Below, one piece after another: positions 1 through 52,325 of a stretch of DNA of 52,325 nucleotides. The notes under the pieces were generated by a model. The model was given only the letters and a program-made list of their open reading frames with translations, did not search any database and was not told the origin of the DNA. The stretch covers positions 1-52,325 of the forward strand of contig NZ_FUGE01000208.1 of assembly GCF_900162825.1 (NCBI RefSeq), in the 5' to 3' direction. This DNA is from Psychrobacter piechaudii (lineage in GTDB: Bacteria; Pseudomonadota; Gammaproteobacteria; Pseudomonadales; Moraxellaceae). Position 1 is the stretch's first letter; each line of letters begins with the position of its first letter. A program made the translations under genes and the position numbers.

Positions 1-683
1 TCACACTCACGGCATACCCATTTAGGGTAGATGTGACGCTCAATATAAAACTGCTTAGGGATAATGCCAAGTTTGTCTTGTTTATCCTCCCCAATTCGCA
101 TCATTTGACAGCCGCAGTCACAAACGGTGGTAAGTGGTTCATGAACCTGGGTTTTCACCTCAAGGTTGTCAGGAATCACTGTGTATTTGGCACGCTTTGT
201 TTTTTTAGGCTGATCAGTAGCTGAAGCTGGCAGCTCATCTGTGATCTCTTTGGCGGCTTTAAGCTCAGCCTCATCAATGAGGGTTTCTGCCTCAGTACGA
301 TCAATAGCAGGCAGCTTGGCAAGCTCCTCTTTGCTTAAGCCACTCCGGTAGTCATCTCGGATTTGTTCAAGCTGCGCTAAGTCCTCTTGCGCCGCCTCAT
401 AGTTTAAGTGGGTTTGTCTGGCAGTGATGCCTTCGCTTTTTTGTCCATAGAGCCGGTGAATAAGCTGCTTTTGTTTTTCGATGAGTTCAAGCACTTGTTC
501 ATATAGCTTGTGGTTTTCTTCAACCACTTGGTTAAAAAGCTGCTGTAGTTGATCGTGACTTGTGTTTGTTTGAACAAGCTGTTGTTGCAGGTGCTCATTA
601 CGCTGTTCAAGCAGGTGGATTTTCACCAGAAGCTCGGCGTAAGTGGGGTCTTTTGATAAGTCGGATAAGTTGGCAACAGTCAT
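1..683 (-). CDS. tnpC: IS66 transposase TnpC, N-terminal part (cut by window edge)
   Basis: The reading frame opens with ATG at 681-683 and stays open for 227 codons to the window edge. The first about 100 residues are a glutamine- and leucine-rich coiled-coil region that includes HRLYGQKSE, typical of the start of IS66 TnpC. It is followed by the zinc-finger region with TVCDCGCQMMRIGED and, just before the edge, KWVCREC. The DDE catalytic domain lies outside the window. TnpC is the transposase proper; TnpA and TnpB are accessory proteins needed for transposition in well-studied members. No frameshift is seen in the visible part. Confidence 0.85.
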   Translation of the reverse strand, partial: MTVANLSDLSKDPTYAELLVKIHLLEQRNEHLQQQLVQTNTSHDQLQQLFNQVVEENHKLYEQVLELIEKQKQLIHRLYGQKSEGITARQTHLNYEAAQEDLAQLEQIRDDYRSGLSKEELAKLPAIDRTEAETLIDEAELKAAKEITDELPASATDQPKKTKRAKYTVIPDNLEVKTQVHEPLTTVCDCGCQMMRIGEDKQDKLGIIPKQFYIERHIYPKWVCREC

Positions 684-725
684 GGCGATATGTTGCCAGA
701 GTTTTATTTGCCTGTCATCTGCTAT

Positions 726-1070
726 TTATAGGATGGGGGTTAATTTATCTTTGCCCATGTTACGCCAAGGCAGTCCACTGATTAAGGCATTAAATTGTTC
801 ACGGTTGATGCTGATGCCAGTTTGAGTGGTGGCAAGCTGTTTGGTTAAGCCATGAAATTTATTGTCATCAAGCTGACGGCTACAAAGCCACACCCCAAGA
901 CCATCATGAATGAATACTTTTAGGCGTGTGCCTGCTTTGTTGTAAAACAGGTAGGCACAGTGAGGACGAATGCTTTGGTGTTCGGTGATGATGTGGGCCA
1001 GTAGTTTGCCACTACCACATCGCATGTCCATGGGCGTGGTGGATAGCCAGATGTGAGTGATGGGTATCAT
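726..1070 (-). CDS. tnpB: IS66 accessory protein TnpB
   Basis: A 114-residue protein matching the IS66 Orf2/TnpB family: it begins with the HIWLSTTPMDMRCGSGKL block (family pattern V-x-L-x-x-x-P-x-D-M-R-x-G) and contains CAYLFYNKAGTRLKVFIHDG and GVWLCSRQLD. Length is normal for the family. Its ATG overlaps the tnpA stop in ATGA at 1067-1070, indicating translational coupling. A 42-bp gap separates it from tnpC. The biochemical role of TnpB is not well established, although it is required for transposition in IS66 relatives. Confidence 0.9.
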   Translation of the reverse strand: MIPITHIWLSTTPMDMRCGSGKLLAHIITEHQSIRPHCAYLFYNKAGTRLKVFIHDGLGVWLCSRQLDDNKFHGLTKQLATTQTGISINREQFNALISGLPWRNMGKDKLTPIL

Positions 1071-1465
1071 TGCAGCCCTCGTAGTAGGTCAATCAAGCTT
1101 TGAGTGTCTATTTGGCTAATGTTGAGGTTTATCGTCCCAGATGCTCGAGCTGTGATTTGCAGTTTGATGTTTTGTATGACGGAGGCTGAGCGTAAATGCG
1201 CACCTTCAGGCTCAAGATGGATTGGGATAAAGTGCGGGTTTGTTGGATCATCTGGTCTGCTTATAGCGCCAGGTAATGTATCAGCTTGAGCATGTGCCCG
1301 CTGATACTGGCGTTTCCAGTTATGTAGAAGGTTTTGGTTGATGCCATGCTCTCGAGCGATACTGGCAATTGATCGACCTGAGTCTGTCGCTTCTTTTACT
1401 AAAAGCGCTTTAAACTCGGCGCTGTAAGTTCTTCGTTTGGGTGTATTAGGGGGTTGTGTTGTCAT
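1067..1465 (-). CDS. tnpA: IS66 accessory protein TnpA (helix-turn-helix)
   Basis: IS66 Orf1/TnpA-like protein with an IS3/IS911-type helix-turn-helix at its N-terminus: RRTYSAEFKALLVKEA, then SIASIAREHGINQNLLHNWKRQ. The frame can start at 1507, but the ATG at 1463-1465 gives MTTQPPNTPKRRTYSAEFK, which fits the family start; the upstream 14 codons run through a perfect inverted repeat and look like leader. With this start the protein is 132 residues. It probably binds the element ends and couples translationally to tnpB through a 4-base overlap. Confidence 0.8.
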   Translation of the reverse strand: MTTQPPNTPKRRTYSAEFKALLVKEATDSGRSIASIAREHGINQNLLHNWKRQYQRAHAQADTLPGAISRPDDPTNPHFIPIHLEPEGAHLRSASVIQNIKLQITARASGTINLNISQIDTQSLIDLLRGLQ

Positions 1466-1467
1466 GT

Positions 1468-1499
1468 TAGTGTCCACGATTATTTGTTCATGGACACTA
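1468..1499. repeat. 9-bp perfect inverted repeat in the tnpA leader
   Basis: TAGTGTCCA and TGGACACTA flank a 14-base loop immediately upstream of the chosen tnpA start. On the transposase mRNA this would form a hairpin that covers the ribosome-binding region, a common way to damp IS expression. The effect is inference. Confidence 0.6.
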
Positions 1500-1570
1500 T
1501 CTCGCATTTTTTAATAGAAAAAAAGATGGGATGGTCGGATGCTTACGGTGGTTTTACGGCGACTGGTGAT

Positions 1571-1603
1571 AAAAATCCCGCCAAACTATTGGCGGGATTT
1601 TTT
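1571..1603 (-). terminator. Bidirectional terminator after the pao operon
   Basis: AAAAATCCCGCCAA, a short loop, then TTGGCGGGATTTTTT: a 14-bp GC-centred stem with A/T tracts on both sides. It lies directly after the mocA-like gene, whose TAA stop (1602-1604) overlaps the tail. It terminates the minus-strand operon and could stop transcription leaving the IS as well. Confidence 0.9.
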
Positions 1604-2408
1604 ATGGGTCTAGCCAGCCTTTCTTTATCGCATACTGCAACTGCTCAGGGGTGTCAATATCGAGACTTAGCTTAATATTATCAACCACGCTCAGATCCTT
1701 ACTGGATAAGCCTCGAATTAAGTGCCGCAGCCCCTTATCGCCGTTAAGTAATGGCTGCCATTGAGTCAATAACTGGTAATCAATATTGATAGGCAGACCG
1801 ATAATCCGTTTCTCATTATCTGAAATATCAGTATTTGAAGTTTCAGTTATTAGACGTTCAATATGGGATAATTCGTTTTCAAAAATCTTGTATGAACTAG
1901 AATAACTACTAGCGATAACTTTCTTGCAACCGCTAGCTTTAGCGTAGCCGGACTGCTCTGTCTTTTTATCCGCATTAAAACCGGCCAACAAATTACTTAG
2001 ATGATTAATGTGGAGTAAGACTTGATCAACCCCCAGTATTATTACCCGCTGTATCGCTAAACCATTAGCTACTTTACGGTTTAACTGAGTAATCGCCAAA
2101 CTTAAACTGTGCGCCATACCTTGTTCAGGCTGGGTATTTATAACAGGCGTCACCACATCATGCTGTGCCGCTAAGGTCTGGCTTAATTGGATAGTTTCAC
2201 TCTGTGAACTAGCGATAACCAATAAAATGGCACTGGGGTTAATGGTCAAGGCTAGGTTTGTCATTACCTCAAGCAGAGGTCGAGACTGCTTCTTTAATAG
2301 TTGCTTAGGCTGACCTAAACGCTGACTTAATCCGCTAGCCAGTATAATCACAGCATGAGATTGTTGCAGTAATTTTAGGTCTTTATTGCCAACGTTCTGC
2401 TTTATCAT
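1602..2408 (-). CDS. MocA/MobA-like molybdenum cofactor nucleotidyltransferase
   Basis: Protein of 268 residues with a nucleotidyltransferase start (AVIILASGLSQRLGQPKQLL, the LxxGxSxRxGxPKxLL signature) and a later D-x-D-TPEQL segment (SLDIDTPEQLQYA). Family knowledge: MocA transfers CMP to molybdopterin cofactor to make the MCD form used by xanthine oxidase-family enzymes such as PaoABC. Position agrees, as it is last in the operon after the XdhC-like gene. Its ATG shares one base with the xdhC stop (TAATG at 2406-2410), so it is probably translationally coupled. A serine/lysine-rich stretch near residues 145-185 looks like a lineage-specific insertion. MobA (GMP transfer) is the alternative, but context favours MocA. 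Confidence 0.8.
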   Translation of the reverse strand: MIKQNVGNKDLKLLQQSHAVIILASGLSQRLGQPKQLLKKQSRPLLEVMTNLALTINPSAILLVIASSQSETIQLSQTLAAQHDVVTPVINTQPEQGMAHSLSLAITQLNRKVANGLAIQRVIILGVDQVLLHINHLSNLLAGFNADKKTEQSGYAKASGCKKVIASSYSSSYKIFENELSHIERLITETSNTDISDNEKRIIGLPINIDYQLLTQWQPLLNGDKGLRHLIRGLSSKDLSVVDNIKLSLDIDTPEQLQYAIKKGWLDP

Positions 2409-3721
2409 TAATTAAACACTTCAAATCGTGTGTTAGCCACATGAGGTGAATCACCTTGTGAGCGATGCGCAGGCTGTTTGCTAATTATATTGCCTGAGTT
2501 TACAGGGCTTAGGTCTACCTCGTGCATAACTGCATTTATTTCTGCCATAATACCTAACGCCAGAGCTTCTGGCCCCTCGCCGCCAAGCTTATAACCAATT
2601 GGATAATGTAACTGCTCAATACCGGCCCGAAGCTCATCGACATTACCGTCATACGCTTCGGTAATCTCATCAATCAAACGTTCAGTACGGTATTTTGGTC
2701 CCAATTGACCCAGATAAGCAGGGGGATGTGCAAACAACACTTTAAGTCGGGCTCTATCTTGAGTCAGACTATGAGACATCACTGCCACCGCGGCATTACG
2801 ACTAAGCTCAATAAGAGTTTCACTGTCCTCTAATGGCAAACACATTACTTTGTCGGCCTGCATAAACCGAGAGCGAGTAGCATAATGACTGCGGCTATCA
2901 ATAACGGTAACGTGCCAATCTTGCATTTTGGCCATCGTGACTAAAGGCGTTACATCATTACCTGCTCCACAAATCAGCAACTTAATCTGGGGTTGTAAAC
3001 GGCGTACCAACCACTGGGTCTGTACCCGCTGCTGTAATGAATTATCGACTGTGCCTAATAGTGTGACGAATTGCGCCGGCTTCTGTTGATATTGTTCTAA
3101 ACACAACGTGTTTATAGCTTGGCTCAGTATAGGATCATGTATCGAATCATTGAGGCTTGGTGCACTGAAGTCATTTACCCCCATGCTGTCTTTATTTAGC
3201 GCAAACTTATCTAAATTGACGTGTAGACCAATGGGGTGATCAGATGACTCAGAACGGACTAAAGTGGCCACCGTCATAGGCTCACCACTAAGGCGCACCT
3301 GCTTAATACACTTAAGTAACTGCGCCGCAGAAGCCAATCGTTCAAACAGCACGTGCACTCGGCCATTGCAACCTAAACCAAAATTAAGCTCAAGCTCGCT
3401 GTCCATGCTATTTTCAATATCATGTTCATCACTATAACTTTTAGTATTACTCTCATCTTTATCGACAATACCCTCACCCGTTTGATAGACCTGAACCACC
3501 GAACCTTGACGAGTAAGCCAAAACGCTTTTTTGATAATGTGGGGCTCCAAGCAGCCCCCACTAATCATACCTGCGAATCGGCCATCAGCGCAGATCAACA
3601 TCATTGCTCCAGCTTTACGATAGGCAGAACCTTCGGTATGCACCACAGTTGCCAAAACCGCCTCAATCTGCTCGCTTTGAGCTTGGTCAGCAAGTTTTAA
3701 AATGTCGGAGACGTTATTCAT
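2408..3721 (-). CDS. XdhC/PaoD-like molybdenum cofactor chaperone
   Basis: A 437-residue XdhC/CoxI-family protein. The N-terminal domain has VLATVVHTEGSAYRKAGAMM and FAGMISGGCLEPHI, and the GLGCNGRVHVLFE block corresponds to the family LGLGC-G-R motif. The C-terminal Rossmann domain shows LLICGAGNDVTPLV and VTVIDSR. Family members bind molybdopterin cofactor, protect it and help insert it into xanthine oxidase-type enzymes in the cytoplasm. The spacer between the two domains is longer than usual, with acidic segments near residues 105-130 and 175-215. It follows the large-subunit gene by 14 bp and overlaps the mocA-like gene by one base, consistent with a maturation role for this enzyme. Confidence 0.88.
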   Translation of the reverse strand: MNNVSDILKLADQAQSEQIEAVLATVVHTEGSAYRKAGAMMLICADGRFAGMISGGCLEPHIIKKAFWLTRQGSVVQVYQTGEGIVDKDESNTKSYSDEHDIENSMDSELELNFGLGCNGRVHVLFERLASAAQLLKCIKQVRLSGEPMTVATLVRSESSDHPIGLHVNLDKFALNKDSMGVNDFSAPSLNDSIHDPILSQAINTLCLEQYQQKPAQFVTLLGTVDNSLQQRVQTQWLVRRLQPQIKLLICGAGNDVTPLVTMAKMQDWHVTVIDSRSHYATRSRFMQADKVMCLPLEDSETLIELSRNAAVAVMSHSLTQDRARLKVLFAHPPAYLGQLGPKYRTERLIDEITEAYDGNVDELRAGIEQLHYPIGYKLGGEGPEALALGIMAEINAVMHEVDLSPVNSGNIISKQPAHRSQGDSPHVANTRFEVFN

Positions 3722-3735
3722 AAAGGGGCCTTATA

Positions 3736-6186
3736 TTAATCTGGCAATTGGTCAATAAGCTTATCTAAGGTAATAGGGAAATCGTAAATTCTTACCCCTA
3801 CTGCATTATAGATAGCATTGGCAATGGCAGCAGCAGCTCCTGAGATAGCAGTCTCACCGATACCTTTGATGTGCATAGGATTGGTATAAGGATCATCTTC
3901 TTCCACCAAAATCACCTCAAGTTGAGGCACATCAGCATTCACCGGAAGATGATATTCTGCTAAATCATGATTACACAGTCTACCGTCACGTTTATCATGT
4001 ATGACCTCTTCCATTAATGCAGCACCAATACCAAATACCATACCGCCATAACACTGAGAGGTGGCTAAGTTATGGTTAAGAATACGTCCAGCAGTGAAAG
4101 CACCGGTCATATTTTTCACTCGGACTTCACCAGTGACACGATGAACCGCAACCTCAGCAAAGTTGGCCCCATAACAAGCTTGACGATGCGACTTACCATT
4201 TTTACCTGGGGCAATCTGTCCTTTAGCGCTTAACTTTTTATCCTCTAGTTGGCTGATAATATCTGCCAAAGGATAAGTTGCAGAGTCACTAAAGTCATAT
4301 TGCTCAGGATCAATATTGTTAGAGCCTTTCATTGAAACTGATAAGCCTACTTTTTCAGTGGCATCCTCTACTTTATCTACTAAGGCATCTAAAGCCTTTT
4401 TGCCAGCTTCTACTGCACGTTCAGCCACGCCAGCCTGATGTTCACCGGTTTTGGATACTTGACCTTCACCCAATTGAATCGTATCGGCATGTAAGCCCAC
4501 TCGTTTAGCGATCTGCTCTCTAAGCTCGGCACAAGCCAGATAAATACTACTTCCGGCACTGGCCGCCCCAAAGCTACCGCCTGATCCAGGGCTTGAGGGA
4601 AAACGACTATCACCAAGTTGCATATCAATATGATCAATTGGCAGGCCTAATAGATCGGCAGCCACTTGCGAGAACACGGTATAAGAACCGGTACCAATAT
4701 CAGTCATATCTGATTCGATGACTGCTTTTACCCCTAAGGTTTTGCTAGGGTCTAATTGTAAGGTAGCCCGTGCTTCTGATGGCATAAGTTGGTTGCCTCT
4801 TGAAGCCACAGCCATACCAGTACCAATCCACCAATCGCCTTCTAGATAGCTGGCAGGTTCGCTACTGTGTTTTTCTTCCCATCCAAAAGCTTTCGATCCT
4901 TGCTCCAAACAAGCCAATAACTGTCTGGTTGAAAAAGGAATTTGTTGTGAAGGATCTTCTTCAGGTTCATTACGGCGACGCAGCTCGATAGGATCCATAC
5001 CCAGCTGGCATGCCAGTTCATCCATGGCACATTCTAAGGCAATTTGCCCAACCGCCTCACCAGGAGCCCGCATAGAACCTGATAGCGTCCAGTTCATATC
5101 GACCTGCTCGTAGTTGACCCTACGATTCTCACCGCGATATAAGTAATGGGTAGACAGGCCAGCCGGTTCAAAGAAACTCTCATTAGGCAAGTTACTCGAT
5201 ATGGTGTCATGAATAATAGTGTTCAACACCCCATTTTCATCACAGCCTAAAGCTATGCGCTGACGGGTATTAGAGCGACGAACGGTCGACTCCATCACTT
5301 GAGGACGAGTCATCATTACCAGCACCGGTCTGTCCAGCTCTTTGGCTGCAATGGCAGCAGCTATTGATTCAGGAGAAATTCCTAACTTACTACCAAAACC
5401 GCCTCCCACATAGCGAGAGATAACGTTGACGTTGTCATTGTCGATCTCTAACGCGTCGGCAATTTGCTTTTGGCTAAAGGCAACCATCTGATTTGAGGTA
5501 TAAATAGTCAGTTTATCGCCTTCCCAATATGCCAAACTGCTATGCGGCTCCATTGGGGAATTGCTTTGACTCGGGGTGGTATAGACTCGGTCTAAAGTCA
5601 CTGCAGATTGCTGCAACCCTTTTTCAGGATCACCGTGTTCGCTATTTTTATCAGAACCTTCCTTCTCATTGACTTCATGAGCGTTTTTCAGCTCTTGTTT
5701 GAAGTCTAAAGCCGCTTCATCGGTCTCATCTTCATAGCTCACCACTAAGGCTTTAGCGCCTTCCGTAGCCGCCTCAAAAGTTTCCCCGACAACTATTGCT
5801 ATGGGTTGGCCATGATAAGCAATGTCTATTGCCCCTTGGGTCGGCGCTTTCATCTTGCCGCCCTGCTGTGAGTTACGTAAGAAATGCTTAGCATCGGTAA
5901 CCACTTTGATCACCCCTGGGATATCAGCCACTGACTCGGTATCAATGTTGGTCACTTTACCGTTGCTAATAGTCGCCCCGGCTAACACACCGTAGACCCT
6001 ATTGTCTTTATAGAATTCTGCAGAATAAGGGGCTTGGCCACTAACCTTGAGCGAGCCATCCACTCGGGTAACGGGCTTACCAACCAGTTTGCTTGAAGTC
6101 TTATCAAAAAGGGTGTCAACAGGCCCATTCATCATCATTCTTTTGGTGGGTTCAGAGCCCAAAATATCTGTATCAAAAGCAGCCAT
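3736..6186 (-). CDS. paoC: PaoC-like molybdopterin-binding subunit of aldehyde oxidoreductase
   Basis: An 816-residue large subunit of the xanthine oxidase family. Visible family blocks are GKPVTRVDGSLKVSGQAPYS near the start, SPMEPHSSLAYWEGDKLTIY, the GGGFGSK cofactor-binding loop, GSMRAPGEAVGQIALE, GSGGSFGAASAGS, and the C-terminal KGIGETAISGAAAAIANAIY, which holds the expected catalytic glutamate (GIGE). E. coli PaoC is about 730 residues; the extra length is a Lys/Ala/Glu-rich insertion at roughly residues 575-640 and an acidic segment near 180-195. It starts 2 bp after the FAD-subunit stop. The PaoABC type oxidises aldehydes to carboxylates; substrate cannot be read from sequence, and isoquinoline oxidoreductase-like activity is an alternative. 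Confidence 0.88.
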   Translation of the reverse strand: MAAFDTDILGSEPTKRMMMNGPVDTLFDKTSSKLVGKPVTRVDGSLKVSGQAPYSAEFYKDNRVYGVLAGATISNGKVTNIDTESVADIPGVIKVVTDAKHFLRNSQQGGKMKAPTQGAIDIAYHGQPIAIVVGETFEAATEGAKALVVSYEDETDEAALDFKQELKNAHEVNEKEGSDKNSEHGDPEKGLQQSAVTLDRVYTTPSQSNSPMEPHSSLAYWEGDKLTIYTSNQMVAFSQKQIADALEIDNDNVNVISRYVGGGFGSKLGISPESIAAAIAAKELDRPVLVMMTRPQVMESTVRRSNTRQRIALGCDENGVLNTIIHDTISSNLPNESFFEPAGLSTHYLYRGENRRVNYEQVDMNWTLSGSMRAPGEAVGQIALECAMDELACQLGMDPIELRRRNEPEEDPSQQIPFSTRQLLACLEQGSKAFGWEEKHSSEPASYLEGDWWIGTGMAVASRGNQLMPSEARATLQLDPSKTLGVKAVIESDMTDIGTGSYTVFSQVAADLLGLPIDHIDMQLGDSRFPSSPGSGGSFGAASAGSSIYLACAELREQIAKRVGLHADTIQLGEGQVSKTGEHQAGVAERAVEAGKKALDALVDKVEDATEKVGLSVSMKGSNNIDPEQYDFSDSATYPLADIISQLEDKKLSAKGQIAPGKNGKSHRQACYGANFAEVAVHRVTGEVRVKNMTGAFTAGRILNHNLATSQCYGGMVFGIGAALMEEVIHDKRDGRLCNHDLAEYHLPVNADVPQLEVILVEEDDPYTNPMHIKGIGETAISGAAAAIANAIYNAVGVRIYDFPITLDKLIDQLPD

Positions 6187-6188
6187 GT

Positions 6189-7181
6189 TTATGCATCCTC
6201 AGCGTTTACAGCACGCTCAATAATTTGTTTTAGTAATCGACGGGTTAAGGCAATTTTAAAGTCATTCTGACCCTGTCCTTGGGCGTCTGCTAATAAGATA
6301 TTTGCCGCTTTAACGATATCAGGCACACTGCCTTTACTACCCTCAAGACTGGCTTCAACTACTTCATTGCGCCAAGGCTGAGAGCCGATACCGCCAAATG
6401 CCAATCTTACGCTGCTTAACGTACCTTCATCATCGACATCAATAACGGCAGCGGCTGATACCAAAGCGAAGGCATATGAGGCACGGTCACGAATCTTATC
6501 GTAAGTGTGCATGCCTTTGATCGGTGGTGGTAATACCACGTGAGTAATCATTTCACCTTGCTCCAATACCGTTTCAATATGTGGAGTGTCACCAGGCAGC
6601 TGATAAAAGTCTTTAATTCCGATACTACGGGTAGAGCCATCTGCTTTTTGGGTTTGTAATGTGGCATCTAATAATCTCATGGCTACTGCCATGTCTGAGG
6701 GATGCTGAGCGATACAATGCTCGCTAGTACCTAAGATAGCCAATCCCCGATTTTCACCGCCGATAGCAGGACAGCCACTGCCTGGCTCACGCTTATTACA
6801 AACGCTATCAGGCTGATAGAAATAAAAGCAGCGGGTACGCTGTAAGAAGTTACCGCCAGTAGTCGCTTTGTTACGCAGCTGACCAGAGGCTCCAGCTAAG
6901 ATTGCTCGGGATAGCACGGGATAATTGTTAATGACTTTAGAATGAGCGGCCAAATCACTGTTGGTTACTAAAGCCCCTATGCGTAGGCCGCCTTCAGGGG
7001 TTGATTCGATTTGTTTTAATTCAAGCTGAGTAATATCGACCAGCTTAATAGGCGTCTCAATTTCAAACTTCATTAAATCAATTAAGTTGGTACCACCGCC
7101 GATAAATGACGCCCCTTCGCTACTGGCTGCCACACAAGCAGGCTTTAACTCATTGGCACGGACATATTCAAATCGTTTCAT
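6189..7181 (-). CDS. paoB: PaoB-like FAD-binding subunit with extra iron-sulfur motif
   Basis: A 330-residue FAD subunit of the CoxM/XdhB type: FIGGGTNLIDLMKFE is the FAD-loop signature and LRNKATTGGNFLQ the second FAD block. Residues 115-160 carry RTRCFYFYQPDSVCNKREP, then GSGCPAI and SEHCIAQHPSDMA, placing cysteines at 118, 128, 137 and 156. In E. coli PaoB the equivalent insertion binds a [4Fe-4S] cluster not found in ordinary xanthine dehydrogenases, so this subunit belongs to the PaoABC branch. Its ATG overlaps the stop of the 2Fe-2S subunit gene (ATGA, 7178-7181), indicating coupled translation. Confidence 0.9.
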   Translation of the reverse strand: MKRFEYVRANELKPACVAASSEGASFIGGGTNLIDLMKFEIETPIKLVDITQLELKQIESTPEGGLRIGALVTNSDLAAHSKVINNYPVLSRAILAGASGQLRNKATTGGNFLQRTRCFYFYQPDSVCNKREPGSGCPAIGGENRGLAILGTSEHCIAQHPSDMAVAMRLLDATLQTQKADGSTRSIGIKDFYQLPGDTPHIETVLEQGEMITHVVLPPPIKGMHTYDKIRDRASYAFALVSAAAVIDVDDEGTLSSVRLAFGGIGSQPWRNEVVEASLEGSKGSVPDIVKAANILLADAQGQGQNDFKIALTRRLLKQIIERAVNAEDA

Positions 7182-7879
7182 GAGTTTACTCCTGTTGATT
7201 GTGGGCGATTGGCAGTATTAGGGTTGGCAGTATTAGAATGTTGATCAGTTTTGGCGGGCGGAGATTTTAACTGGGCTTCACTAGGGGGTGGTGACCATAT
7301 TCCTGTCACTGCTGAAGACAATGCCTCGTTCGAGGAATCGACCTGGTTCTGCGGTTGCTGATTCTGTGGTATTTGTTTTTCAAGAACTTCAGTAATCGCT
7401 TTAATAATATTGGGGTAAGCTGAGCAGCGACAAATATTGCCACTCATACGCTCAGCGATTTCATGAGCCATCAACGCATTGGGCTGAGTTAAGTCTTCGG
7501 TGACATAGCTGGGCCAGTTTTGTTTCACCTCTTCGATAAGAGCTGTGGCTGAACAGATTTGGCCTGGGGTGCAATACCCACACTGAAAGGCATCATTGCT
7601 TAAAAACGCTTTTTGCAAATCAGAAAGAGTCTCAGGCAAACCAATGCCTTCAATGGTAGTAATCTCGTCCCCTTCATGCATCACTGCTAGAGTAAGACAA
7701 GAGTTAACCCGCTGACCATTAATTAAAATAGTACAGGCCCCGCATTGACCATGGTCACAGCCTTTTTTAGGACCAGTAATTTGTAACTGATGGCGACACA
7801 GATCGAGTAAGGTGGTTCGAGGATCAAGGTCTTCGAATTGATAACTTTTATTATTAATACTGAGCGTTAAGTTTGTCAT
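7178..7879 (-). CDS. paoA: PaoA-like [2Fe-2S] subunit, no Tat signal
   Basis: A 233-residue iron-sulfur subunit. The plant-type cluster is bound by C41, C46, C49 and C61 (KKGCDHGQCGACTILINGQR...NSC), and the second cluster by C100, C103, C150 and C152 (FQCGYCTPGQ, SGNICRCSAYPNI). E. coli PaoA starts with a twin-arginine signal that carries the complex to the periplasm. Here the protein begins directly with MTNLTLSINNKSYQF, and the frame upstream meets a stop (TAA) 13 codons before the ATG, with no arginine pair, so the complex is predicted to be cytoplasmic. The last about 65 residues are a Gln/Asn/Pro/Ser-rich low-complexity tail. First gene of the five-gene operon. Confidence 0.9.
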   Translation of the reverse strand: MTNLTLSINNKSYQFEDLDPRTTLLDLCRHQLQITGPKKGCDHGQCGACTILINGQRVNSCLTLAVMHEGDEITTIEGIGLPETLSDLQKAFLSNDAFQCGYCTPGQICSATALIEEVKQNWPSYVTEDLTQPNALMAHEIAERMSGNICRCSAYPNIIKAITEVLEKQIPQNQQPQNQVDSSNEALSSAVTGIWSPPPSEAQLKSPPAKTDQHSNTANPNTANRPQSTGVNS

Positions 7880-8286
7880 GCTGGCGTCCGCTGGCAGGTG
7901 GGTTTGAGTGAAATCTTATAAAACTTTTAAATAAATAGTTATTCTACTTTGCTATCTATCCTAATGAAAAATCAAAAGTTTTTTTATTATCTCGTGTTGT
8001 TTAACTGTGCTTTTTGGTAAACAGAAAGACTGTTTTGTTTTAGATGGCTTAATAAACGGTTCTGCACAAGCGCTAAACCTTTGTTTAATTTAGGGTAAAT
8101 AAAAACCCCTAGCCTAGAGAACACTGAACACAAAAAACCCCACTCATAAAAAAACTGAGCATTAAAATATAGTCGTAGACAAATTAAAGAGCTACAGCGT
8201 TAACCTTACTAAGCCCGTTCTAGTAGTACTTGAGGTAGGTTGCCTCGTATCTCATTTGGTTGGCTATGACTATATCAAGCATAAAA
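7880..8286. other. Intergenic region upstream of the pao operon
   Basis: About 400 bp of AT-rich sequence with no convincing ORF. It must contain the promoter of the minus-strand pao operon, but I cannot pick a clear -35/-10 pair or operator. No regulator gene adjoins the operon. Confidence 0.5.
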
Positions 8287-8319
8287 AAGACCCTCACTAC
8301 TTAAGGTGGTGAGGGTCTT
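8287..8319 (-). terminator. Terminator after the SDR gene
   Basis: AAGACCCTCACTAC and GTGGTGAGGGTCTT form a 14-bp stem with one G-U pair around a 5-base loop; the minus-strand transcript then reads a run of U. It lies about 40 bp past the stop of the short-chain dehydrogenase gene. Confidence 0.88.
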
Positions 8320-8361
8320 TGCTTTAACATTTGCTTTTTTATATAACAAACACTATTTATA

Positions 8362-9123
8362 CTAGGTTAATAAGCCACCGTCCACATTGATACAAGCGCC
8401 CGTGGTATAGCTTGAAGCATCAGACACCAAGTATAATACGGTGCCTGCCATCTCGGAGGGCTGTGCCACCCGCTTTAACGGTATCATTGCCAGTGCCATG
8501 TTAAGTACTTTGTCATTTGAGGTGAGCGCTGAGGCAAACTTGGTATCGGTTAGTCCTGGCAGTAACGCATTGACTCGAATATTATAAGGGCCACACTCTT
8601 TGGCAAAAGCTTTGGTCATACTGATGACTGCCGCTTTGGTAATAGAATAAATGCCTTGTTTATCGCCTGGGCTTACTCCGTTGACTGAAGCAGTGTTTAA
8701 AATAACCCCACCGCCCTGCTCGCGCATCATCTTGCCAGCCGCTGTCGACATAAAGAAATAACCCCGAATATTTACGTCAACCGTCTTATCGAACGCAGCC
8801 AGATCGGTGTCCAAGATATGACCATAATAAGGATTGGCAGCGGCATTGTTGACTAAGATATCAATACGACCAAACTCATTTTTGATGTGCTCAAATATGG
8901 CCTCAATTTGAGACATTTCACCAACATGACACGCGTAAGCTGTGGCTTTACCGCCCTCTGCTACGATACTGTCGGCCACGGCCTGACACGCGTCTATTTT
9001 ACGGCTAGAAACAATGACTTCTGCGCCATAAGTAGCTAGTAAACGGGCGATAGCCTCACCAATACCGCGACTGGCGCCAGTGACTAGTGCTACTTTCCCT
9101 GTTAAATCAAATAAATCTTTCAT
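8362..9123 (-). CDS. Short-chain dehydrogenase/reductase (FabG-like)
   Basis: A 253-residue classical SDR: NAD(P)-binding TGASRGIGEAIA at residues 16-27, NNAAANPYYG (NNAG-type motif), active-site serine in ILNTASVNG, the YSITKAAV catalytic Tyr-x-x-x-Lys, and the PG loop LLPGLTDTKFAS. The C-terminal GACINVDGGLLT is typical. The ribosome-binding site AAAGGA is 6 bases before the ATG. It lies 95 bp downstream of the acyl-CoA dehydrogenase gene on the same strand, so an operon for fatty-acid or branched acyl-CoA breakdown is likely (inference). Exact substrate is unknown; annotation as 3-oxoacyl-ACP reductase would be a guess. Confidence 0.88.
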   Translation of the reverse strand: MKDLFDLTGKVALVTGASRGIGEAIARLLATYGAEVIVSSRKIDACQAVADSIVAEGGKATAYACHVGEMSQIEAIFEHIKNEFGRIDILVNNAAANPYYGHILDTDLAAFDKTVDVNIRGYFFMSTAAGKMMREQGGGVILNTASVNGVSPGDKQGIYSITKAAVISMTKAFAKECGPYNIRVNALLPGLTDTKFASALTSNDKVLNMALAMIPLKRVAQPSEMAGTVLYLVSDASSYTTGACINVDGGLLT

Positions 9124-9218
9124 AACTATTCCTTTAGTATACTTTATTGGCTATATTTTGATTTTGACATTAGTGTTGATTGATAAAAAAACTATAAATA
9201 ATAAGCTAATTATTAGGG

Positions 9219-11024
9219 TTAGAACCACTGTGGCTGCATATCGCTACACACTGAATTGTTATTGGTTAATAGTCCAATATCGCGTTGAATAAGCGGTAAC
9301 TCCCAATCAATGAAGTATTTTGCAGACTGTATTTTGCCGTGGTAAAAGTTTTGTTTATCGCTATCTTCAGTGAAGGCCAATAATTGCTCGGCCTTGCTGG
9401 CCTGACGGATCCAAATCCAACTTATGATAATAGTGGCAAATACATTCATCAGCGCTTGGGCGTTGGCAGTTAATGTGGTCACCTGCGGTGTGGTTAGGGT
9501 TTGACCCACATGTTGCAATAGAGGTTGCAACTGTTCAATATAAACCTTTAATTTTTTGGCAAGTTTGGCGGTTTGTGGGGTTGAGATGGCTGTTAAATCA
9601 CGAGTTATTTCTTGCTGTAAAACCTTTAATCCCAGACCTTGTTGTTGCCATAATTTACGAAAGGTTAGGTCTAAGGCTTGAATGCCATTAGTGCCTTCAT
9701 GAATGGGATTTAAACGGTTGTCACGCCAAAACTGCTCTGCTTGATATTCTCGGGTGTAACCTGCCCCGCCCAAGACCTGAATACCCAAGTCATTGGCTTT
9801 AGGCCCATATTCAGAAGGCCACGCTTTTAAGACGGGAGTTAATAAATCTAATAGTTCAGACAGCTCTTGCTTCTGGGTTTCATCACCACAAGTATTGATC
9901 CGGTCAATTAAGTTTGAGCCATACAGGCACAATGAAATACCACCCTCACTATAAGCTTTTTGGGCCAGTAGCATACGCTTGACATCACCATGCTCAATAA
10001 TGGCTGCTGCTGGATCTTCTGGCTTTAGGTTGGGGGCGACTCGACCCTGCAGACGATCTTTGGCATAAGCCAGCGAGTACTGATAGCCACGATAGCCAAT
10101 CATAGCTGCCCCAAAGCCTACGGCAATTCGTGCTTCGTTCATCATCTTAAACATATAACGCAGGCCAAAATGCTCCTCGCCAATAAGATAGCCCACACAA
10201 TCATTGGCATCGCCAAAGCTAAGCGCCGTTGAAGTTGTGCCACGATAGCCTAACTTGTGTATCAATCCTGCCAAATGCACATCATTACGTTCGGCCACTT
10301 CCCCATTGGCATCTAAGCGGTATTTAGGCACTGCAAATAGTGAAATACCTTTCACGCCAGCAGGTCCTCCTGGCACTTTAGCCAATACCAGATGTACGAT
10401 ATTTCCAGACAATTCATGGTCACCGCCAGAGATATAAATCTTGCTACCACGGATTCGATAAGTTCCGTCTTCATGAGGGATGGCGGTAGTTTTAATATCG
10501 GCAAGAGATGAGCCTGCGTGTGGCTCGGTTAATGCCATAGTACCCGTAAACTCACCGGTTAGCATTCGGGGGACAAACGCTTGTTTGATCTCATCACTAG
10601 CAAAGTGTATCAGCACATTAATCGCCGCTGAGGTTAAAAAAGGATAGGCGGTGGTGGCCGGGTTAGCTGCCATAAAATAACCGCTTAAGGCAGTCATTAC
10701 TGTCTCTGGAAGCTGCATGCCTCCGTCTTCAAAGCTATAACGCCCAGCAATAAAGCCAGAGTTTCTAAAGGCATCGAAGGCTACCTTCACCTCCTCTATC
10801 ATGCTGACGTTTTGACCATCAAACTTAGGCTCATCTTTATCAGCAGTCGCGTTGTGAGGCAAAAACAAATCAGTAGCTATCTTTTTTGCTGTCTCTATCG
10901 TGGCATCAAAGGTCTGTCTTGAATGCTCAGAGAATCTATCATGCTCACACAGTTGCTCAGTATCTAGTACGTCATAAAGCTGAAACGGTAATTCAAACTC
11001 ATTAATTAAGGTATTTGCGTCCAT
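9219..11024 (-). CDS. Acyl-CoA dehydrogenase with extended C-terminal domain
   Basis: A 601-residue flavoprotein of the long acyl-CoA dehydrogenase branch that carries an extra C-terminal helical domain and includes 3-methylmercaptopropionyl-CoA dehydrogenase DmdC. Motifs: GTMALTEPHAGSSLADIKT (FAD/substrate binding), RIRGSKIYISGGDH, MMNEARIAVGFGAAMIGYRGYQYS, and QVLGGAGYTREYQAEQFWRDNRLNPIHEGTNGIQ split across the FAD-binding end. The E-G-T-N-G-I-Q-A-L-D segment is the catalytic region of this branch. Role: oxidation of an acyl-CoA to the 2-enoyl-CoA. The regulator gene lies divergently 198 bp away; the SDR follows. Substrate cannot be fixed from sequence; DmdC function is only one option. Confidence 0.88.
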   Translation of the reverse strand: MDANTLINEFELPFQLYDVLDTEQLCEHDRFSEHSRQTFDATIETAKKIATDLFLPHNATADKDEPKFDGQNVSMIEEVKVAFDAFRNSGFIAGRYSFEDGGMQLPETVMTALSGYFMAANPATTAYPFLTSAAINVLIHFASDEIKQAFVPRMLTGEFTGTMALTEPHAGSSLADIKTTAIPHEDGTYRIRGSKIYISGGDHELSGNIVHLVLAKVPGGPAGVKGISLFAVPKYRLDANGEVAERNDVHLAGLIHKLGYRGTTSTALSFGDANDCVGYLIGEEHFGLRYMFKMMNEARIAVGFGAAMIGYRGYQYSLAYAKDRLQGRVAPNLKPEDPAAAIIEHGDVKRMLLAQKAYSEGGISLCLYGSNLIDRINTCGDETQKQELSELLDLLTPVLKAWPSEYGPKANDLGIQVLGGAGYTREYQAEQFWRDNRLNPIHEGTNGIQALDLTFRKLWQQQGLGLKVLQQEITRDLTAISTPQTAKLAKKLKVYIEQLQPLLQHVGQTLTTPQVTTLTANAQALMNVFATIIISWIWIRQASKAEQLLAFTEDSDKQNFYHGKIQSAKYFIDWELPLIQRDIGLLTNNNSVCSDMQPQWF

Positions 11025-11126
11025 GCCACTCTCTTTATTGATTTAAGAATTGGTTTTTAAAGCATTGTCTAGAAACACTGCTTTAGCGGTTTTTTAATAT
11101 TAGTCTACTTTTAGGCTTCTCCCTAT

Positions 11127-11161
11127 TGTCATTTATGACATAATTAAGGTCATAAGTGACA
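11127..11161. promoter_or_regulatory. Putative operator between acyl-CoA dehydrogenase and GlxA-type regulator genes
   Basis: TGTCATTTATGAC and GTCATAAGTGACA are inverted copies (12 of 13 bases) separated by 9 bp. Each half is itself nearly palindromic (GTCAT..ATGAC). It lies between the divergent genes, 61 bp before the regulator ATG and about 100 bp before the dehydrogenase ATG, where an AraC/GlxA-family protein would bind. The role is inference from position and symmetry. Confidence 0.5.
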
Positions 11162-11222
11162 AAGCCTGGCTTTACAGATACCGCTTTAGTAGATAAAAAT
11201 CCAAATCAATAATGGAGACCCC

Positions 11223-12221
11223 ATGACTCACACCGAACCATTTAATGTCATCATTGTAGGATTTGATGGGGTGCTTGGCAGTGCCCTTACTGGAGCTTTA
11301 GACTTATTTTCATTTGCAGGTGTCAGTTGGCAGCGCTTTTTAGATCAAGATATTGAGCCTAGATTTAAGGTACAAATTGCCAGTTTGAACGGAGATCCAA
11401 TTCGCTGTAGCAATAGATTAATTATGCAGCCCCATTGTGATATCGCCGATGTGACGCAGTGTGATTTACTGCTTATTCCAACCATTGGGGATTCAATCGA
11501 AAAAGTACTGTCTAGCAATCATGAGCTGATTACTCACCTACAACGCTTGGCTCAGACGCAGACCGACATTGCCAGTAATTGTAGTGGTGCATTTTTATTA
11601 GCAGAAGCGGGATTATTAAAAGACAAAACGGCGACAACCCATTGGGGCTATGCCAGCAAATTCAGGCAAGACTATCCCGATGTGGATTTACAAGCCAAGC
11701 AGTTCGTTACTCAATCGGATAATATATTTTGTGCTGCAGGAGGCAGTGCTTTTTATGATTTAGCGTTACTGTTAATAGAGCGCTATTGTGGTCGCGAGTT
11801 ATCGGCTCAGGTTGCCAAAACTCAGGTCATTGATAAAAAAATAGGCGATCAAAGCAGCTATACCAATGTCACTTTACACAGTCCCCACTCCGACCCTTTG
11901 GTAATGCGAATACAGCAGTTTATTGAACAAAACTATGCCCAGCCGCTCCAAGTAAGCGAGCTGGCTGACAGAGCTAATGTGACACCACGCACCCTAAACA
12001 GACGCTTTCAAGCCTGTCTGTCTATGCGCCCTATTGAGTATATTCAAGCGGTGAGAATTGAACAGGCCAAGCGGCTGCTAGAGTCTGGTGATGTCAGTAT
12101 CAAAACTTTGGCCTATCAAGTGGGCTATCATGATTTATCCTCGTTTAGCCGACTGTTTAAAAGGACAACAAATTTAACGCCTAAGGCTTATCAACAAAAA
12201 TTTAGTCGCAGCTTAATCTAA
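11223..12221 (+). CDS. GlxA-type transcriptional regulator (DJ-1/PfpI domain plus AraC HTH)
   Basis: A 332-residue regulator. Residues 1-190 form a DJ-1/PfpI-like domain (VIIVGFDGVLGSALTGALDLF; SNCSGAFLLAEAGLL with the nucleophile-elbow cysteine; ATTHWGYASKF). Residues about 225-330 form an AraC-type double helix-turn-helix (VSELADRANVTPRTLNRRFQ; TLAYQVGYHDLSSFSRLFKR). In this family the first domain is usually a non-enzymatic ligand sensor. The gene is divergent from the acyl-CoA dehydrogenase/SDR pair, which is its probable target. A GGAG site (AATGGAGACCCC) precedes the ATG. Confidence 0.88.
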   Translation: MTHTEPFNVIIVGFDGVLGSALTGALDLFSFAGVSWQRFLDQDIEPRFKVQIASLNGDPIRCSNRLIMQPHCDIADVTQCDLLLIPTIGDSIEKVLSSNHELITHLQRLAQTQTDIASNCSGAFLLAEAGLLKDKTATTHWGYASKFRQDYPDVDLQAKQFVTQSDNIFCAAGGSAFYDLALLLIERYCGRELSAQVAKTQVIDKKIGDQSSYTNVTLHSPHSDPLVMRIQQFIEQNYAQPLQVSELADRANVTPRTLNRRFQACLSMRPIEYIQAVRIEQAKRLLESGDVSIKTLAYQVGYHDLSSFSRLFKRTTNLTPKAYQQKFSRSLI

Positions 12222-12277
12222 AACCGCCTATTAAAAACGGTCCAAGGACTTCAGTTCAAGCTCAAATTTAATTTAAT

Positions 12278-12838
12278 TTAATTTCGCTCAATATCGAGTA
12301 ACAACCGCTTTTTATCTAAGCCTCCGGTATAGCCACCTAAGCTGCCATCACTGGCCACTACCCGATGACAAGGAATGATAATGCTAAAGGGATTTTTGCC
12401 ATTGGCGTTGGCTACCGCTCGGTAAGCTGTGGGTTTGCTAATGTTTTGTGCCAATTGAGCATAACTGATGGTCTGGCCATAAGGGATCTGCTGCAGCGCT
12501 CGCCACACGCTTTGCTGAAATGGAGTACCTAACGACCAATCAAGAGTCATATCGAACTGCTGACGCTCGCCGGCAAGATATTGGTCGAGCTGAGTGATAG
12601 TAGTTAATAAAAGAGCGTCAACTGGTTTTTCTTTGCTTAGGCTATTTTTATTAATAAACTTAAAATCCTCGTCACAAAGGTTATGACACTTTTTTAACGG
12701 GGCCAGTGACTTTGATTCATACCAAACTTCTCCCTCAGCCAGCCAGTCTAAGCTAACCAATTTGGCCTCTTGAGAGACAGCAGACGCAATTAGTAGCAAT
12801 TTGTACTGGGCAAAAGAGGTGGTGGTAACAATCATCAT
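12278..12838 (-). CDS. ogt: Methylated-DNA--protein-cysteine methyltransferase (Ogt type)
   Basis: DNA repair protein that removes alkyl groups from O6-alkylguanine to its own cysteine. The active-site block IIPCHRVVASDGSLGGYTGG is present, with the helix-turn-helix region PFQQSVWRALQQIPYGQTISYAQLA before it. The frame stays open to a GTG at 12875-12877, but that codon lies in the loop/stem of the ftsY terminator. The ATG at 12836-12838 has GAGG 8 bases upstream and begins MMIVTTTSFAQYKLLLIAS, so it is preferred and gives 186 residues (the next codon is also ATG). The N-terminal ribonuclease-like domain is poorly conserved, as usual for Ogt. Confidence 0.9.
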   Translation of the reverse strand: MMIVTTTSFAQYKLLLIASAVSQEAKLVSLDWLAEGEVWYESKSLAPLKKCHNLCDEDFKFINKNSLSKEKPVDALLLTTITQLDQYLAGERQQFDMTLDWSLGTPFQQSVWRALQQIPYGQTISYAQLAQNISKPTAYRAVANANGKNPFSIIIPCHRVVASDGSLGGYTGGLDKKRLLLDIERN

Positions 12839-12864
12839 CGCAGGCCTCAACATAGGTCTCAAAC

Positions 12865-12896
12865 AAAAAAATGGCACCTTATGATGCCATTTTTTT
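12865..12896 (-). terminator. ftsY terminator
   Basis: AAAAAAATGGCA-type stem: AAAAAAATGGCA at 12865-12876 (first A-run 6 long plus ATGGCA) pairs with TGCCATTTTTTT at 12885-12896 around an 8-base loop. It lies 20 bp after the ftsY stop and is symmetric, so it can act both ways. Confidence 0.85.
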
Positions 12897-12915
12897 GATA
12901 TTAAAAGGTACTGTT

Positions 12916-14130
12916 TTATTCATCCGTTTCAAATAAAGCAGCCACAAACTGCTTCGGACTAAAGGCGCGCAGGTCATCAATAGACTCCCCTACGCCAATA
13001 TAGCGAATAGGAATGTCAGTGGTATTGGCAATGTTAAACACCACCCCACCCTTGGCAGTTCCGTCCAGCTTGGTAATGGTAATACCGGTTAACGGCACCA
13101 CATCATTAAATAGTTTCACCTGGCTGATGGCGTTCTGACCCGTACCAGCATCCAGAACAATCATACCTTCGTGCGGCGCAGTTGGATCAGACTTACGCAT
13201 GATACGCACCACTTTTTCAAGCTCGGCCATCAAGTGAGTTTTATTCTGCAAGCGACCTGCGGTATCGGCAATCAACACATCGATGTTTTTGGCTTTAGCT
13301 GACTGCATCGCATCAAACCCTACTGAGGCACTGTCAGCACCGTGACCTTGAGCCACAACTGGGATATTATTGCGCTCTCCCCATACTTGCAGCTGCTCGG
13401 TCGCCGCGGCTCTAAAGGTGTCACCGGCCGCCAACATAACTGACTTACCTTCTGCCTGTAAGCGCTTGGCCAACTTACCAATGGTAGTGGTTTTACCCAC
13501 ACCATTTACACCTACTACTAAGATAACAAAGGGCTTCTTGGTGGTATCAATAATTAATGGCTCAACCTTAGGCTCTAAGATTTCAACCAACTCTTTTTGT
13601 AGTGCCTTATATAAAGAGTGTGAGTAAATCAAATCACCACGGGCAGTCTGTTCGGTTAAGCTCTTGATAATCTTATCAGTAGCTTCTACCCCAATATCTG
13701 CAACCAAAAGTTGGTCTTCTACTTCTTCAAGCAGCTCATCATCAATCTCTTTACCACCGATTAGAATGTTGGCCACACCTTCAGCTAGGTTCTTACGAGA
13801 CTTGGTAAGGCCTGACTTCATACGTGAGAACCAGCTGCCACGCTTTCTACCAGACTCTTCGGTTTCCTGCTGTTGTGCAGTTGCTTGAGGCTTAGTCTCT
13901 TCAGGCACTGCTGGCGTAACAGCAGGCGTGCTAGGCTGCGGCGTCGGCTCTGTACTTAAAGCTGGAATAATTTCTTCAGGCTCTTCTTCTACTTCAACCC
14001 GCGGGGTTTCAATAATAGGAATGTCCGGCGTACTGGCCAAATCCGGGAGAGTAATGTCGTCGTCATCTAGCTCATCTAGGCTACCATCAAGGTCAATGAC
14101 TACGCGAGTCGGATTGTTTGCATTATTCAT
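12916..14130 (-). CDS. ftsY: Signal recognition particle receptor FtsY
   Basis: A 404-residue SRP receptor GTPase that docks ribosome-SRP complexes at the inner membrane. Residues 1-95 are the acidic, Pro/Glu-rich A domain; 100-180 the N domain (SWFSRMKSGLTKSRKNLAEG start); 195-404 the NG GTPase with GVNGVGKTTTIGKLAKRL (P-loop), AGDTFRAAATEQL, IADTAGRLQ, TKLDGTAKGG and YIGVGESIDDLR. Length is ordinary for a gammaproteobacterium with a long A domain. It is transcribed alone here, with its own terminator; the ftsE/ftsX genes often seen beside it are absent. Confidence 0.97.
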   Translation of the reverse strand: MNNANNPTRVVIDLDGSLDELDDDDITLPDLASTPDIPIIETPRVEVEEEPEEIIPALSTEPTPQPSTPAVTPAVPEETKPQATAQQQETEESGRKRGSWFSRMKSGLTKSRKNLAEGVANILIGGKEIDDELLEEVEDQLLVADIGVEATDKIIKSLTEQTARGDLIYSHSLYKALQKELVEILEPKVEPLIIDTTKKPFVILVVGVNGVGKTTTIGKLAKRLQAEGKSVMLAAGDTFRAAATEQLQVWGERNNIPVVAQGHGADSASVGFDAMQSAKAKNIDVLIADTAGRLQNKTHLMAELEKVVRIMRKSDPTAPHEGMIVLDAGTGQNAISQVKLFNDVVPLTGITITKLDGTAKGGVVFNIANTTDIPIRYIGVGESIDDLRAFSPKQFVAALFETDE

Positions 14131-14536
14131 GGGGCATCTCTTTATTTATAAGGGTTTTAATAATAGTTAAATAAGGATAAAAAGCAGTATTCATTAAATT
14201 ATTTTATTGTGGCTTAGTTTACCATAATTGCCCCAAAGCTTGATAACCCCCTCACCTAACTCCTAAAAATCAATGAAACCCTATTTTTCAGTGGCCTAAA
14301 ATTTTTAGAGATCTGATTTAAATTTATCCTTTTGGTTACTTTTATAACTTTCATTTGCATCCTTTTATCTTCACTTTTCTCACCCTGACTCGATATTCAT
14401 TACCCCTACTTTGCCTTATTCCTCACACTTTACTGACTTCAAAAATCAAGTGCAACTCCCCTATTAGCTTGTGTTTTAGGGCTTATTACTCACTGGCACC
14501 CCTATCAAAATTCAGTCTTGGCATAAATTTATGACG
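14131..14536. other. Intergenic region between ftsY and the efflux operon
   Basis: About 400 bp, AT-rich, no ORF with coding character. It must hold the ftsY promoter on the minus strand. Stretches such as those near 14230-14480 are pyrimidine-rich and show nothing recognisable. Confidence 0.5.
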
Positions 14537-14565
14537 TTGACAGCTAAGGGTTCTATCTCTACCAT
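14537..14565 (+). promoter_or_regulatory. Sigma-70 promoter of the tetR-efflux operon
   Basis: TTGACA (14537-14542), a 17-base spacer, then TACCAT (14560-14565; 4 of 6 to TATAAT). It lies 49 bp before the TetR gene and directly before the putative operator. Confidence 0.65.
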
Positions 14566-14574
14566 ACGCCAACT

Positions 14575-14594
14575 AATAGACCAGTTGTTATAAT
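14575..14594. promoter_or_regulatory. Putative LmrA/YxaF-like operator
   Basis: AATAGACCAGTTGTTATAAT sits just downstream of the -10 box, over the expected transcription start. Read on the minus strand it resembles the Bacillus LmrA/QdoR box as I remember it (A-W-TATA...YGGTCTAT). Because the adjacent repressor is LmrA-like, autoregulation is plausible. Memory-based comparison, not computed. Confidence 0.5.
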
Positions 14595-14613
14595 TTTAAC
14601 AAAGGATGTAGAC

Positions 14614-15198
14614 ATGAGTAAAAAACCCAAAGCAAAAGACGTTTTAATTGATACGGCATCACGCCTATTTATGGTACGCGGTTATTGCGGCGTGGGTCTA
14701 AACGACATTATTGAAGAAAGCGGCATACCTAAAGGCTCGCTGTATTACTACTTCCCTGAAGGTAAGGAGCAGTTAGCTATTGCCGCCATTGAAAATACCA
14801 AACGCTTGGTCATGGAGGACATTCAACGAGTCTTTACCGACAAGGAAAATCTGATACAAGCGCTGCAAGCTTATGTCTATACCCTAGCCCAGATGTTTGG
14901 TGAAGGCGGAAAACCCATCGGCTCTCCGATTGGCACCATTGCTGGTGAAAAGCACTCTACCAGTGAGCCTATTCGCTTGGCCTGTGAGTCTACCTTTAAG
15001 GACTGGCAAACCGTTTATGCCGAGAAATTTATAGCCGCTGGCTATGATGAGCAGCAAGCCAACAGTTTGGCCACCGTGTTTCATGCGCTAACTGAAGGCG
15101 GCATCCTTTTGGCCTTCACCATGAAAAGTGGTCAGCCTTTAGAGCAAATAGCAGAACAGATCCCGTCCCTATTTGCTGAAAAACCCGTCGAGAAATAA
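14614..15198 (+). CDS. TetR-family repressor, LmrA/YxaF-like
   Basis: A 194-residue TetR/AcrR regulator. The N-terminal helix-turn-helix is DTASRLFMVRGYCGVGLNDI followed by SGIPKGSLYYYFPEGKEQL, the G-S-L-Y-Y-Y-F-P-x-G-K form seen in B. subtilis LmrA and YxaF. Residues 80-190 form the ligand domain, with GSPIGTIAGE typical of that subfamily. The gene precedes a DHA2 efflux pump by 55 bp on the same strand, the same arrangement as lmrAB, so it most likely represses both genes until a drug or phenolic ligand binds. AAAGGA lies 8 bases before the ATG. Confidence 0.88.
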   Translation: MSKKPKAKDVLIDTASRLFMVRGYCGVGLNDIIEESGIPKGSLYYYFPEGKEQLAIAAIENTKRLVMEDIQRVFTDKENLIQALQAYVYTLAQMFGEGGKPIGSPIGTIAGEKHSTSEPIRLACESTFKDWQTVYAEKFIAAGYDEQQANSLATVFHALTEGGILLAFTMKSGQPLEQIAEQIPSLFAEKPVEK

Positions 15199-15253
15199 TC
15201 TTTTTTATCCTTACTTTTTAACCTATAAACTCAATTAGCAATAAGAGAGTAAA

Positions 15254-16702
15254 ATGTCCCACACCACTATAGATCAAAATCAGAACGTCGTTAGAGCCGT
15301 TCCAATTTTAATCTCCTTTTTGATTGCCGGCTTTATTGGACTATTTAGCGAAACCGCATTAAACATGGCTCTTGGTAATTTAATGCAAGAGTTTGATGTG
15401 GTTTCTTCCACCGTACAGTGGATTACCACCGGTTACCTATTAACAATGGGTATCCTTATTCCGGTTACTGCTTTATTAATCCAATGGCTAACGACACGCC
15501 AACTGTTTATCACATCTGTATTATTTTCAATCGCAGGTGTCGTTTTATCTGGCATGGCTCCAACCTTTAATGTTTTATTATTAGGACGAATCGTTCAAGC
15601 AATCGGCACAGGCTTGCTGATTCCACTGATGTTCCATACCGTACTCATTATCTTCCCTATTGAGAAACGAGGGCTGATTATGGGCGCTGTGGGCTTGGTA
15701 ATGATGTCTGCACCCGCAGTTGGTCCAGCCGCTTCTGGACTAATTATTGAGGTATTAAGCTGGAACTGGATCTTATGGTTCATCTTGCCATTTTTGTTAT
15801 TTACTTTGGTCTACGGCTATATTTATGTCCAAAACGTGACCGTATTAAGCAAACCTAAGATTGACGTACTATCCATTATTTTATCGACGCTAGGCTTTGG
15901 TGGTATCGTCTATGGCTTTAGTGTTGCCGGTCATCAAGGCTGGGCAAGCCCTATTGTAATTGCTGCACTAGTAATTGGCCTTAGCTCATTAATTGTATTT
16001 TCTATCAGACAATTTAAAATCGACAATCCCATGCTCGATTTGCGCACACTGCAATTTCCTATGTTTACCTTAGCGCTATTAAGTGTCATGGCAACCTTTA
16101 TGATTATTCTATCGACCATGATCTTATTGCCGTTATACTTACAGATTGGACTGGGTTTAACCGCATTGACAGCAGGCCTTGTATTGATGCCTGGCGGTGC
16201 TATTAATGGTATTTTGTCACCCGTTGCAGGTCGAGCTTATGATATGTATGGCCCTAAGGTTCTATTAACCCCTGGCTTCTTGATCATGCTATTTATGTTG
16301 TGGAATTTGTCTCATGTCACCACAGATACCTCGATGTACACCGTAGTGCTATTGCACTCGGGGCTGATGGTTGGCGTAACCTTCGTTATGATGCCCTTGC
16401 AAACCCATGGCTTAAACGCTCTACCAGCCAACTTGTATCCAGATGGAACAGCTTTAATTAATACTTTGCTGCAGGTCTCTGGCTCTATTGGTACGGCGCT
16501 CGCCATTACCATTATGTCGGCTTCTCAAAACAGCTTCCTTAAAGGCGTAAGTAATCCATCAGACCCTGCTATGGAAAGTATTTCATTGACTGCGGGTGTT
16601 CAAACAGCCTTTATATTGGGTATTGTACTGGCAATTCTTGGGGTAATTATGTCGCTATTTATGAACAAGCCTACCCCTAAAGAACAACCTCAAACTCAAT
16701 AA
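15254..16702 (+). CDS. DHA2-family MFS multidrug efflux pump (LmrB/EmrB-like)
   Basis: A 482-residue, 14-helix major facilitator. Motif A-like and DHA2 features: LNMALGNLMQEF, STVQWITTGYLLTMGILIPV, LLLGRIVQAIGTGLLIPLMF, GLVMMSAPAVGPAASGLI (motif C) and LSWNWILWFILPF. Length matches B. subtilis LmrB (about 480). Such pumps export lipophilic antibiotics and dyes by proton antiport across the inner membrane. Co-transcribed with the TetR gene; no membrane-fusion (EmrA) partner is nearby, so it may work alone or with an unlinked partner. Confidence 0.88.
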   Translation: MSHTTIDQNQNVVRAVPILISFLIAGFIGLFSETALNMALGNLMQEFDVVSSTVQWITTGYLLTMGILIPVTALLIQWLTTRQLFITSVLFSIAGVVLSGMAPTFNVLLLGRIVQAIGTGLLIPLMFHTVLIIFPIEKRGLIMGAVGLVMMSAPAVGPAASGLIIEVLSWNWILWFILPFLLFTLVYGYIYVQNVTVLSKPKIDVLSIILSTLGFGGIVYGFSVAGHQGWASPIVIAALVIGLSSLIVFSIRQFKIDNPMLDLRTLQFPMFTLALLSVMATFMIILSTMILLPLYLQIGLGLTALTAGLVLMPGGAINGILSPVAGRAYDMYGPKVLLTPGFLIMLFMLWNLSHVTTDTSMYTVVLLHSGLMVGVTFVMMPLQTHGLNALPANLYPDGTALINTLLQVSGSIGTALAITIMSASQNSFLKGVSNPSDPAMESISLTAGVQTAFILGIVLAILGVIMSLFMNKPTPKEQPQTQ

Positions 16703-16725
16703 GAGCAAAAAAGTTAAAAATATAT

Positions 16726-16753
16726 TTGACACACAGAAAATAGTGTATATAAT
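16726..16753 (+). promoter_or_regulatory. Strong sigma-70 promoter of tRNA operon 1
   Basis: Consensus TTGACA at 16726-16731, 16-base spacer, consensus TATAAT at 16748-16753. Located 63 bp before the tRNA-Val gene. Confidence 0.85.
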
Positions 16754-16815
16754 ACCCACCTACATTCAGAGGACATAGTAATCAAGCTAAGTTCTTTAAT
16801 GTAGAGTAAAACTCA

Positions 16816-16891
16816 GGGTGATTAGCTCAGTTGGTAGAGCGTCTGCCTTACACGCAGAATGTCGGCAGTTCGAGCCTGTCATCACCCACCA
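16816..16891 (+). tRNA. tRNA-Val (TAC anticodon)
   Basis: Acceptor stem GGGTGAT pairs with ATCACCC; the D-arm has AGCTCAGTTGGTAGAGC; the anticodon loop CTTACAC gives anticodon TAC (reads GUA); the T-arm has GTTCGAGC; CCA is encoded at 16889-16891. Identical in sequence to the copy at 24079. Confidence 0.97.
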
Positions 16892-16931
16892 CTATTTTTA
16901 GAGAGTGGTTAAATATTCTAAAGCGACCTAA

Positions 16932-17008
16932 GCAGCGGTAGTTCAGTTGGTTAGAATACCGGCCTGTCACGCCGGGGGTCGCGGGTTCGAGTCCCGTCCG
17001 CTGCGCCA
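16932..17008 (+). tRNA. tRNA-Asp (GTC anticodon)
   Basis: Acceptor stem GCAGCGG pairs with CCGCTGC; anticodon loop CTGTCAC gives GTC; T-loop GTTCGAG; discriminator G and encoded CCA at 17006-17008. Identical to the copy at 24194 and 40 bp after tRNA-Val, so co-transcribed. Confidence 0.97.
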
Positions 17009-17040
17009 TATTTTAAAACTTAGTTTTAGAACAAAGTTTC

Positions 17041-17072
17041 AACCTCAAGTATTTAATGCTTGAGGTTTTTTT
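17041..17072 (+). terminator. Terminator of tRNA operon 1
   Basis: AACCTCAAG, 9-base loop, CTTGAGGTT, then a T run: a 9-bp perfect stem 32 bp after tRNA-Asp. Confidence 0.9.
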
Positions 17073-17187
17073 GTGCCTGTTGGTTTTATACTTACCCCTT
17101 CTCATCCCTTTATTCATATAGCTTCATCGCAGTGTTAAAACTTCAGATAAGCCCTTCCCGATTTTAATTTAGTAAGCACTAGCTTGG

Positions 17188-17625
17188 AGCTGATTTAAAG
17201 AGAGATTGTTAACTAATACTAGTTAGTGGTTAAGCCAATCTATGGTGACTAATTACATGGTGGCTAAATAGTGACCATTTTGTGACCTAGCCTCTTATCG
17301 ATATATCAAGTATGTTCATAGTAAAAAACAGCTTTTTTCACTTCTGAACTAATAACTCTGCAACTTATTGTACTCAATTTATCCTAAGCTATCTCTGCAA
17401 CCATCACAAACTTTCGCGACACTCTGTGTCGTTTATTTTTTTCATATTAAAAAATCCTAAAGCCTAGGTAATATAGTAAAGTAGGCAAACACGCCCATAG
17501 TTCAGTTAAGCGAGTTTGTTGTGTTACAGCACAATCTAATGCAGAGTCGCTTTCCATTTGATTTAAAAGCCACGACATTCTTTGAAGATTTGCTAATATA
17601 TTTGATTATATTTAGAGGATATATA
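17188..17625. other. Degenerate intergenic stretch before the collapsed island copy
   Basis: About 440 bp without a convincing gene. The first 100 bp still weakly resemble 24450-24560. The rest is AT-rich. It ends in a good ribosome-binding site (AGAGG at 17614-17618) before the decayed LRR start. Confidence 0.5.
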
Positions 17626-17806
17626 ATGATAGCTCAACCACTGAAGTATGGATGCAAGAACTTTGGGATTGGGCTGATAAACACAATATTAGAAGCCTAC
17701 TACATGACGCCCAACCTTTACTTGAGGCTACAGAGATTCCAATTTATTTTGGATATAAGATAAAAGAGATTCCGGAGAGTATTGGCAAGCTTAGCAACCT
17801 ACATGA
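17626..17806 (+). pseudogene. 5' remnant of a leucine-rich-repeat gene (paralogue of the LRR gene at 25974)
   Basis: ATG at 17626 has a good RBS (AGAGG, 7-base gap), but that frame leaves the coding frame after one codon. In the next frame the sequence reads WMQELWDWADKHNIRSLLHD and then EATEIPIYFGYKIKEIPESI followed by GKLSNLHE. The intact gene at 25974 starts MTNNKNAEPWMQELWNLADK, so the match begins at the same distance from the start; a one-base deletion just after the ATG explains the shift. KIKEIPESIGKLSNL is one LRR unit. The frame then runs into the remnant of a different gene at 17807, marking a deletion junction. Confidence 0.8.
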
Positions 17807-17866
17807 AACGAGATGGTTGATCTTTTGGCTAGTAAGCTGCAAGTAGCTGAACAGGCTTCTTCATAG
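17807..17866 (+). pseudogene. 3' remnant of the DUF262/HNH gene (paralogue of the end of the gene at 37444)
   Basis: One frame reads NEMVDLLASKLQVAEQASS and stop; the intact gene at 38916-38973 ends NEMVDLLVNNLQIAEQVSS and stop. DNA similarity (about 85% by eye over 65 bp) continues through the stop into TAGTTTCTA. This piece is joined directly to the LRR remnant, whereas in the intact island about 11-13 kb separates the two. Confidence 0.8.
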
Positions 17867-17880
17867 TTTCTAGCTAATAA

Positions 17881-17966
17881 CCTCATACAACATTGACTAT
17901 AAGCGCTTCAGACTTGTGCTTACTAAACAGTTTTATTAGGTGAGTGTTTGCAGTTTGGGGTATGAG
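17881..17966 (+). repeat. 86-bp direct repeat, copy A
   Basis: Begins CCTCATACA and ends GGGGTATGAG. Shares with copy B the layout CCTCATAC...CTTA..AAACA..TTTTAT.AGGTG.GTGTTTG...TTG.GG...GAG, roughly two-thirds identical. The ends CCTCATAC and GTATGAG are inverted. No coding role is visible; it sits in sequence inserted between the HNH-gene remnant and the conserved CTAATATAAGTTAT block at about 18108. Confidence 0.6.
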
Positions 17967-17990
17967 CATAAACTGTTACATCAGATAAAG

Positions 17991-18037
17991 CCATATCGAT
18001 ACTTATTATTATACCCACCAACATCATATCGATATGG
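17991..18037. repeat. 11-bp perfect inverted repeat
   Basis: CCATATCGATA at 17991-18001 and TATCGATATGG at 18027-18037 with a 25-bp AT-rich loop. Lies in the inserted non-coding stretch after the collapsed island; could be a binding site or mobile-element relic. No function assigned. Confidence 0.5.
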
Positions 18038-18183
18038 ACTATTACATGAATCAAAGCTAGTCAACCCAAGGGGCCTCCACTGCTATTTGTCTAGATGTGA
18101 AAGACCCTAATATAAGTTATTTATAAGCTTAACTATTACTTCATTACTTATGGTCTGTAATACTTATATTTTCTGACCTATAT

Positions 18184-18270
18184 CCTCATACAGCCTAGAC
18201 CATGAGACTTTCAATCTTATACTTGATAAACAATTTTATCAGGTGGGTGTTTGAATGTTGAGGTTTGAGG
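18184..18270 (+). repeat. 87-bp direct repeat, copy B
   Basis: Begins CCTCATACAG and ends GAGGTTTGAGG; contains GATAAACAATTTTATC, a small hairpin. Paired with copy A at 17881. It ends only 12 bp from the stop of the sulfatase gene, so it could serve as that gene's 3' region on the minus strand. Confidence 0.55.
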
Positions 18271-18281
18271 ATTTATAAGTT

Positions 18282-20336
18282 TCAATCCTCCGGCAGTACT
18301 ATACCGAAAGATTCTGGCGGTTTCTCAAATAAACTTAAGAACCTCATTAAATCCATCTTGCTCCCGTCAATAGTCAACTCGTCAGTAAATAGTATTTTTT
18401 TAACCCCTGCTTCACCGATCAACATGTCAATAAACAAAGGATGCGTAAGACTGAGCGTAGCATTGACTTCATGTTGTAATGGAACCTTGTTATCTAATAA
18501 CCGATGATGTAGAACAGCATTCTCTACCCATAATAAATAGCTTTCATTCAAATCAGTAAAATTAATCTTGATACGCCAGTCTTTATCAGTAGCGTTCTCA
18601 GATTTTAGACGAACTGCTAGGGTATCAAAGAAATTCGATACGGGTGTTTGCTCGAAAACACCTTTCATAGAAGCCATATCAATGCCTTTATTAGGAGTGC
18701 CTTGACGAAGCTCTTGCGCTGCTGTCAAATAAACATCACGCCAAGGTCCCGACTCTGCTTGATATCCAAGCTGATCGTAACTGCTAGCAAGTAGTTTTCG
18801 GGCAGCCATATTATTTGGTTCAGCAAATACCAGGTGGTTCAATAATTCAGCACTCCATCTATAGTCTCCTTTATCAAACGCAGTCTGAGACTGTGCTAGC
18901 ATCTTTTCACTACCAATCATCGCTACATAAGCACTCGCTCGTTGAGAGTCAGGCAACGGATCTAGATGCGCAGGATTGGCATCATACCAACCAAGATAGT
19001 TCTGATAGACAGCGCGTGCATTATGTTTGACCGTGCCATAATACTCACGATTAGAGAATACTTTAGCTAAGCTAGGCGGTAATTTTATATCTTCCGCAAT
19101 TTCACCAGGTGTCATACCCTTATTCATTCGACGTACGGTTTGGTCATGAATGAATTTATACGTATCGCGCTGTTGGGTTAAAAAGGTTTGAATTTTTTCT
19201 TGACCCCACATAGGCCAATGATGACTAGCAAAGTAAATATCAGCGTCGTCAAACAAATTTCGTGCCTCTTCAATGTAATTGCTCCATTTCAGCGCATCAC
19301 GAACTTTCGCACCTCGTAACGTATAGAGATTATGCATATTGCGTGAAACTAGCTCAGCTCCGCCAAAAGCCTTGTATTTAGGCAAATAAAAGGTCAGCTC
19401 CGCGGGTGCTTCTGATTCTGGGGTATATTGAAAATTAAAATCTACCCCGTCTACTTTTAGGTTCGTAGGTGTAGCATTAACAAGTTGAGTAGGTTTAATA
19501 ACACTAAACTGACCAAAGGCTGGTCCTTTACCTAAACCTGTATCAACATGACCATATTCATCTCGTGCTAAATCTTTACCATACATATAAACGGCGCGAC
19601 GACTCATCGCGGTACCAGCAATAATGTTTTCACTCGTCGCTTCTTCCATAAATCCATCAGGAGCAATAATTGGAATATTCTGTTTAGCAATATCTTCTTG
19701 ACTGATGATACCTAATACCCCACCGAAATGGTCAATATGACTATGGGTAAAAATAATAGCGCTAATGTTCGTCATATTTGAATAACGCGTAGCCAGATGT
19801 TTCATGGCAAAATCAAACGCGTACTTTGCCGTTTCTTTTGAAGTCATCGTATCGATTACAATCCATCCACTATCTCCTTTGATCAGGGTCATGTTAGACA
19901 AATCGAAACCACGCAACTGGTAAATACCAGGAGTCACTTCGAATAATCCCTGAATATTATTAAGCTTAGCTTGTCGCCATAGACTGGGATTAACTGTGTC
20001 TGGAGCATCGCCTTTAATAAAGTCATAAGCAGCCATATCCCAAACGTTTTTGGTAGCATCAGATGAAGATGGTATTTGCATACCGTCTATACTAGCAATT
20101 AGGCCACGACGCGCATCTTCGAAGTCCTGCTGATCCGCTATATTGAGCTCATTAGCGATTTGGCGATTGGCCTCAATAGTACTGGCTGTTGCAGCACGTT
20201 CGCCATCACTAACTGCTATTTTAGTTGTTGATGAATCATTACAGGCTACTAGCAGCATGCTACTACAAAGTAGTAGCAGTCGACTTGGTCTCAAAATACT
20301 AGAACGAGTGCTCTTTAAGAAGATGATGTTTACCAT
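18282..20336 (-). CDS. SdsA/BDS1-type alkyl sulfatase, lipoprotein
   Basis: A 684-residue alkyl/aryl sulfatase of the metallo-beta-lactamase fold. The N-terminus ends in LLVAC with the lipobox cysteine at 32, so the mature protein should be lipid-anchored outside the cytoplasm. The di-zinc motif THSHIDHFGG is at 197-206, with further ligands in GGAELVSRNMHNLYTLRG and ASHHWPMWG. Residues 530-680 form the SCP2-like C-terminal domain seen in SdsA1 (SFFDTLAVRL...). Family role: hydrolysis of primary alkyl sulfates such as SDS to alcohol and sulfate, giving growth on or tolerance to detergents. The AraC-type gene is divergent and probably controls it. AAAGGAG precedes the ATG. Confidence 0.9.
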   Translation of the reverse strand: MVNIIFLKSTRSSILRPSRLLLLCSSMLLVACNDSSTTKIAVSDGERAATASTIEANRQIANELNIADQQDFEDARRGLIASIDGMQIPSSSDATKNVWDMAAYDFIKGDAPDTVNPSLWRQAKLNNIQGLFEVTPGIYQLRGFDLSNMTLIKGDSGWIVIDTMTSKETAKYAFDFAMKHLATRYSNMTNISAIIFTHSHIDHFGGVLGIISQEDIAKQNIPIIAPDGFMEEATSENIIAGTAMSRRAVYMYGKDLARDEYGHVDTGLGKGPAFGQFSVIKPTQLVNATPTNLKVDGVDFNFQYTPESEAPAELTFYLPKYKAFGGAELVSRNMHNLYTLRGAKVRDALKWSNYIEEARNLFDDADIYFASHHWPMWGQEKIQTFLTQQRDTYKFIHDQTVRRMNKGMTPGEIAEDIKLPPSLAKVFSNREYYGTVKHNARAVYQNYLGWYDANPAHLDPLPDSQRASAYVAMIGSEKMLAQSQTAFDKGDYRWSAELLNHLVFAEPNNMAARKLLASSYDQLGYQAESGPWRDVYLTAAQELRQGTPNKGIDMASMKGVFEQTPVSNFFDTLAVRLKSENATDKDWRIKINFTDLNESYLLWVENAVLHHRLLDNKVPLQHEVNATLSLTHPLFIDMLIGEAGVKKILFTDELTIDGSKMDLMRFLSLFEKPPESFGIVLPED

Positions 20337-20449
20337 TAAAAACTCCTTTTTTTAGTAAACTTTATTAGTTTAAATTTTAATGACACAATGGTTTAAAGTT
20401 TGGAAATATTTTCTCTATTAGTTAAGCGCATAGATAAACGAGAATTAAT

Positions 20450-21535
20450 ATGCAAGACAAAAAATTTACTGTTCATAAAAGCATGGTGCTTTCTAATAGA
20501 AAGGCGCTAGCTTTATATTTATTTAAGATTAATCGTGCTGAAGATATTCCTAAGATCATGGCACTATCTGTAGATTTAGATACTTTTAGAGGTGATCGTG
20601 TTCCCTTGGAAATTGTCACCCGTGAAATTGATTTAGCCGTACAACTCCTTCAAGAAGACTACATAGGGTTAAAAATAATGGAGCTCACTGATGTAAAAGC
20701 ACTACCTTTGTATAAAGGTATAAAACTGTGTATTAACCCTTTACTAGAAGCTGAAATAGAGATCCCATTTATTGTGCTTTGCCGTTTAGTTAGCCGTTAC
20801 TTCAAAATTATCACCGAGTCCATACAAGTTACTTTAGTGATAGAAAAAAGCTTCTTACGGTTAGACTTTAATCCAAGTTTGCCAGACATAGCTAATAACC
20901 ATCAAATTGATGGTGTCATACTCGCTGTACATAAAATCTTAGCCGAGTTCAGTACTCTACAGCCTGTAAGACTTACTATTGCGCACCGGAATTCAACACA
21001 CGGCAGTGAACTATATAACAAACTTCTAGGTGTTCCAGCTGAGCTTTCTAGCAAAAGAAATAGTTTATATTATCCATTAATGAAAAATTATAACTCTCAA
21101 TCAGATTTGAACTTATCGACAGGTGCTGACACATCAATTGAAAGAAGCTTTTTCATTGGGCCGTTGCACTATATGCTTGATAAAGAGTTTCCTGATTTGA
21201 GCTACGCTGAGCGCTGTCAACATATCTTGATGACTGTCATAGGAATTAGTGAAGCAACCCGTGAGACTGTAGCGCAAATTCTAAATATGAGCGTCAGTAG
21301 CTTGCAAAGACGGTTACGTGAAGAAAAAACCTCGTTTCAAAAATTACTACTACATACGAAAAAGGTAATGGCTGATGAATTCTTAGTGAAGCAGAACCTC
21401 TCAGCTACTGATGTGGCTTTCCTATTGGGGTATCAATCTCATAGTCAGTTCTTTCAAGCTTTTAAACGCTGGTATTCAATGACTCCGATGGCTTATCAAA
21501 AGTTACATCAGAGTCATGATAGATCAGAGTATTGA
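20450..21535 (+). CDS. AraC-family regulator with arabinose-binding-like domain (OruR type)
   Basis: A 361-residue regulator. Residues about 30-220 form the Arabinose_bd (OruR-like) domain, with DYIGLKIMELTDVKALPLYK; residues 255-355 are the double helix-turn-helix, with VAQILNMSVSSLQRRLREEK and ATDVAFLLGYQSHSQFFQAF followed by KRWYSMTPMAYQ. It is divergent from the alkyl sulfatase gene with 113 bp between starts, the usual place for a local activator of a catabolic gene. Inducer unknown. Confidence 0.88.
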   Translation: MQDKKFTVHKSMVLSNRKALALYLFKINRAEDIPKIMALSVDLDTFRGDRVPLEIVTREIDLAVQLLQEDYIGLKIMELTDVKALPLYKGIKLCINPLLEAEIEIPFIVLCRLVSRYFKIITESIQVTLVIEKSFLRLDFNPSLPDIANNHQIDGVILAVHKILAEFSTLQPVRLTIAHRNSTHGSELYNKLLGVPAELSSKRNSLYYPLMKNYNSQSDLNLSTGADTSIERSFFIGPLHYMLDKEFPDLSYAERCQHILMTVIGISEATRETVAQILNMSVSSLQRRLREEKTSFQKLLLHTKKVMADEFLVKQNLSATDVAFLLGYQSHSQFFQAFKRWYSMTPMAYQKLHQSHDRSEY

Positions 21536-21546
21536 GCTGTAGCTAC

Positions 21547-22039
21547 CTACCGAGATAAAGACTCATAAGCATTACACCCTAATGCCTCAAACTCGGCTTT
21601 AGTAAAGTACTCAACACTTGGTAAAAACTCTCCTAACACCTCTTTTTCGTCTCCAGGTACTGAAGTATTCTGGATAGCATTCTCAAAATCATCAGCAGGA
21701 AGCATATGTCTCATAAGTAATAGCCCATCCGTTTCATGATCTTGTCTACCAGGAACAATAGAAAAACCATCGCCTTTTTCTGACCAAGGTAGGAAGCCTA
21801 CGCCACATTCATCAGTAGCATTAGCTGGACGATCTGAGGGCAAACTAGTAGCAATGGTATAGTAACCATCTGGATTAATAGTGACTTGCTCATCGTATAA
21901 ACAACCCGTTACTAGCCTCGGGAGGGTTAGGATTTGGAGTAGCACCAATTGTATCTTCATTATCGTCACCACAAGCTGTCAACAATCCAAGGCTAACAAT
22001 CATGGTACTGGTTAAGGTAAGTCTTTTAAGATTGAGCAT
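21547..22039 (-). pseudogene. Frameshifted, internally shortened lipoprotein gene
   Basis: ATG at 22037-22039 with RBS AGGAG opens MLNLKRLTLTSTMIVSLGLL, then TACGDDNEDT (a lipobox cysteine) and a Pro/Asn linker, and meets TGA after 49 codons. The next frame continues LYDEQVTINPDGYYTI, then CGVGFLPWSEKGDG, RHMLPADDFENAIQ and FTKAEFEALGCNA to the stop at 21547. That second part resembles the C-terminus of a larger conserved bacterial family (DGYYTI...RPANA...CGV.WLPW...ILRHMLP). The signal peptide therefore joins nearly directly to the C-terminal end: a large internal deletion plus frameshift is the simplest reading. Function unknown. Confidence 0.7.
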
Positions 22040-22213
22040 AAGTACTCCTGTTCATCATAGTTACATCCTTGTTTAGCATTACACTAAATACCGACTACCG
22101 TAATGAATCTAACAGGATTATTACTTATTCAATAGATGCATTCGAGTCAATTAAATGTAGCTACTATGTCTATTCGGGTCATATGTTAATTACTGCATAT
22201 TAGTTGTTAAAAA

Positions 22214-22240
22214 AGCCATCTAACCAATAGGTAGATGGCT
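22214..22240 (-). terminator. Hairpin with minus-strand T-run
   Basis: AGCCATCTA and TAGATGGCT form a 9-bp stem around 9 bases; the minus strand continues into six T. It lies about 100 bp past the stop of the minus-strand remnant at 22338-22505 and was probably that gene's terminator. Confidence 0.6.
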
Positions 22241-22337
22241 TGCTTTATATTAGATATCTTTATTTATAGTTTTAGTATCAATCTACTTTGTAATCTCTCT
22301 CACTAGCCGCATCATCTTTACCTGTCTAAGGATGAGC

Positions 22338-22505
22338 TCAATCGTAACGATCATATTTTTCACTGACCATCTCGTAAGTTGTAGAGGCACCAAAACTAGT
22401 ATAATGATTAATATCATTGATCGTCGGACCGAGCTGCTTGACCAACCCTACTTGCAATACGTTGCTATTGATATACTTATCAATATTACTATGCTTAACG
22501 CCCAT
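22338..22505 (-). pseudogene. C-terminal remnant of an unidentified gene
   Basis: A 55-codon frame with protein-like composition, containing KHSNIDKYINSNVLQVGLVK and NDINHYTSFGASTTYEMVSE before the TGA. Upstream the same frame meets a stop 5 codons before the ATG, and there is no RBS. Together with the terminator at 22214 it looks like the surviving end of a larger gene. I do not recognise the family. Confidence 0.45.
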
Positions 22506-22519
22506 TCCCTTAGGCTTTG

Positions 22520-22741
22520 GCTACTCCAGTTTTGCCACCTACTTATGACAATGCCTATATCGAATCTGAAGGCGACGCTATGGATGTAGATGGTGGGGTT
22601 TATGAAAATGGTACTATCAATATGTATAACGTCGGCAACAATTACTCTGTAACCCGCTATACCCTTAACACCCAAGGCAAGGTAATTAAAAAGAAAGTCT
22701 TCTCAGACTGGTATGAAGCACAAGAAGATCTTTATCGTTAA
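22520..22741 (+). pseudogene. C-terminal remnant of an unidentified gene, plus strand
   Basis: A frame of about 73 codons reading TYDNAYIESEGDAMDVDGGV, then NMYNVGNNYSVTRYTLNTQG and FSDWYEAQEDLYR, ending in TAA. Composition and codon use look genuine but the only upstream starts lack an RBS, and an in-frame TAG lies two codons before the first possible start (TTG at 22517). It begins 12 bp from the minus-strand remnant, so two unrelated truncated genes are joined here. Family not recognised. Confidence 0.45.
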
Positions 22742-22750
22742 GGCCACGCT

Positions 22751-23686
22751 CTATCTACTTTCATGCAAATGCGCGTTTTGCTTATGATGCTTGACCATAT
22801 ATTTGCCAAGCAGTGGTAAGCAAAACGCCGGTAATTGAAACGCACCCAGTAAAGGCAGGAACATGGCGCCCATAAACGGAACGGTAATGGTATAAGCCAG
22901 TAATACATTACGCCCACCACATACTATGGCTGCGACAATGGCATTTTCATAACCAAAACGACGATAAATAAAGTAAGCGCTGAAATAAAAGAACAATGCC
23001 AATACAGAGCTAAGCGCTAATAATGACAGCGCTTGCCATATATCTTGATCAAAGGTCTCACGAAACCCTGCCATGAGCCCTAGGGGAAATAAAAGCAGCA
23101 GTAAAATATTAAACTGTGCAACTTTTGGATAATAACGAGAGAGAACATCAGGGGCAATGAAGCAACGTGCGGCAACGGCTAAAACCATTGGCATAATTAT
23201 ATATATCACTAAACGTTTGATATAAGTCGCCAAATCTAAATGGGCATTTTTATCACCAAACAGCCACAATACACCCAATAAAGTACAAGGCATAACCAGC
23301 GTTGCAGCGATGGTTTTTGCCATGGCCAGCTGCGCATCAAACCCTACCGCATTGACCAGAGCTCCACTCCCAAACAAAGGCGCTGTGGCACCAAGCCCCG
23401 CAATTGCCAGTAATAAGTCACCACGCACACCAAAGGCATAACTGATTAACACTAAAACCAGGCTCATGCCCGCACTTTGCAACACTGCAAAGCCCCACAC
23501 ATACTTTGTCACAATGCGCTTTAATAGTGCATATTGATCAATACCCAGTAAAGTAAAGAACATTAAGAAGAACAGCACTTCGGGTAAATACGCCAATACG
23601 GCATTGGATAAGTCTGGAAAAACAAAGCCCACAACTGCGCAAAGTGGCATGATTAAGGTGCTATGACGCGCAATAAAACGAAGCAT
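22751..23686 (-). CDS. Bile acid:sodium symporter (BASS/SBF)-like transporter
   Basis: A 311-residue integral membrane protein with about ten hydrophobic segments. GSGALVNAVGFDAQLAMAKT and VAAIVCGGRNVLLAYTITVP resemble the crossover helices of the BASS fold (the GxRN-type motif in the second). Substrates in bacteria range from bile acids to organic anions and cannot be inferred. RBS AGGAAAG lies 5 bases before the ATG. No linked genes; it is isolated between decayed sequence and the second tRNA operon. Confidence 0.72.
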   Translation of the reverse strand: MLRFIARHSTLIMPLCAVVGFVFPDLSNAVLAYLPEVLFFLMFFTLLGIDQYALLKRIVTKYVWGFAVLQSAGMSLVLVLISYAFGVRGDLLLAIAGLGATAPLFGSGALVNAVGFDAQLAMAKTIAATLVMPCTLLGVLWLFGDKNAHLDLATYIKRLVIYIIMPMVLAVAARCFIAPDVLSRYYPKVAQFNILLLLLFPLGLMAGFRETFDQDIWQALSLLALSSVLALFFYFSAYFIYRRFGYENAIVAAIVCGGRNVLLAYTITVPFMGAMFLPLLGAFQLPAFCLPLLGKYMVKHHKQNAHLHESR

Positions 23687-23913
23687 GGCCTTTCCTAAAA
23701 CTTATTTTGATCAACGCTTATTTAGCCTAATAACTGTGTCTTGAGAAGCAAAACAGCCATAGCGTCTAAATAACCCTTATTTTTCAAACGCTATGTTATA
23801 CCGTTATTCTCGATGAGTTACAAATATTATAGTACCCGCTAGTCTATTTAAGGGGTTAAACGGGATAGACTCTGCCTATATTCTTACTCTTAGATAAAAA
23901 TTGAAAAATATAT
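23687..23913. other. Intergenic stretch between transporter gene and tRNA operon 2
   Basis: About 225 bp of AT-rich DNA with the minus-strand promoter region of the BASS gene; nothing else recognisable. The gap as far as the tRNA-Val gene is filled by the promoter and leader listed separately. Confidence 0.5.
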
Positions 23914-23941
23914 TTGACACATAGGAAATTATGTATATAAT
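23914..23941 (+). promoter_or_regulatory. Strong sigma-70 promoter of tRNA operon 2
   Basis: TTGACA at 23914-23919, 16-base spacer, TATAAT at 23936-23941. The -35 and -10 hexamers equal those of copy 1 although the spacer differs, showing that both promoters are kept. Confidence 0.85.
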
Positions 23942-24011
23942 ACGCATCTACATTCAGAGGACATAGTGATGAAGCTAAGTTCTTTAATGTAGAGCAAAAG
24001 AGTAAGCTCAT

Positions 24012-24064
24012 AGAATTTTCGGTATATGAAAATTCTCTTGCACTCGGATGAAGCAGTGCTTCAT
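24012..24064 (+). other. Two hairpins in the copy-2 tRNA leader insertion
   Basis: AGAATTTTC..GAAAATTCT (24012-24036, 9-bp perfect stem, 7-base loop) and ATGAAGC..GCTTCAT (24048-24064, 7-bp stem, 3-base loop) occupy the insertion that copy 1 lacks. They lie between promoter and tRNA-Val. They could affect processing of the precursor or be a small mobile relic. Confidence 0.6.
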
Positions 24065-24078
24065 TTATTCCTCGCTCA

Positions 24079-24154
24079 GGGTGATTAGCTCAGTTGGTAG
24101 AGCGTCTGCCTTACACGCAGAATGTCGGCAGTTCGAGCCTGTCATCACCCACCA
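24079..24154 (+). tRNA. tRNA-Val (TAC anticodon), second copy
   Basis: Same 76 bases as the gene at 16816: GGGTGAT/ATCACCC acceptor stem, anticodon TAC, encoded CCA. Confidence 0.97.
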
Positions 24155-24193
24155 CTACTTTAGAAAGTGGTTAAATATTCTAAAGCGACCTAA

Positions 24194-24270
24194 GCAGCGG
24201 TAGTTCAGTTGGTTAGAATACCGGCCTGTCACGCCGGGGGTCGCGGGTTCGAGTCCCGTCCGCTGCGCCA
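24194..24270 (+). tRNA. tRNA-Asp (GTC anticodon), second copy
   Basis: Same 77 bases as the gene at 16932: GCAGCGG/CCGCTGC acceptor stem, anticodon GTC, encoded CCA at 24268-24270. Confidence 0.97.
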
Positions 24271-24302
24271 TATTTTAAAACTTAGTTTTAGAACAAAGTT
24301 TC

Positions 24303-24334
24303 AACCTCAAGTATTTAATGCTTGAGGTTTTTTT
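24303..24334 (+). terminator. Terminator of tRNA operon 2
   Basis: Same 9-bp AACCTCAAG/CTTGAGGTT hairpin and T run as in copy 1. Confidence 0.9.
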
Positions 24335-24449
24335 GTGCCTGTTGGTTTTATACTTACCCCTTCTCATCCCTTTATTCATATAGCTTCATCGCAGTGTTAA
24401 AACTTCAGATAAGCCCTTCCCGATTTTAATTTAGTAAGCACTTGCTTGT

Positions 24450-24849
24450 ACCTAGTCTAGAGAATTGTTATTAATCAATTCTAATTACTAGTTAAGACAA
24501 TCTACGGTGACCAATTGCATTGTGACCAAATGGTGACCATTTTGTGACCTTATTAATATACAAGGGAAGATGAATCCACTAGCCAAGATTTAGTCTCATT
24601 CTTTCCCTAGGTCTATATTTTTACGAAACATAGAGTTATCTTATTTTCACACTTTACACTCTTGCTTTTTTTCCATAAATTAGAAACGTCATTAAGTGTC
24701 GCTTACAACCAATACCACTATTGTATTATTTCTTAGTTCAAGTAATATTAACTTTGTTGAAATCTATATTAACAAGAAGATGCAAACAAAGATGTGTCCA
24801 AGATAATATCGTTTTCTCCAACTTAAAAATATATACAAGGAGAATCATC
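24450..24849. other. Region between tRNA operon 2 and the island
   Basis: 400 bp, AT-rich. An open frame from 24721 leads into the first island gene, but the 43 codons before 24850 have no RBS and poor coding character, so they are treated as leader. It probably contains the island promoter; I see no clear consensus pair. Confidence 0.5.
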
Positions 24850-25881
24850 ATGATTGAAATTAGTATCGACGGTAATGCAGCAGAAGGTACTGCAGGTAGA
24901 ATCAAATATGAAGCCTACAAATACTTCAAAGACAATAAAATTAGTATGAAGGATTATGCGCATCAAATTGAAAATGATTCCTGGCTTTCTGAAGAAGAAA
25001 AAATAGTAATACCTGAAGAGTTTGACTTCGGTGCAGATGGTCTACATGAGTGTTATGATCTATGGAGCTACGGTGGTCCACGCCTTGATGATGAAAGCTA
25101 TATGACAGTGCTGGATGATGATTCGGAAACTCTATGGGAAAGCAATTTAGATCTTGAAGTACTAAAAAATGCTGGCGTTACTCTTATCAAAAAAAAATCA
25201 TCTGATGATGTTTTAGCAAGTCTTGAGCCTGGTGAAGCCGCTGTCTATGGTTCGAGGTATGAAGAAGGAAATGTTTTTAAAGCAGAAGTAGAAGAAGCCA
25301 TTGATTTCGACCCTTCAAAACTGACTATCTATTATCATGAGGATGATGAGGGTGTATGTTATGCATCAGAGATTATCTATGAAGACTTCGATGTAAGTAA
25401 TGACTGGGGTGGCGGAACAGTTTGGGGAAGCTTTTACTCACTTTTTGCTAATGAAGCCGATGAAACGAATAAAACAGATGACTCATCTACCTCGACTGCT
25501 TTAGATAATGAAAACTCTGTTGAAATTACCGAACCTTCCATGGTTATTCGTATCAGCCAAGCTTATCGCGAAGATGTGACTCCTCAAGAGCTTTATGACG
25601 TAACACGTAGTGCTTGGAAAGTTAACTTAGACCGAGCCAATACTATCGATTATGCTTTTGCTGTATATAAGGGCGAAATTAAAGAAGTCTATAAAGTAGC
25701 GGGATGGCACGAAGCAGGCACAACTTTTGTACCCGTACGAGAAGATATTATTGGTTCTGGTCGCTTTGAGTTCGTTGGGACAGTTGCTGAAGACGCTATT
25801 AGAGACAAATATCTTAATAAGTCAGTCAAACACATGTTCAAGAAAGGTGCGGTTATTCCTACCATGTATGTTAACTGCTAG
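24850..25881 (+). CDS. Unknown protein with shared 119-residue C-terminal domain (family member 1)
   Basis: A 343-residue protein from the ATG at 24850, which has AAGGAG 8 bases upstream; the longer frame from 24721 lacks an RBS. Residues 1-205 are acidic and I do not recognise them (they begin MIEISIDGNAAEGTAGRIKY). After a Thr/Asp/Ser linker, residues 225-343 form the domain shared with the next two genes: EITEPSMVIRIS, TRSAWKVNLDRA, EVYKVAGWHEAGTTF, SGRFEFVGTVAED, then a C-terminal MYVNC. No signal peptide or membrane segment is seen, so a cytoplasmic location is expected. The N-terminal domain may be the specific sensor or effector part and the shared domain the common module (inference). 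Confidence 0.75.
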   Translation: MIEISIDGNAAEGTAGRIKYEAYKYFKDNKISMKDYAHQIENDSWLSEEEKIVIPEEFDFGADGLHECYDLWSYGGPRLDDESYMTVLDDDSETLWESNLDLEVLKNAGVTLIKKKSSDDVLASLEPGEAAVYGSRYEEGNVFKAEVEEAIDFDPSKLTIYYHEDDEGVCYASEIIYEDFDVSNDWGGGTVWGSFYSLFANEADETNKTDDSSTSTALDNENSVEITEPSMVIRISQAYREDVTPQELYDVTRSAWKVNLDRANTIDYAFAVYKGEIKEVYKVAGWHEAGTTFVPVREDIIGSGRFEFVGTVAEDAIRDKYLNKSVKHMFKKGAVIPTMYVNC

Positions 25882-25973
25882 AAATAAGACAGTTAAAGTC
25901 TGAAAGCACTCAACATTGGATGAGTGCTTTCTATGCTGAAAATAACATAGACTATATAAAAGGTGATGAAATA

Positions 25974-27836
25974 ATGACTAATAATAAAAACGCTGAACCT
26001 TGGATGCAAGAGCTTTGGAACCTAGCTGATAAATTCCAAATATCTGATGATGTTATTCCTCGCGATGCAGTAGCTTTAGAACAACTAAATGAGTTAAAAC
26101 TAGAAGATCTAGACGCTGAGGCCTTTGAACTAATTAAGTTAATCTCAAAACTACCCAATCTAAAAATTCTCGACTTAAGTGGTTATAGAGGCGAATATCT
26201 ACCAGATGAGATTGCGGAACTAACCTCTCTCGAACAGCTAATATTAAAATATTCGTCACTAGAGAGCCTACCTAATAAAATCTACGAGCTAAAAAATTTA
26301 TCCGTTCTGAGTTTAACCGAAAACTATGAACTTGATTCTCTGCCTGAGGGTATCTCTAGGCTTAAGAGTCTTAAGTCCATAGATCTATCTGCGTGTGATG
26401 AGCTTCAAGGTTTTCCAGACGGTTTTTTTCAACTTACGCAGTTAGAGGAGCTACTACTTGATAGTACTGAGCTTTACTCAGATGAAATAGGTTCATTAAA
26501 GAAATTGAAAAAGCTATCTCTTTCAGGAGATCTATACGAAATTCCTGTCTGGATATTCGATTTAAAAGAACTTACTGAGCTGTGTTTAAATGAGGTAGCC
26601 CTATCAGAGATACCTTCAGAAATTGGTGAGCTCACAAAGTTAGAGTATTTAGACTTAGGATTCAACGAACGTATAACTAAGCTACCTGACAGCTTCGGTA
26701 ACTTAACCAATCTAAAGCACCTCTCGCTAACTTGCTGTAGCTTACAAAGCCTCCCAGAAAGCTTTGTTAATTTAACCCAGTTAGAAAAGCTAGAGCTAGG
26801 TCCTAGCGACATGAACACCTTAGAACACCTATCACCAGAGGTCAGTAAATTCCTAACTCAGCTGGGTGATGTGGTTACTGGATGGGAACCTAGTACCGAT
26901 GAGCAACATAATACCAAAGCTGATGATAATCAGCCTCAGGTACCCGATGATGTCAAAGATTATGTTGACCTAAATGACATAGATAGTGACGCGCTAGTAC
27001 AACAGGTAATAGATACTTTAGATCAAATTATAGATAGTAATAAAGCACGCATACAGGAAGGAGACTTCGAAGTAAGACCAGGCTATGGTTATGATAAATT
27101 TTATTTAGACTGGATCGATGGGTCTTATGATATGAGCCTTCAAAGCCTGATTCATTATATTATGTATGAAGATGGTATCTATAATAAGATATTAAACACC
27201 AGTCAATATACAAGAATTTTGCACCTCATTGATGACAATCCTGAGGCGATTTTTAGTGCTGATGAATCTCTCGATGACAACTACAGCCTATTACAGTACG
27301 AATTCTTAGATAATCTCTTCTATAACCCCATTCAGTTTGTAGGCAAAAGGCTGAGCGAATTAGGTTGTGATGTATCACAAGCATTTGCTGATTACCTAGA
27401 AGATGACTTTTACGATGAAGACTACGAATCAGAAACTGAAGATGACTCATCCAATATAGCTACTTATGACTCTTTTGAAATAACGGAACCTGCGCTGATT
27501 ATTCGTATCAATCTAGAAGACTCAGACAATATTAGTGCGCAAGACCTGTACAACACTACTCGCAGTGCATGGAGAATTAATCTAGAGCGTGCGAATAACG
27601 TAGAGTATGTATTATCAGTTCACCAAGGTATTGTAAAGGAGGTCTATAAAGTATCTGGGTGGTATGATGCGGGAACTACTTTTATGCCAAAACGTGAAGA
27701 CATTATAGGTTCTGGGCGCTATGAATTCGTTGGGACAGTAGCTGAAGATGCTATTAGAGATAAGTATCTGAATGCATCGGTTAAGCATTTGTTTAAAAAA
27801 GGAAATGCCCAGCCTGTCATGTACTTTAACTGCTAG
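25974..27836 (+). CDS. Leucine-rich-repeat protein with the shared C-terminal domain (family member 2)
   Basis: A 620-residue protein from the ATG at 25974, which has AAGGTGATG upstream; an earlier in-frame ATG at 25920 lacks an RBS. It starts MTNNKNAEPWMQELWNLADK. Residues about 60-290 hold roughly ten bacterial LRR units of 21-24 residues (for example LKILDLSGYRGEYLPDEIAE, LEYLDLGFNERITKLPDSFG). Residues 320-490 are acidic and unrecognised. Residues 502-620 are the shared domain, from EITEPALIIRIN to MYFNC. It follows member 1 by 92 bp and precedes member 3 by 42 bp. LRR proteins bind other proteins; a sensor or target-binding role is inference. A decayed paralogue lies at 17626. Confidence 0.82.
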   Translation: MTNNKNAEPWMQELWNLADKFQISDDVIPRDAVALEQLNELKLEDLDAEAFELIKLISKLPNLKILDLSGYRGEYLPDEIAELTSLEQLILKYSSLESLPNKIYELKNLSVLSLTENYELDSLPEGISRLKSLKSIDLSACDELQGFPDGFFQLTQLEELLLDSTELYSDEIGSLKKLKKLSLSGDLYEIPVWIFDLKELTELCLNEVALSEIPSEIGELTKLEYLDLGFNERITKLPDSFGNLTNLKHLSLTCCSLQSLPESFVNLTQLEKLELGPSDMNTLEHLSPEVSKFLTQLGDVVTGWEPSTDEQHNTKADDNQPQVPDDVKDYVDLNDIDSDALVQQVIDTLDQIIDSNKARIQEGDFEVRPGYGYDKFYLDWIDGSYDMSLQSLIHYIMYEDGIYNKILNTSQYTRILHLIDDNPEAIFSADESLDDNYSLLQYEFLDNLFYNPIQFVGKRLSELGCDVSQAFADYLEDDFYDEDYESETEDDSSNIATYDSFEITEPALIIRINLEDSDNISAQDLYNTTRSAWRINLERANNVEYVLSVHQGIVKEVYKVSGWYDAGTTFMPKREDIIGSGRYEFVGTVAEDAIRDKYLNASVKHLFKKGNAQPVMYFNC

Positions 27837-27878
27837 GCTAGCAAATCCACTGTTTACACTCAAAAAAAGGAGGTTTCT

Positions 27879-28439
27879 ATGTCTAGTCTTTTTTCAAAAA
27901 TTGCGGGCATCTTTGGCAAGTCAGAACCTAAAGAGGAGTCTAGCCAACACACAGCGCCAGAAGCTACCACAGCCAATGATGCTGTAAAAGCTGAGCCACT
28001 AACTGCATCGGACAATATTGATGATACTGATGATGTGAATATTGAAAATAGCGGCGACTCGGAAAATATAGATAATTTAGATATCACAGAGCCTGCTCTA
28101 CTGATTCGTATTAGCCGTGCTTATGATACAAATATGACTGAGCAAGAGCTATACGACATTACTCGTAGTAGCTGGAAGGTAAATTACGATCGTGTAAAAA
28201 ATGTAGAGTACGCATTTTCGATCTATCAAGGTCAGATATTAGAAGTATATAAGGTTGCAGGCTGGTATGGTGCAGGCACCACCTTCGCTGAACGTAATGA
28301 AGACGCCTTAGCCTCTGGTCGATTTGAATTTGTTGGTACTATTGCTGAGGATAGTGTGAGAGATAAGTACATTAATAAGTCAGCAAAACACCTGTTCAAG
28401 CCAGGTAACGCATCCCCCGTTATGTATTTGAACTGCTAA
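27879..28439 (+). CDS. Small protein with the shared C-terminal domain (family member 3)
   Basis: A 186-residue protein with an ideal RBS (AAGGAGG, 6 bases before the ATG). Residues 1-67 are a short MSSLFSKIAGIFGKSEPKEE start and an acidic, probably disordered linker. Residues 68-186 are the shared domain: DITEPALLIRISRAY, TRSSWKVNYDR, EVYKVAGWYGAGTTF, SGRFEFVGTIAED, ending MYLNC. It is therefore close to a minimal version of the module. Probably last gene of a three-gene operon, followed by a strong terminator. Confidence 0.8.
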   Translation: MSSLFSKIAGIFGKSEPKEESSQHTAPEATTANDAVKAEPLTASDNIDDTDDVNIENSGDSENIDNLDITEPALLIRISRAYDTNMTEQELYDITRSSWKVNYDRVKNVEYAFSIYQGQILEVYKVAGWYGAGTTFAERNEDALASGRFEFVGTIAEDSVRDKYINKSAKHLFKPGNASPVMYLNC

Positions 28440-28484
28440 ACGCTTATACCTTCATAGGTTTAAAAAATTAGCGTATGACTTGTT

Positions 28485-28526
28485 AAAACTAAAGCCCCAC
28501 ATAATTAGATGTGGGGCTTTAGTTTT
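28485..28526. terminator. Bidirectional terminator between convergent genes
   Basis: An 18-bp perfect stem, centred on AAAGCCCCACAT / ATGTGGGGCTTT, with a 6-base loop and A/T tails on both sides. It separates the plus-strand three-gene family from the minus-strand nuclease/helicase gene. Confidence 0.92.
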
Positions 28527-31500
28527 TATAAATTGGCAACCTGCATAACAGCATTATATAAATTAACCTTTCTCAACTGCTCTACACTGTTAGCCGCAGT
28601 GTCTCCTAAATCAGGCGAGCCAACCACTATAGCTAGTATCTGCGCTCGGGATAGTGCGACATTCAATCGGTTTTTATTAAATAAAAAATCAATGCCACGA
28701 GGCGATTCATTAGCATCACTTGCACACATACTTAAAAAGACAATTGGCGCTTCTTGACCTTGAAACTTATCAACACTTCCTACCCTAGCATCTGGTCCCA
28801 ATGCAGCTTTTAATTTACTGACTTGATGGTTATATGGAGCGACAAATAGCATATCGCTCCAACCAATTGAACGTATGACTGGCAAACCTTCTGCTGTCAT
28901 TTCACCTGTAGCAAATTGTCTAGCCAGCATCTTATTAGCCATGTCTACAATTACCGCAACCTCTTCATCAGAGGCTTGTGTGTTGCCTTGATGCTCTACA
29001 GGCATAAAGACTATACCGGCATGAATATGATCAATATCGGCTAATCTATCATTAGTCCGCTGAGTGGGTGGCAGAAGGTATCTATTATCATTATCAGCAT
29101 TTGATCTTAGTTTGCCTGCATAGATATTCGAGCTTATGAAGTCATTTACCTTGCTGTGCATACGGTAGGTCGTATCTAAAAAGACACCCATATCTGCATC
29201 AATTGTTGGTGTGTCATGCAACATATAATCAAGTACAGACAAACCGCTTTCAGCAGGGTGCGTACCTTGCGAGGGCTGTCCTAATTGCATCTGGTCGCCC
29301 ATCAATACTAAGTTTTTAGCACATCTGCTCATCGCTACTAGGTTAGCTGTAGATACCTGCCCTGCCTCATCAATAAATAGATAGTCAAAACCGCCACTTA
29401 GCTCATCACGGCAAAAGCCCCATGCGGTCGTACCAAATACGCAAGGGCCCACTAGGCTATCAAAAATCTGATTATTTTCTATTTGATTAATATCGAAGCG
29501 TTTAAACTCATCATCCGTCTCTCTAGAGCAATAAAAGCTTGCGACAATCCCTTGTTGCTGACAATACTTGGCGGTACTTAGTAATAAGTTGTTAATGGCT
29601 TTATGGCTATTGCTTGAAATGCCAACCTTTGAGCCATCTCTTAATAGCTCTGCAATCACTCGTGAGCCTGTGTAAGTTTTACCTGCCCCAGGTGGACCTT
29701 GAATCGTAAGGTAGCTGTTATCGAGCCGCTTAACGATATCTATTACCTGATTTAGCCGAATCTCTGGATTATCTGCTGTAATAAGATCTCCGCCGCTATG
29801 ACCTTTGATACGAGGGTGGCTCCGTAGTAGAAAGTCTATTACTGCACTCTTTCGAGTAGACAGCCTACCTTGCTCATAATCACTGATTATCTGAGCCAAA
29901 GCCTGCTCTACTACTTTAGTTGGTACAAACTCGTCGGGTATCAAGGTGATAAGTCTTGGTGGCTCTACTCCTGATTTGACAACGATAATCCCATTATCTA
30001 AATCGCTGTCTTTAGCATCCAACTCCACCTTGACAGGACTGCCCTGATCACACACCACACCTAATAGATAGAAACTCCCGTTTGAACCTTTGAATTCTTG
30101 TTGTGTATTAAACCGATATTCATAACTAAGATTTCTTGCTCTTGGCGTTGATTTAAAAGGCTCACGTTCTGTACGCTCGCATAATGCCAAACAGTCCAAA
30201 TCATCAAAAAGCTCTGTTTCATCTGCTCCTAAGCGATCAAACAGTCGCCAATACATAGGTTTTAACTCACGGCGATGAAACTCCAGCATCCACGCTAAGT
30301 TTTCAGTGAGTCTTGCTTTTGCTTCATCCTGCGTCTTTTGTTTAGATGCTTGCTCTAGCAACCTATCTCGCAGCTTAATAAGCTCTGTAACTTCTTCTGA
30401 GGGCTCAGGCTCAACCGTATCAGTATCAGTTTTGCCTAAATAGCTGATGTTATGCGCTGCTTGCTGTTCTCGCAACCAGTCTACGAGCTCTTGTGTGGAA
30501 TTACAGTCATCAATGTTATAGTCGCGAATGCTATTTAAAATCTCGGACGTCTGCCATGTATCACCCTCGTCTCCAGTGCTATTTAAGGAGCGCCAGTTTT
30601 CATACACCACAATGGAGTCACCACCAGAGCCTACTTCTGTATCTCGTTTATCACGATACAGTAGCTCCACATTTTTTATAGAGTATCGCGGCTCTCCAAT
30701 TCTTATACCACCTTTCACAACCTTGTATAGGTCGACAAACACTTCATTTCTAAGCAGTTGATCGACTTCATGTTCACATACCCCATAACGACCCATCAAT
30801 TTACGGCACGCAGTAATCTCATAGCTGGCATAATGGTAGATATGCATACTCGGATCTTGTAACCACCGAGCATATACCCAGTTTATAAAGTCCTGAAAAC
30901 ACTGTTTTTCTTGTTCTGGGTTATGTGCCCAAAAGTCTTTAAACTGTCTATTTCCTTGCTCATCAAAATAGGTATTGCCCCATAAGTATTCTAGCCCGCC
31001 CTCATCAAGCGGATACCCCTCTATATCAAAGAACACGTCCATCGGTGAATGCGGCGGTAATAATGCAAGCCCTATCTTTTCACCTTCCTCATGCCTCAGT
31101 ACTTCAAACTCAGGTCTTACACTTATCTGCGAAGACTCTTTGTTTTGTGTAGCTTGCTCAAGCTTCTCTCGGCTTTTTAGCTGTATCGAGGCTTGCTGCT
31201 TTAGTCTGTCTAGAACACTTGGCTGAATATCTTTGATATGGGTTAATTGTGTTTGCGCTAGTTGCTTGAGCGTATATACCCCTGCATTATTGAGCTTTTT
31301 GATCTGCGATCTTGTGATATTAGCGACTTGGAATAAGTGGTCTTTCTCAAGCAATAGCTGCTGTGCATAACCAGACCAATTGCCCCAACTGCTTGAATCA
31401 GCCGGATCTGGTTGGTTATTGGGATTGAAGCTCTGGTGGAAGTCTAAAAACTTACGTTTTAGATTTAGGTAGTAGCAATAGAACTCATTAACTCTAAAAT

Positions 31501-32050
31501 GTTCTATCTGCCCATTACCCAAAGCGACTTTAATATAGGTAGGCAGCACGCCCTGTATCGACTCAAGCATTTGGGCATAGCAGCACAGCTGTACAATGAA
31601 TGTTGGCTTAACCTGACTTGCCAGCTTGGTATCCCAAATCTCATAATGCCAATTTCCTAAGCGACTTGGCGCCTCGCCAGCTTGATGCTCTACTTTGACC
31701 AAGAAATCGGCATAACCTGCAAACTGATCCTTCTCAAGCCTTGCCTGAAAAATAACCTCAAAGCCCTCCTGCATAGCAGCAATCGTTTGAGCGTACCTCT
31801 CATGTTGACTTGCAGTATCATCAATAACCTTTAAATGTTTACCTTGATCAATAAAGAACTGCTTGAGTTTATCTTCATGAGCATAGCCTTTGTTTTGTAA
31901 AAAGGTACTTAGCTCATCATCCTCATCTTGCGCAGGCGCTTTGTCGGGGTACTCAAGCTTAAATCGATTCATCCAGGATGCAAAAGGACTTTGCATGAAC
32001 GTCATCAAATCAGACGGAGAAAACTGTATCTGGTTACCATTTCTTCTCAT
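28526..32050 (-). CDS. TM0106-type RecB-like nuclease fused to a Dna2/Upf1-type superfamily 1 helicase
   Basis: An 1174-residue protein. Residues 1-270 form a RecB-family nuclease-like domain (LMTFMQSPFASWMNRFKLEY; YADFLVKVEH; HYEIWDTKLASQVKPTFIVQ, the D..K nuclease core). Residues 330-520 carry an RNase H-like part (DVFFDIEGYPLDEGGLEYLWG; IRDYNIDDCNST). The C-terminal half is an SF1 helicase: GPPGAGKTYTGSRVI (Walker A, near 783), DYLFIDEAGQVS (DEAG box), GDQMQLGQPSQGTHP, DTTYRMHSKVNDFI and VDKFQGQEAPIVFLSMCASD, then NRLNVALSRAQ. Such proteins occur in bacterial defence and repair contexts. It lies 89 bp downstream of the MoaE-like gene on the same strand. Confidence 0.88.
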   Translation of the reverse strand: MRRNGNQIQFSPSDLMTFMQSPFASWMNRFKLEYPDKAPAQDEDDELSTFLQNKGYAHEDKLKQFFIDQGKHLKVIDDTASQHERYAQTIAAMQEGFEVIFQARLEKDQFAGYADFLVKVEHQAGEAPSRLGNWHYEIWDTKLASQVKPTFIVQLCCYAQMLESIQGVLPTYIKVALGNGQIEHFRVNEFYCYYLNLKRKFLDFHQSFNPNNQPDPADSSSWGNWSGYAQQLLLEKDHLFQVANITRSQIKKLNNAGVYTLKQLAQTQLTHIKDIQPSVLDRLKQQASIQLKSREKLEQATQNKESSQISVRPEFEVLRHEEGEKIGLALLPPHSPMDVFFDIEGYPLDEGGLEYLWGNTYFDEQGNRQFKDFWAHNPEQEKQCFQDFINWVYARWLQDPSMHIYHYASYEITACRKLMGRYGVCEHEVDQLLRNEVFVDLYKVVKGGIRIGEPRYSIKNVELLYRDKRDTEVGSGGDSIVVYENWRSLNSTGDEGDTWQTSEILNSIRDYNIDDCNSTQELVDWLREQQAAHNISYLGKTDTDTVEPEPSEEVTELIKLRDRLLEQASKQKTQDEAKARLTENLAWMLEFHRRELKPMYWRLFDRLGADETELFDDLDCLALCERTEREPFKSTPRARNLSYEYRFNTQQEFKGSNGSFYLLGVVCDQGSPVKVELDAKDSDLDNGIIVVKSGVEPPRLITLIPDEFVPTKVVEQALAQIISDYEQGRLSTRKSAVIDFLLRSHPRIKGHSGGDLITADNPEIRLNQVIDIVKRLDNSYLTIQGPPGAGKTYTGSRVIAELLRDGSKVGISSNSHKAINNLLLSTAKYCQQQGIVASFYCSRETDDEFKRFDINQIENNQIFDSLVGPCVFGTTAWGFCRDELSGGFDYLFIDEAGQVSTANLVAMSRCAKNLVLMGDQMQLGQPSQGTHPAESGLSVLDYMLHDTPTIDADMGVFLDTTYRMHSKVNDFISSNIYAGKLRSNADNDNRYLLPPTQRTNDRLADIDHIHAGIVFMPVEHQGNTQASDEEVAVIVDMANKMLARQFATGEMTAEGLPVIRSIGWSDMLFVAPYNHQVSKLKAALGPDARVGSVDKFQGQEAPIVFLSMCASDANESPRGIDFLFNKNRLNVALSRAQILAIVVGSPDLGDTAANSVEQLRKVNLYNAVMQVANL

Positions 32051-32139
32051 AACAATTCCTTTTTACCTTTCTAAAGGGTCCTACCGGTTTTCTGTTATAT
32101 TTTTATTAGGGATTAATTCGGATTATAACCATTACACTA

Positions 32140-32667
32140 TTAACGATTAACTTGTAGCCACTCCGGTACATCCTGTTTATCAAAATCATAACGCCACAAA
32201 CAAAGCTGTTTTTCCAACGTCTCTCTTATCCATTGACTTGCTTCATCAGCAACTTCTTTGGACTCAGCTGTCACACCTACCCATAACCTGATGTCTTCAA
32301 CATCTAAAAAACCTACTCGATGAACCGCGACCACATCCTCTATGGCATACCGCCTCTTAGCTTCGGCTATCACGCCCCAACCTTGATGCGTTACAAAGGT
32401 CGGATATCCATAATAATAGGCAATCTCATTAGGCGGGCAGGATTCAGGCTTAATACTCAGGCTATGAGTTGAGAACGCTTTATCTCCGTGCTTGCCAACC
32501 AAGTTTTGAATAACAGCCGGTTCTATACTCTGCTCTATTAATGCAAACCCAAGCTCTTTAATATGCTGATAAGCCATATCTAAATCATACGGCATAGCAT
32601 TAGGATGTAAATCTGGCTGTGGTGAAGCATCACGTGCAAAGTCAGGCTGGAATGTGAATGTTGGCAT
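32140..32667 (-). CDS. MoaE-like protein with altered catalytic lysines
   Basis: A 175-residue protein. The C-terminal half resembles molybdopterin synthase large subunit MoaE: VVAVHRVGFLDVEDIRLWVG (compare the family I-H-R-x-G-x-L-x-x-x-E), then VTAESKEVADEASQWIRETL. Where E. coli MoaE has LKTRAPFWKRE, this protein has LEKQLCLWRYD, so both lysines considered important for sulfur transfer appear replaced by E and R in a hand alignment. The N-terminal about 70 residues (MPYDLDMAYQHIKELGFALI region) do not match MoaE as I know it. It lies just upstream of the nuclease/helicase gene and probably shares its mRNA. A different, MoaE-derived function is possible. Confidence 0.55.
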   Translation of the reverse strand: MPTFTFQPDFARDASPQPDLHPNAMPYDLDMAYQHIKELGFALIEQSIEPAVIQNLVGKHGDKAFSTHSLSIKPESCPPNEIAYYYGYPTFVTHQGWGVIAEAKRRYAIEDVVAVHRVGFLDVEDIRLWVGVTAESKEVADEASQWIRETLEKQLCLWRYDFDKQDVPEWLQVNR

Positions 32668-32846
32668 GTGGCTACTATACTCAATAAGCTTGGGTAATTA
32701 ACTGGCTATGACTGATTATTACTTATTTAATAGATTATTAGAACAGCTTCATAAAAATTTACGACAGTTAATGTCGCGCACCCCTTTTCATATCTGCTAA
32801 TATTGGTGATAATTGTAATAGGCTCGTATTACGTCTATCCTTTTTT
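32668..32846. other. Intergenic region before the hsdS remnant
   Basis: About 180 bp with the promoter region of the MoaE-like gene on the minus strand and no ORF of note. Sequence just before 32847 (ATTACGTCTATCC) may be more decayed hsdS, but I cannot follow the frame. Confidence 0.4.
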
Positions 32847-32949
32847 GATATAGATGCAGAGATTGAAAGTATTAAAAAACAGGCTAGTGAAAACCAGAGC
32901 CATTAAACAAAGCATGATGCAACAGCTATTAACCGTAAAGTGCGGTTAG
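32847..32949 (+). pseudogene. hsdS: C-terminal remnant of hsdS (type I restriction-modification specificity subunit)
   Basis: One frame reads DIDAEIESIKKQAS from 32847; the next reads LVKTRAIKQSMMQQLLTVKC plus G and TAG at 32947-32949. Joined, these match the HsdS C-terminus, which commonly ends D-x-D-A-E-I-x-x-L...K-T-R-x-I-K-Q-G-M-M-Q-Q-L-L-T-G-K. A frameshift near 32884-32892 separates the two halves. The rest of hsdS and hsdM are absent. The stop lies 24 bp before the first DUF262 gene, the spacing of an operon neighbour. Confidence 0.8.
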
Positions 32950-32973
32950 TGGATTAATTTTATAAGGAATAGT

Positions 32974-34812
32974 ATGCAAGACAATCAATTGGTGATGAAA
33001 CCAATAAGCGATTTATTAGATAATCAGTTTTTTATACCAGCTTATCAGAGGGGCTACCGCTGGACTAAACGTCAAGTAATCGACCTGCTAAATGACCTAA
33101 AAGAGTTTCAACAAAAAGCTAAAAAGCCCGAGTTCTATTGCCTACAACCAATAGTCGTCAAAAAAAATGATGATAAATGGGAGGTTGTAGATGGTCAACA
33201 ACGTTTAACCACAATTTATATTATTTTACATTATCTAGGAGAATTATTTCCTAAGATAATTAAGTCATGCTATCAGTTAAGCTATGAGACAAGAGCAGAT
33301 TCTGAAGCTTTTTTAAAAAACTTAGATGATAATCTTGCAGAAGATAATATTGATTATTTCCATATTAGTAATGCAAAAACAACTATTGAACAATGGTTTG
33401 ACAATGAAGATCCTATGCTACCCTTCAAACTCACTCAAACATTGTTGAATAGTGATGATACAGAAGATCCTAAAGTCAAGTTTATCTGGTATGAGCTGGG
33501 CGAACATGAAAATGCTACCGATGTGTTTACTCGTTTAAACATGGGTAAAATCCCATTGGTTAATGCAGAACTTGTCAAAGCATTATTCCTAAAATCCAGT
33601 AACTTCGAACACAACGTTAATGAGAGTAATGAGAACAAAAGCATCATTGCTGATTTAGAACAAGTAAGGATATCGCAAGAATGGGATTCAATCGAAAAGA
33701 GTCTACAAAATGACGCTTTTTGGTATTTCTTAAGCAAAGATGATAAGAAAGACAATCGTATAGAGTTTGTCTTAGATCTTAGAGCCACACAGCTTGGTTC
33801 CGATCATAATATTATCGCTAGTGACAAGCTTAGAACCTTTTTACAATTCAGTTCATGGCTTGAAAATCACAATGTTAATGTCAGTGATGAATGGCTTGAA
33901 ATTAAAAAAGTATTTATGGTTCTCGAAGAGTGGTTTAACGATCGCTCACTTTATCATTTGATTGGCTATTTGATCCATCAAGGCCACGATATCAAAGATA
34001 TATTCAAAACTAGAGATGACAGTGTCAGTAAAAGTGATTTTAAAACCAAACTCCTTGATAAAATAATCCAACTAGTGTTTTTTGACTCTAAAAATCCCAC
34101 TCAACCTTTTGAAGAACTTGAAAATAGTATCGAGACACTCCTATCCTCTCTCAGTTATGAGACTATTAAACAGCATAATCAGATACGTGGCGTCCTATTG
34201 CTTTTTAATATAGTTAGTTTACTGAACAATCCTAAATCAAATGCGAGATTTCAGTTTGAGCGCTACAAATTAGATAAATGGGATATTGAGCATATTAGGT
34301 CAGTTGCTTCTGATATGCCAAAAACTCAAGATACGCAAAAAAAATGGCTTGAACAAGTTGCTGCTTATATTTCAGACGGCGATGTTATTGAACAAGAAAA
34401 GCACTTATCAGATGAACAGCTTACCGAAGCACAGCTCATCAAAGAACAAGCGACTAGCCTGAATAGAACTTCGTTCAAGTACTCTCAGTTTGAAGAGTTA
34501 TATCAGCGTGTCACCCAGTTTTATAACCCTAATAGTAATGATGAAGTAGATAACTCTATAGGTAATTTAACTTTGCTTGATAGCGGTACCAATCGTAGCT
34601 ATAAGAATGCTATTTTCCCTATTAAAAGAAAAAGCATTATTCAGCTCGATAAACAAGCCACCTATGTCCCTTTATGCACTAAGAATGTGTTCTTAAAGTA
34701 TTACAGCAAAAACGTAGATAAAATGCTGTTTTGGGAAAGCAAAGATAGTTCAGACTATCAACAGGCAATGATAGACACATTTATTGATTTTTTCTGTATC
34801 AAGGGAGCTTAA
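32974..34812 (+). CDS. DUF262/DUF1524 protein, GmrSD-like nuclease (DUF262-A)
   Basis: A 612-residue GmrSD-type protein. The N-terminal DUF262 (ParB-like NTPase) domain shows FFIPAYQRGYRWTKRQVIDL and the signature VDGQQRLTT at about 72-80; VFTRLNMGKIPLVNAELVKA is the second DUF262 motif. The C-terminal DUF1524 HNH-type nuclease has KWDIEHI (about 434) and SIGNLTLLDSGTNRSYKNAI with the histidine and asparagines expected (about 528-548). Type IV enzymes of this family cut phage DNA with modified bases. RBS AAGGA lies 7 bases before the ATG. It is flanked upstream by the hsdS remnant and followed 2 bp later by DUF262-B. Confidence 0.88.
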   Translation: MQDNQLVMKPISDLLDNQFFIPAYQRGYRWTKRQVIDLLNDLKEFQQKAKKPEFYCLQPIVVKKNDDKWEVVDGQQRLTTIYIILHYLGELFPKIIKSCYQLSYETRADSEAFLKNLDDNLAEDNIDYFHISNAKTTIEQWFDNEDPMLPFKLTQTLLNSDDTEDPKVKFIWYELGEHENATDVFTRLNMGKIPLVNAELVKALFLKSSNFEHNVNESNENKSIIADLEQVRISQEWDSIEKSLQNDAFWYFLSKDDKKDNRIEFVLDLRATQLGSDHNIIASDKLRTFLQFSSWLENHNVNVSDEWLEIKKVFMVLEEWFNDRSLYHLIGYLIHQGHDIKDIFKTRDDSVSKSDFKTKLLDKIIQLVFFDSKNPTQPFEELENSIETLLSSLSYETIKQHNQIRGVLLLFNIVSLLNNPKSNARFQFERYKLDKWDIEHIRSVASDMPKTQDTQKKWLEQVAAYISDGDVIEQEKHLSDEQLTEAQLIKEQATSLNRTSFKYSQFEELYQRVTQFYNPNSNDEVDNSIGNLTLLDSGTNRSYKNAIFPIKRKSIIQLDKQATYVPLCTKNVFLKYYSKNVDKMLFWESKDSSDYQQAMIDTFIDFFCIKGA

Positions 34813-34814
34813 TT

Positions 34815-37367
34815 ATGGATAAGGGTAAAAAAATAACTTTTAGTGAATTATTTCAAAGAGTCGAGCGTGTCGAAATCCCAATTATCCAACGTGACTACGC
34901 TCAAGGCAGAGAAGATCAACATGAAGTTAGAAACATGTTTTTAGACGCCCTCTTTACTGCACTCACAACAAATCGTGCCATATCGGATCAATCTTTAGAC
35001 TTAGATTTCATCTATGGAAGTGTAGAGTCTGATAAGTCCTTTTCAGTACTTGATGGGCAACAAAGATTAACGACTTTGTTTTTACTGCATTGGTTTTTGG
35101 CAGTAAAAGAAAGCTATACGTCTGAGTTCAGGAAGCAATTTACACTTAACAACAAGTCTAGATTTAGTTATAAAACCCGCCCAAGCTCAACAGAGTTTTT
35201 TGATGCTTTGACCTCGGATACAGATTTTGAAGAAAAATTCAATCAATCCAAAAGTTCAAATAATTCAAATAATTCAAAGATAAGTGCGCTCATCAGCGAT
35301 TGTAAATGGTTCTTTTCTTCCTGGAAACTAGATCCTACCGTTCAAGCTTGCTTAAATATGCTAGATGCCATTCAAGATAAGTTCTCAAGCTATGATGATG
35401 GGCTATATCAAAGACTCACTGAGACAAAAACGCCTTATATAACCTTTCAGTTTCTACAGTTAGAATCATTCGGTTTAACTGATGATCTATACATTAAAAT
35501 GAATGCTCGAGGTAAGCCTCTTACTGCGTTCGAGCATTTTAAAGCCAAGCTTGAGCAAATTATAAAGTCCTATAAAACCGATTGGCCTATCTATCAATTA
35601 GATATTAAAGGCTTTAATAACACACCGGTAGATGGTTATAGCTACTTCGTTCATAAGATTGATACTGATTGGGCAGACCTATTTTGGCCATATCGAAACT
35701 TAGCTTCAGAAGATAATACTTATGATGATGAGCTAATGAATTTCATTCGTTTGATCATCTTGTATCAATATTTGTTAGATAATAAAGAGGTTAGCAAAGA
35801 TAACTTATCATTATTGATGGGGAGTGGCTCTAAGCTTCTTCCTAGCACAATTTCTCAATATGAAAGCCTGAATTGCTTAAATCAAAACCTCATTATACGT
35901 CTGATTAATCTATTTGATTTACTGCATAACTCTGATGCTGGTCAAGGTATTAGAATATATTGGGGTGAGAATAAATACTTTAACGAATCAGATATTTTCA
36001 AAAAGATTTTAATTAATGACACCAGCTATATTGATAAGCTCAGGTTCTTCGCTTTTTATTCTTATTTATCCAAACACTCATCTGATTTGGATAGCGACAA
36101 GCTATTTCACTGGTCGCGCGTAATATATAATCTGACTGAGAATACAATCGTAGATAGTACAGATGACTTCCATCGTGCATTAACTTCCATTGAGTCCCTC
36201 ATTCATACCAACGACTCAATCTTAGATATTCTTATTTCTCCTATTAATATTACTGGCTTTTTAGGAGATCAAATCCTTGAAGAAAAGATTAAAGCCCACC
36301 TTATATTGAAATCAGATGACTGGAAAAACACAATCCTACATGCTGAAAACCATCCCTTCTTTAAGGGTCAAATAGGTTGTCTACTCAACTTCTCTGATAT
36401 TCTTGAGTATTATCGCAATAATAATGATTGCAATTGGGACACCTCTCAAGATAATGACTTAATGGATAACTTTAAAAAATACGATCGATCTCTAGGTTCT
36501 GTCTTTAACCAAATATCTACTAGCTCTGCAGCCATAGACTATTTATGGGAGAGAGCAACCCTGACTAAAGGTATCTATTTTACTAAAAAGACATGGTATG
36601 ACCGTTACAACTTACTCAGTACGCGACTATTCAAAAACAATATCAATCGTGATCATAGCTGGAAAAGATTGTTACGGATTGGCTCTGAAACAATGGAGAC
36701 AAGACAATCTCACGTAAAAGCTGTTCTAGATGATGCCAATTTTGATGCTGATAATATTAGAGCATCACTACAGAATATTTGTGATGTGGCTTTGGCTAAT
36801 AATGAATTTGATAAATGGCGTGAATATCTCATACGATATCCTCAGATTTTTGAATACTGCGAGCAAGGGTTTATTGAAATTCATAAGATTGAAGCTAATA
36901 AGATAGAAGTCTTATTATTATCACAGTCTCAGCGTAATCATTATCATAGCGAGCTTTACACATTCGTATTAAAGATTCAGCTAAAAGATAAGCTTAAAGA
37001 ACTTCTACCCTTCTCTGATTTAAAATATCAAGAAGTTAAGTCCACTCATGAGCAAGCCTCTCTCAAGATAACAGGTTGGCATTATGCAGGTAATGATTAC
37101 TCGTTTGAAACTATCAAGTCTCCAGGCAACTTCATAGTCCGGTTTAAGAATGACTCCTCAAACGATTACCCTCAAAAAGTTGCGGATGTGCTTGAGAGCA
37201 ATGGGTTTCAGCTTCAACACGCACCTACCCAGGACAAAGATACCAGAGACGAATATACAGACGATGAAACAACGCACTACGAGAATAAGTCATTAACATC
37301 GGTAGATGACGTGATTAGTCAACTCACTCGAACTTGTCATTCATTAAGGGATCTATCACATGAGTAA
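34815..37367 (+). CDS. DUF262 protein without recognisable HNH domain (DUF262-B)
   Basis: An 850-residue protein. The DUF262 domain shows VEIPIIQRDYAQGRED, FIYGSVESDKSFSVLDGQQR followed by LTTLFLLHW, and LYIKMNARGKPLTAFEHFKA. I see no DUF1524 histidine/asparagine motif in the remaining part; residues 700-790 look like a mixed alpha/beta C-terminal domain (ITGWHYAGNDYSFETIKSPG). RBS AAGGGAG overlaps the end of DUF262-A, so the two are tightly coupled and may act together, with A supplying the nuclease. Its stop overlaps the ATG of an hsdR remnant (ATGAGTAA, 37360-37367), showing it was once coupled to hsdR. Confidence 0.85.
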   Translation: MDKGKKITFSELFQRVERVEIPIIQRDYAQGREDQHEVRNMFLDALFTALTTNRAISDQSLDLDFIYGSVESDKSFSVLDGQQRLTTLFLLHWFLAVKESYTSEFRKQFTLNNKSRFSYKTRPSSTEFFDALTSDTDFEEKFNQSKSSNNSNNSKISALISDCKWFFSSWKLDPTVQACLNMLDAIQDKFSSYDDGLYQRLTETKTPYITFQFLQLESFGLTDDLYIKMNARGKPLTAFEHFKAKLEQIIKSYKTDWPIYQLDIKGFNNTPVDGYSYFVHKIDTDWADLFWPYRNLASEDNTYDDELMNFIRLIILYQYLLDNKEVSKDNLSLLMGSGSKLLPSTISQYESLNCLNQNLIIRLINLFDLLHNSDAGQGIRIYWGENKYFNESDIFKKILINDTSYIDKLRFFAFYSYLSKHSSDLDSDKLFHWSRVIYNLTENTIVDSTDDFHRALTSIESLIHTNDSILDILISPINITGFLGDQILEEKIKAHLILKSDDWKNTILHAENHPFFKGQIGCLLNFSDILEYYRNNNDCNWDTSQDNDLMDNFKKYDRSLGSVFNQISTSSAAIDYLWERATLTKGIYFTKKTWYDRYNLLSTRLFKNNINRDHSWKRLLRIGSETMETRQSHVKAVLDDANFDADNIRASLQNICDVALANNEFDKWREYLIRYPQIFEYCEQGFIEIHKIEANKIEVLLLSQSQRNHYHSELYTFVLKIQLKDKLKELLPFSDLKYQEVKSTHEQASLKITGWHYAGNDYSFETIKSPGNFIVRFKNDSSNDYPQKVADVLESNGFQLQHAPTQDKDTRDEYTDDETTHYENKSLTSVDDVISQLTRTCHSLRDLSHE

Positions 37368-37487
37368 CAGCATCTGCATCGAACGACTCACGCAAAAATC
37401 GTGTCGTACGTTTGTTCCGACACACTAGGTTATCGGTATTTAGGTGACTTTAAAGATAGCGTCAATAACAACAGCATCAAAGCATGA
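37360..37487 (+). pseudogene. hsdR: N-terminal remnant of hsdR (type I restriction subunit), frameshifted
   Basis: The ATG overlaps the stop of DUF262-B. The frame reads MSNSICIERLTQKSCRTFV and then, after what looks like a one-base deletion near 37413, the third frame reads SDTLGYRYLGDFKDSVNNNS followed by I. HsdR proteins of one large group begin with E-R-L-T-Q-K-R-V...F-x-D-x-L-G-Y-x-Y-L-G-D-W-x-D-R-x-x-N-x-N-I-E, which matches. Similarity ends near 37475, where the sequence passes into the DUF262/HNH gene in another frame. The motor and nuclease parts of HsdR are gone. Confidence 0.78.
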
Positions 37488-38973
37488 AATCATTAAAGCG
37501 CGTCTGTTGGTAGTAATTAAAAACGCAGCATCATCTGAGCTTAGCTTAGCGGAGTCAGATACAGCAAAGGCCCTTATTCACAATGTGTGGGAGGCCTGCT
37601 CCAATATGAACCAATACGTGCAGTATGGTTTCAATACTACACTACGTAAAAAAATATTCTCAGAAGATCTTACTTGCTTAGTGCCTCAAAACTTTGATGA
37701 TCTACTATCAGTCTATGAACATCACAACCGCTATAAAAGTGAGGAGCATAGCAATGATAACAAGCCAGCCCCTACTCTGCATAACATACTATTTGATAGC
37801 TATTACGATAATCCAATCAACCCTTATGAAACAGCAGACAGTAGGTCAGCAGACGAAAATAGCGATGGGGAAGCCTACTACAGCTTAATCAACTTCTCTA
37901 ACTTCTTGCTTCATGTGTTAAGAATTATGATTAATGAGCAGTCCTCAAGCCGGCAAGATATTGCGCTTGATGATAAGCAACTGCTGGTTCAGTTTGAAGA
38001 CCACATCCTAACTGAGACCAATTTCGATAATGGCAAGCACTTCTCTGTATTATCCCAAGTCAAAGCTTTTATATACTGTTTGCTAAAAATGAAGTTTGTT
38101 TTTGATCACTTCATCATTAAGCGAAATGCTCAAGACAGCAAAGAGCATTGGACTATTAAAAAGCTGACCATGAGCAAAAGCAGTCATTCAGCCTACTACA
38201 AAAACAGCTTTGAGCAAGACAACGATAGCTTAGTCATGCTGCAAAGTGCTTTTCACGTTTCCACTCCAACTATGAACTACAAACACTGGCTCAATGCTGC
38301 TTTATCTTATTTATATACGCACTACAACAACAGTGACTATGAGACAGGGCTAGATAGTCTGTCTTATCTAAAGCATTTAGAAGCTATTGCTCGTGCCTTC
38401 ATGCTAAGACGATATTTGACAGATAATCCTGATGAATACCACCAAATTATCTATCAGACATCAAATCTAAACTCTCTATCTCTAAAACAAGATAAGCACA
38501 ATGTGTACTCAAACGACATGCGCTCACAGATAGAGCATTACCTACGATATGGAAATATTCGTAATATCTTTGTGTTTAACTACTTAGATTATTTGCTATG
38601 GATACGAAACAATAAGCCCAGTTTTACCTTTACGTCTCGTAGTTCAATAGAGCATTTTTACCCTCAAAACAAAAGAGATAAAGACATCTTAATTAATGAA
38701 AAAGACTCACCTGACACATTGCTTCACTCATTTGGCAACTTATGTTTAATCAGTCATAGTCTTAATTCTCGTGTAACTAACGATATGCCTACTGTGAAAG
38801 TAAAATATTTCTTAGATGCCAAACAGATAGACAGCCTGAAGCTCTTTAAAATGATTGATTATATACATGACACAGGTATCAAGTGGGATAAGGACACAAT
38901 CAGACAGCATGGAAACGAGATGGTTGATCTTTTAGTTAATAATTTACAGATAGCTGAACAGGTTTCTTCATAG
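37444..38973 (+). CDS. DUF262-type protein lacking its DUF262 domain, with C-terminal DUF1524/HNH nuclease
   Basis: A 509-residue frame starting with GTG at 37444. It has no DGQQR-type DUF262 motif. Residues 15-100 (ARLLVVIKNAASSELSLAES; VWEACSNMNQYVQYGFNTTL) look like the middle region of DUF262 proteins, and the C-terminus has SRSSIEHFYPQNKRD (about 399) and SFGNLCLISHSLNSRVTN (about 429), the HNH motif of DUF1524. The GTG start lies inside the hsdR remnant, with no clear RBS. The simplest reading is a 5'-truncated gene joined to hsdR debris by deletion; whether it is expressed is uncertain. It is also possible that it now supplies the nuclease to DUF262-B. Confidence 0.65.
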   Translation: MTLKIASITTASKHEIIKARLLVVIKNAASSELSLAESDTAKALIHNVWEACSNMNQYVQYGFNTTLRKKIFSEDLTCLVPQNFDDLLSVYEHHNRYKSEEHSNDNKPAPTLHNILFDSYYDNPINPYETADSRSADENSDGEAYYSLINFSNFLLHVLRIMINEQSSSRQDIALDDKQLLVQFEDHILTETNFDNGKHFSVLSQVKAFIYCLLKMKFVFDHFIIKRNAQDSKEHWTIKKLTMSKSSHSAYYKNSFEQDNDSLVMLQSAFHVSTPTMNYKHWLNAALSYLYTHYNNSDYETGLDSLSYLKHLEAIARAFMLRRYLTDNPDEYHQIIYQTSNLNSLSLKQDKHNVYSNDMRSQIEHYLRYGNIRNIFVFNYLDYLLWIRNNKPSFTFTSRSSIEHFYPQNKRDKDILINEKDSPDTLLHSFGNLCLISHSLNSRVTNDMPTVKVKYFLDAKQIDSLKLFKMIDYIHDTGIKWDKDTIRQHGNEMVDLLVNNLQIAEQVSS

Positions 38974-39039
38974 TTTCTAACTTTGAAAACTTCTAATATA
39001 AGTTATTTTTAAGCTGCACTTTTACTTCATTACTTCAAT

Positions 39040-39081
39040 CTCAGATACGTATTTTTATAAATAGCTATCTGAGGTTTTTTT
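39040..39081 (+). terminator. Terminator of the DUF262 gene cluster
   Basis: CTCAGATA (39040-39047) and TATCTGAG (39066-39073) with an 18-base loop, followed by a run of eight T. About 65 bp after the HNH gene stop; the block just before it (CTAATATAAGTTAT) is also found after the collapsed copy at about 18108. Confidence 0.8.
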
Positions 39082-39276
39082 GTATTTGTTGATTTCATAC
39101 TCACAATCAAAGCATTTCCCTACCTCAAAAGAAAACAGCCATTACCTAACTCACAGCTATCTCTTAAGCTCACTATATATTACAATCGTCAGATAACACG
39201 GATTGCCACCAACACTTAGCCTAATCTCTCTTGCCTAGAGCTTGATGAGTGCTTGGTAATTTAAAGGAATGACAAG

Positions 39277-40209
39277 TTGACTCAATACACCGCAAAATCA
39301 GCATACCCCATACTCAATAACACTTGGATTGGCATAGCCCAGGTCATTCTGGCCGCCATCTGCTGGGGTACATTAGGTATCTTCTCGACCTATCTAAATC
39401 GATTCGGCTTTACAGGTTGGCAACTGACCATACTGCGAGTGGTCACCTCTGGAGTGGTGTTGCTAGCACTGCTGCCTTTTTTATGGCGATATCTTAAAGC
39501 TTTAACCCTCAGACAGTGGGCAGCATTGGCCATACAGTCTTTAATCGGCGTGCTGGGCATGTCGGTTTTTTACTTCATGGCCGTTGTCAGCTTAGGCGCT
39601 GGTCCAGCGGTAGCACTACTCTACACCGCTCCCGTATTCAGCTTAGGGTTCTCAGCGTTGCTGTTAAATGAGCACATTACCAAACAAGCGGGAATGCTGG
39701 CCTTACTAGCTGTGATCGGCGTTGGCCTAACTATGCTTGGTGAGGAAGCCAAGCTTAACTGGGGGATATTGGCCGGCTTAATGTCAGGGGTGTGTTATTC
39801 GCTATACGGTGTCTTGGGGAAACGAGCCATGGGCGATACCCACCCTGCTCCCTTAGTGTTCTTTACCTCAGTATCCTTTAGTGCAGCGGTACTGATGTTT
39901 ATGCCAACCACTTATGAGACTTATCATCAATTAGCCGCTCTACCCTTGCCTACGTGGGGCTATGTCGTCGGACTATCGATGATTGGAACCATAATTCCAT
40001 TTGCTCTTTATATGAAAGCTTTAGAGAAGCTTCCTGCCACCCGTGCCTCAGTTTTTACCACCTTTGAGCCTTTAACAGCCATCTTACTGGCGGCTGTTTT
40101 ATTAAATCAATCTTTGGCTCCCATTCAGTATCTGGGCATATCTTTTATTTTGATTGCTTCTATTTTAAATAGCTTACTTAAGTCTCATGCCAATGAAGCT
40201 TCTACTTAA
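39277..40209 (+). CDS. EamA-family (drug/metabolite) transporter
   Basis: A 310-residue inner-membrane protein with about ten hydrophobic helices in two EamA repeats (WIGIAQVILAAICWGTLGIF near the start; GILAGLMSGVCYSLYGVLGK for the second repeat; LEKLPATRASVFTTFEPLTA, the conserved end motif). Family members export amino acids or other metabolites; substrate unknown. The start is TTG at 39277, with AAAGGA 8 bases upstream; no in-frame ATG is near. It lies just outside the island and is probably core genome. Confidence 0.85.
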   Translation: MTQYTAKSAYPILNNTWIGIAQVILAAICWGTLGIFSTYLNRFGFTGWQLTILRVVTSGVVLLALLPFLWRYLKALTLRQWAALAIQSLIGVLGMSVFYFMAVVSLGAGPAVALLYTAPVFSLGFSALLLNEHITKQAGMLALLAVIGVGLTMLGEEAKLNWGILAGLMSGVCYSLYGVLGKRAMGDTHPAPLVFFTSVSFSAAVLMFMPTTYETYHQLAALPLPTWGYVVGLSMIGTIIPFALYMKALEKLPATRASVFTTFEPLTAILLAAVLLNQSLAPIQYLGISFILIASILNSLLKSHANEAST

Positions 40210-40581
40210 CTTGTACGATTATATTGTTACCGATATGTAACCAGAATTTGACATACATTAAGGGTTTGTTAGGATAATCGGCCTATTTTTTTGCCAAATA
40301 GAGTCGATTAGTCGTCTCTATAACTACTATCTTTTTTTTATACATCTCCATTTATTGGTGTGGTGACAGGGATTATGACGCTTGTTGCCTATCAATAAAT
40401 ACGTCTAACTCTATTTTTAGACTTCTTTATTCAGTTCAATATTAGCGGTCATGGTAGTAACCTGTGCTAAGGAACCATAAAGCCTCTTCTATGACTTAAA
40501 GCTACTCTAATATTGATAAAGGTAGTAAATATCAGCAAGACTTTTTGCTCGAATTTTATCAACTTTACATAGGACAATATT
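40210..40581. other. Intergenic region before the BCCT gene
   Basis: 370 bp, AT-rich, no ORF of note. A TTGACA at about 40248 is followed by GATAAT at an unusually long spacing, so I do not call a promoter. An osmotically controlled promoter for the betaine transporter is expected here. Confidence 0.4.
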
Positions 40582-42219
40582 ATGAGTATTAATCCTGACA
40601 AAATCCCAAAATCATTAATTGACCGTTTCCGTAAACGGCTCTATACCAATGACCATGAGGTGGGTGAAAATAATGTGCAGGTCATGGGTATGGACATACA
40701 TAACCCAGTTTTTGGTGTTACTGCCCTACTGGTTTTGACCTTCGTGGTCTTTACCTTAGCCATGCCAGAGCTTGCTAACACTTGGCTAAATGGTGCTAAG
40801 GGCTGGGTGGTTAACACCTTTGACTGGTTTATGGTCAGTGCTAGCAACCTGTTTGTTTTATTCTGTCTACTCCTTATCCTCTCTCCTTACGGCAGTATCC
40901 GTATTGGGGGTATTAAAGCAACCCCTGACTTTAGCCGAATGTCTTGGCTATCGATGCTATTTGCAGCCGGTATGGGGATCGGCCTTATGTTTTGGTCGGT
41001 CGCCGAACCTTTGGGTTATGCCACTGGGTGGGCAGGCACGCCTCTAGGTATTGAGCCTGGCACGCCTGAAGCTTATAAAGCGGCCATGGGTGCTACTATG
41101 TATCACTGGGGTCTTCACCCTTGGGCCATCTATGCCACCGTGGGTCTGTCTTTGGCATTGTTTGCCTTCAACTTCCGCTTTCCTTTGACCTTACGCTCTG
41201 TGTTTTACCCTATATTTAAAGAAAAAACTTGGGGTCTGCCAGGTCACATCATTGATATCCTAGCAGTACTAGCGACTATTTTTGGTTTGGCAACTTCGTT
41301 AGGTCTGGGAGCTCAGCAAGCGGCTGGTGGTCTCAAATACTTATTCGGTATTGATCTGGGCGTGAACGTCGTTGAGATGATCATCATTGCTGTGGTGACT
41401 ATGTTGGCCACTTTATCGGTCTATCGTGGTCTAGATGGCGGGGTTAAGATTCTGTCTAACTTCAACATGCTGGTCGCCTTATTATTATTGTTATTCATCT
41501 TTATCGTCTCAAACCCCTTAGAGCTTATTGGACAAATGTTTGGCACTGGTATATCTTATGCCACCCACATTCTACCTTTGTCTAACCCTGTCGGCCGTAC
41601 CGATACTGACTTTTATCATGGCTGGACTTTATTTTACTGGGCCTGGTGGATAAGCTGGTCACCATTTGTAGGGATATTTATCGCTCGTATTTCAAAAGGC
41701 CGTACGGTACGTGAGTTCCTTACCGCAGTTATGGTAGTGCCTACTTTAGTGACCATTATTTGGATGACTGTATTTGGTGAGACGGGTTTAAGTCAGTATA
41801 AAAACCAAGTCGGTGAACTTGCCAATGGCGTGGGCGATGCCTCATTAACTTTATTTGAGATGCTAAACAATCTGCCACTTGCTACGATCACCTCCTTGAT
41901 TGCAATTGTTTTGGTATTGGTGTTTTTTATCACCTCATCAGACTCAGGCTCTCTAGTGATTGATACCATTACTGCCGGTGGTAAGCTTGAAGCACCTGTG
42001 TTACAGCGTATCTTCTGGGCCATTGCTCAAGGTATGATTGCTATTGCCCTACTATATGGCGGTGGTGAAGCAGCTCTGACCTCTTTACAGTCTGGCTCTG
42101 TCAGTACAGGATTGCCGTTCACATTTGTATTGATAGTTATGTGCTTTAGCTTGTTCTTAGGGCTAAGACGTATTTACAAGGCTCGTGAATGGTTATTTGA
42201 TGAGCTTGAAAAGTATTAA
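40582..42219 (+). CDS. BCCT-family betaine/choline/carnitine transporter
   Basis: A 545-residue protein with twelve predicted helices. MLFAAGMGIGLMFWSVAEPL carries the G-M-G-I-G substrate/sodium motif of glycine betaine carriers such as BetP, and WTLFYWAWWISWSPFVGIFI with ARISKGRTVREF is the BCCT signature. Such carriers import compatible solutes by sodium or proton symport, useful under osmotic or cold stress. The C-terminal tail after the last helix is short (about 15 residues), so a BetP-like osmosensing domain is absent. Monocistronic, with its own terminator. Confidence 0.92.
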   Translation: MSINPDKIPKSLIDRFRKRLYTNDHEVGENNVQVMGMDIHNPVFGVTALLVLTFVVFTLAMPELANTWLNGAKGWVVNTFDWFMVSASNLFVLFCLLLILSPYGSIRIGGIKATPDFSRMSWLSMLFAAGMGIGLMFWSVAEPLGYATGWAGTPLGIEPGTPEAYKAAMGATMYHWGLHPWAIYATVGLSLALFAFNFRFPLTLRSVFYPIFKEKTWGLPGHIIDILAVLATIFGLATSLGLGAQQAAGGLKYLFGIDLGVNVVEMIIIAVVTMLATLSVYRGLDGGVKILSNFNMLVALLLLLFIFIVSNPLELIGQMFGTGISYATHILPLSNPVGRTDTDFYHGWTLFYWAWWISWSPFVGIFIARISKGRTVREFLTAVMVVPTLVTIIWMTVFGETGLSQYKNQVGELANGVGDASLTLFEMLNNLPLATITSLIAIVLVLVFFITSSDSGSLVIDTITAGGKLEAPVLQRIFWAIAQGMIAIALLYGGGEAALTSLQSGSVSTGLPFTFVLIVMCFSLFLGLRRIYKAREWLFDELEKY

Positions 42220-42242
42220 TCTATTATAATTAGCGGTAACAG

Positions 42243-42270
42243 GCCAGGTATTCCCGATACCTGGCTTTTT
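42243..42270 (+). terminator. Terminator of the BCCT gene
   Basis: GCCAGGTAT and ATACCTGGC form a 9-bp perfect stem with a 5-base loop, followed by five T, 23 bp after the stop codon. Confidence 0.9.
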
Positions 42271-42385
42271 ACTTCAGACTGCTCTAGTTGTCCCTCTCTT
42301 ATCGCTTACTTTTGACTTATTAATTTTAACTGCTTTGTCTTTATAGGCCGTTATCATTAATGAGTCCTTTTAATTATTAGACCTT

Positions 42386-43576
42386 ATGATAAATAATTAT
42401 GAAGCAGAGCCTGTCTCTCGCCGAACCCAATATATTCAAGTTATCTTAATGGGCATCAGTGCTTTTGTGATGAACACCACTGAGTTCGTCCCGGTTGCCC
42501 TATTAAGTGATATTGCTCAAGACTTCTCCATCACCACCGCTGAGACCGGTTGGATGCTGACCTTGTACGCATGGATTGTGGCCGCCATGTCACTGCCCCT
42601 GATGCTGCTTACCAGTAAGTTTGAGCGCAAACGATTGCTGCTGGGTATATTTGCCTTATTTATCGTAAGTCATGTGCTATCCGTGGTCGCTTGGAGCTTT
42701 AATGTCTTATTGATTAGTCGGGTCGGTATCGCTTTTTCTCATGCCATATTTTGGTCGATTACCGCTGCCATCGCCATTCGTATTGCTCCTGAGGGCAAAA
42801 AGGCATTTGCTTTAAGTGTGGTAGCCACAGGCACCTCACTGGCTATGGTGCTTGGCGTGCCTTTAGGGCGTATCATCGGTCAGCTCTATGGTTGGCGCAC
42901 CACTTTTGGCGGTATTGGCTTTGTGGCTCTGGTGGTATTTGTGTTGCAGGCAAGGCTATTGCCGACATTACCCAGTATGTTTAAAGGCTCATTTAGAAAA
43001 GTCCCTGAGCTGTTAAAGAACCCTTTATTGGTTTGTTTATACTTACTAATTTTCACCGTATTTACCGCCCACTATACTGCTTACTCGTACATCGAGCCTT
43101 TTATGCGTGAGATTGGAGCCATTAGTGAAAACTACGCTACCTTCATCTTATTGCTATTTGGCGGTGCAGGGATTATCGGCAGTGTGTTATTTAGCCGCTG
43201 GGGGGACAGACACAGCACCCTACTGATGCTGGCTTCTATTATTATCATGTTGGTATCGATGACGACTTTATTAGTTACGGTAAATTCGATTTGGGTACTT
43301 AGCCTGAATGCGACTTTATGGGGAACCGCATTAATGCTGCTTATCATCTCGATGCAGGCTAAAGTGCTGATGGTAGATCTACACGCCCAAGACATGCTGA
43401 TGTCTATGTTCTCAGGCATTATTAACTTAGGCATAGGAACCGGTGCTTTATTTGGTGGCTATGCCGTGACTCACATCTCGTTATCTAGTGTGGGCTATGT
43501 TGGGGCAGCGATTAGCTTAATGGCCTTACTGCTGATGCTATTTATGATAAAACGATTCCCTGTTCTACGTGCTTAA
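42386..43576 (+). CDS. sotB: SotB/YdeA-like MFS sugar or arabinose efflux transporter
   Basis: A 396-residue, 12-helix MFS protein, the same length as E. coli SotB and closely similar along its length: MNTTEFVPVALLSDIAQDFS, MLTLYAWIVAAMSLPLMLLT, SRVGIAFSHAIFWSITAAIA, ATGTSLAMVLGVPLGRIIGQ and HYTAYSYIEPFMREIG. The E. coli protein exports arabinose and IPTG; the natural substrate is uncertain. The RBS is weak. The last two codons and stop lie in an exact 18-bp tandem duplication. Transcribed toward the tonB cluster and separated by a two-way terminator. Confidence 0.88.
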   Translation: MINNYEAEPVSRRTQYIQVILMGISAFVMNTTEFVPVALLSDIAQDFSITTAETGWMLTLYAWIVAAMSLPLMLLTSKFERKRLLLGIFALFIVSHVLSVVAWSFNVLLISRVGIAFSHAIFWSITAAIAIRIAPEGKKAFALSVVATGTSLAMVLGVPLGRIIGQLYGWRTTFGGIGFVALVVFVLQARLLPTLPSMFKGSFRKVPELLKNPLLVCLYLLIFTVFTAHYTAYSYIEPFMREIGAISENYATFILLLFGGAGIIGSVLFSRWGDRHSTLLMLASIIIMLVSMTTLLVTVNSIWVLSLNATLWGTALMLLIISMQAKVLMVDLHAQDMLMSMFSGIINLGIGTGALFGGYAVTHISLSSVGYVGAAISLMALLLMLFMIKRFPVLRA

Positions 43577-43601
43577 TCATAAATACGTGCTTAATCATAA
43601 A
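43566..43601 (+). repeat. Exact 18-bp tandem duplication at the sotB stop
   Basis: TACGTGCTTAATCATAAA occurs twice in succession (43566-43583, 43584-43601). The first copy contains the final Arg-Ala codons and TAA. The coding sequence is unaffected because the stop is in copy one. Confidence 0.9.
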
Positions 43602-43605
43602 AAAG

Positions 43606-43637
43606 CCCTACTAAGCTTAGCCTAGTAGGGTTATTTT
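43606..43637. terminator. Bidirectional terminator between sotB and exbD
   Basis: CCCTACTA and TAGTAGGG (8-bp stem, 9-base loop) with a T run on the plus strand and an A run upstream that gives T on the minus strand. Ends the plus-strand sotB gene and the minus-strand tonB-exbB-exbD operon. Confidence 0.85.
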
Positions 43638-43681
43638 TTTATCTTAAACTTATCTTATTATCTGGCAATGACTTCTATATT

Positions 43682-44083
43682 TTACTCACTAATAAAAGCA
43701 ATTTTTGTCATTTCAGCTTCACTAGCCAGTGCTAGCACTTGAGCCACAGTATCATAACGGGCTTCTTTATCCGCACGCAGATGAATAGAGACATCGGATT
43801 GACTCTGTGATTCTTCGACCAAACGGGCCTGCAACTGCGGCAGCGTTAGTGGCTCCTCATCCCAAAAAATCCCTGCATCTTTATCAATACTAATTTGGAT
43901 CACTTTAGGTTCTACTGGCTGTACCGCGGCACTGGTCTGTGGTAAATCTAAAGGTACTGAAGGATTGAGCACCGAAGCCGTTACTAGAAATATAACCATC
44001 AACACCAACATGATATCAATTAAGGGAATGAGGTTGATCTCATTCATTGCTTGCATATCATCATCGCCTAATTGAAAAGCCAT
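43682..44083 (-). CDS. exbD: ExbD/TolR biopolymer transport protein
   Basis: A 133-residue inner-membrane protein with a single N-terminal helix containing NEINLIPLIDIMLVLMVIFL (the conserved proton-path aspartate in L-I-D) and a periplasmic domain (VPLDLPQTSAA; RYDTVAQVLALASEAEMTKI). With ExbB it uses the proton gradient to energise TonB. Third gene of the operon, 9 bp after exbB. ExbD rather than TolR because it sits beside tonB and no tol-pal genes are present. Confidence 0.9.
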   Translation of the reverse strand: MAFQLGDDDMQAMNEINLIPLIDIMLVLMVIFLVTASVLNPSVPLDLPQTSAAVQPVEPKVIQISIDKDAGIFWDEEPLTLPQLQARLVEESQSQSDVSIHLRADKEARYDTVAQVLALASEAEMTKIAFISE

Positions 44084-44092
44084 GTCGTACTC

Positions 44093-44680
44093 CTATCTGG
44101 GAATTTCGTTCTGGTTTTCTGATTTTGCGGTAGCACCCAACAGGCCGTAAGCGGTGTCATTGGCGATAAACAAGGTCTTACGGTTAATACGCATCGCAAT
44201 GTTGTAGAAGATAACAGCAGGAATGGCCACGGCTAATCCTAAGCCCGTCATAATTAAAGCCTCACCCACAGGACCTGCCACTTGACTCAAGCCTGCCTGC
44301 CCTGTCTCACCGATACTGTGCAAGGCATGAAATATTCCCCAGACTGTACCAAATAGACCAATAAAAGGAGCAATAGCTGCCGTTGTGCCTAATATCGCCA
44401 ACCCTTTTTCACCCTCAAAACGATAGCGACCAATCTCTTTTAACAAGATTTGCTCTACCACAGTTTTTCGCTCTGAGCTATCCAAGTCGACTATACTCTT
44501 AGATTCACTGCTAACCGCCTGTTGCAAATCAGTCGAAACGGTTTGTTTTAGCTTACTGCTTTGATAAAGACGCAATACTCCCGTTATCCAAGACGCTATC
44601 GACAAGGCCAATAGGCTAAAAAACAAAAACTTGGTAACAACATCGGTATATTGCCAATAAGCTGCAAAATCCATGTTCAA
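44093..44680 (-). CDS. exbB: ExbB/TolQ/MotA-family proton channel protein
   Basis: A 195-residue protein with three helices: near residues 15-35, then ILGTTAAIAPFIGLFGTVWG at about 100-120 (the TolQ/ExbB signature), and EALIMTGLGLAVAIPAVIFY at about 143-165. It forms the pentameric channel around ExbD. Lies 98 bp after tonB and 9 bp before exbD. No N-terminal periplasmic extension or signal, as in short ExbB types. Confidence 0.9.
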   Translation of the reverse strand: MNMDFAAYWQYTDVVTKFLFFSLLALSIASWITGVLRLYQSSKLKQTVSTDLQQAVSSESKSIVDLDSSERKTVVEQILLKEIGRYRFEGEKGLAILGTTAAIAPFIGLFGTVWGIFHALHSIGETGQAGLSQVAGPVGEALIMTGLGLAVAIPAVIFYNIAMRINRKTLFIANDTAYGLLGATAKSENQNEIPR

Positions 44681-44778
44681 TCCTTAATGATAGATAGGGT
44701 GTTTTTTATAAATTAGGGCCAATCAAGAAGTATTTATCAGCCCACGGATATCTCTTGTATCGCTTTAGCTAAGCTCAG

Positions 44779-45837
44779 TTATTCAACTATATACTCAATA
44801 GGCAGGTTTATTAGCCCCACTACGGGCGCTTTGTCTTGCTCAAAAGGATGCAGCTTACTTTTTTTAACCTGACTAATAGCCGCCTTATCTACGACTGTAT
44901 TTCCCGAGGATTTAGTCACTTTCACATCAGCGACATGGCCTTGTTTATCTACGGTCACCGCCAATATCACGAGATACACATCTCCTGAGTTTGATTTTCT
45001 AGCGACCTGCGGTGGCACCTCAAGTCTAGGCTTACGCTTCCAGCGGGCTTGGTTGGCTGAGAAGCTTTTGGGCTCATTACTGGCTGCAGCTTGTTCTCTT
45101 GCAGCTTGTTCTCTTGCAGCTTGTTCTCTTGCAGCTTGTTCTCTTGCAGCTTGTTCTCTTGCAGCTTGTTCCCTTGCGACTTGTTCCCTTGCGACTTGTT
45201 CCCTTGCGACTTGTTCCCTTGCGACTTGTTCCCTTGCGACTTGTTCCCTTGCGGCTTGTTCCCTTGCAGCTTGTTCTCTTGCAGCTTGTTCTCTTGCAGC
45301 TTGCTCAATCAAACGCTGATGCTCATTAGCATCAAAATTTGGCTTAGTAGATACTTCAGGCTGTACGTCTTGGTGAATGGTCTGTTGAGAAGTTTGCTGA
45401 GTGCTTTTCTGATTATTCAGCGCTTCTGCAGTCTTAGTTTCAACCTTAGCCTCTGACTTACTCTGCACTTTCTGGATAGGTTCAGGCTCATTTTTTTCGA
45501 CTGGCTTAGGTTTAGGTTGAATTTCAGGCTCAGGCTTCACGGATTCTGTTGGTTTTGACGCAGGCTTAGGCTGTGACTGAACTTTCGTCACCTGCTCCTG
45601 AGTTACTTGAGGGGTATTTTGTTTGGTTTGGACAGCAGTCGGAGGCTCTACTGCTTCTTGCAGGGACAGCATCTGAATCTCAATGGGCTTAACCTCTTCT
45701 GGCTCTTTGATTACTGGCTTTGGTCCTTGCATGTGTACCAAAGCAGCCGCTATCCCTACATGCATCGCCAGCACCGCAATAGCCGTTGCGGCATTAACTT
45801 TAATTAGATTTGATTTGTCGCTTGTTTTTTTCATCAT
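44779..45837 (-). CDS. tonB: TonB with tandem five-residue repeats
   Basis: A 352-residue energy transducer. Residues 14-34 are the membrane anchor (NAATAIAVLAMHVGIAAALV); 40-165 the Pro/Glu/Lys-rich periplasmic spacer (PKPKPVEKNEPEPIQKVQSK); about 178-252 hold fifteen EQAAR/EQVAR units; 270-352 the TonB C-terminal domain (RKPRLEVPPQVARKSNSGDV; VTVDKQGHVADVKVTKSSGN; LINLPIEYIVE). It carries force from ExbB/ExbD to outer-membrane receptors such as the one at 49986. Alanine/arginine/glutamate repeats predict a long helix, so length may change reach across the periplasm. First gene of the operon, with a Fur box upstream. Confidence 0.9.
   Translation of the reverse strand: MMKKTSDKSNLIKVNAATAIAVLAMHVGIAAALVHMQGPKPVIKEPEEVKPIEIQMLSLQEAVEPPTAVQTKQNTPQVTQEQVTKVQSQPKPASKPTESVKPEPEIQPKPKPVEKNEPEPIQKVQSKSEAKVETKTAEALNNQKSTQQTSQQTIHQDVQPEVSTKPNFDANEHQRLIEQAAREQAAREQAAREQAAREQVAREQVAREQVAREQVAREQVAREQAAREQAAREQAAREQAAREQAAREQAAASNEPKSFSANQARWKRKPRLEVPPQVARKSNSGDVYLVILAVTVDKQGHVADVKVTKSSGNTVVDKAAISQVKKSKLHPFEQDKAPVVGLINLPIEYIVE
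45086..45310 (-). repeat. Fifteen 15-bp tandem repeats inside tonB
   Basis: Units of 15 bp read GCAGCTTGTTCTCTT or GCGACTTGTTCCCTT on the plus strand. In protein order they give 4 EQAAR, 5 EQVAR, 5 EQAAR and 1 EQAAA. The middle block differs from the outer blocks by the same two-base pattern, a sign of recent block duplication. Because 15 is a multiple of 3, copy-number change keeps the frame. Confidence 0.92.
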
Positions 45838-45930
45838 AAGAAGTAAAGCCAGGTTTTAGATCCCTGTTAATTAAAGTTGTTTTTTACTCATTTATTTTTA
45901 GTGCATAATATATGAAATCGTTTTATATGT

Positions 45931-45951
45931 AAATAAGAATTATTATCATTT
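45931..45951 (-). promoter_or_regulatory. Fur box upstream of tonB
   Basis: Minus strand reads AAATGATAATAATTCTTATT, close to the GATAATGATAATCATTATC Fur consensus. It lies about 95 bp before the tonB ATG, so iron should repress the tonB-exbB-exbD operon. Confidence 0.75.
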
Positions 45952-46153
45952 AGGATATTTTTCTACTCTCATCAGCTCATTATCTCTTAATGCTAAGTAT
46001 TATTTTAGTAGATACACTTAACAAAGAGTCACAATTGATAACCTGTGAACACAAACCTTAAGTGCAGCAACATGGTAGAATACGCAGCTTTAGCCTCTGA
46101 TATCCCTGTTAGATCAATATTTTACTCGGATTATTTAATTATTGGATTTCACC
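45952..46153. other. Intergenic region between tonB and yceI
   Basis: With the Fur box it makes about 315 bp between divergent genes. It should contain the yceI promoter; nothing clear is visible apart from AT-rich stretches. Confidence 0.4.
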
Positions 46154-46779
46154 ATGACCACTGCCAAGATTACTCAATCAACTAAGACCTTAAGCAGGAC
46201 CACTTAAGCAGGACCATAAGCTGTGCTTTATTACTGTTATCACCGCTTGTCGCGACCGCTGCGACCCCGCAAAAATGGCAAATTAACCCTCAAAAGACCA
46301 ACGTAAACTTTGAGGTGTCTTATCTAAAGAAGTCTATGATTAAAGGCACATTTAACAAGGTTGACGGCACCATTAATTATGATGAAAATAAACCGCAAAA
46401 CACAACTGTGCGTTTTACGGTTTATACAGATAGCGTGGATACTGACCTAAAGCCGCGCGACTATTTTATTCGTCGCAAAGAGCTATTAAACACTAAGCAG
46501 TACCCCACCATTAAATTTACCTCTTCAGGTGCCAAATTAAAAAACCCAAGAGAAGGTCATGTCACTGGCAAGTTTAATGCTTTAGGTCAAAGCAAGCCCA
46601 TGACGGTAAAAGTGACCCTGACTGACGTTTATACCCAGTCAAAAACTGAGCCAAGTGCCTTAAAATTCAAGGCCACAGCCCTGGTTAATCGTCATGACTT
46701 TGGGGTGACAGCCTTCCCAGGTATCTTTGGCACGACTATTCCTATTGTTATCACCGGCGAGCTGATGCCTGCCAAATAA
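46154..46779 (+). pseudogene. yceI-family gene frameshifted by a 14-bp tandem duplication
   Basis: The ATG at 46154 begins MTTAKITQSTKTLSRTT and then hits TAA. Removing one copy of the 14-bp repeat at 46189-46216 restores one frame: MTTAKITQSTKTLSRTISCA, then LLLLSPLVATAATPQKWQIN, a typical secretion signal running into the YceI domain. That domain is intact: VNFEVSYLKKSMIKGTFNKV; RRKELLNTKQYPTIKFTSS; RHDFGVTAFPGIFGTTIPIV. YceI proteins are periplasmic lipocalin-like isoprenoid-binding proteins. The shortest start in the YceI frame, at 46315, would lack the signal and the first strands. The fault may be fixed or reversible by repeat slippage. Confidence 0.82.
46189..46216 (+). repeat. Exact 14-bp tandem duplication in the yceI signal peptide region
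   Basis: CTTAAGCAGGACCA occurs twice with no spacer (46189-46202 and 46203-46216). Since 14 is not a multiple of 3, the second copy shifts the frame. Confidence 0.95.
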
Positions 46780-46831
46780 CATTTTTAATTTAAGCAAAAA
46801 ATATCGTTCAATTAAGCAAAAAAGCTTAGGA

Positions 46832-47371
46832 TTAAAACGAAGATCCTGGCTGAGTTAGAAACTCTATCTCCTCTGGGGTAGACTGACGACCCAAAATCTC
46901 ATTACGATGAGGATAACGGCCAAAGCGATCAATAATCACTTTATGTCTAATCTCAAAGCCGTAGACGGTCTCATCTGTATATTGCTTAAATAACTGTTCT
47001 GCTTGCTCATGGATGAGCTTCGACTCACTGTGCATATAAGGCATTAGAAGCAATTGACGCGCCGCCACACTATCTAATTCTTGTAACACGCCAGCAGCTA
47101 CTGCTTCTTGAGCCAAGACCAAGGCCATCGTATCTTGAGCAAACGCCTTTGCTGTATCACGATAGATATTTCGAGAAAACTGATCCAGTACAATAATCTC
47201 AGCCAAACGCCCTTCTGGGCACTCTCGCCAACCAAATAACTCTGCTGCGGCAGCTCGCTGTAACGTTGACTCAAAGCGCTGAGTCAGTAGCTCATCGAAA
47301 TCCTTATCTTTTTCAAAGAACTTCTGGGTGCCTACTTCATTAAAACAAAACTCTATGATGTCTTGATACAT
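46832..47371 (-). CDS. DUF924-family protein
   Basis: A 179-residue member of DUF924: IIEFCFNEVGTQKFFEKDKD at the start, then GRLAEIIVLDQFSRNIYRDT, which is the family signature (I-x-L-D-Q-F-x-R-N-x-[FY]-R), and FEIRHKVIIDRFGRYPHRNE. Helical and TPR-like by family knowledge; function unknown. Length is usual. RBS AAGGTAG precedes the ATG. Stands alone, convergent with yceI. Confidence 0.9.
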   Translation of the reverse strand: MYQDIIEFCFNEVGTQKFFEKDKDFDELLTQRFESTLQRAAAAELFGWRECPEGRLAEIIVLDQFSRNIYRDTAKAFAQDTMALVLAQEAVAAGVLQELDSVAARQLLLMPYMHSESKLIHEQAEQLFKQYTDETVYGFEIRHKVIIDRFGRYPHRNEILGRQSTPEEIEFLTQPGSSF

Positions 47372-47645
47372 ATTCTACCTTATGTGATTGATAGTTAATG
47401 GGAGGGTTGATTATTTTTGATAATAATTTTTGACTTTAATTCTGAACAAACTTCAATTGCAGCGGCTTAACATAATAGTCTGCCCTTTATGAGCTCATAC
47501 TAAGCCTACCTTTCATACTATACCTACTTATAGTAACAATAAGCTGTCATTGCTAGCAAAAGTTCACTGACGGCTCACTATTCAAAACATTGTAAGACTC
47601 TAGCCTTGCTATAATTATCAGACTATCAATTTTGGAGTTATTATT

Positions 47646-48422
47646 ATGAATAAACATAATTTAGATAATCGTACTGCCCCTATTAACCCTAAAGCATCAA
47701 AAGCTAAACTGTTAGGGGTTGCCGCCTTGTGTTCTTCTGCTTTAGCCTTTACTGCTTGCCAACCTGCTGCAGAAGAAACTACCAATGAAGTAGATACTGA
47801 AGTGACCACAGATAATATGGAGACGCATGATACCACTATGGATCATGACGAGCATGATATGGACTCTGATATGGCAGAGCATGCAACCACTACTGACTTT
47901 GGTAAAGAGTATATGGACAGCATGAATGACATGCATGAAGATATGATGGAAGGCATGCAAGCCAATGATGCGGATGTCGCCTTTGCTAAAGGTATGCTGC
48001 CACACCATGAAGGTGCCGTAGATATGGCGGAGATTCAGCTGAAATATGGTAAAGATGACACCATGCGTAAGCTTGCAGAAGACGTCATTGCCGCTCAAGA
48101 AGCTGAAATTAAGCAGATGGAAGACTGGTTAGAGGCCAATCCAGATACTGAAGAGCAGCCTAACACCATTGAGATGCGTCAAGCTTATGATGCGAGCATG
48201 AAATCAATGCACGATGACATGATGCAAGGTATCTTAAGTGAAGATGCTGACATGGCATTTGCTAAAGGTATGTTACCTCACCACGAAGGTGCTGTGGCCA
48301 TGGCAGAAGTACAGTTAAAATATGGTAAAAATGAAGAGATGAGAAAGCTGGCTCAAGAAATCATTGATGCCCAAAAAGCTGAAATTGATTTAATGCAAAA
48401 CTGGATCAATGAACATTCTTAA
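47646..48422 (+). CDS. Lipoprotein with two DUF305 domains
   Basis: A 258-residue protein. The signal ends LAFTAC with the lipobox cysteine at 38; residues 45-85 are His/Asp/Met-rich. Two DUF305 copies follow: about 88-165 (AFAKGMLPHHEGAVDMAEIQ) and about 180-258 (AFAKGMLPHHEGAVAMAEVQ), about 70% identical by eye, so an internal duplication. DUF305 is a ferritin-like four-helix fold in which the M-x-x-H-H and methionines may bind copper or other metals. An envelope metal-binding role is inference. Monocistronic. Confidence 0.88.
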   Translation: MNKHNLDNRTAPINPKASKAKLLGVAALCSSALAFTACQPAAEETTNEVDTEVTTDNMETHDTTMDHDEHDMDSDMAEHATTTDFGKEYMDSMNDMHEDMMEGMQANDADVAFAKGMLPHHEGAVDMAEIQLKYGKDDTMRKLAEDVIAAQEAEIKQMEDWLEANPDTEEQPNTIEMRQAYDASMKSMHDDMMQGILSEDADMAFAKGMLPHHEGAVAMAEVQLKYGKNEEMRKLAQEIIDAQKAEIDLMQNWINEHS

Positions 48423-48541
48423 TTTAAGCCATTAATCCACGCCATCCGGTGTTTCAAGATACAAGCTGCTAATCAAGTAACATTGAAACTTAAGTAACTA
48501 AGTATCATTGAAACTTGAGCAACATTGAAACACTGATAATT

Positions 48542-48575
48542 AGAGGTCTGATAAAAATCAGGCCTCTTTTTTTTT
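48542..48575 (+). terminator. Terminator of the DUF305 gene
   Basis: AGAGGTCTGAT and ATCAGGCCTCT form an 11-bp stem with one G-U pair and a 4-base loop, then nine T. It is about 120 bp after the stop; the spacer has short repeats of a CATTGAAAC type (48480-48530). Confidence 0.88.
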
Positions 48576-48797
48576 GACTAATTTTTAGTGGCTATTTTTA
48601 TTTTAAACTAAAATTTCCTTTAAATTCAATATCAATCTCCCCCCTTTATTTATAACCCAAAGTTTAATAATTTTCCTTGTATTCTTATAACTTACTGTTA
48701 ATATACCCCCCAAAATTCGTTATCAGTTAACTAGAACATCAGGGTTAATTTTAATAAATTGCTGTTTAGCAACCAGTTTTAATAGGGATATAAAAGT

Positions 48798-49889
48798 ATG
48801 AGTAGCTCGATTTTGAAGGCCATTAGCTATGCTGGGGTATATGTGGGCGCCGTTATTGGGGCAGGCTATGCCAGTGGTCAAGAAGTTTTACAGTTTTTTG
48901 CAGGCTACGGCTTGGTAGGGATCATTGGTGCTATTATCACCACCCTTATGTTTATCTGGTATGGCTCAGTATTTATGGAGCTAGGCAATAGACTACAAAC
49001 CTGCAGTCATAGAGACGTACTCAATTATTTATGTGGCAATAAATTGGGCTTTATCGGCGACTATGTGTTGCTATTTTTTATGTTCGGCTGTGTGAGTATC
49101 ATGTTCTCAGGTGGGGGGGCAGCCATTAATGAATACTGGGGCCTATCCGTGATGACTGGTAAGTTAATTATTGCTGGCATGACTTTGGCGACTGTAATCT
49201 TTGGATTTTCGTCCTCGGTTCGTGCTTTGGGCATTGTCTCCCCTATTATTATCTTTAGTGTAATCGCCATCTCTTTAGTTACTTTAAGTTCAAACTTTGA
49301 TCAATTATCGACAGTTGATGAAAGCCTAAAAAACCTGACTCCGACTTTGGCTACCCCTTTTTGGTGGACCTCCGCTGTTGTCTACGTGTCTTATAACGTT
49401 AGTTTGGCTACCTCCACTCTAACCGCCATGGGCGGTAAAGAGTCGAGCTTAAAGACCCTTAGAATTGCTGGGGTTATGGGGGGCTTCTTCTTAGGTCTAT
49501 GTTTGTTATTTATTACTTTGGCTTTGCTATCAGATTTGACCAATGTTATTGAATATCAAATTCCTTTTCTACAAATTGCCAATAACATCAGTCCAATGGT
49601 AGGCATCTTATTTAGCATCGTATTGGTAATTGCTGTCTTCACTACGGCGGTGACTAACCTGTATGGCTGTGTGATTCGTTTTTATGACTCACAGAAAAAC
49701 CCGATGCAATTCCGTACTTTAACCATTAGTCTCGTAGTATTGTCTTTATTGGCGTCTTTATTCCCATTTAGTACCCTAATTAACGTGCTTTATCCTGCCT
49801 TAGGCCTATTGGGTATGGTAATTATGGTATGTGCTTTATATAAAACCGTAACCGGTCAAGTCTTCTTAAAAGATGATGCCAAACTATAA
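48798..49889 (+). CDS. YkvI-family membrane transporter
   Basis: A 363-residue protein with about ten hydrophobic segments. SYAGVYVGAVIGAGYASGQE followed by VLQFF matches the first helix of the YkvI family, an APC-superfamily group related to branched-chain amino-acid carriers; MFSGGGAAINEYWGL and STLTAMGGKESSLKTLRIAG are also typical. Substrate unknown. GGGATATAAAAGT precedes the ATG. Alone on the plus strand, convergent with the receptor gene. Confidence 0.8.
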   Translation: MSSSILKAISYAGVYVGAVIGAGYASGQEVLQFFAGYGLVGIIGAIITTLMFIWYGSVFMELGNRLQTCSHRDVLNYLCGNKLGFIGDYVLLFFMFGCVSIMFSGGGAAINEYWGLSVMTGKLIIAGMTLATVIFGFSSSVRALGIVSPIIIFSVIAISLVTLSSNFDQLSTVDESLKNLTPTLATPFWWTSAVVYVSYNVSLATSTLTAMGGKESSLKTLRIAGVMGGFFLGLCLLFITLALLSDLTNVIEYQIPFLQIANNISPMVGILFSIVLVIAVFTTAVTNLYGCVIRFYDSQKNPMQFRTLTISLVVLSLLASLFPFSTLINVLYPALGLLGMVIMVCALYKTVTGQVFLKDDAKL

Positions 49890-49920
49890 TGGATAATTAA
49901 AAACAGCCAGAGCTAGCAAT

Positions 49921-49959
49921 AAAAATCCCGCTATTTTAAAGATAGCGAGCGGGATTTTT
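49921..49959. terminator. Bidirectional terminator between ykvI-like and receptor genes
   Basis: AAAAATCCCGCT and AGCGGGATTTTT form a 12-bp stem; an inner CTAT/ATAG pairing extends it. A/T tails on both sides serve the two convergent genes. Confidence 0.9.
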
Positions 49960-49985
49960 ATTTGCAGATAGTGCTAATTGGTTAA

Positions 49986-52049
49986 TTAGAACTGGTAGGT
50001 TAGAGAGGCTTTGATATTACGACCTGGTTCAAAGTCAGTCGTTGCCTCGCTTTCACTTAGACGTGAAGAATGATTGGCATAGGTTTCATCAAAAATATTA
50101 TACACACCAAGCGTGGCTTTTATATCTTGAAACTGACGAGGCGCATAACTCATATAAACATCATGGACATCATAGCTTGGCTTACTAATGCCGTTTTTAT
50201 CCGTGATTGAATCCACATAGGTACTACGCCAACCTAGACCCAGCTCGCTAGTAGGATCATAATTTAAGTTGACCATGTAACGATCACCTGAATCGGCACT
50301 GCCTCCACTAACCGAAGGAATGCTATTGCCTGTCTTATCACCCTCACTACGAGCGCGTGAGTAGCTTAAACCCATACCAAAGTTATTGGTGGTATAGTTA
50401 GCTGCTAACTCTACCCCTTTGATTTCATAGTCTTCATCGCTGTTTATCATACCCTGGCAATCTTGCAAGTTACCTGCCGAACCGCGTGCTCCAGTAGTAC
50501 AGTTTAGACCATAGCGACCAGCGCTATTCCCTGTTCTAATAAACTGCTGATAGTTTTCAATATTCGACTTAAAGTATTTGGCACTTAACTGCAAAGCATC
50601 GTTGGCTGTGGTCAAATCACGTAGCGTGGTAGAAATACCTATTTCAGAGTTATAACCTTCCTCTGGCTTTAAATCTTTATTGACATACATACCTTCACCA
50701 TTGCTATTAAAAATAGCCTGTCCCAAATCAGGCCCATTAAATAGCTCGGTATAACTGGCAAAAATCTGCGTACGCGGTGCAATCTCATAGCTCGCTGCTA
50801 GGGCACCCACTACATTATTATAAATTTTGCCATCTGATACAAATCTGGGTGACTCATAACGATCATAACGAACACCAGGTGTTAAGGTAAGTTTATCCAA
50901 GCGCCACTGGTCTTCTAAATATACTGAAGTATTTTTGGCCTCATCACTGCTTGCCTTAGCAAAGTCTCGGCTCATTGCTGATTCTTTTTTGTAATGCTCC
51001 ACACCAGCGATTAGCTTGTGATTACCAACACTGCTCTCAATCATACTGATATTTTCAATTTTAGCCCCAGTCGTTTTTACTTCAGCATCAAACTCATAAC
51101 CAGCTTCGCCATCTGAATCACGTAAAATTTGGGTCTTAGTTTGGTAAGCATTGGCAGAAACATCAATGAGGGGGTTGGCAGGATCAAAACCATAATCTAC
51201 ATTATAAGTGTCGCGCTTAACTTGCTGCGGGATAGGGTCTTCAGGTCTTGAAGGAAAATCTGGACGAAATGGGAAAACCCCTTTCTTTTCAGTACGACTA
51301 AAGCTAGCCCCAATACGATGATCGTCAGCAATAGTAGCGCCCGCTTTTAATAAAATATTCTCTCCCTTACTGTCCTCAAATAGCTCGCGGCCCTCGCCAT
51401 CTTCACCAGATTCCACATTGCGCTTACCATAATAAGCCAGTAAATCTACATTTTCAGCTGGAGCAGCAAAGACAGTCGCTGAAGTTAATACTTCATCGTT
51501 ATTGCTGGCATAACCTGCATGCAGTTTGGCACCGATTTTTTGACCTGGCTTTAGTAAATCAGCGGCATCTACTGTTTTAAAGGCTACTGCGCCGCCTAAG
51601 GCATCATTACCCAAGGTTACTGAGTTATTACCCACAGCTACCTCGGTTTGCTTTAACAGGTCTGGATCAATGGTCACATCACCCATGTGGTAAAACAAAG
51701 CCCCCTCTTGGCGAGCCCCATCAATAGATACTTTTAGATTGGTATCATCCAAGCCACGTACGCGAATACGCTGGTTGACAGACGAGGTACCGCCGATACT
51801 CACCCCAGGCACAACTTCTAAAAAGTCACTTAAATGAGAGGCCTGCTGAGCGGGGGTGTAATCTTCATTATACACTTCGTCTTGTTGTACGCTTTCACGT
51901 ACTGAGCTATCGGAGGTGACAGTTATTTTTTGCATGGTCATGGTGGGCATATCTGCCTCAGCACTCGCCGCTTGTACAACAAGGATAGAGGTAATAGCAA
52001 GAAATAGAGGGGATAAATTATTAAGACTGGTTTTACGCATAATATTCAC
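49986..52049 (-). CDS. TonB-dependent outer-membrane receptor, haem-receptor type
   Basis: A 687-residue receptor. Signal peptide to about residue 31 (LVVQAASAEA cleavage region); TonB box-like MQKITVTSDSS at about 39-49; plug domain (SHLSDFLEVVPGVSIGGTSS; RIRVRGLDDTNLKVSIDGAR; LGNDALGGAVAFKT), then a 22-strand barrel ending DFEPGRNIKASLTYQF with the C-terminal phenylalanine. The D-G-A-R-Q-E-G plug motif and DEVYNEDY start resemble the HemR/haem-haemoglobin group, but ligand is not proven; I see no FRAP/NPNL motif. Preceded by a strong Fur box. Works with TonB/ExbB/ExbD encoded at 43.7-45.8 kb. Confidence 0.88.
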   Translation of the reverse strand: MNIMRKTSLNNLSPLFLAITSILVVQAASAEADMPTMTMQKITVTSDSSVRESVQQDEVYNEDYTPAQQASHLSDFLEVVPGVSIGGTSSVNQRIRVRGLDDTNLKVSIDGARQEGALFYHMGDVTIDPDLLKQTEVAVGNNSVTLGNDALGGAVAFKTVDAADLLKPGQKIGAKLHAGYASNNDEVLTSATVFAAPAENVDLLAYYGKRNVESGEDGEGRELFEDSKGENILLKAGATIADDHRIGASFSRTEKKGVFPFRPDFPSRPEDPIPQQVKRDTYNVDYGFDPANPLIDVSANAYQTKTQILRDSDGEAGYEFDAEVKTTGAKIENISMIESSVGNHKLIAGVEHYKKESAMSRDFAKASSDEAKNTSVYLEDQWRLDKLTLTPGVRYDRYESPRFVSDGKIYNNVVGALAASYEIAPRTQIFASYTELFNGPDLGQAIFNSNGEGMYVNKDLKPEEGYNSEIGISTTLRDLTTANDALQLSAKYFKSNIENYQQFIRTGNSAGRYGLNCTTGARGSAGNLQDCQGMINSDEDYEIKGVELAANYTTNNFGMGLSYSRARSEGDKTGNSIPSVSGGSADSGDRYMVNLNYDPTSELGLGWRSTYVDSITDKNGISKPSYDVHDVYMSYAPRQFQDIKATLGVYNIFDETYANHSSRLSESEATTDFEPGRNIKASLTYQF

Positions 52050-52101
52050 TCTGCTGATTTAGCAATAGGTAAGTTTCAGGTGATCAAATTCTTATCAAAC
52101 A

Positions 52102-52138
52102 AATGCAAATGATAATAAGAATAGTTATCATTTGCATT
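52102..52138. promoter_or_regulatory. Extended Fur-box palindrome before the receptor gene
   Basis: AATGCAAATGATAA (52102-52115) and TTATCATTTGCATT (52125-52138) are perfect 14-bp inverted repeats around TAAGAATAG. The inner part matches Fur boxes (TGATAATaagaataGTTATCA). It lies about 55 bp upstream of the receptor ATG. The rest of the sequence to the window end shows nothing I can assign. Confidence 0.85.
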
Positions 52139-52325
52139 GATGGGGAATATTACTGGATAATTACAGAAATTACAATACCCACTTAATCAGCATATATTTT
52201 TACCTTTTATTCACCCTAAAAAAGTAATCAAGCAACATATGGATTTATTTTTTTTCTTCGCTAAGGCCTTAAATTAACGGGTTTAGCATAAAAAATACTG
52301 ATAAAGGGAAAACATGTATTAACAT

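Follow-up and report, generated by a model that had tools for sequence, protein, structure and literature searches.

Two-protein systems that combine DUF262 domains with defence against phages carrying altered DNA have been described in Vibrio cholerae. GrwAB, from the WASA lineage, requires both of its genes and stops phages with deazaguanine or sugar-modified cytosine, the residues named being R81, H431, N521 and N530 of GrwA and R86 of GrwB (PMC12137116). TgvAB, a two-protein DUF262 system of VPI-2, occupies the gap between hsdS and hsdR of a type I operon and acts on T-even phages, with H571 and N602 of TgvB lying 31 residues apart; the accompanying survey of 41,142 genomes counted 1,341 tgvAB pairs and 79 five-gene operons, and named Psychrobacter cryohalolentis among the carriers of the pair (PMC11411939). 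The gap between hsdS and hsdR also holds the DUF262 gene RloF in Campylobacter jejuni (PMC4619093, PMC11411939), as well as DarTG2 in EPEC, in an account that describes the site as a potential recombination hotspot for defence systems (PMC12255303).

The locus analysed here lies in the window, which is the whole stretch of 52,325 nucleotides from a Psychrobacter piechaudii contig. Gene A (32974..34812, forward strand) encodes a GrwA-like protein of 612 aa composed of GmrSD_N (DUF262; Pfam, 5.7e-31) and GmrSD_C (DUF1524, HNH; 9.3e-06). It is followed on the same strand by gene B (34815..37367), encoding a GrwB-like protein of 850 aa, in which Pfam recognises GmrSD_N alone (1.5e-23), followed by a long C-terminal part; GmrSD_C is not matched. 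GrwAB is built in the same way, its first gene carrying DUF262 and DUF1524 and the adjacent second gene DUF262 with a long C-terminal part, and it likewise has DGQQR in both proteins and the H-N-N residues in the first (PMC12137116). The key residues in the window are R77, H440, N531 and N540 in A and R84 in B; all 66 A and 68 B sequences compared keep DGQQR, and the 66 A sequences also keep H440, N531 and N540. The HNH spacing from H to N is 91 in A and 90 in GrwA, while the N-to-N spacing is 9 in both (PMC12137116); in contrast, the H-to-N spacing is 31 in TgvB (PMC11411939) and 28 in C, the truncated third gene of the locus. Because of these residue identities and spacings, A-B is regarded as GrwAB-like and C as TgvB-like, the likeness of A-B being one of domain order, residues and spacing. 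A-B departs from the gene order of TgvAB, since the DUF262-only gene stands first in TgvAB and the HNH gene first in A-B (PMC11411939).

Domain make-up and fold also connect A with BrxU and SspE (DUF262+DUF1524), which the available descriptions present as single-protein effectors, without a long partner like B. The predicted model of A (pLDDT 89.3) matches SspE (Z 15.5-17.1), DndI (Z 16.2) and BrxU (Z 8.5-8.6) at rmsd values of 11.7-17.4 Å. The first part of the B model (pLDDT 90.3) matches SspE and DndI (Z 12.2-14.5, rmsd 9.4-12.1 Å), with the matched span covering the first 480-620 residues (VIA-align), and BrxU weakly (Z 5.1-5.2). Such high rmsd values, 10-17 Å, are as expected for multi-domain proteins. 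The last ~160 residues of B yielded weak matches in VIA-align (Z below 6), among them the T4 MotA DNA-binding domain, which may serve as a lead at most. Foldseek returned no match for B at E 0.001; a PDB sequence search found SspE weakly with A (E 0.07) and nothing with B or C, and NCBIfam supplied no name for any of the three. PADLOC gave partial HEC-06, Orf5 and SspE matches for A, weak matches for B and no match for C.

The pair is positioned between remnants of hsdS and hsdR, as the first-pass annotation had read from the letters of the sequence. Directly before A, a frameshifted hsdS 3' end (32844..32950, forward strand) aligns by blastn with the hsdS 3' end of a Psychrobacter relative, G006 (76% identical, 108 columns, E 1.8e-14). 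On the other side, a frameshifted hsdR 5' end of ~41 codons (37360..37476, forward strand) aligns over 37360-37471 with the hsdR 5' end of another, G053 (77% identical, 114 columns, E 2.5e-17). The overlap of B with this second ghost, also claimed at first pass, is exact: ATGAGTAA stands at 37360-37367, where the B stop overlaps the ghost start, and ATGAGTAA is the hsdR opening in the intact operons of G053 and G006 too. Chance similarity was rejected, since the best bit scores (hsdS ghost 71.6, hsdR ghost 81.5) far exceed the maxima of 500 dinucleotide shuffles per flank (30.1 and 28.3), with the control pieces also speaking against it. By our own reading of the alignment with relatives, the hsdS ghost contains three indels and the hsdR ghost two, that is ~5 per ~218 ghost bases versus zero frame breaks across the 4392 bases of A and B, so that the cargo is intact, as had been stated.

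The hsdR ghost breaks at about codon 41 and runs directly into a third open frame, gene C (37477..38973, forward strand), which the first-pass annotation overlooked while being right about the ghosts, the gene order, the loss and the intact cargo. C is listed as an open frame from a GTG at 37444 (37444-38973), a start that lies inside the hsdR ghost. It corresponds to a TgvB-like DUF262+DUF1524 gene reduced to its C-terminal two thirds, as judged from Pfam, where GmrSD_C is present and GmrSD_N absent, and from protein similarity, with residue 12-13 of C falling at about residue 230 of DUF262+DUF1524 proteins of ~750 aa. With GmrSD_C alone, C does not have the DUF262 and DUF1524 domains of TgvB and is a remnant of such a gene. 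The junction near 37477 contains a few bases compatible with both parents, hsdR and the TgvB-like gene.

The remainder of the type I system is missing from the own genome, a draft of 300 contigs with completeness 100. Profile searches found neither HSDR_N (0/1) nor Methylase_S (0/1), in keeping with the earlier claim that hsdM and most of hsdS and hsdR are gone; N6_Mtase gave two matches, both under the curated cut-off. Judged by the presence of hsdR, hsdM and hsdS, this draft genome does not qualify as a type I carrier, and the two profile results led to the rejection of a type I system elsewhere in the assembly.

The intact arrangement is directly observed in relatives. In a set of 105 Psychrobacter genomes, the HsdR family (74% identity or more, whole or in pieces) was found in 12. 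A complete, intact hsdM-hsdS-A-B-hsdR operon is present in G036, which is the operon that the first-pass annotation had proposed to look for. The same order occurs over two contigs in G040 and with hsdM in two frames in G053, and a decaying copy in G100 holds A-B in an operon with broken hsd genes, all of which bears out the view of the pair as an in-operon accessory. Other genomes carry other cargo 5' of hsdR: D-C' pairs in G006 and G021, C' without D in G050, where hsdR is broken, a short C' in G071, D2-C2 in G013, E-D2-C2 in G045 and G098, and E alone in G078 (C21). GmrSD_N was found by Pfam in all six cargo proteins tested, and GmrSD_C in the two of C type. E is a further DUF262 type of ~610 aa with GmrSD_N only (L101:10481-12307, L104:7491-9326, L092), which precedes D2-C2 or fills the hsd slot by itself, and in one case stands close to an HsdR of a different family. 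All 11 testable loci of the HsdR family have a DUF262 gene no more than 1.5 kb from hsdR, a count that leaves aside the untestable L082, an inner piece of G050; near hsdR of other, more distant families, such a gene was seen in 1/18 returned loci.

The backbone beneath this varied cargo is nearly constant. Between G053, which carries A-B, and G021, which carries D-C', HsdR identity is 97%; in six genomes the HsdR identity to G021 is 94-97%, and all seven proteins are mutually 93-98% identical. These seven near-identical-HsdR genomes hold five cargo sets in four gene layouts, namely A-B in two forms (their A proteins 53% identical), D-C', D2-C2 and E-D2-C2. With five DUF262 sets under HsdR proteins that are 93-98% identical, the cargo has therefore been swapped beneath one backbone. 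Over its first 600 bases, hsdR shows 87-92% identity among G053, G036, G021 and G013. The 300 bases 5' of hsdR are 22-24% identical between A-B and D-C', D2-C2 or E-D2-C2 carriers, and 91% identical when one A-B form is compared with the other. At the 3' end of hsdS, identity over the last 240 bases is only 45-71% among carriers of A-B, D-C', D2-C2 and E-D2-C2, so a homology arm is less clear on that side. We infer that cargo is exchanged through recombination in the hsd flanks. The window itself is 86% identical to G053 in A and 70% in B, with DNA identity declining along B.

From this anatomy, A-B is probably a GrwAB-type two-protein modification-dependent (type IV) system that was once cargo in a type I operon and, after the loss of the operon, stayed on independently of Hsd. 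A-B would formerly have ridden in a type I restriction-modification operon, in the gap separating hsdS from hsdR; this host operon would then have been lost, with hsdM and nearly all of hsdS gone, and hsdR, cut at about codon 41, would have become fused to a second, TgvB-like cargo gene near codon 230 of the latter, of which C would be what remains. This order of events in the window lineage we infer from the remnants, and the pair would have been retained as being functional without Hsd. The DUF262 domains of A and B may jointly bind nucleotide and recognise modified phage DNA (e.g. sugar-modified cytosine or deazaguanine), which the HNH domain of A would cut, B acting as a needed partner without a recognised nuclease domain. 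By analogy, the target is probably modified phage DNA of the same class as that of GrwAB and TgvAB, and the second layer against modified phage DNA suggested at first pass would fit the published relatives.

A different route to the same anatomy is offered by the surroundings of the locus, a variable segment of 14.5 kb between tRNA-Asp and EamA (24573..39069) that is absent or different in the relatives G039 and G038. The pair may have arrived at the tRNA-Asp site already excised from an operon elsewhere, the ghosts being passengers of a mobile cassette with no local operon, and A-B would still work. The closest relatives by EamA, G038 (97% identical) and G039 (91%), both lack A-B: in G039 tRNA-Asp and EamA are adjacent with no insert, and G038 has a different insert at the site, with a tRNA-Asp 3' piece at its far end. 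The shortness of the hsd remains, which are ends only, and the free exchange of cargo within the genus would also suit such a transfer. However, the segment contains no recognisable integrase (Pfam matches nothing in 24721-25880), and local decay of an operon requires fewer steps, which makes arrival as a cassette rather unlikely.

The segment and its vicinity have other features. The tRNA-Val/tRNA-Asp pair is duplicated (16816-17008 and 24079-24270), the copies lying 7 kb apart and being 98.9% identical over 375 bases with their surroundings. A leucine-rich-repeat protein of 638 aa is encoded at 25920-27836 (forward strand), and a protein of 1174 aa at 28526-32050 (reverse strand) combines a TM0106-type RecB-like nuclease with an SF1 helicase part and shows partial PADLOC similarity to MkoA; the latter is perhaps a further defence gene of the segment. 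At 32140-32667 (reverse strand), a MoaE-like protein of 175 aa is 27-32% identical to MoaE proteins of the genus, with matches in 103/105 genomes, none of them close.

Returning to the reading of A-B as retained cargo of a lost operon, pairs left behind in this way also occur in relatives. A-B without hsd genes but with Hsd ghosts at a border is found in G034, G057 and G093, and D-C' in the same condition in G023, G094 and G099; ghosts also adjoin D-C' in G048, where the pair is broken, and C' in G035, where it lies close to the end of a contig. Among eight Psychrobacter A-B-type loci outside an hsd operon, four have ghosts (the window, G034, G057 and G093), and in the other four none was found (G078 C6, G024, where B is partial, G001 and G077). 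G034 and G057 have the spacer and the hsdS ghost in common, so their operon loss predates their split, and omega between them is 0.175 for A and 0.199 for B; G023 and G099 have an hsdR ghost in common, with omega 0.126 for D and 0.187 for C'. The one-sided binomial p values for A, B, D and C' are 6.7e-11, 5.6e-12, 6.3e-10 and 8.5e-24, respectively. Leftover cargo is under purifying selection (omega 0.13-0.20) in these two pairs of relatives with older operon loss, a measurement that applies to them and not to the window lineage. The cargo therefore works without Hsd, in agreement with the independent value proposed at first pass, and survival of a DUF262 pair after operon loss has, according to the relatives, happened more than once.

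It could still be that A, B and C are neither expressed nor selected in this strain and are open only through recent loss. Promoter-like sites before A show no excess (3 versus a shuffle mean of 2.4), a terminator-like hairpin (32926-32952) lies immediately 5' of A, C is truncated, and copies decay in G048 and G100; the C' of G048 is split between two frames, showing that decay does affect some leftover pairs, and C' of G094 versus G099 has omega 0.368, on 10 changes only. Such plain decay is nevertheless improbable, as the ghosts gathered indels while A and B remained without a frame break and selection acts on the leftover pairs of two sets of relatives.

Little probability is likewise given to a three-part system, in which C, despite having lost DUF262, would be kept as a separate HNH subunit partnering A-B. 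The frame of C stays open for 1494 bases and keeps the H and N residues, though the adjoining hsdR piece has indels, and GmrS and GmrD are known as separate proteins (PMC4619093). Against this, A already carries an HNH domain, C begins at a GTG inside the hsdR ghost, a form seen in no relative, and dS between C and C' is saturated, which precludes an estimate of selection on C. That A-B stood guard over the type I enzyme as PrrC watches over EcoPrrI (PMC12707154), acting only when a phage disables Hsd and useless without it, is suggested by its seat inside hsd operons in relatives, but is very improbable given that purifying selection persists there after operon loss and that tgvAB protects E. 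coli without type I genes, albeit 10- to 100-fold less against several phages (PMC11411939). That omega of A after loss (0.175) stays close to its value inside operons (0.153, G053 versus G040) speaks for a complementary layer that is independent, and not for one that relies on Hsd.

Beyond the genus, the retained-cargo reading was compared with named loci, the best 80 of 313 with B relatives (alignment query), which include six Psychrobacter contigs also in the genus set. Within these best 80 of 313, an A-like gene lies directly 5' of B in 79/80, and 15/80 loci, several of them from Bacteroidota, lie between hsdS and hsdR with <=3 genes between, nine having none between; in L212, full-length hsdR similarity directly follows B. 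Border ghosts were found in 6/61 of the best-80 loci with no or incomplete hsd genes (L169, L170, L175, L180, L181, L187), and those outside Psychrobacter come from Alteromonas (L187, both sides), Acinetobacter (L181, hsdR side, E 1.7e-5) and a MAG (L180, hsdS side). In the control of 1017 pieces of 700 bases, same-strand matches appeared in 9 for HsdS and 9 for HsdR, all from loci scored as having real hsd genes. A tree of 69 B proteins, built by a quick method and unrooted, so that the direction of change is not given, requires 12 switches between the embedded and the non-embedded state, no fewer than 10 when judged by its starred branches; 28/500 shuffles were equally low, so the embedded label is at best weakly clustered. 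To thin near relatives, 9/76 and 8/73 loci were removed by hand from alignments A4 and A5 without a measured rule, for which reason L170 and L175, both with ghosts, are missing from the tree. No Vibrio is among the best 80 of 313 named loci. Scanning named genomes with only B as query produced 8 pattern matches, tblastn finding no relative, a class-wide draw found relatives in 2/369 genomes besides the own genome, too few to use, and 17 plasmid records hold B relatives, all below 60% identity.

One locus departs from the hsd setting. In Psychrobacter sp. I-STPA10 (L057:8460-19842), an A-B pair, 58% (A) and 52% (B) identical to that of the window, follows sspB-sspC-sspD, with sspA divergent (PADLOC), in what we take to be the usual place of SspE in an Ssp locus. 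It is the only locus with Ssp genes among the best 80 of 313, where the same contig appears as L173.

Tentatively, the gap between hsdS and hsdR may be a standing exchange site for modification-dependent restriction genes, in which the backbone stays constant while DUF262 modules are swapped by recombination in the flanks. Such a locus would combine one activity restricting unmodified DNA with another, changeable one directed at modified DNA, and its modules would regularly outlive the backbone and be able to dock on other modification systems, such as the SspE place of the Ssp locus. The Psychrobacter set, with one backbone, five cargo sets and several leftovers, makes the ideas of complementary layers and of a swap site directly testable, and provides a natural experiment on why defence genes embed in one another.

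Compared with the described systems, A-B combines the composition of one with the position of others. GrwAB lies in a VSP-II variant beside a Shedu gene, whereas A-B lies between hsdS and hsdR remnants (PMC12137116). TgvAB occupies the same type I slot (PMC11411939); the D-C' pair of the genus is similar to it, and so is the remnant C. RloF shares the slot as well, the available accounts mentioning no second DUF262 gene (PMC4619093, PMC11411939), and DarTG2 sits there too but is a toxin-antitoxin system and not DUF262 (PMC12255303). DUF262 genes in the hsdS-hsdR gap are thus already known from RloF and TgvAB, and the arrangement described at first pass, though real, is not new as to the type of gene in the slot. 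None of the papers listed in the literature searches pointed to Psychrobacter carrying ghosts of hsd genes or to type I operons that contain GrwAB pairs. Apparently new here are the GrwAB-like pair in a type I slot, the exchange of cargo on a near-constant backbone, the repeated survival of cargo after operon loss and the copy in the SspE place of an Ssp locus.
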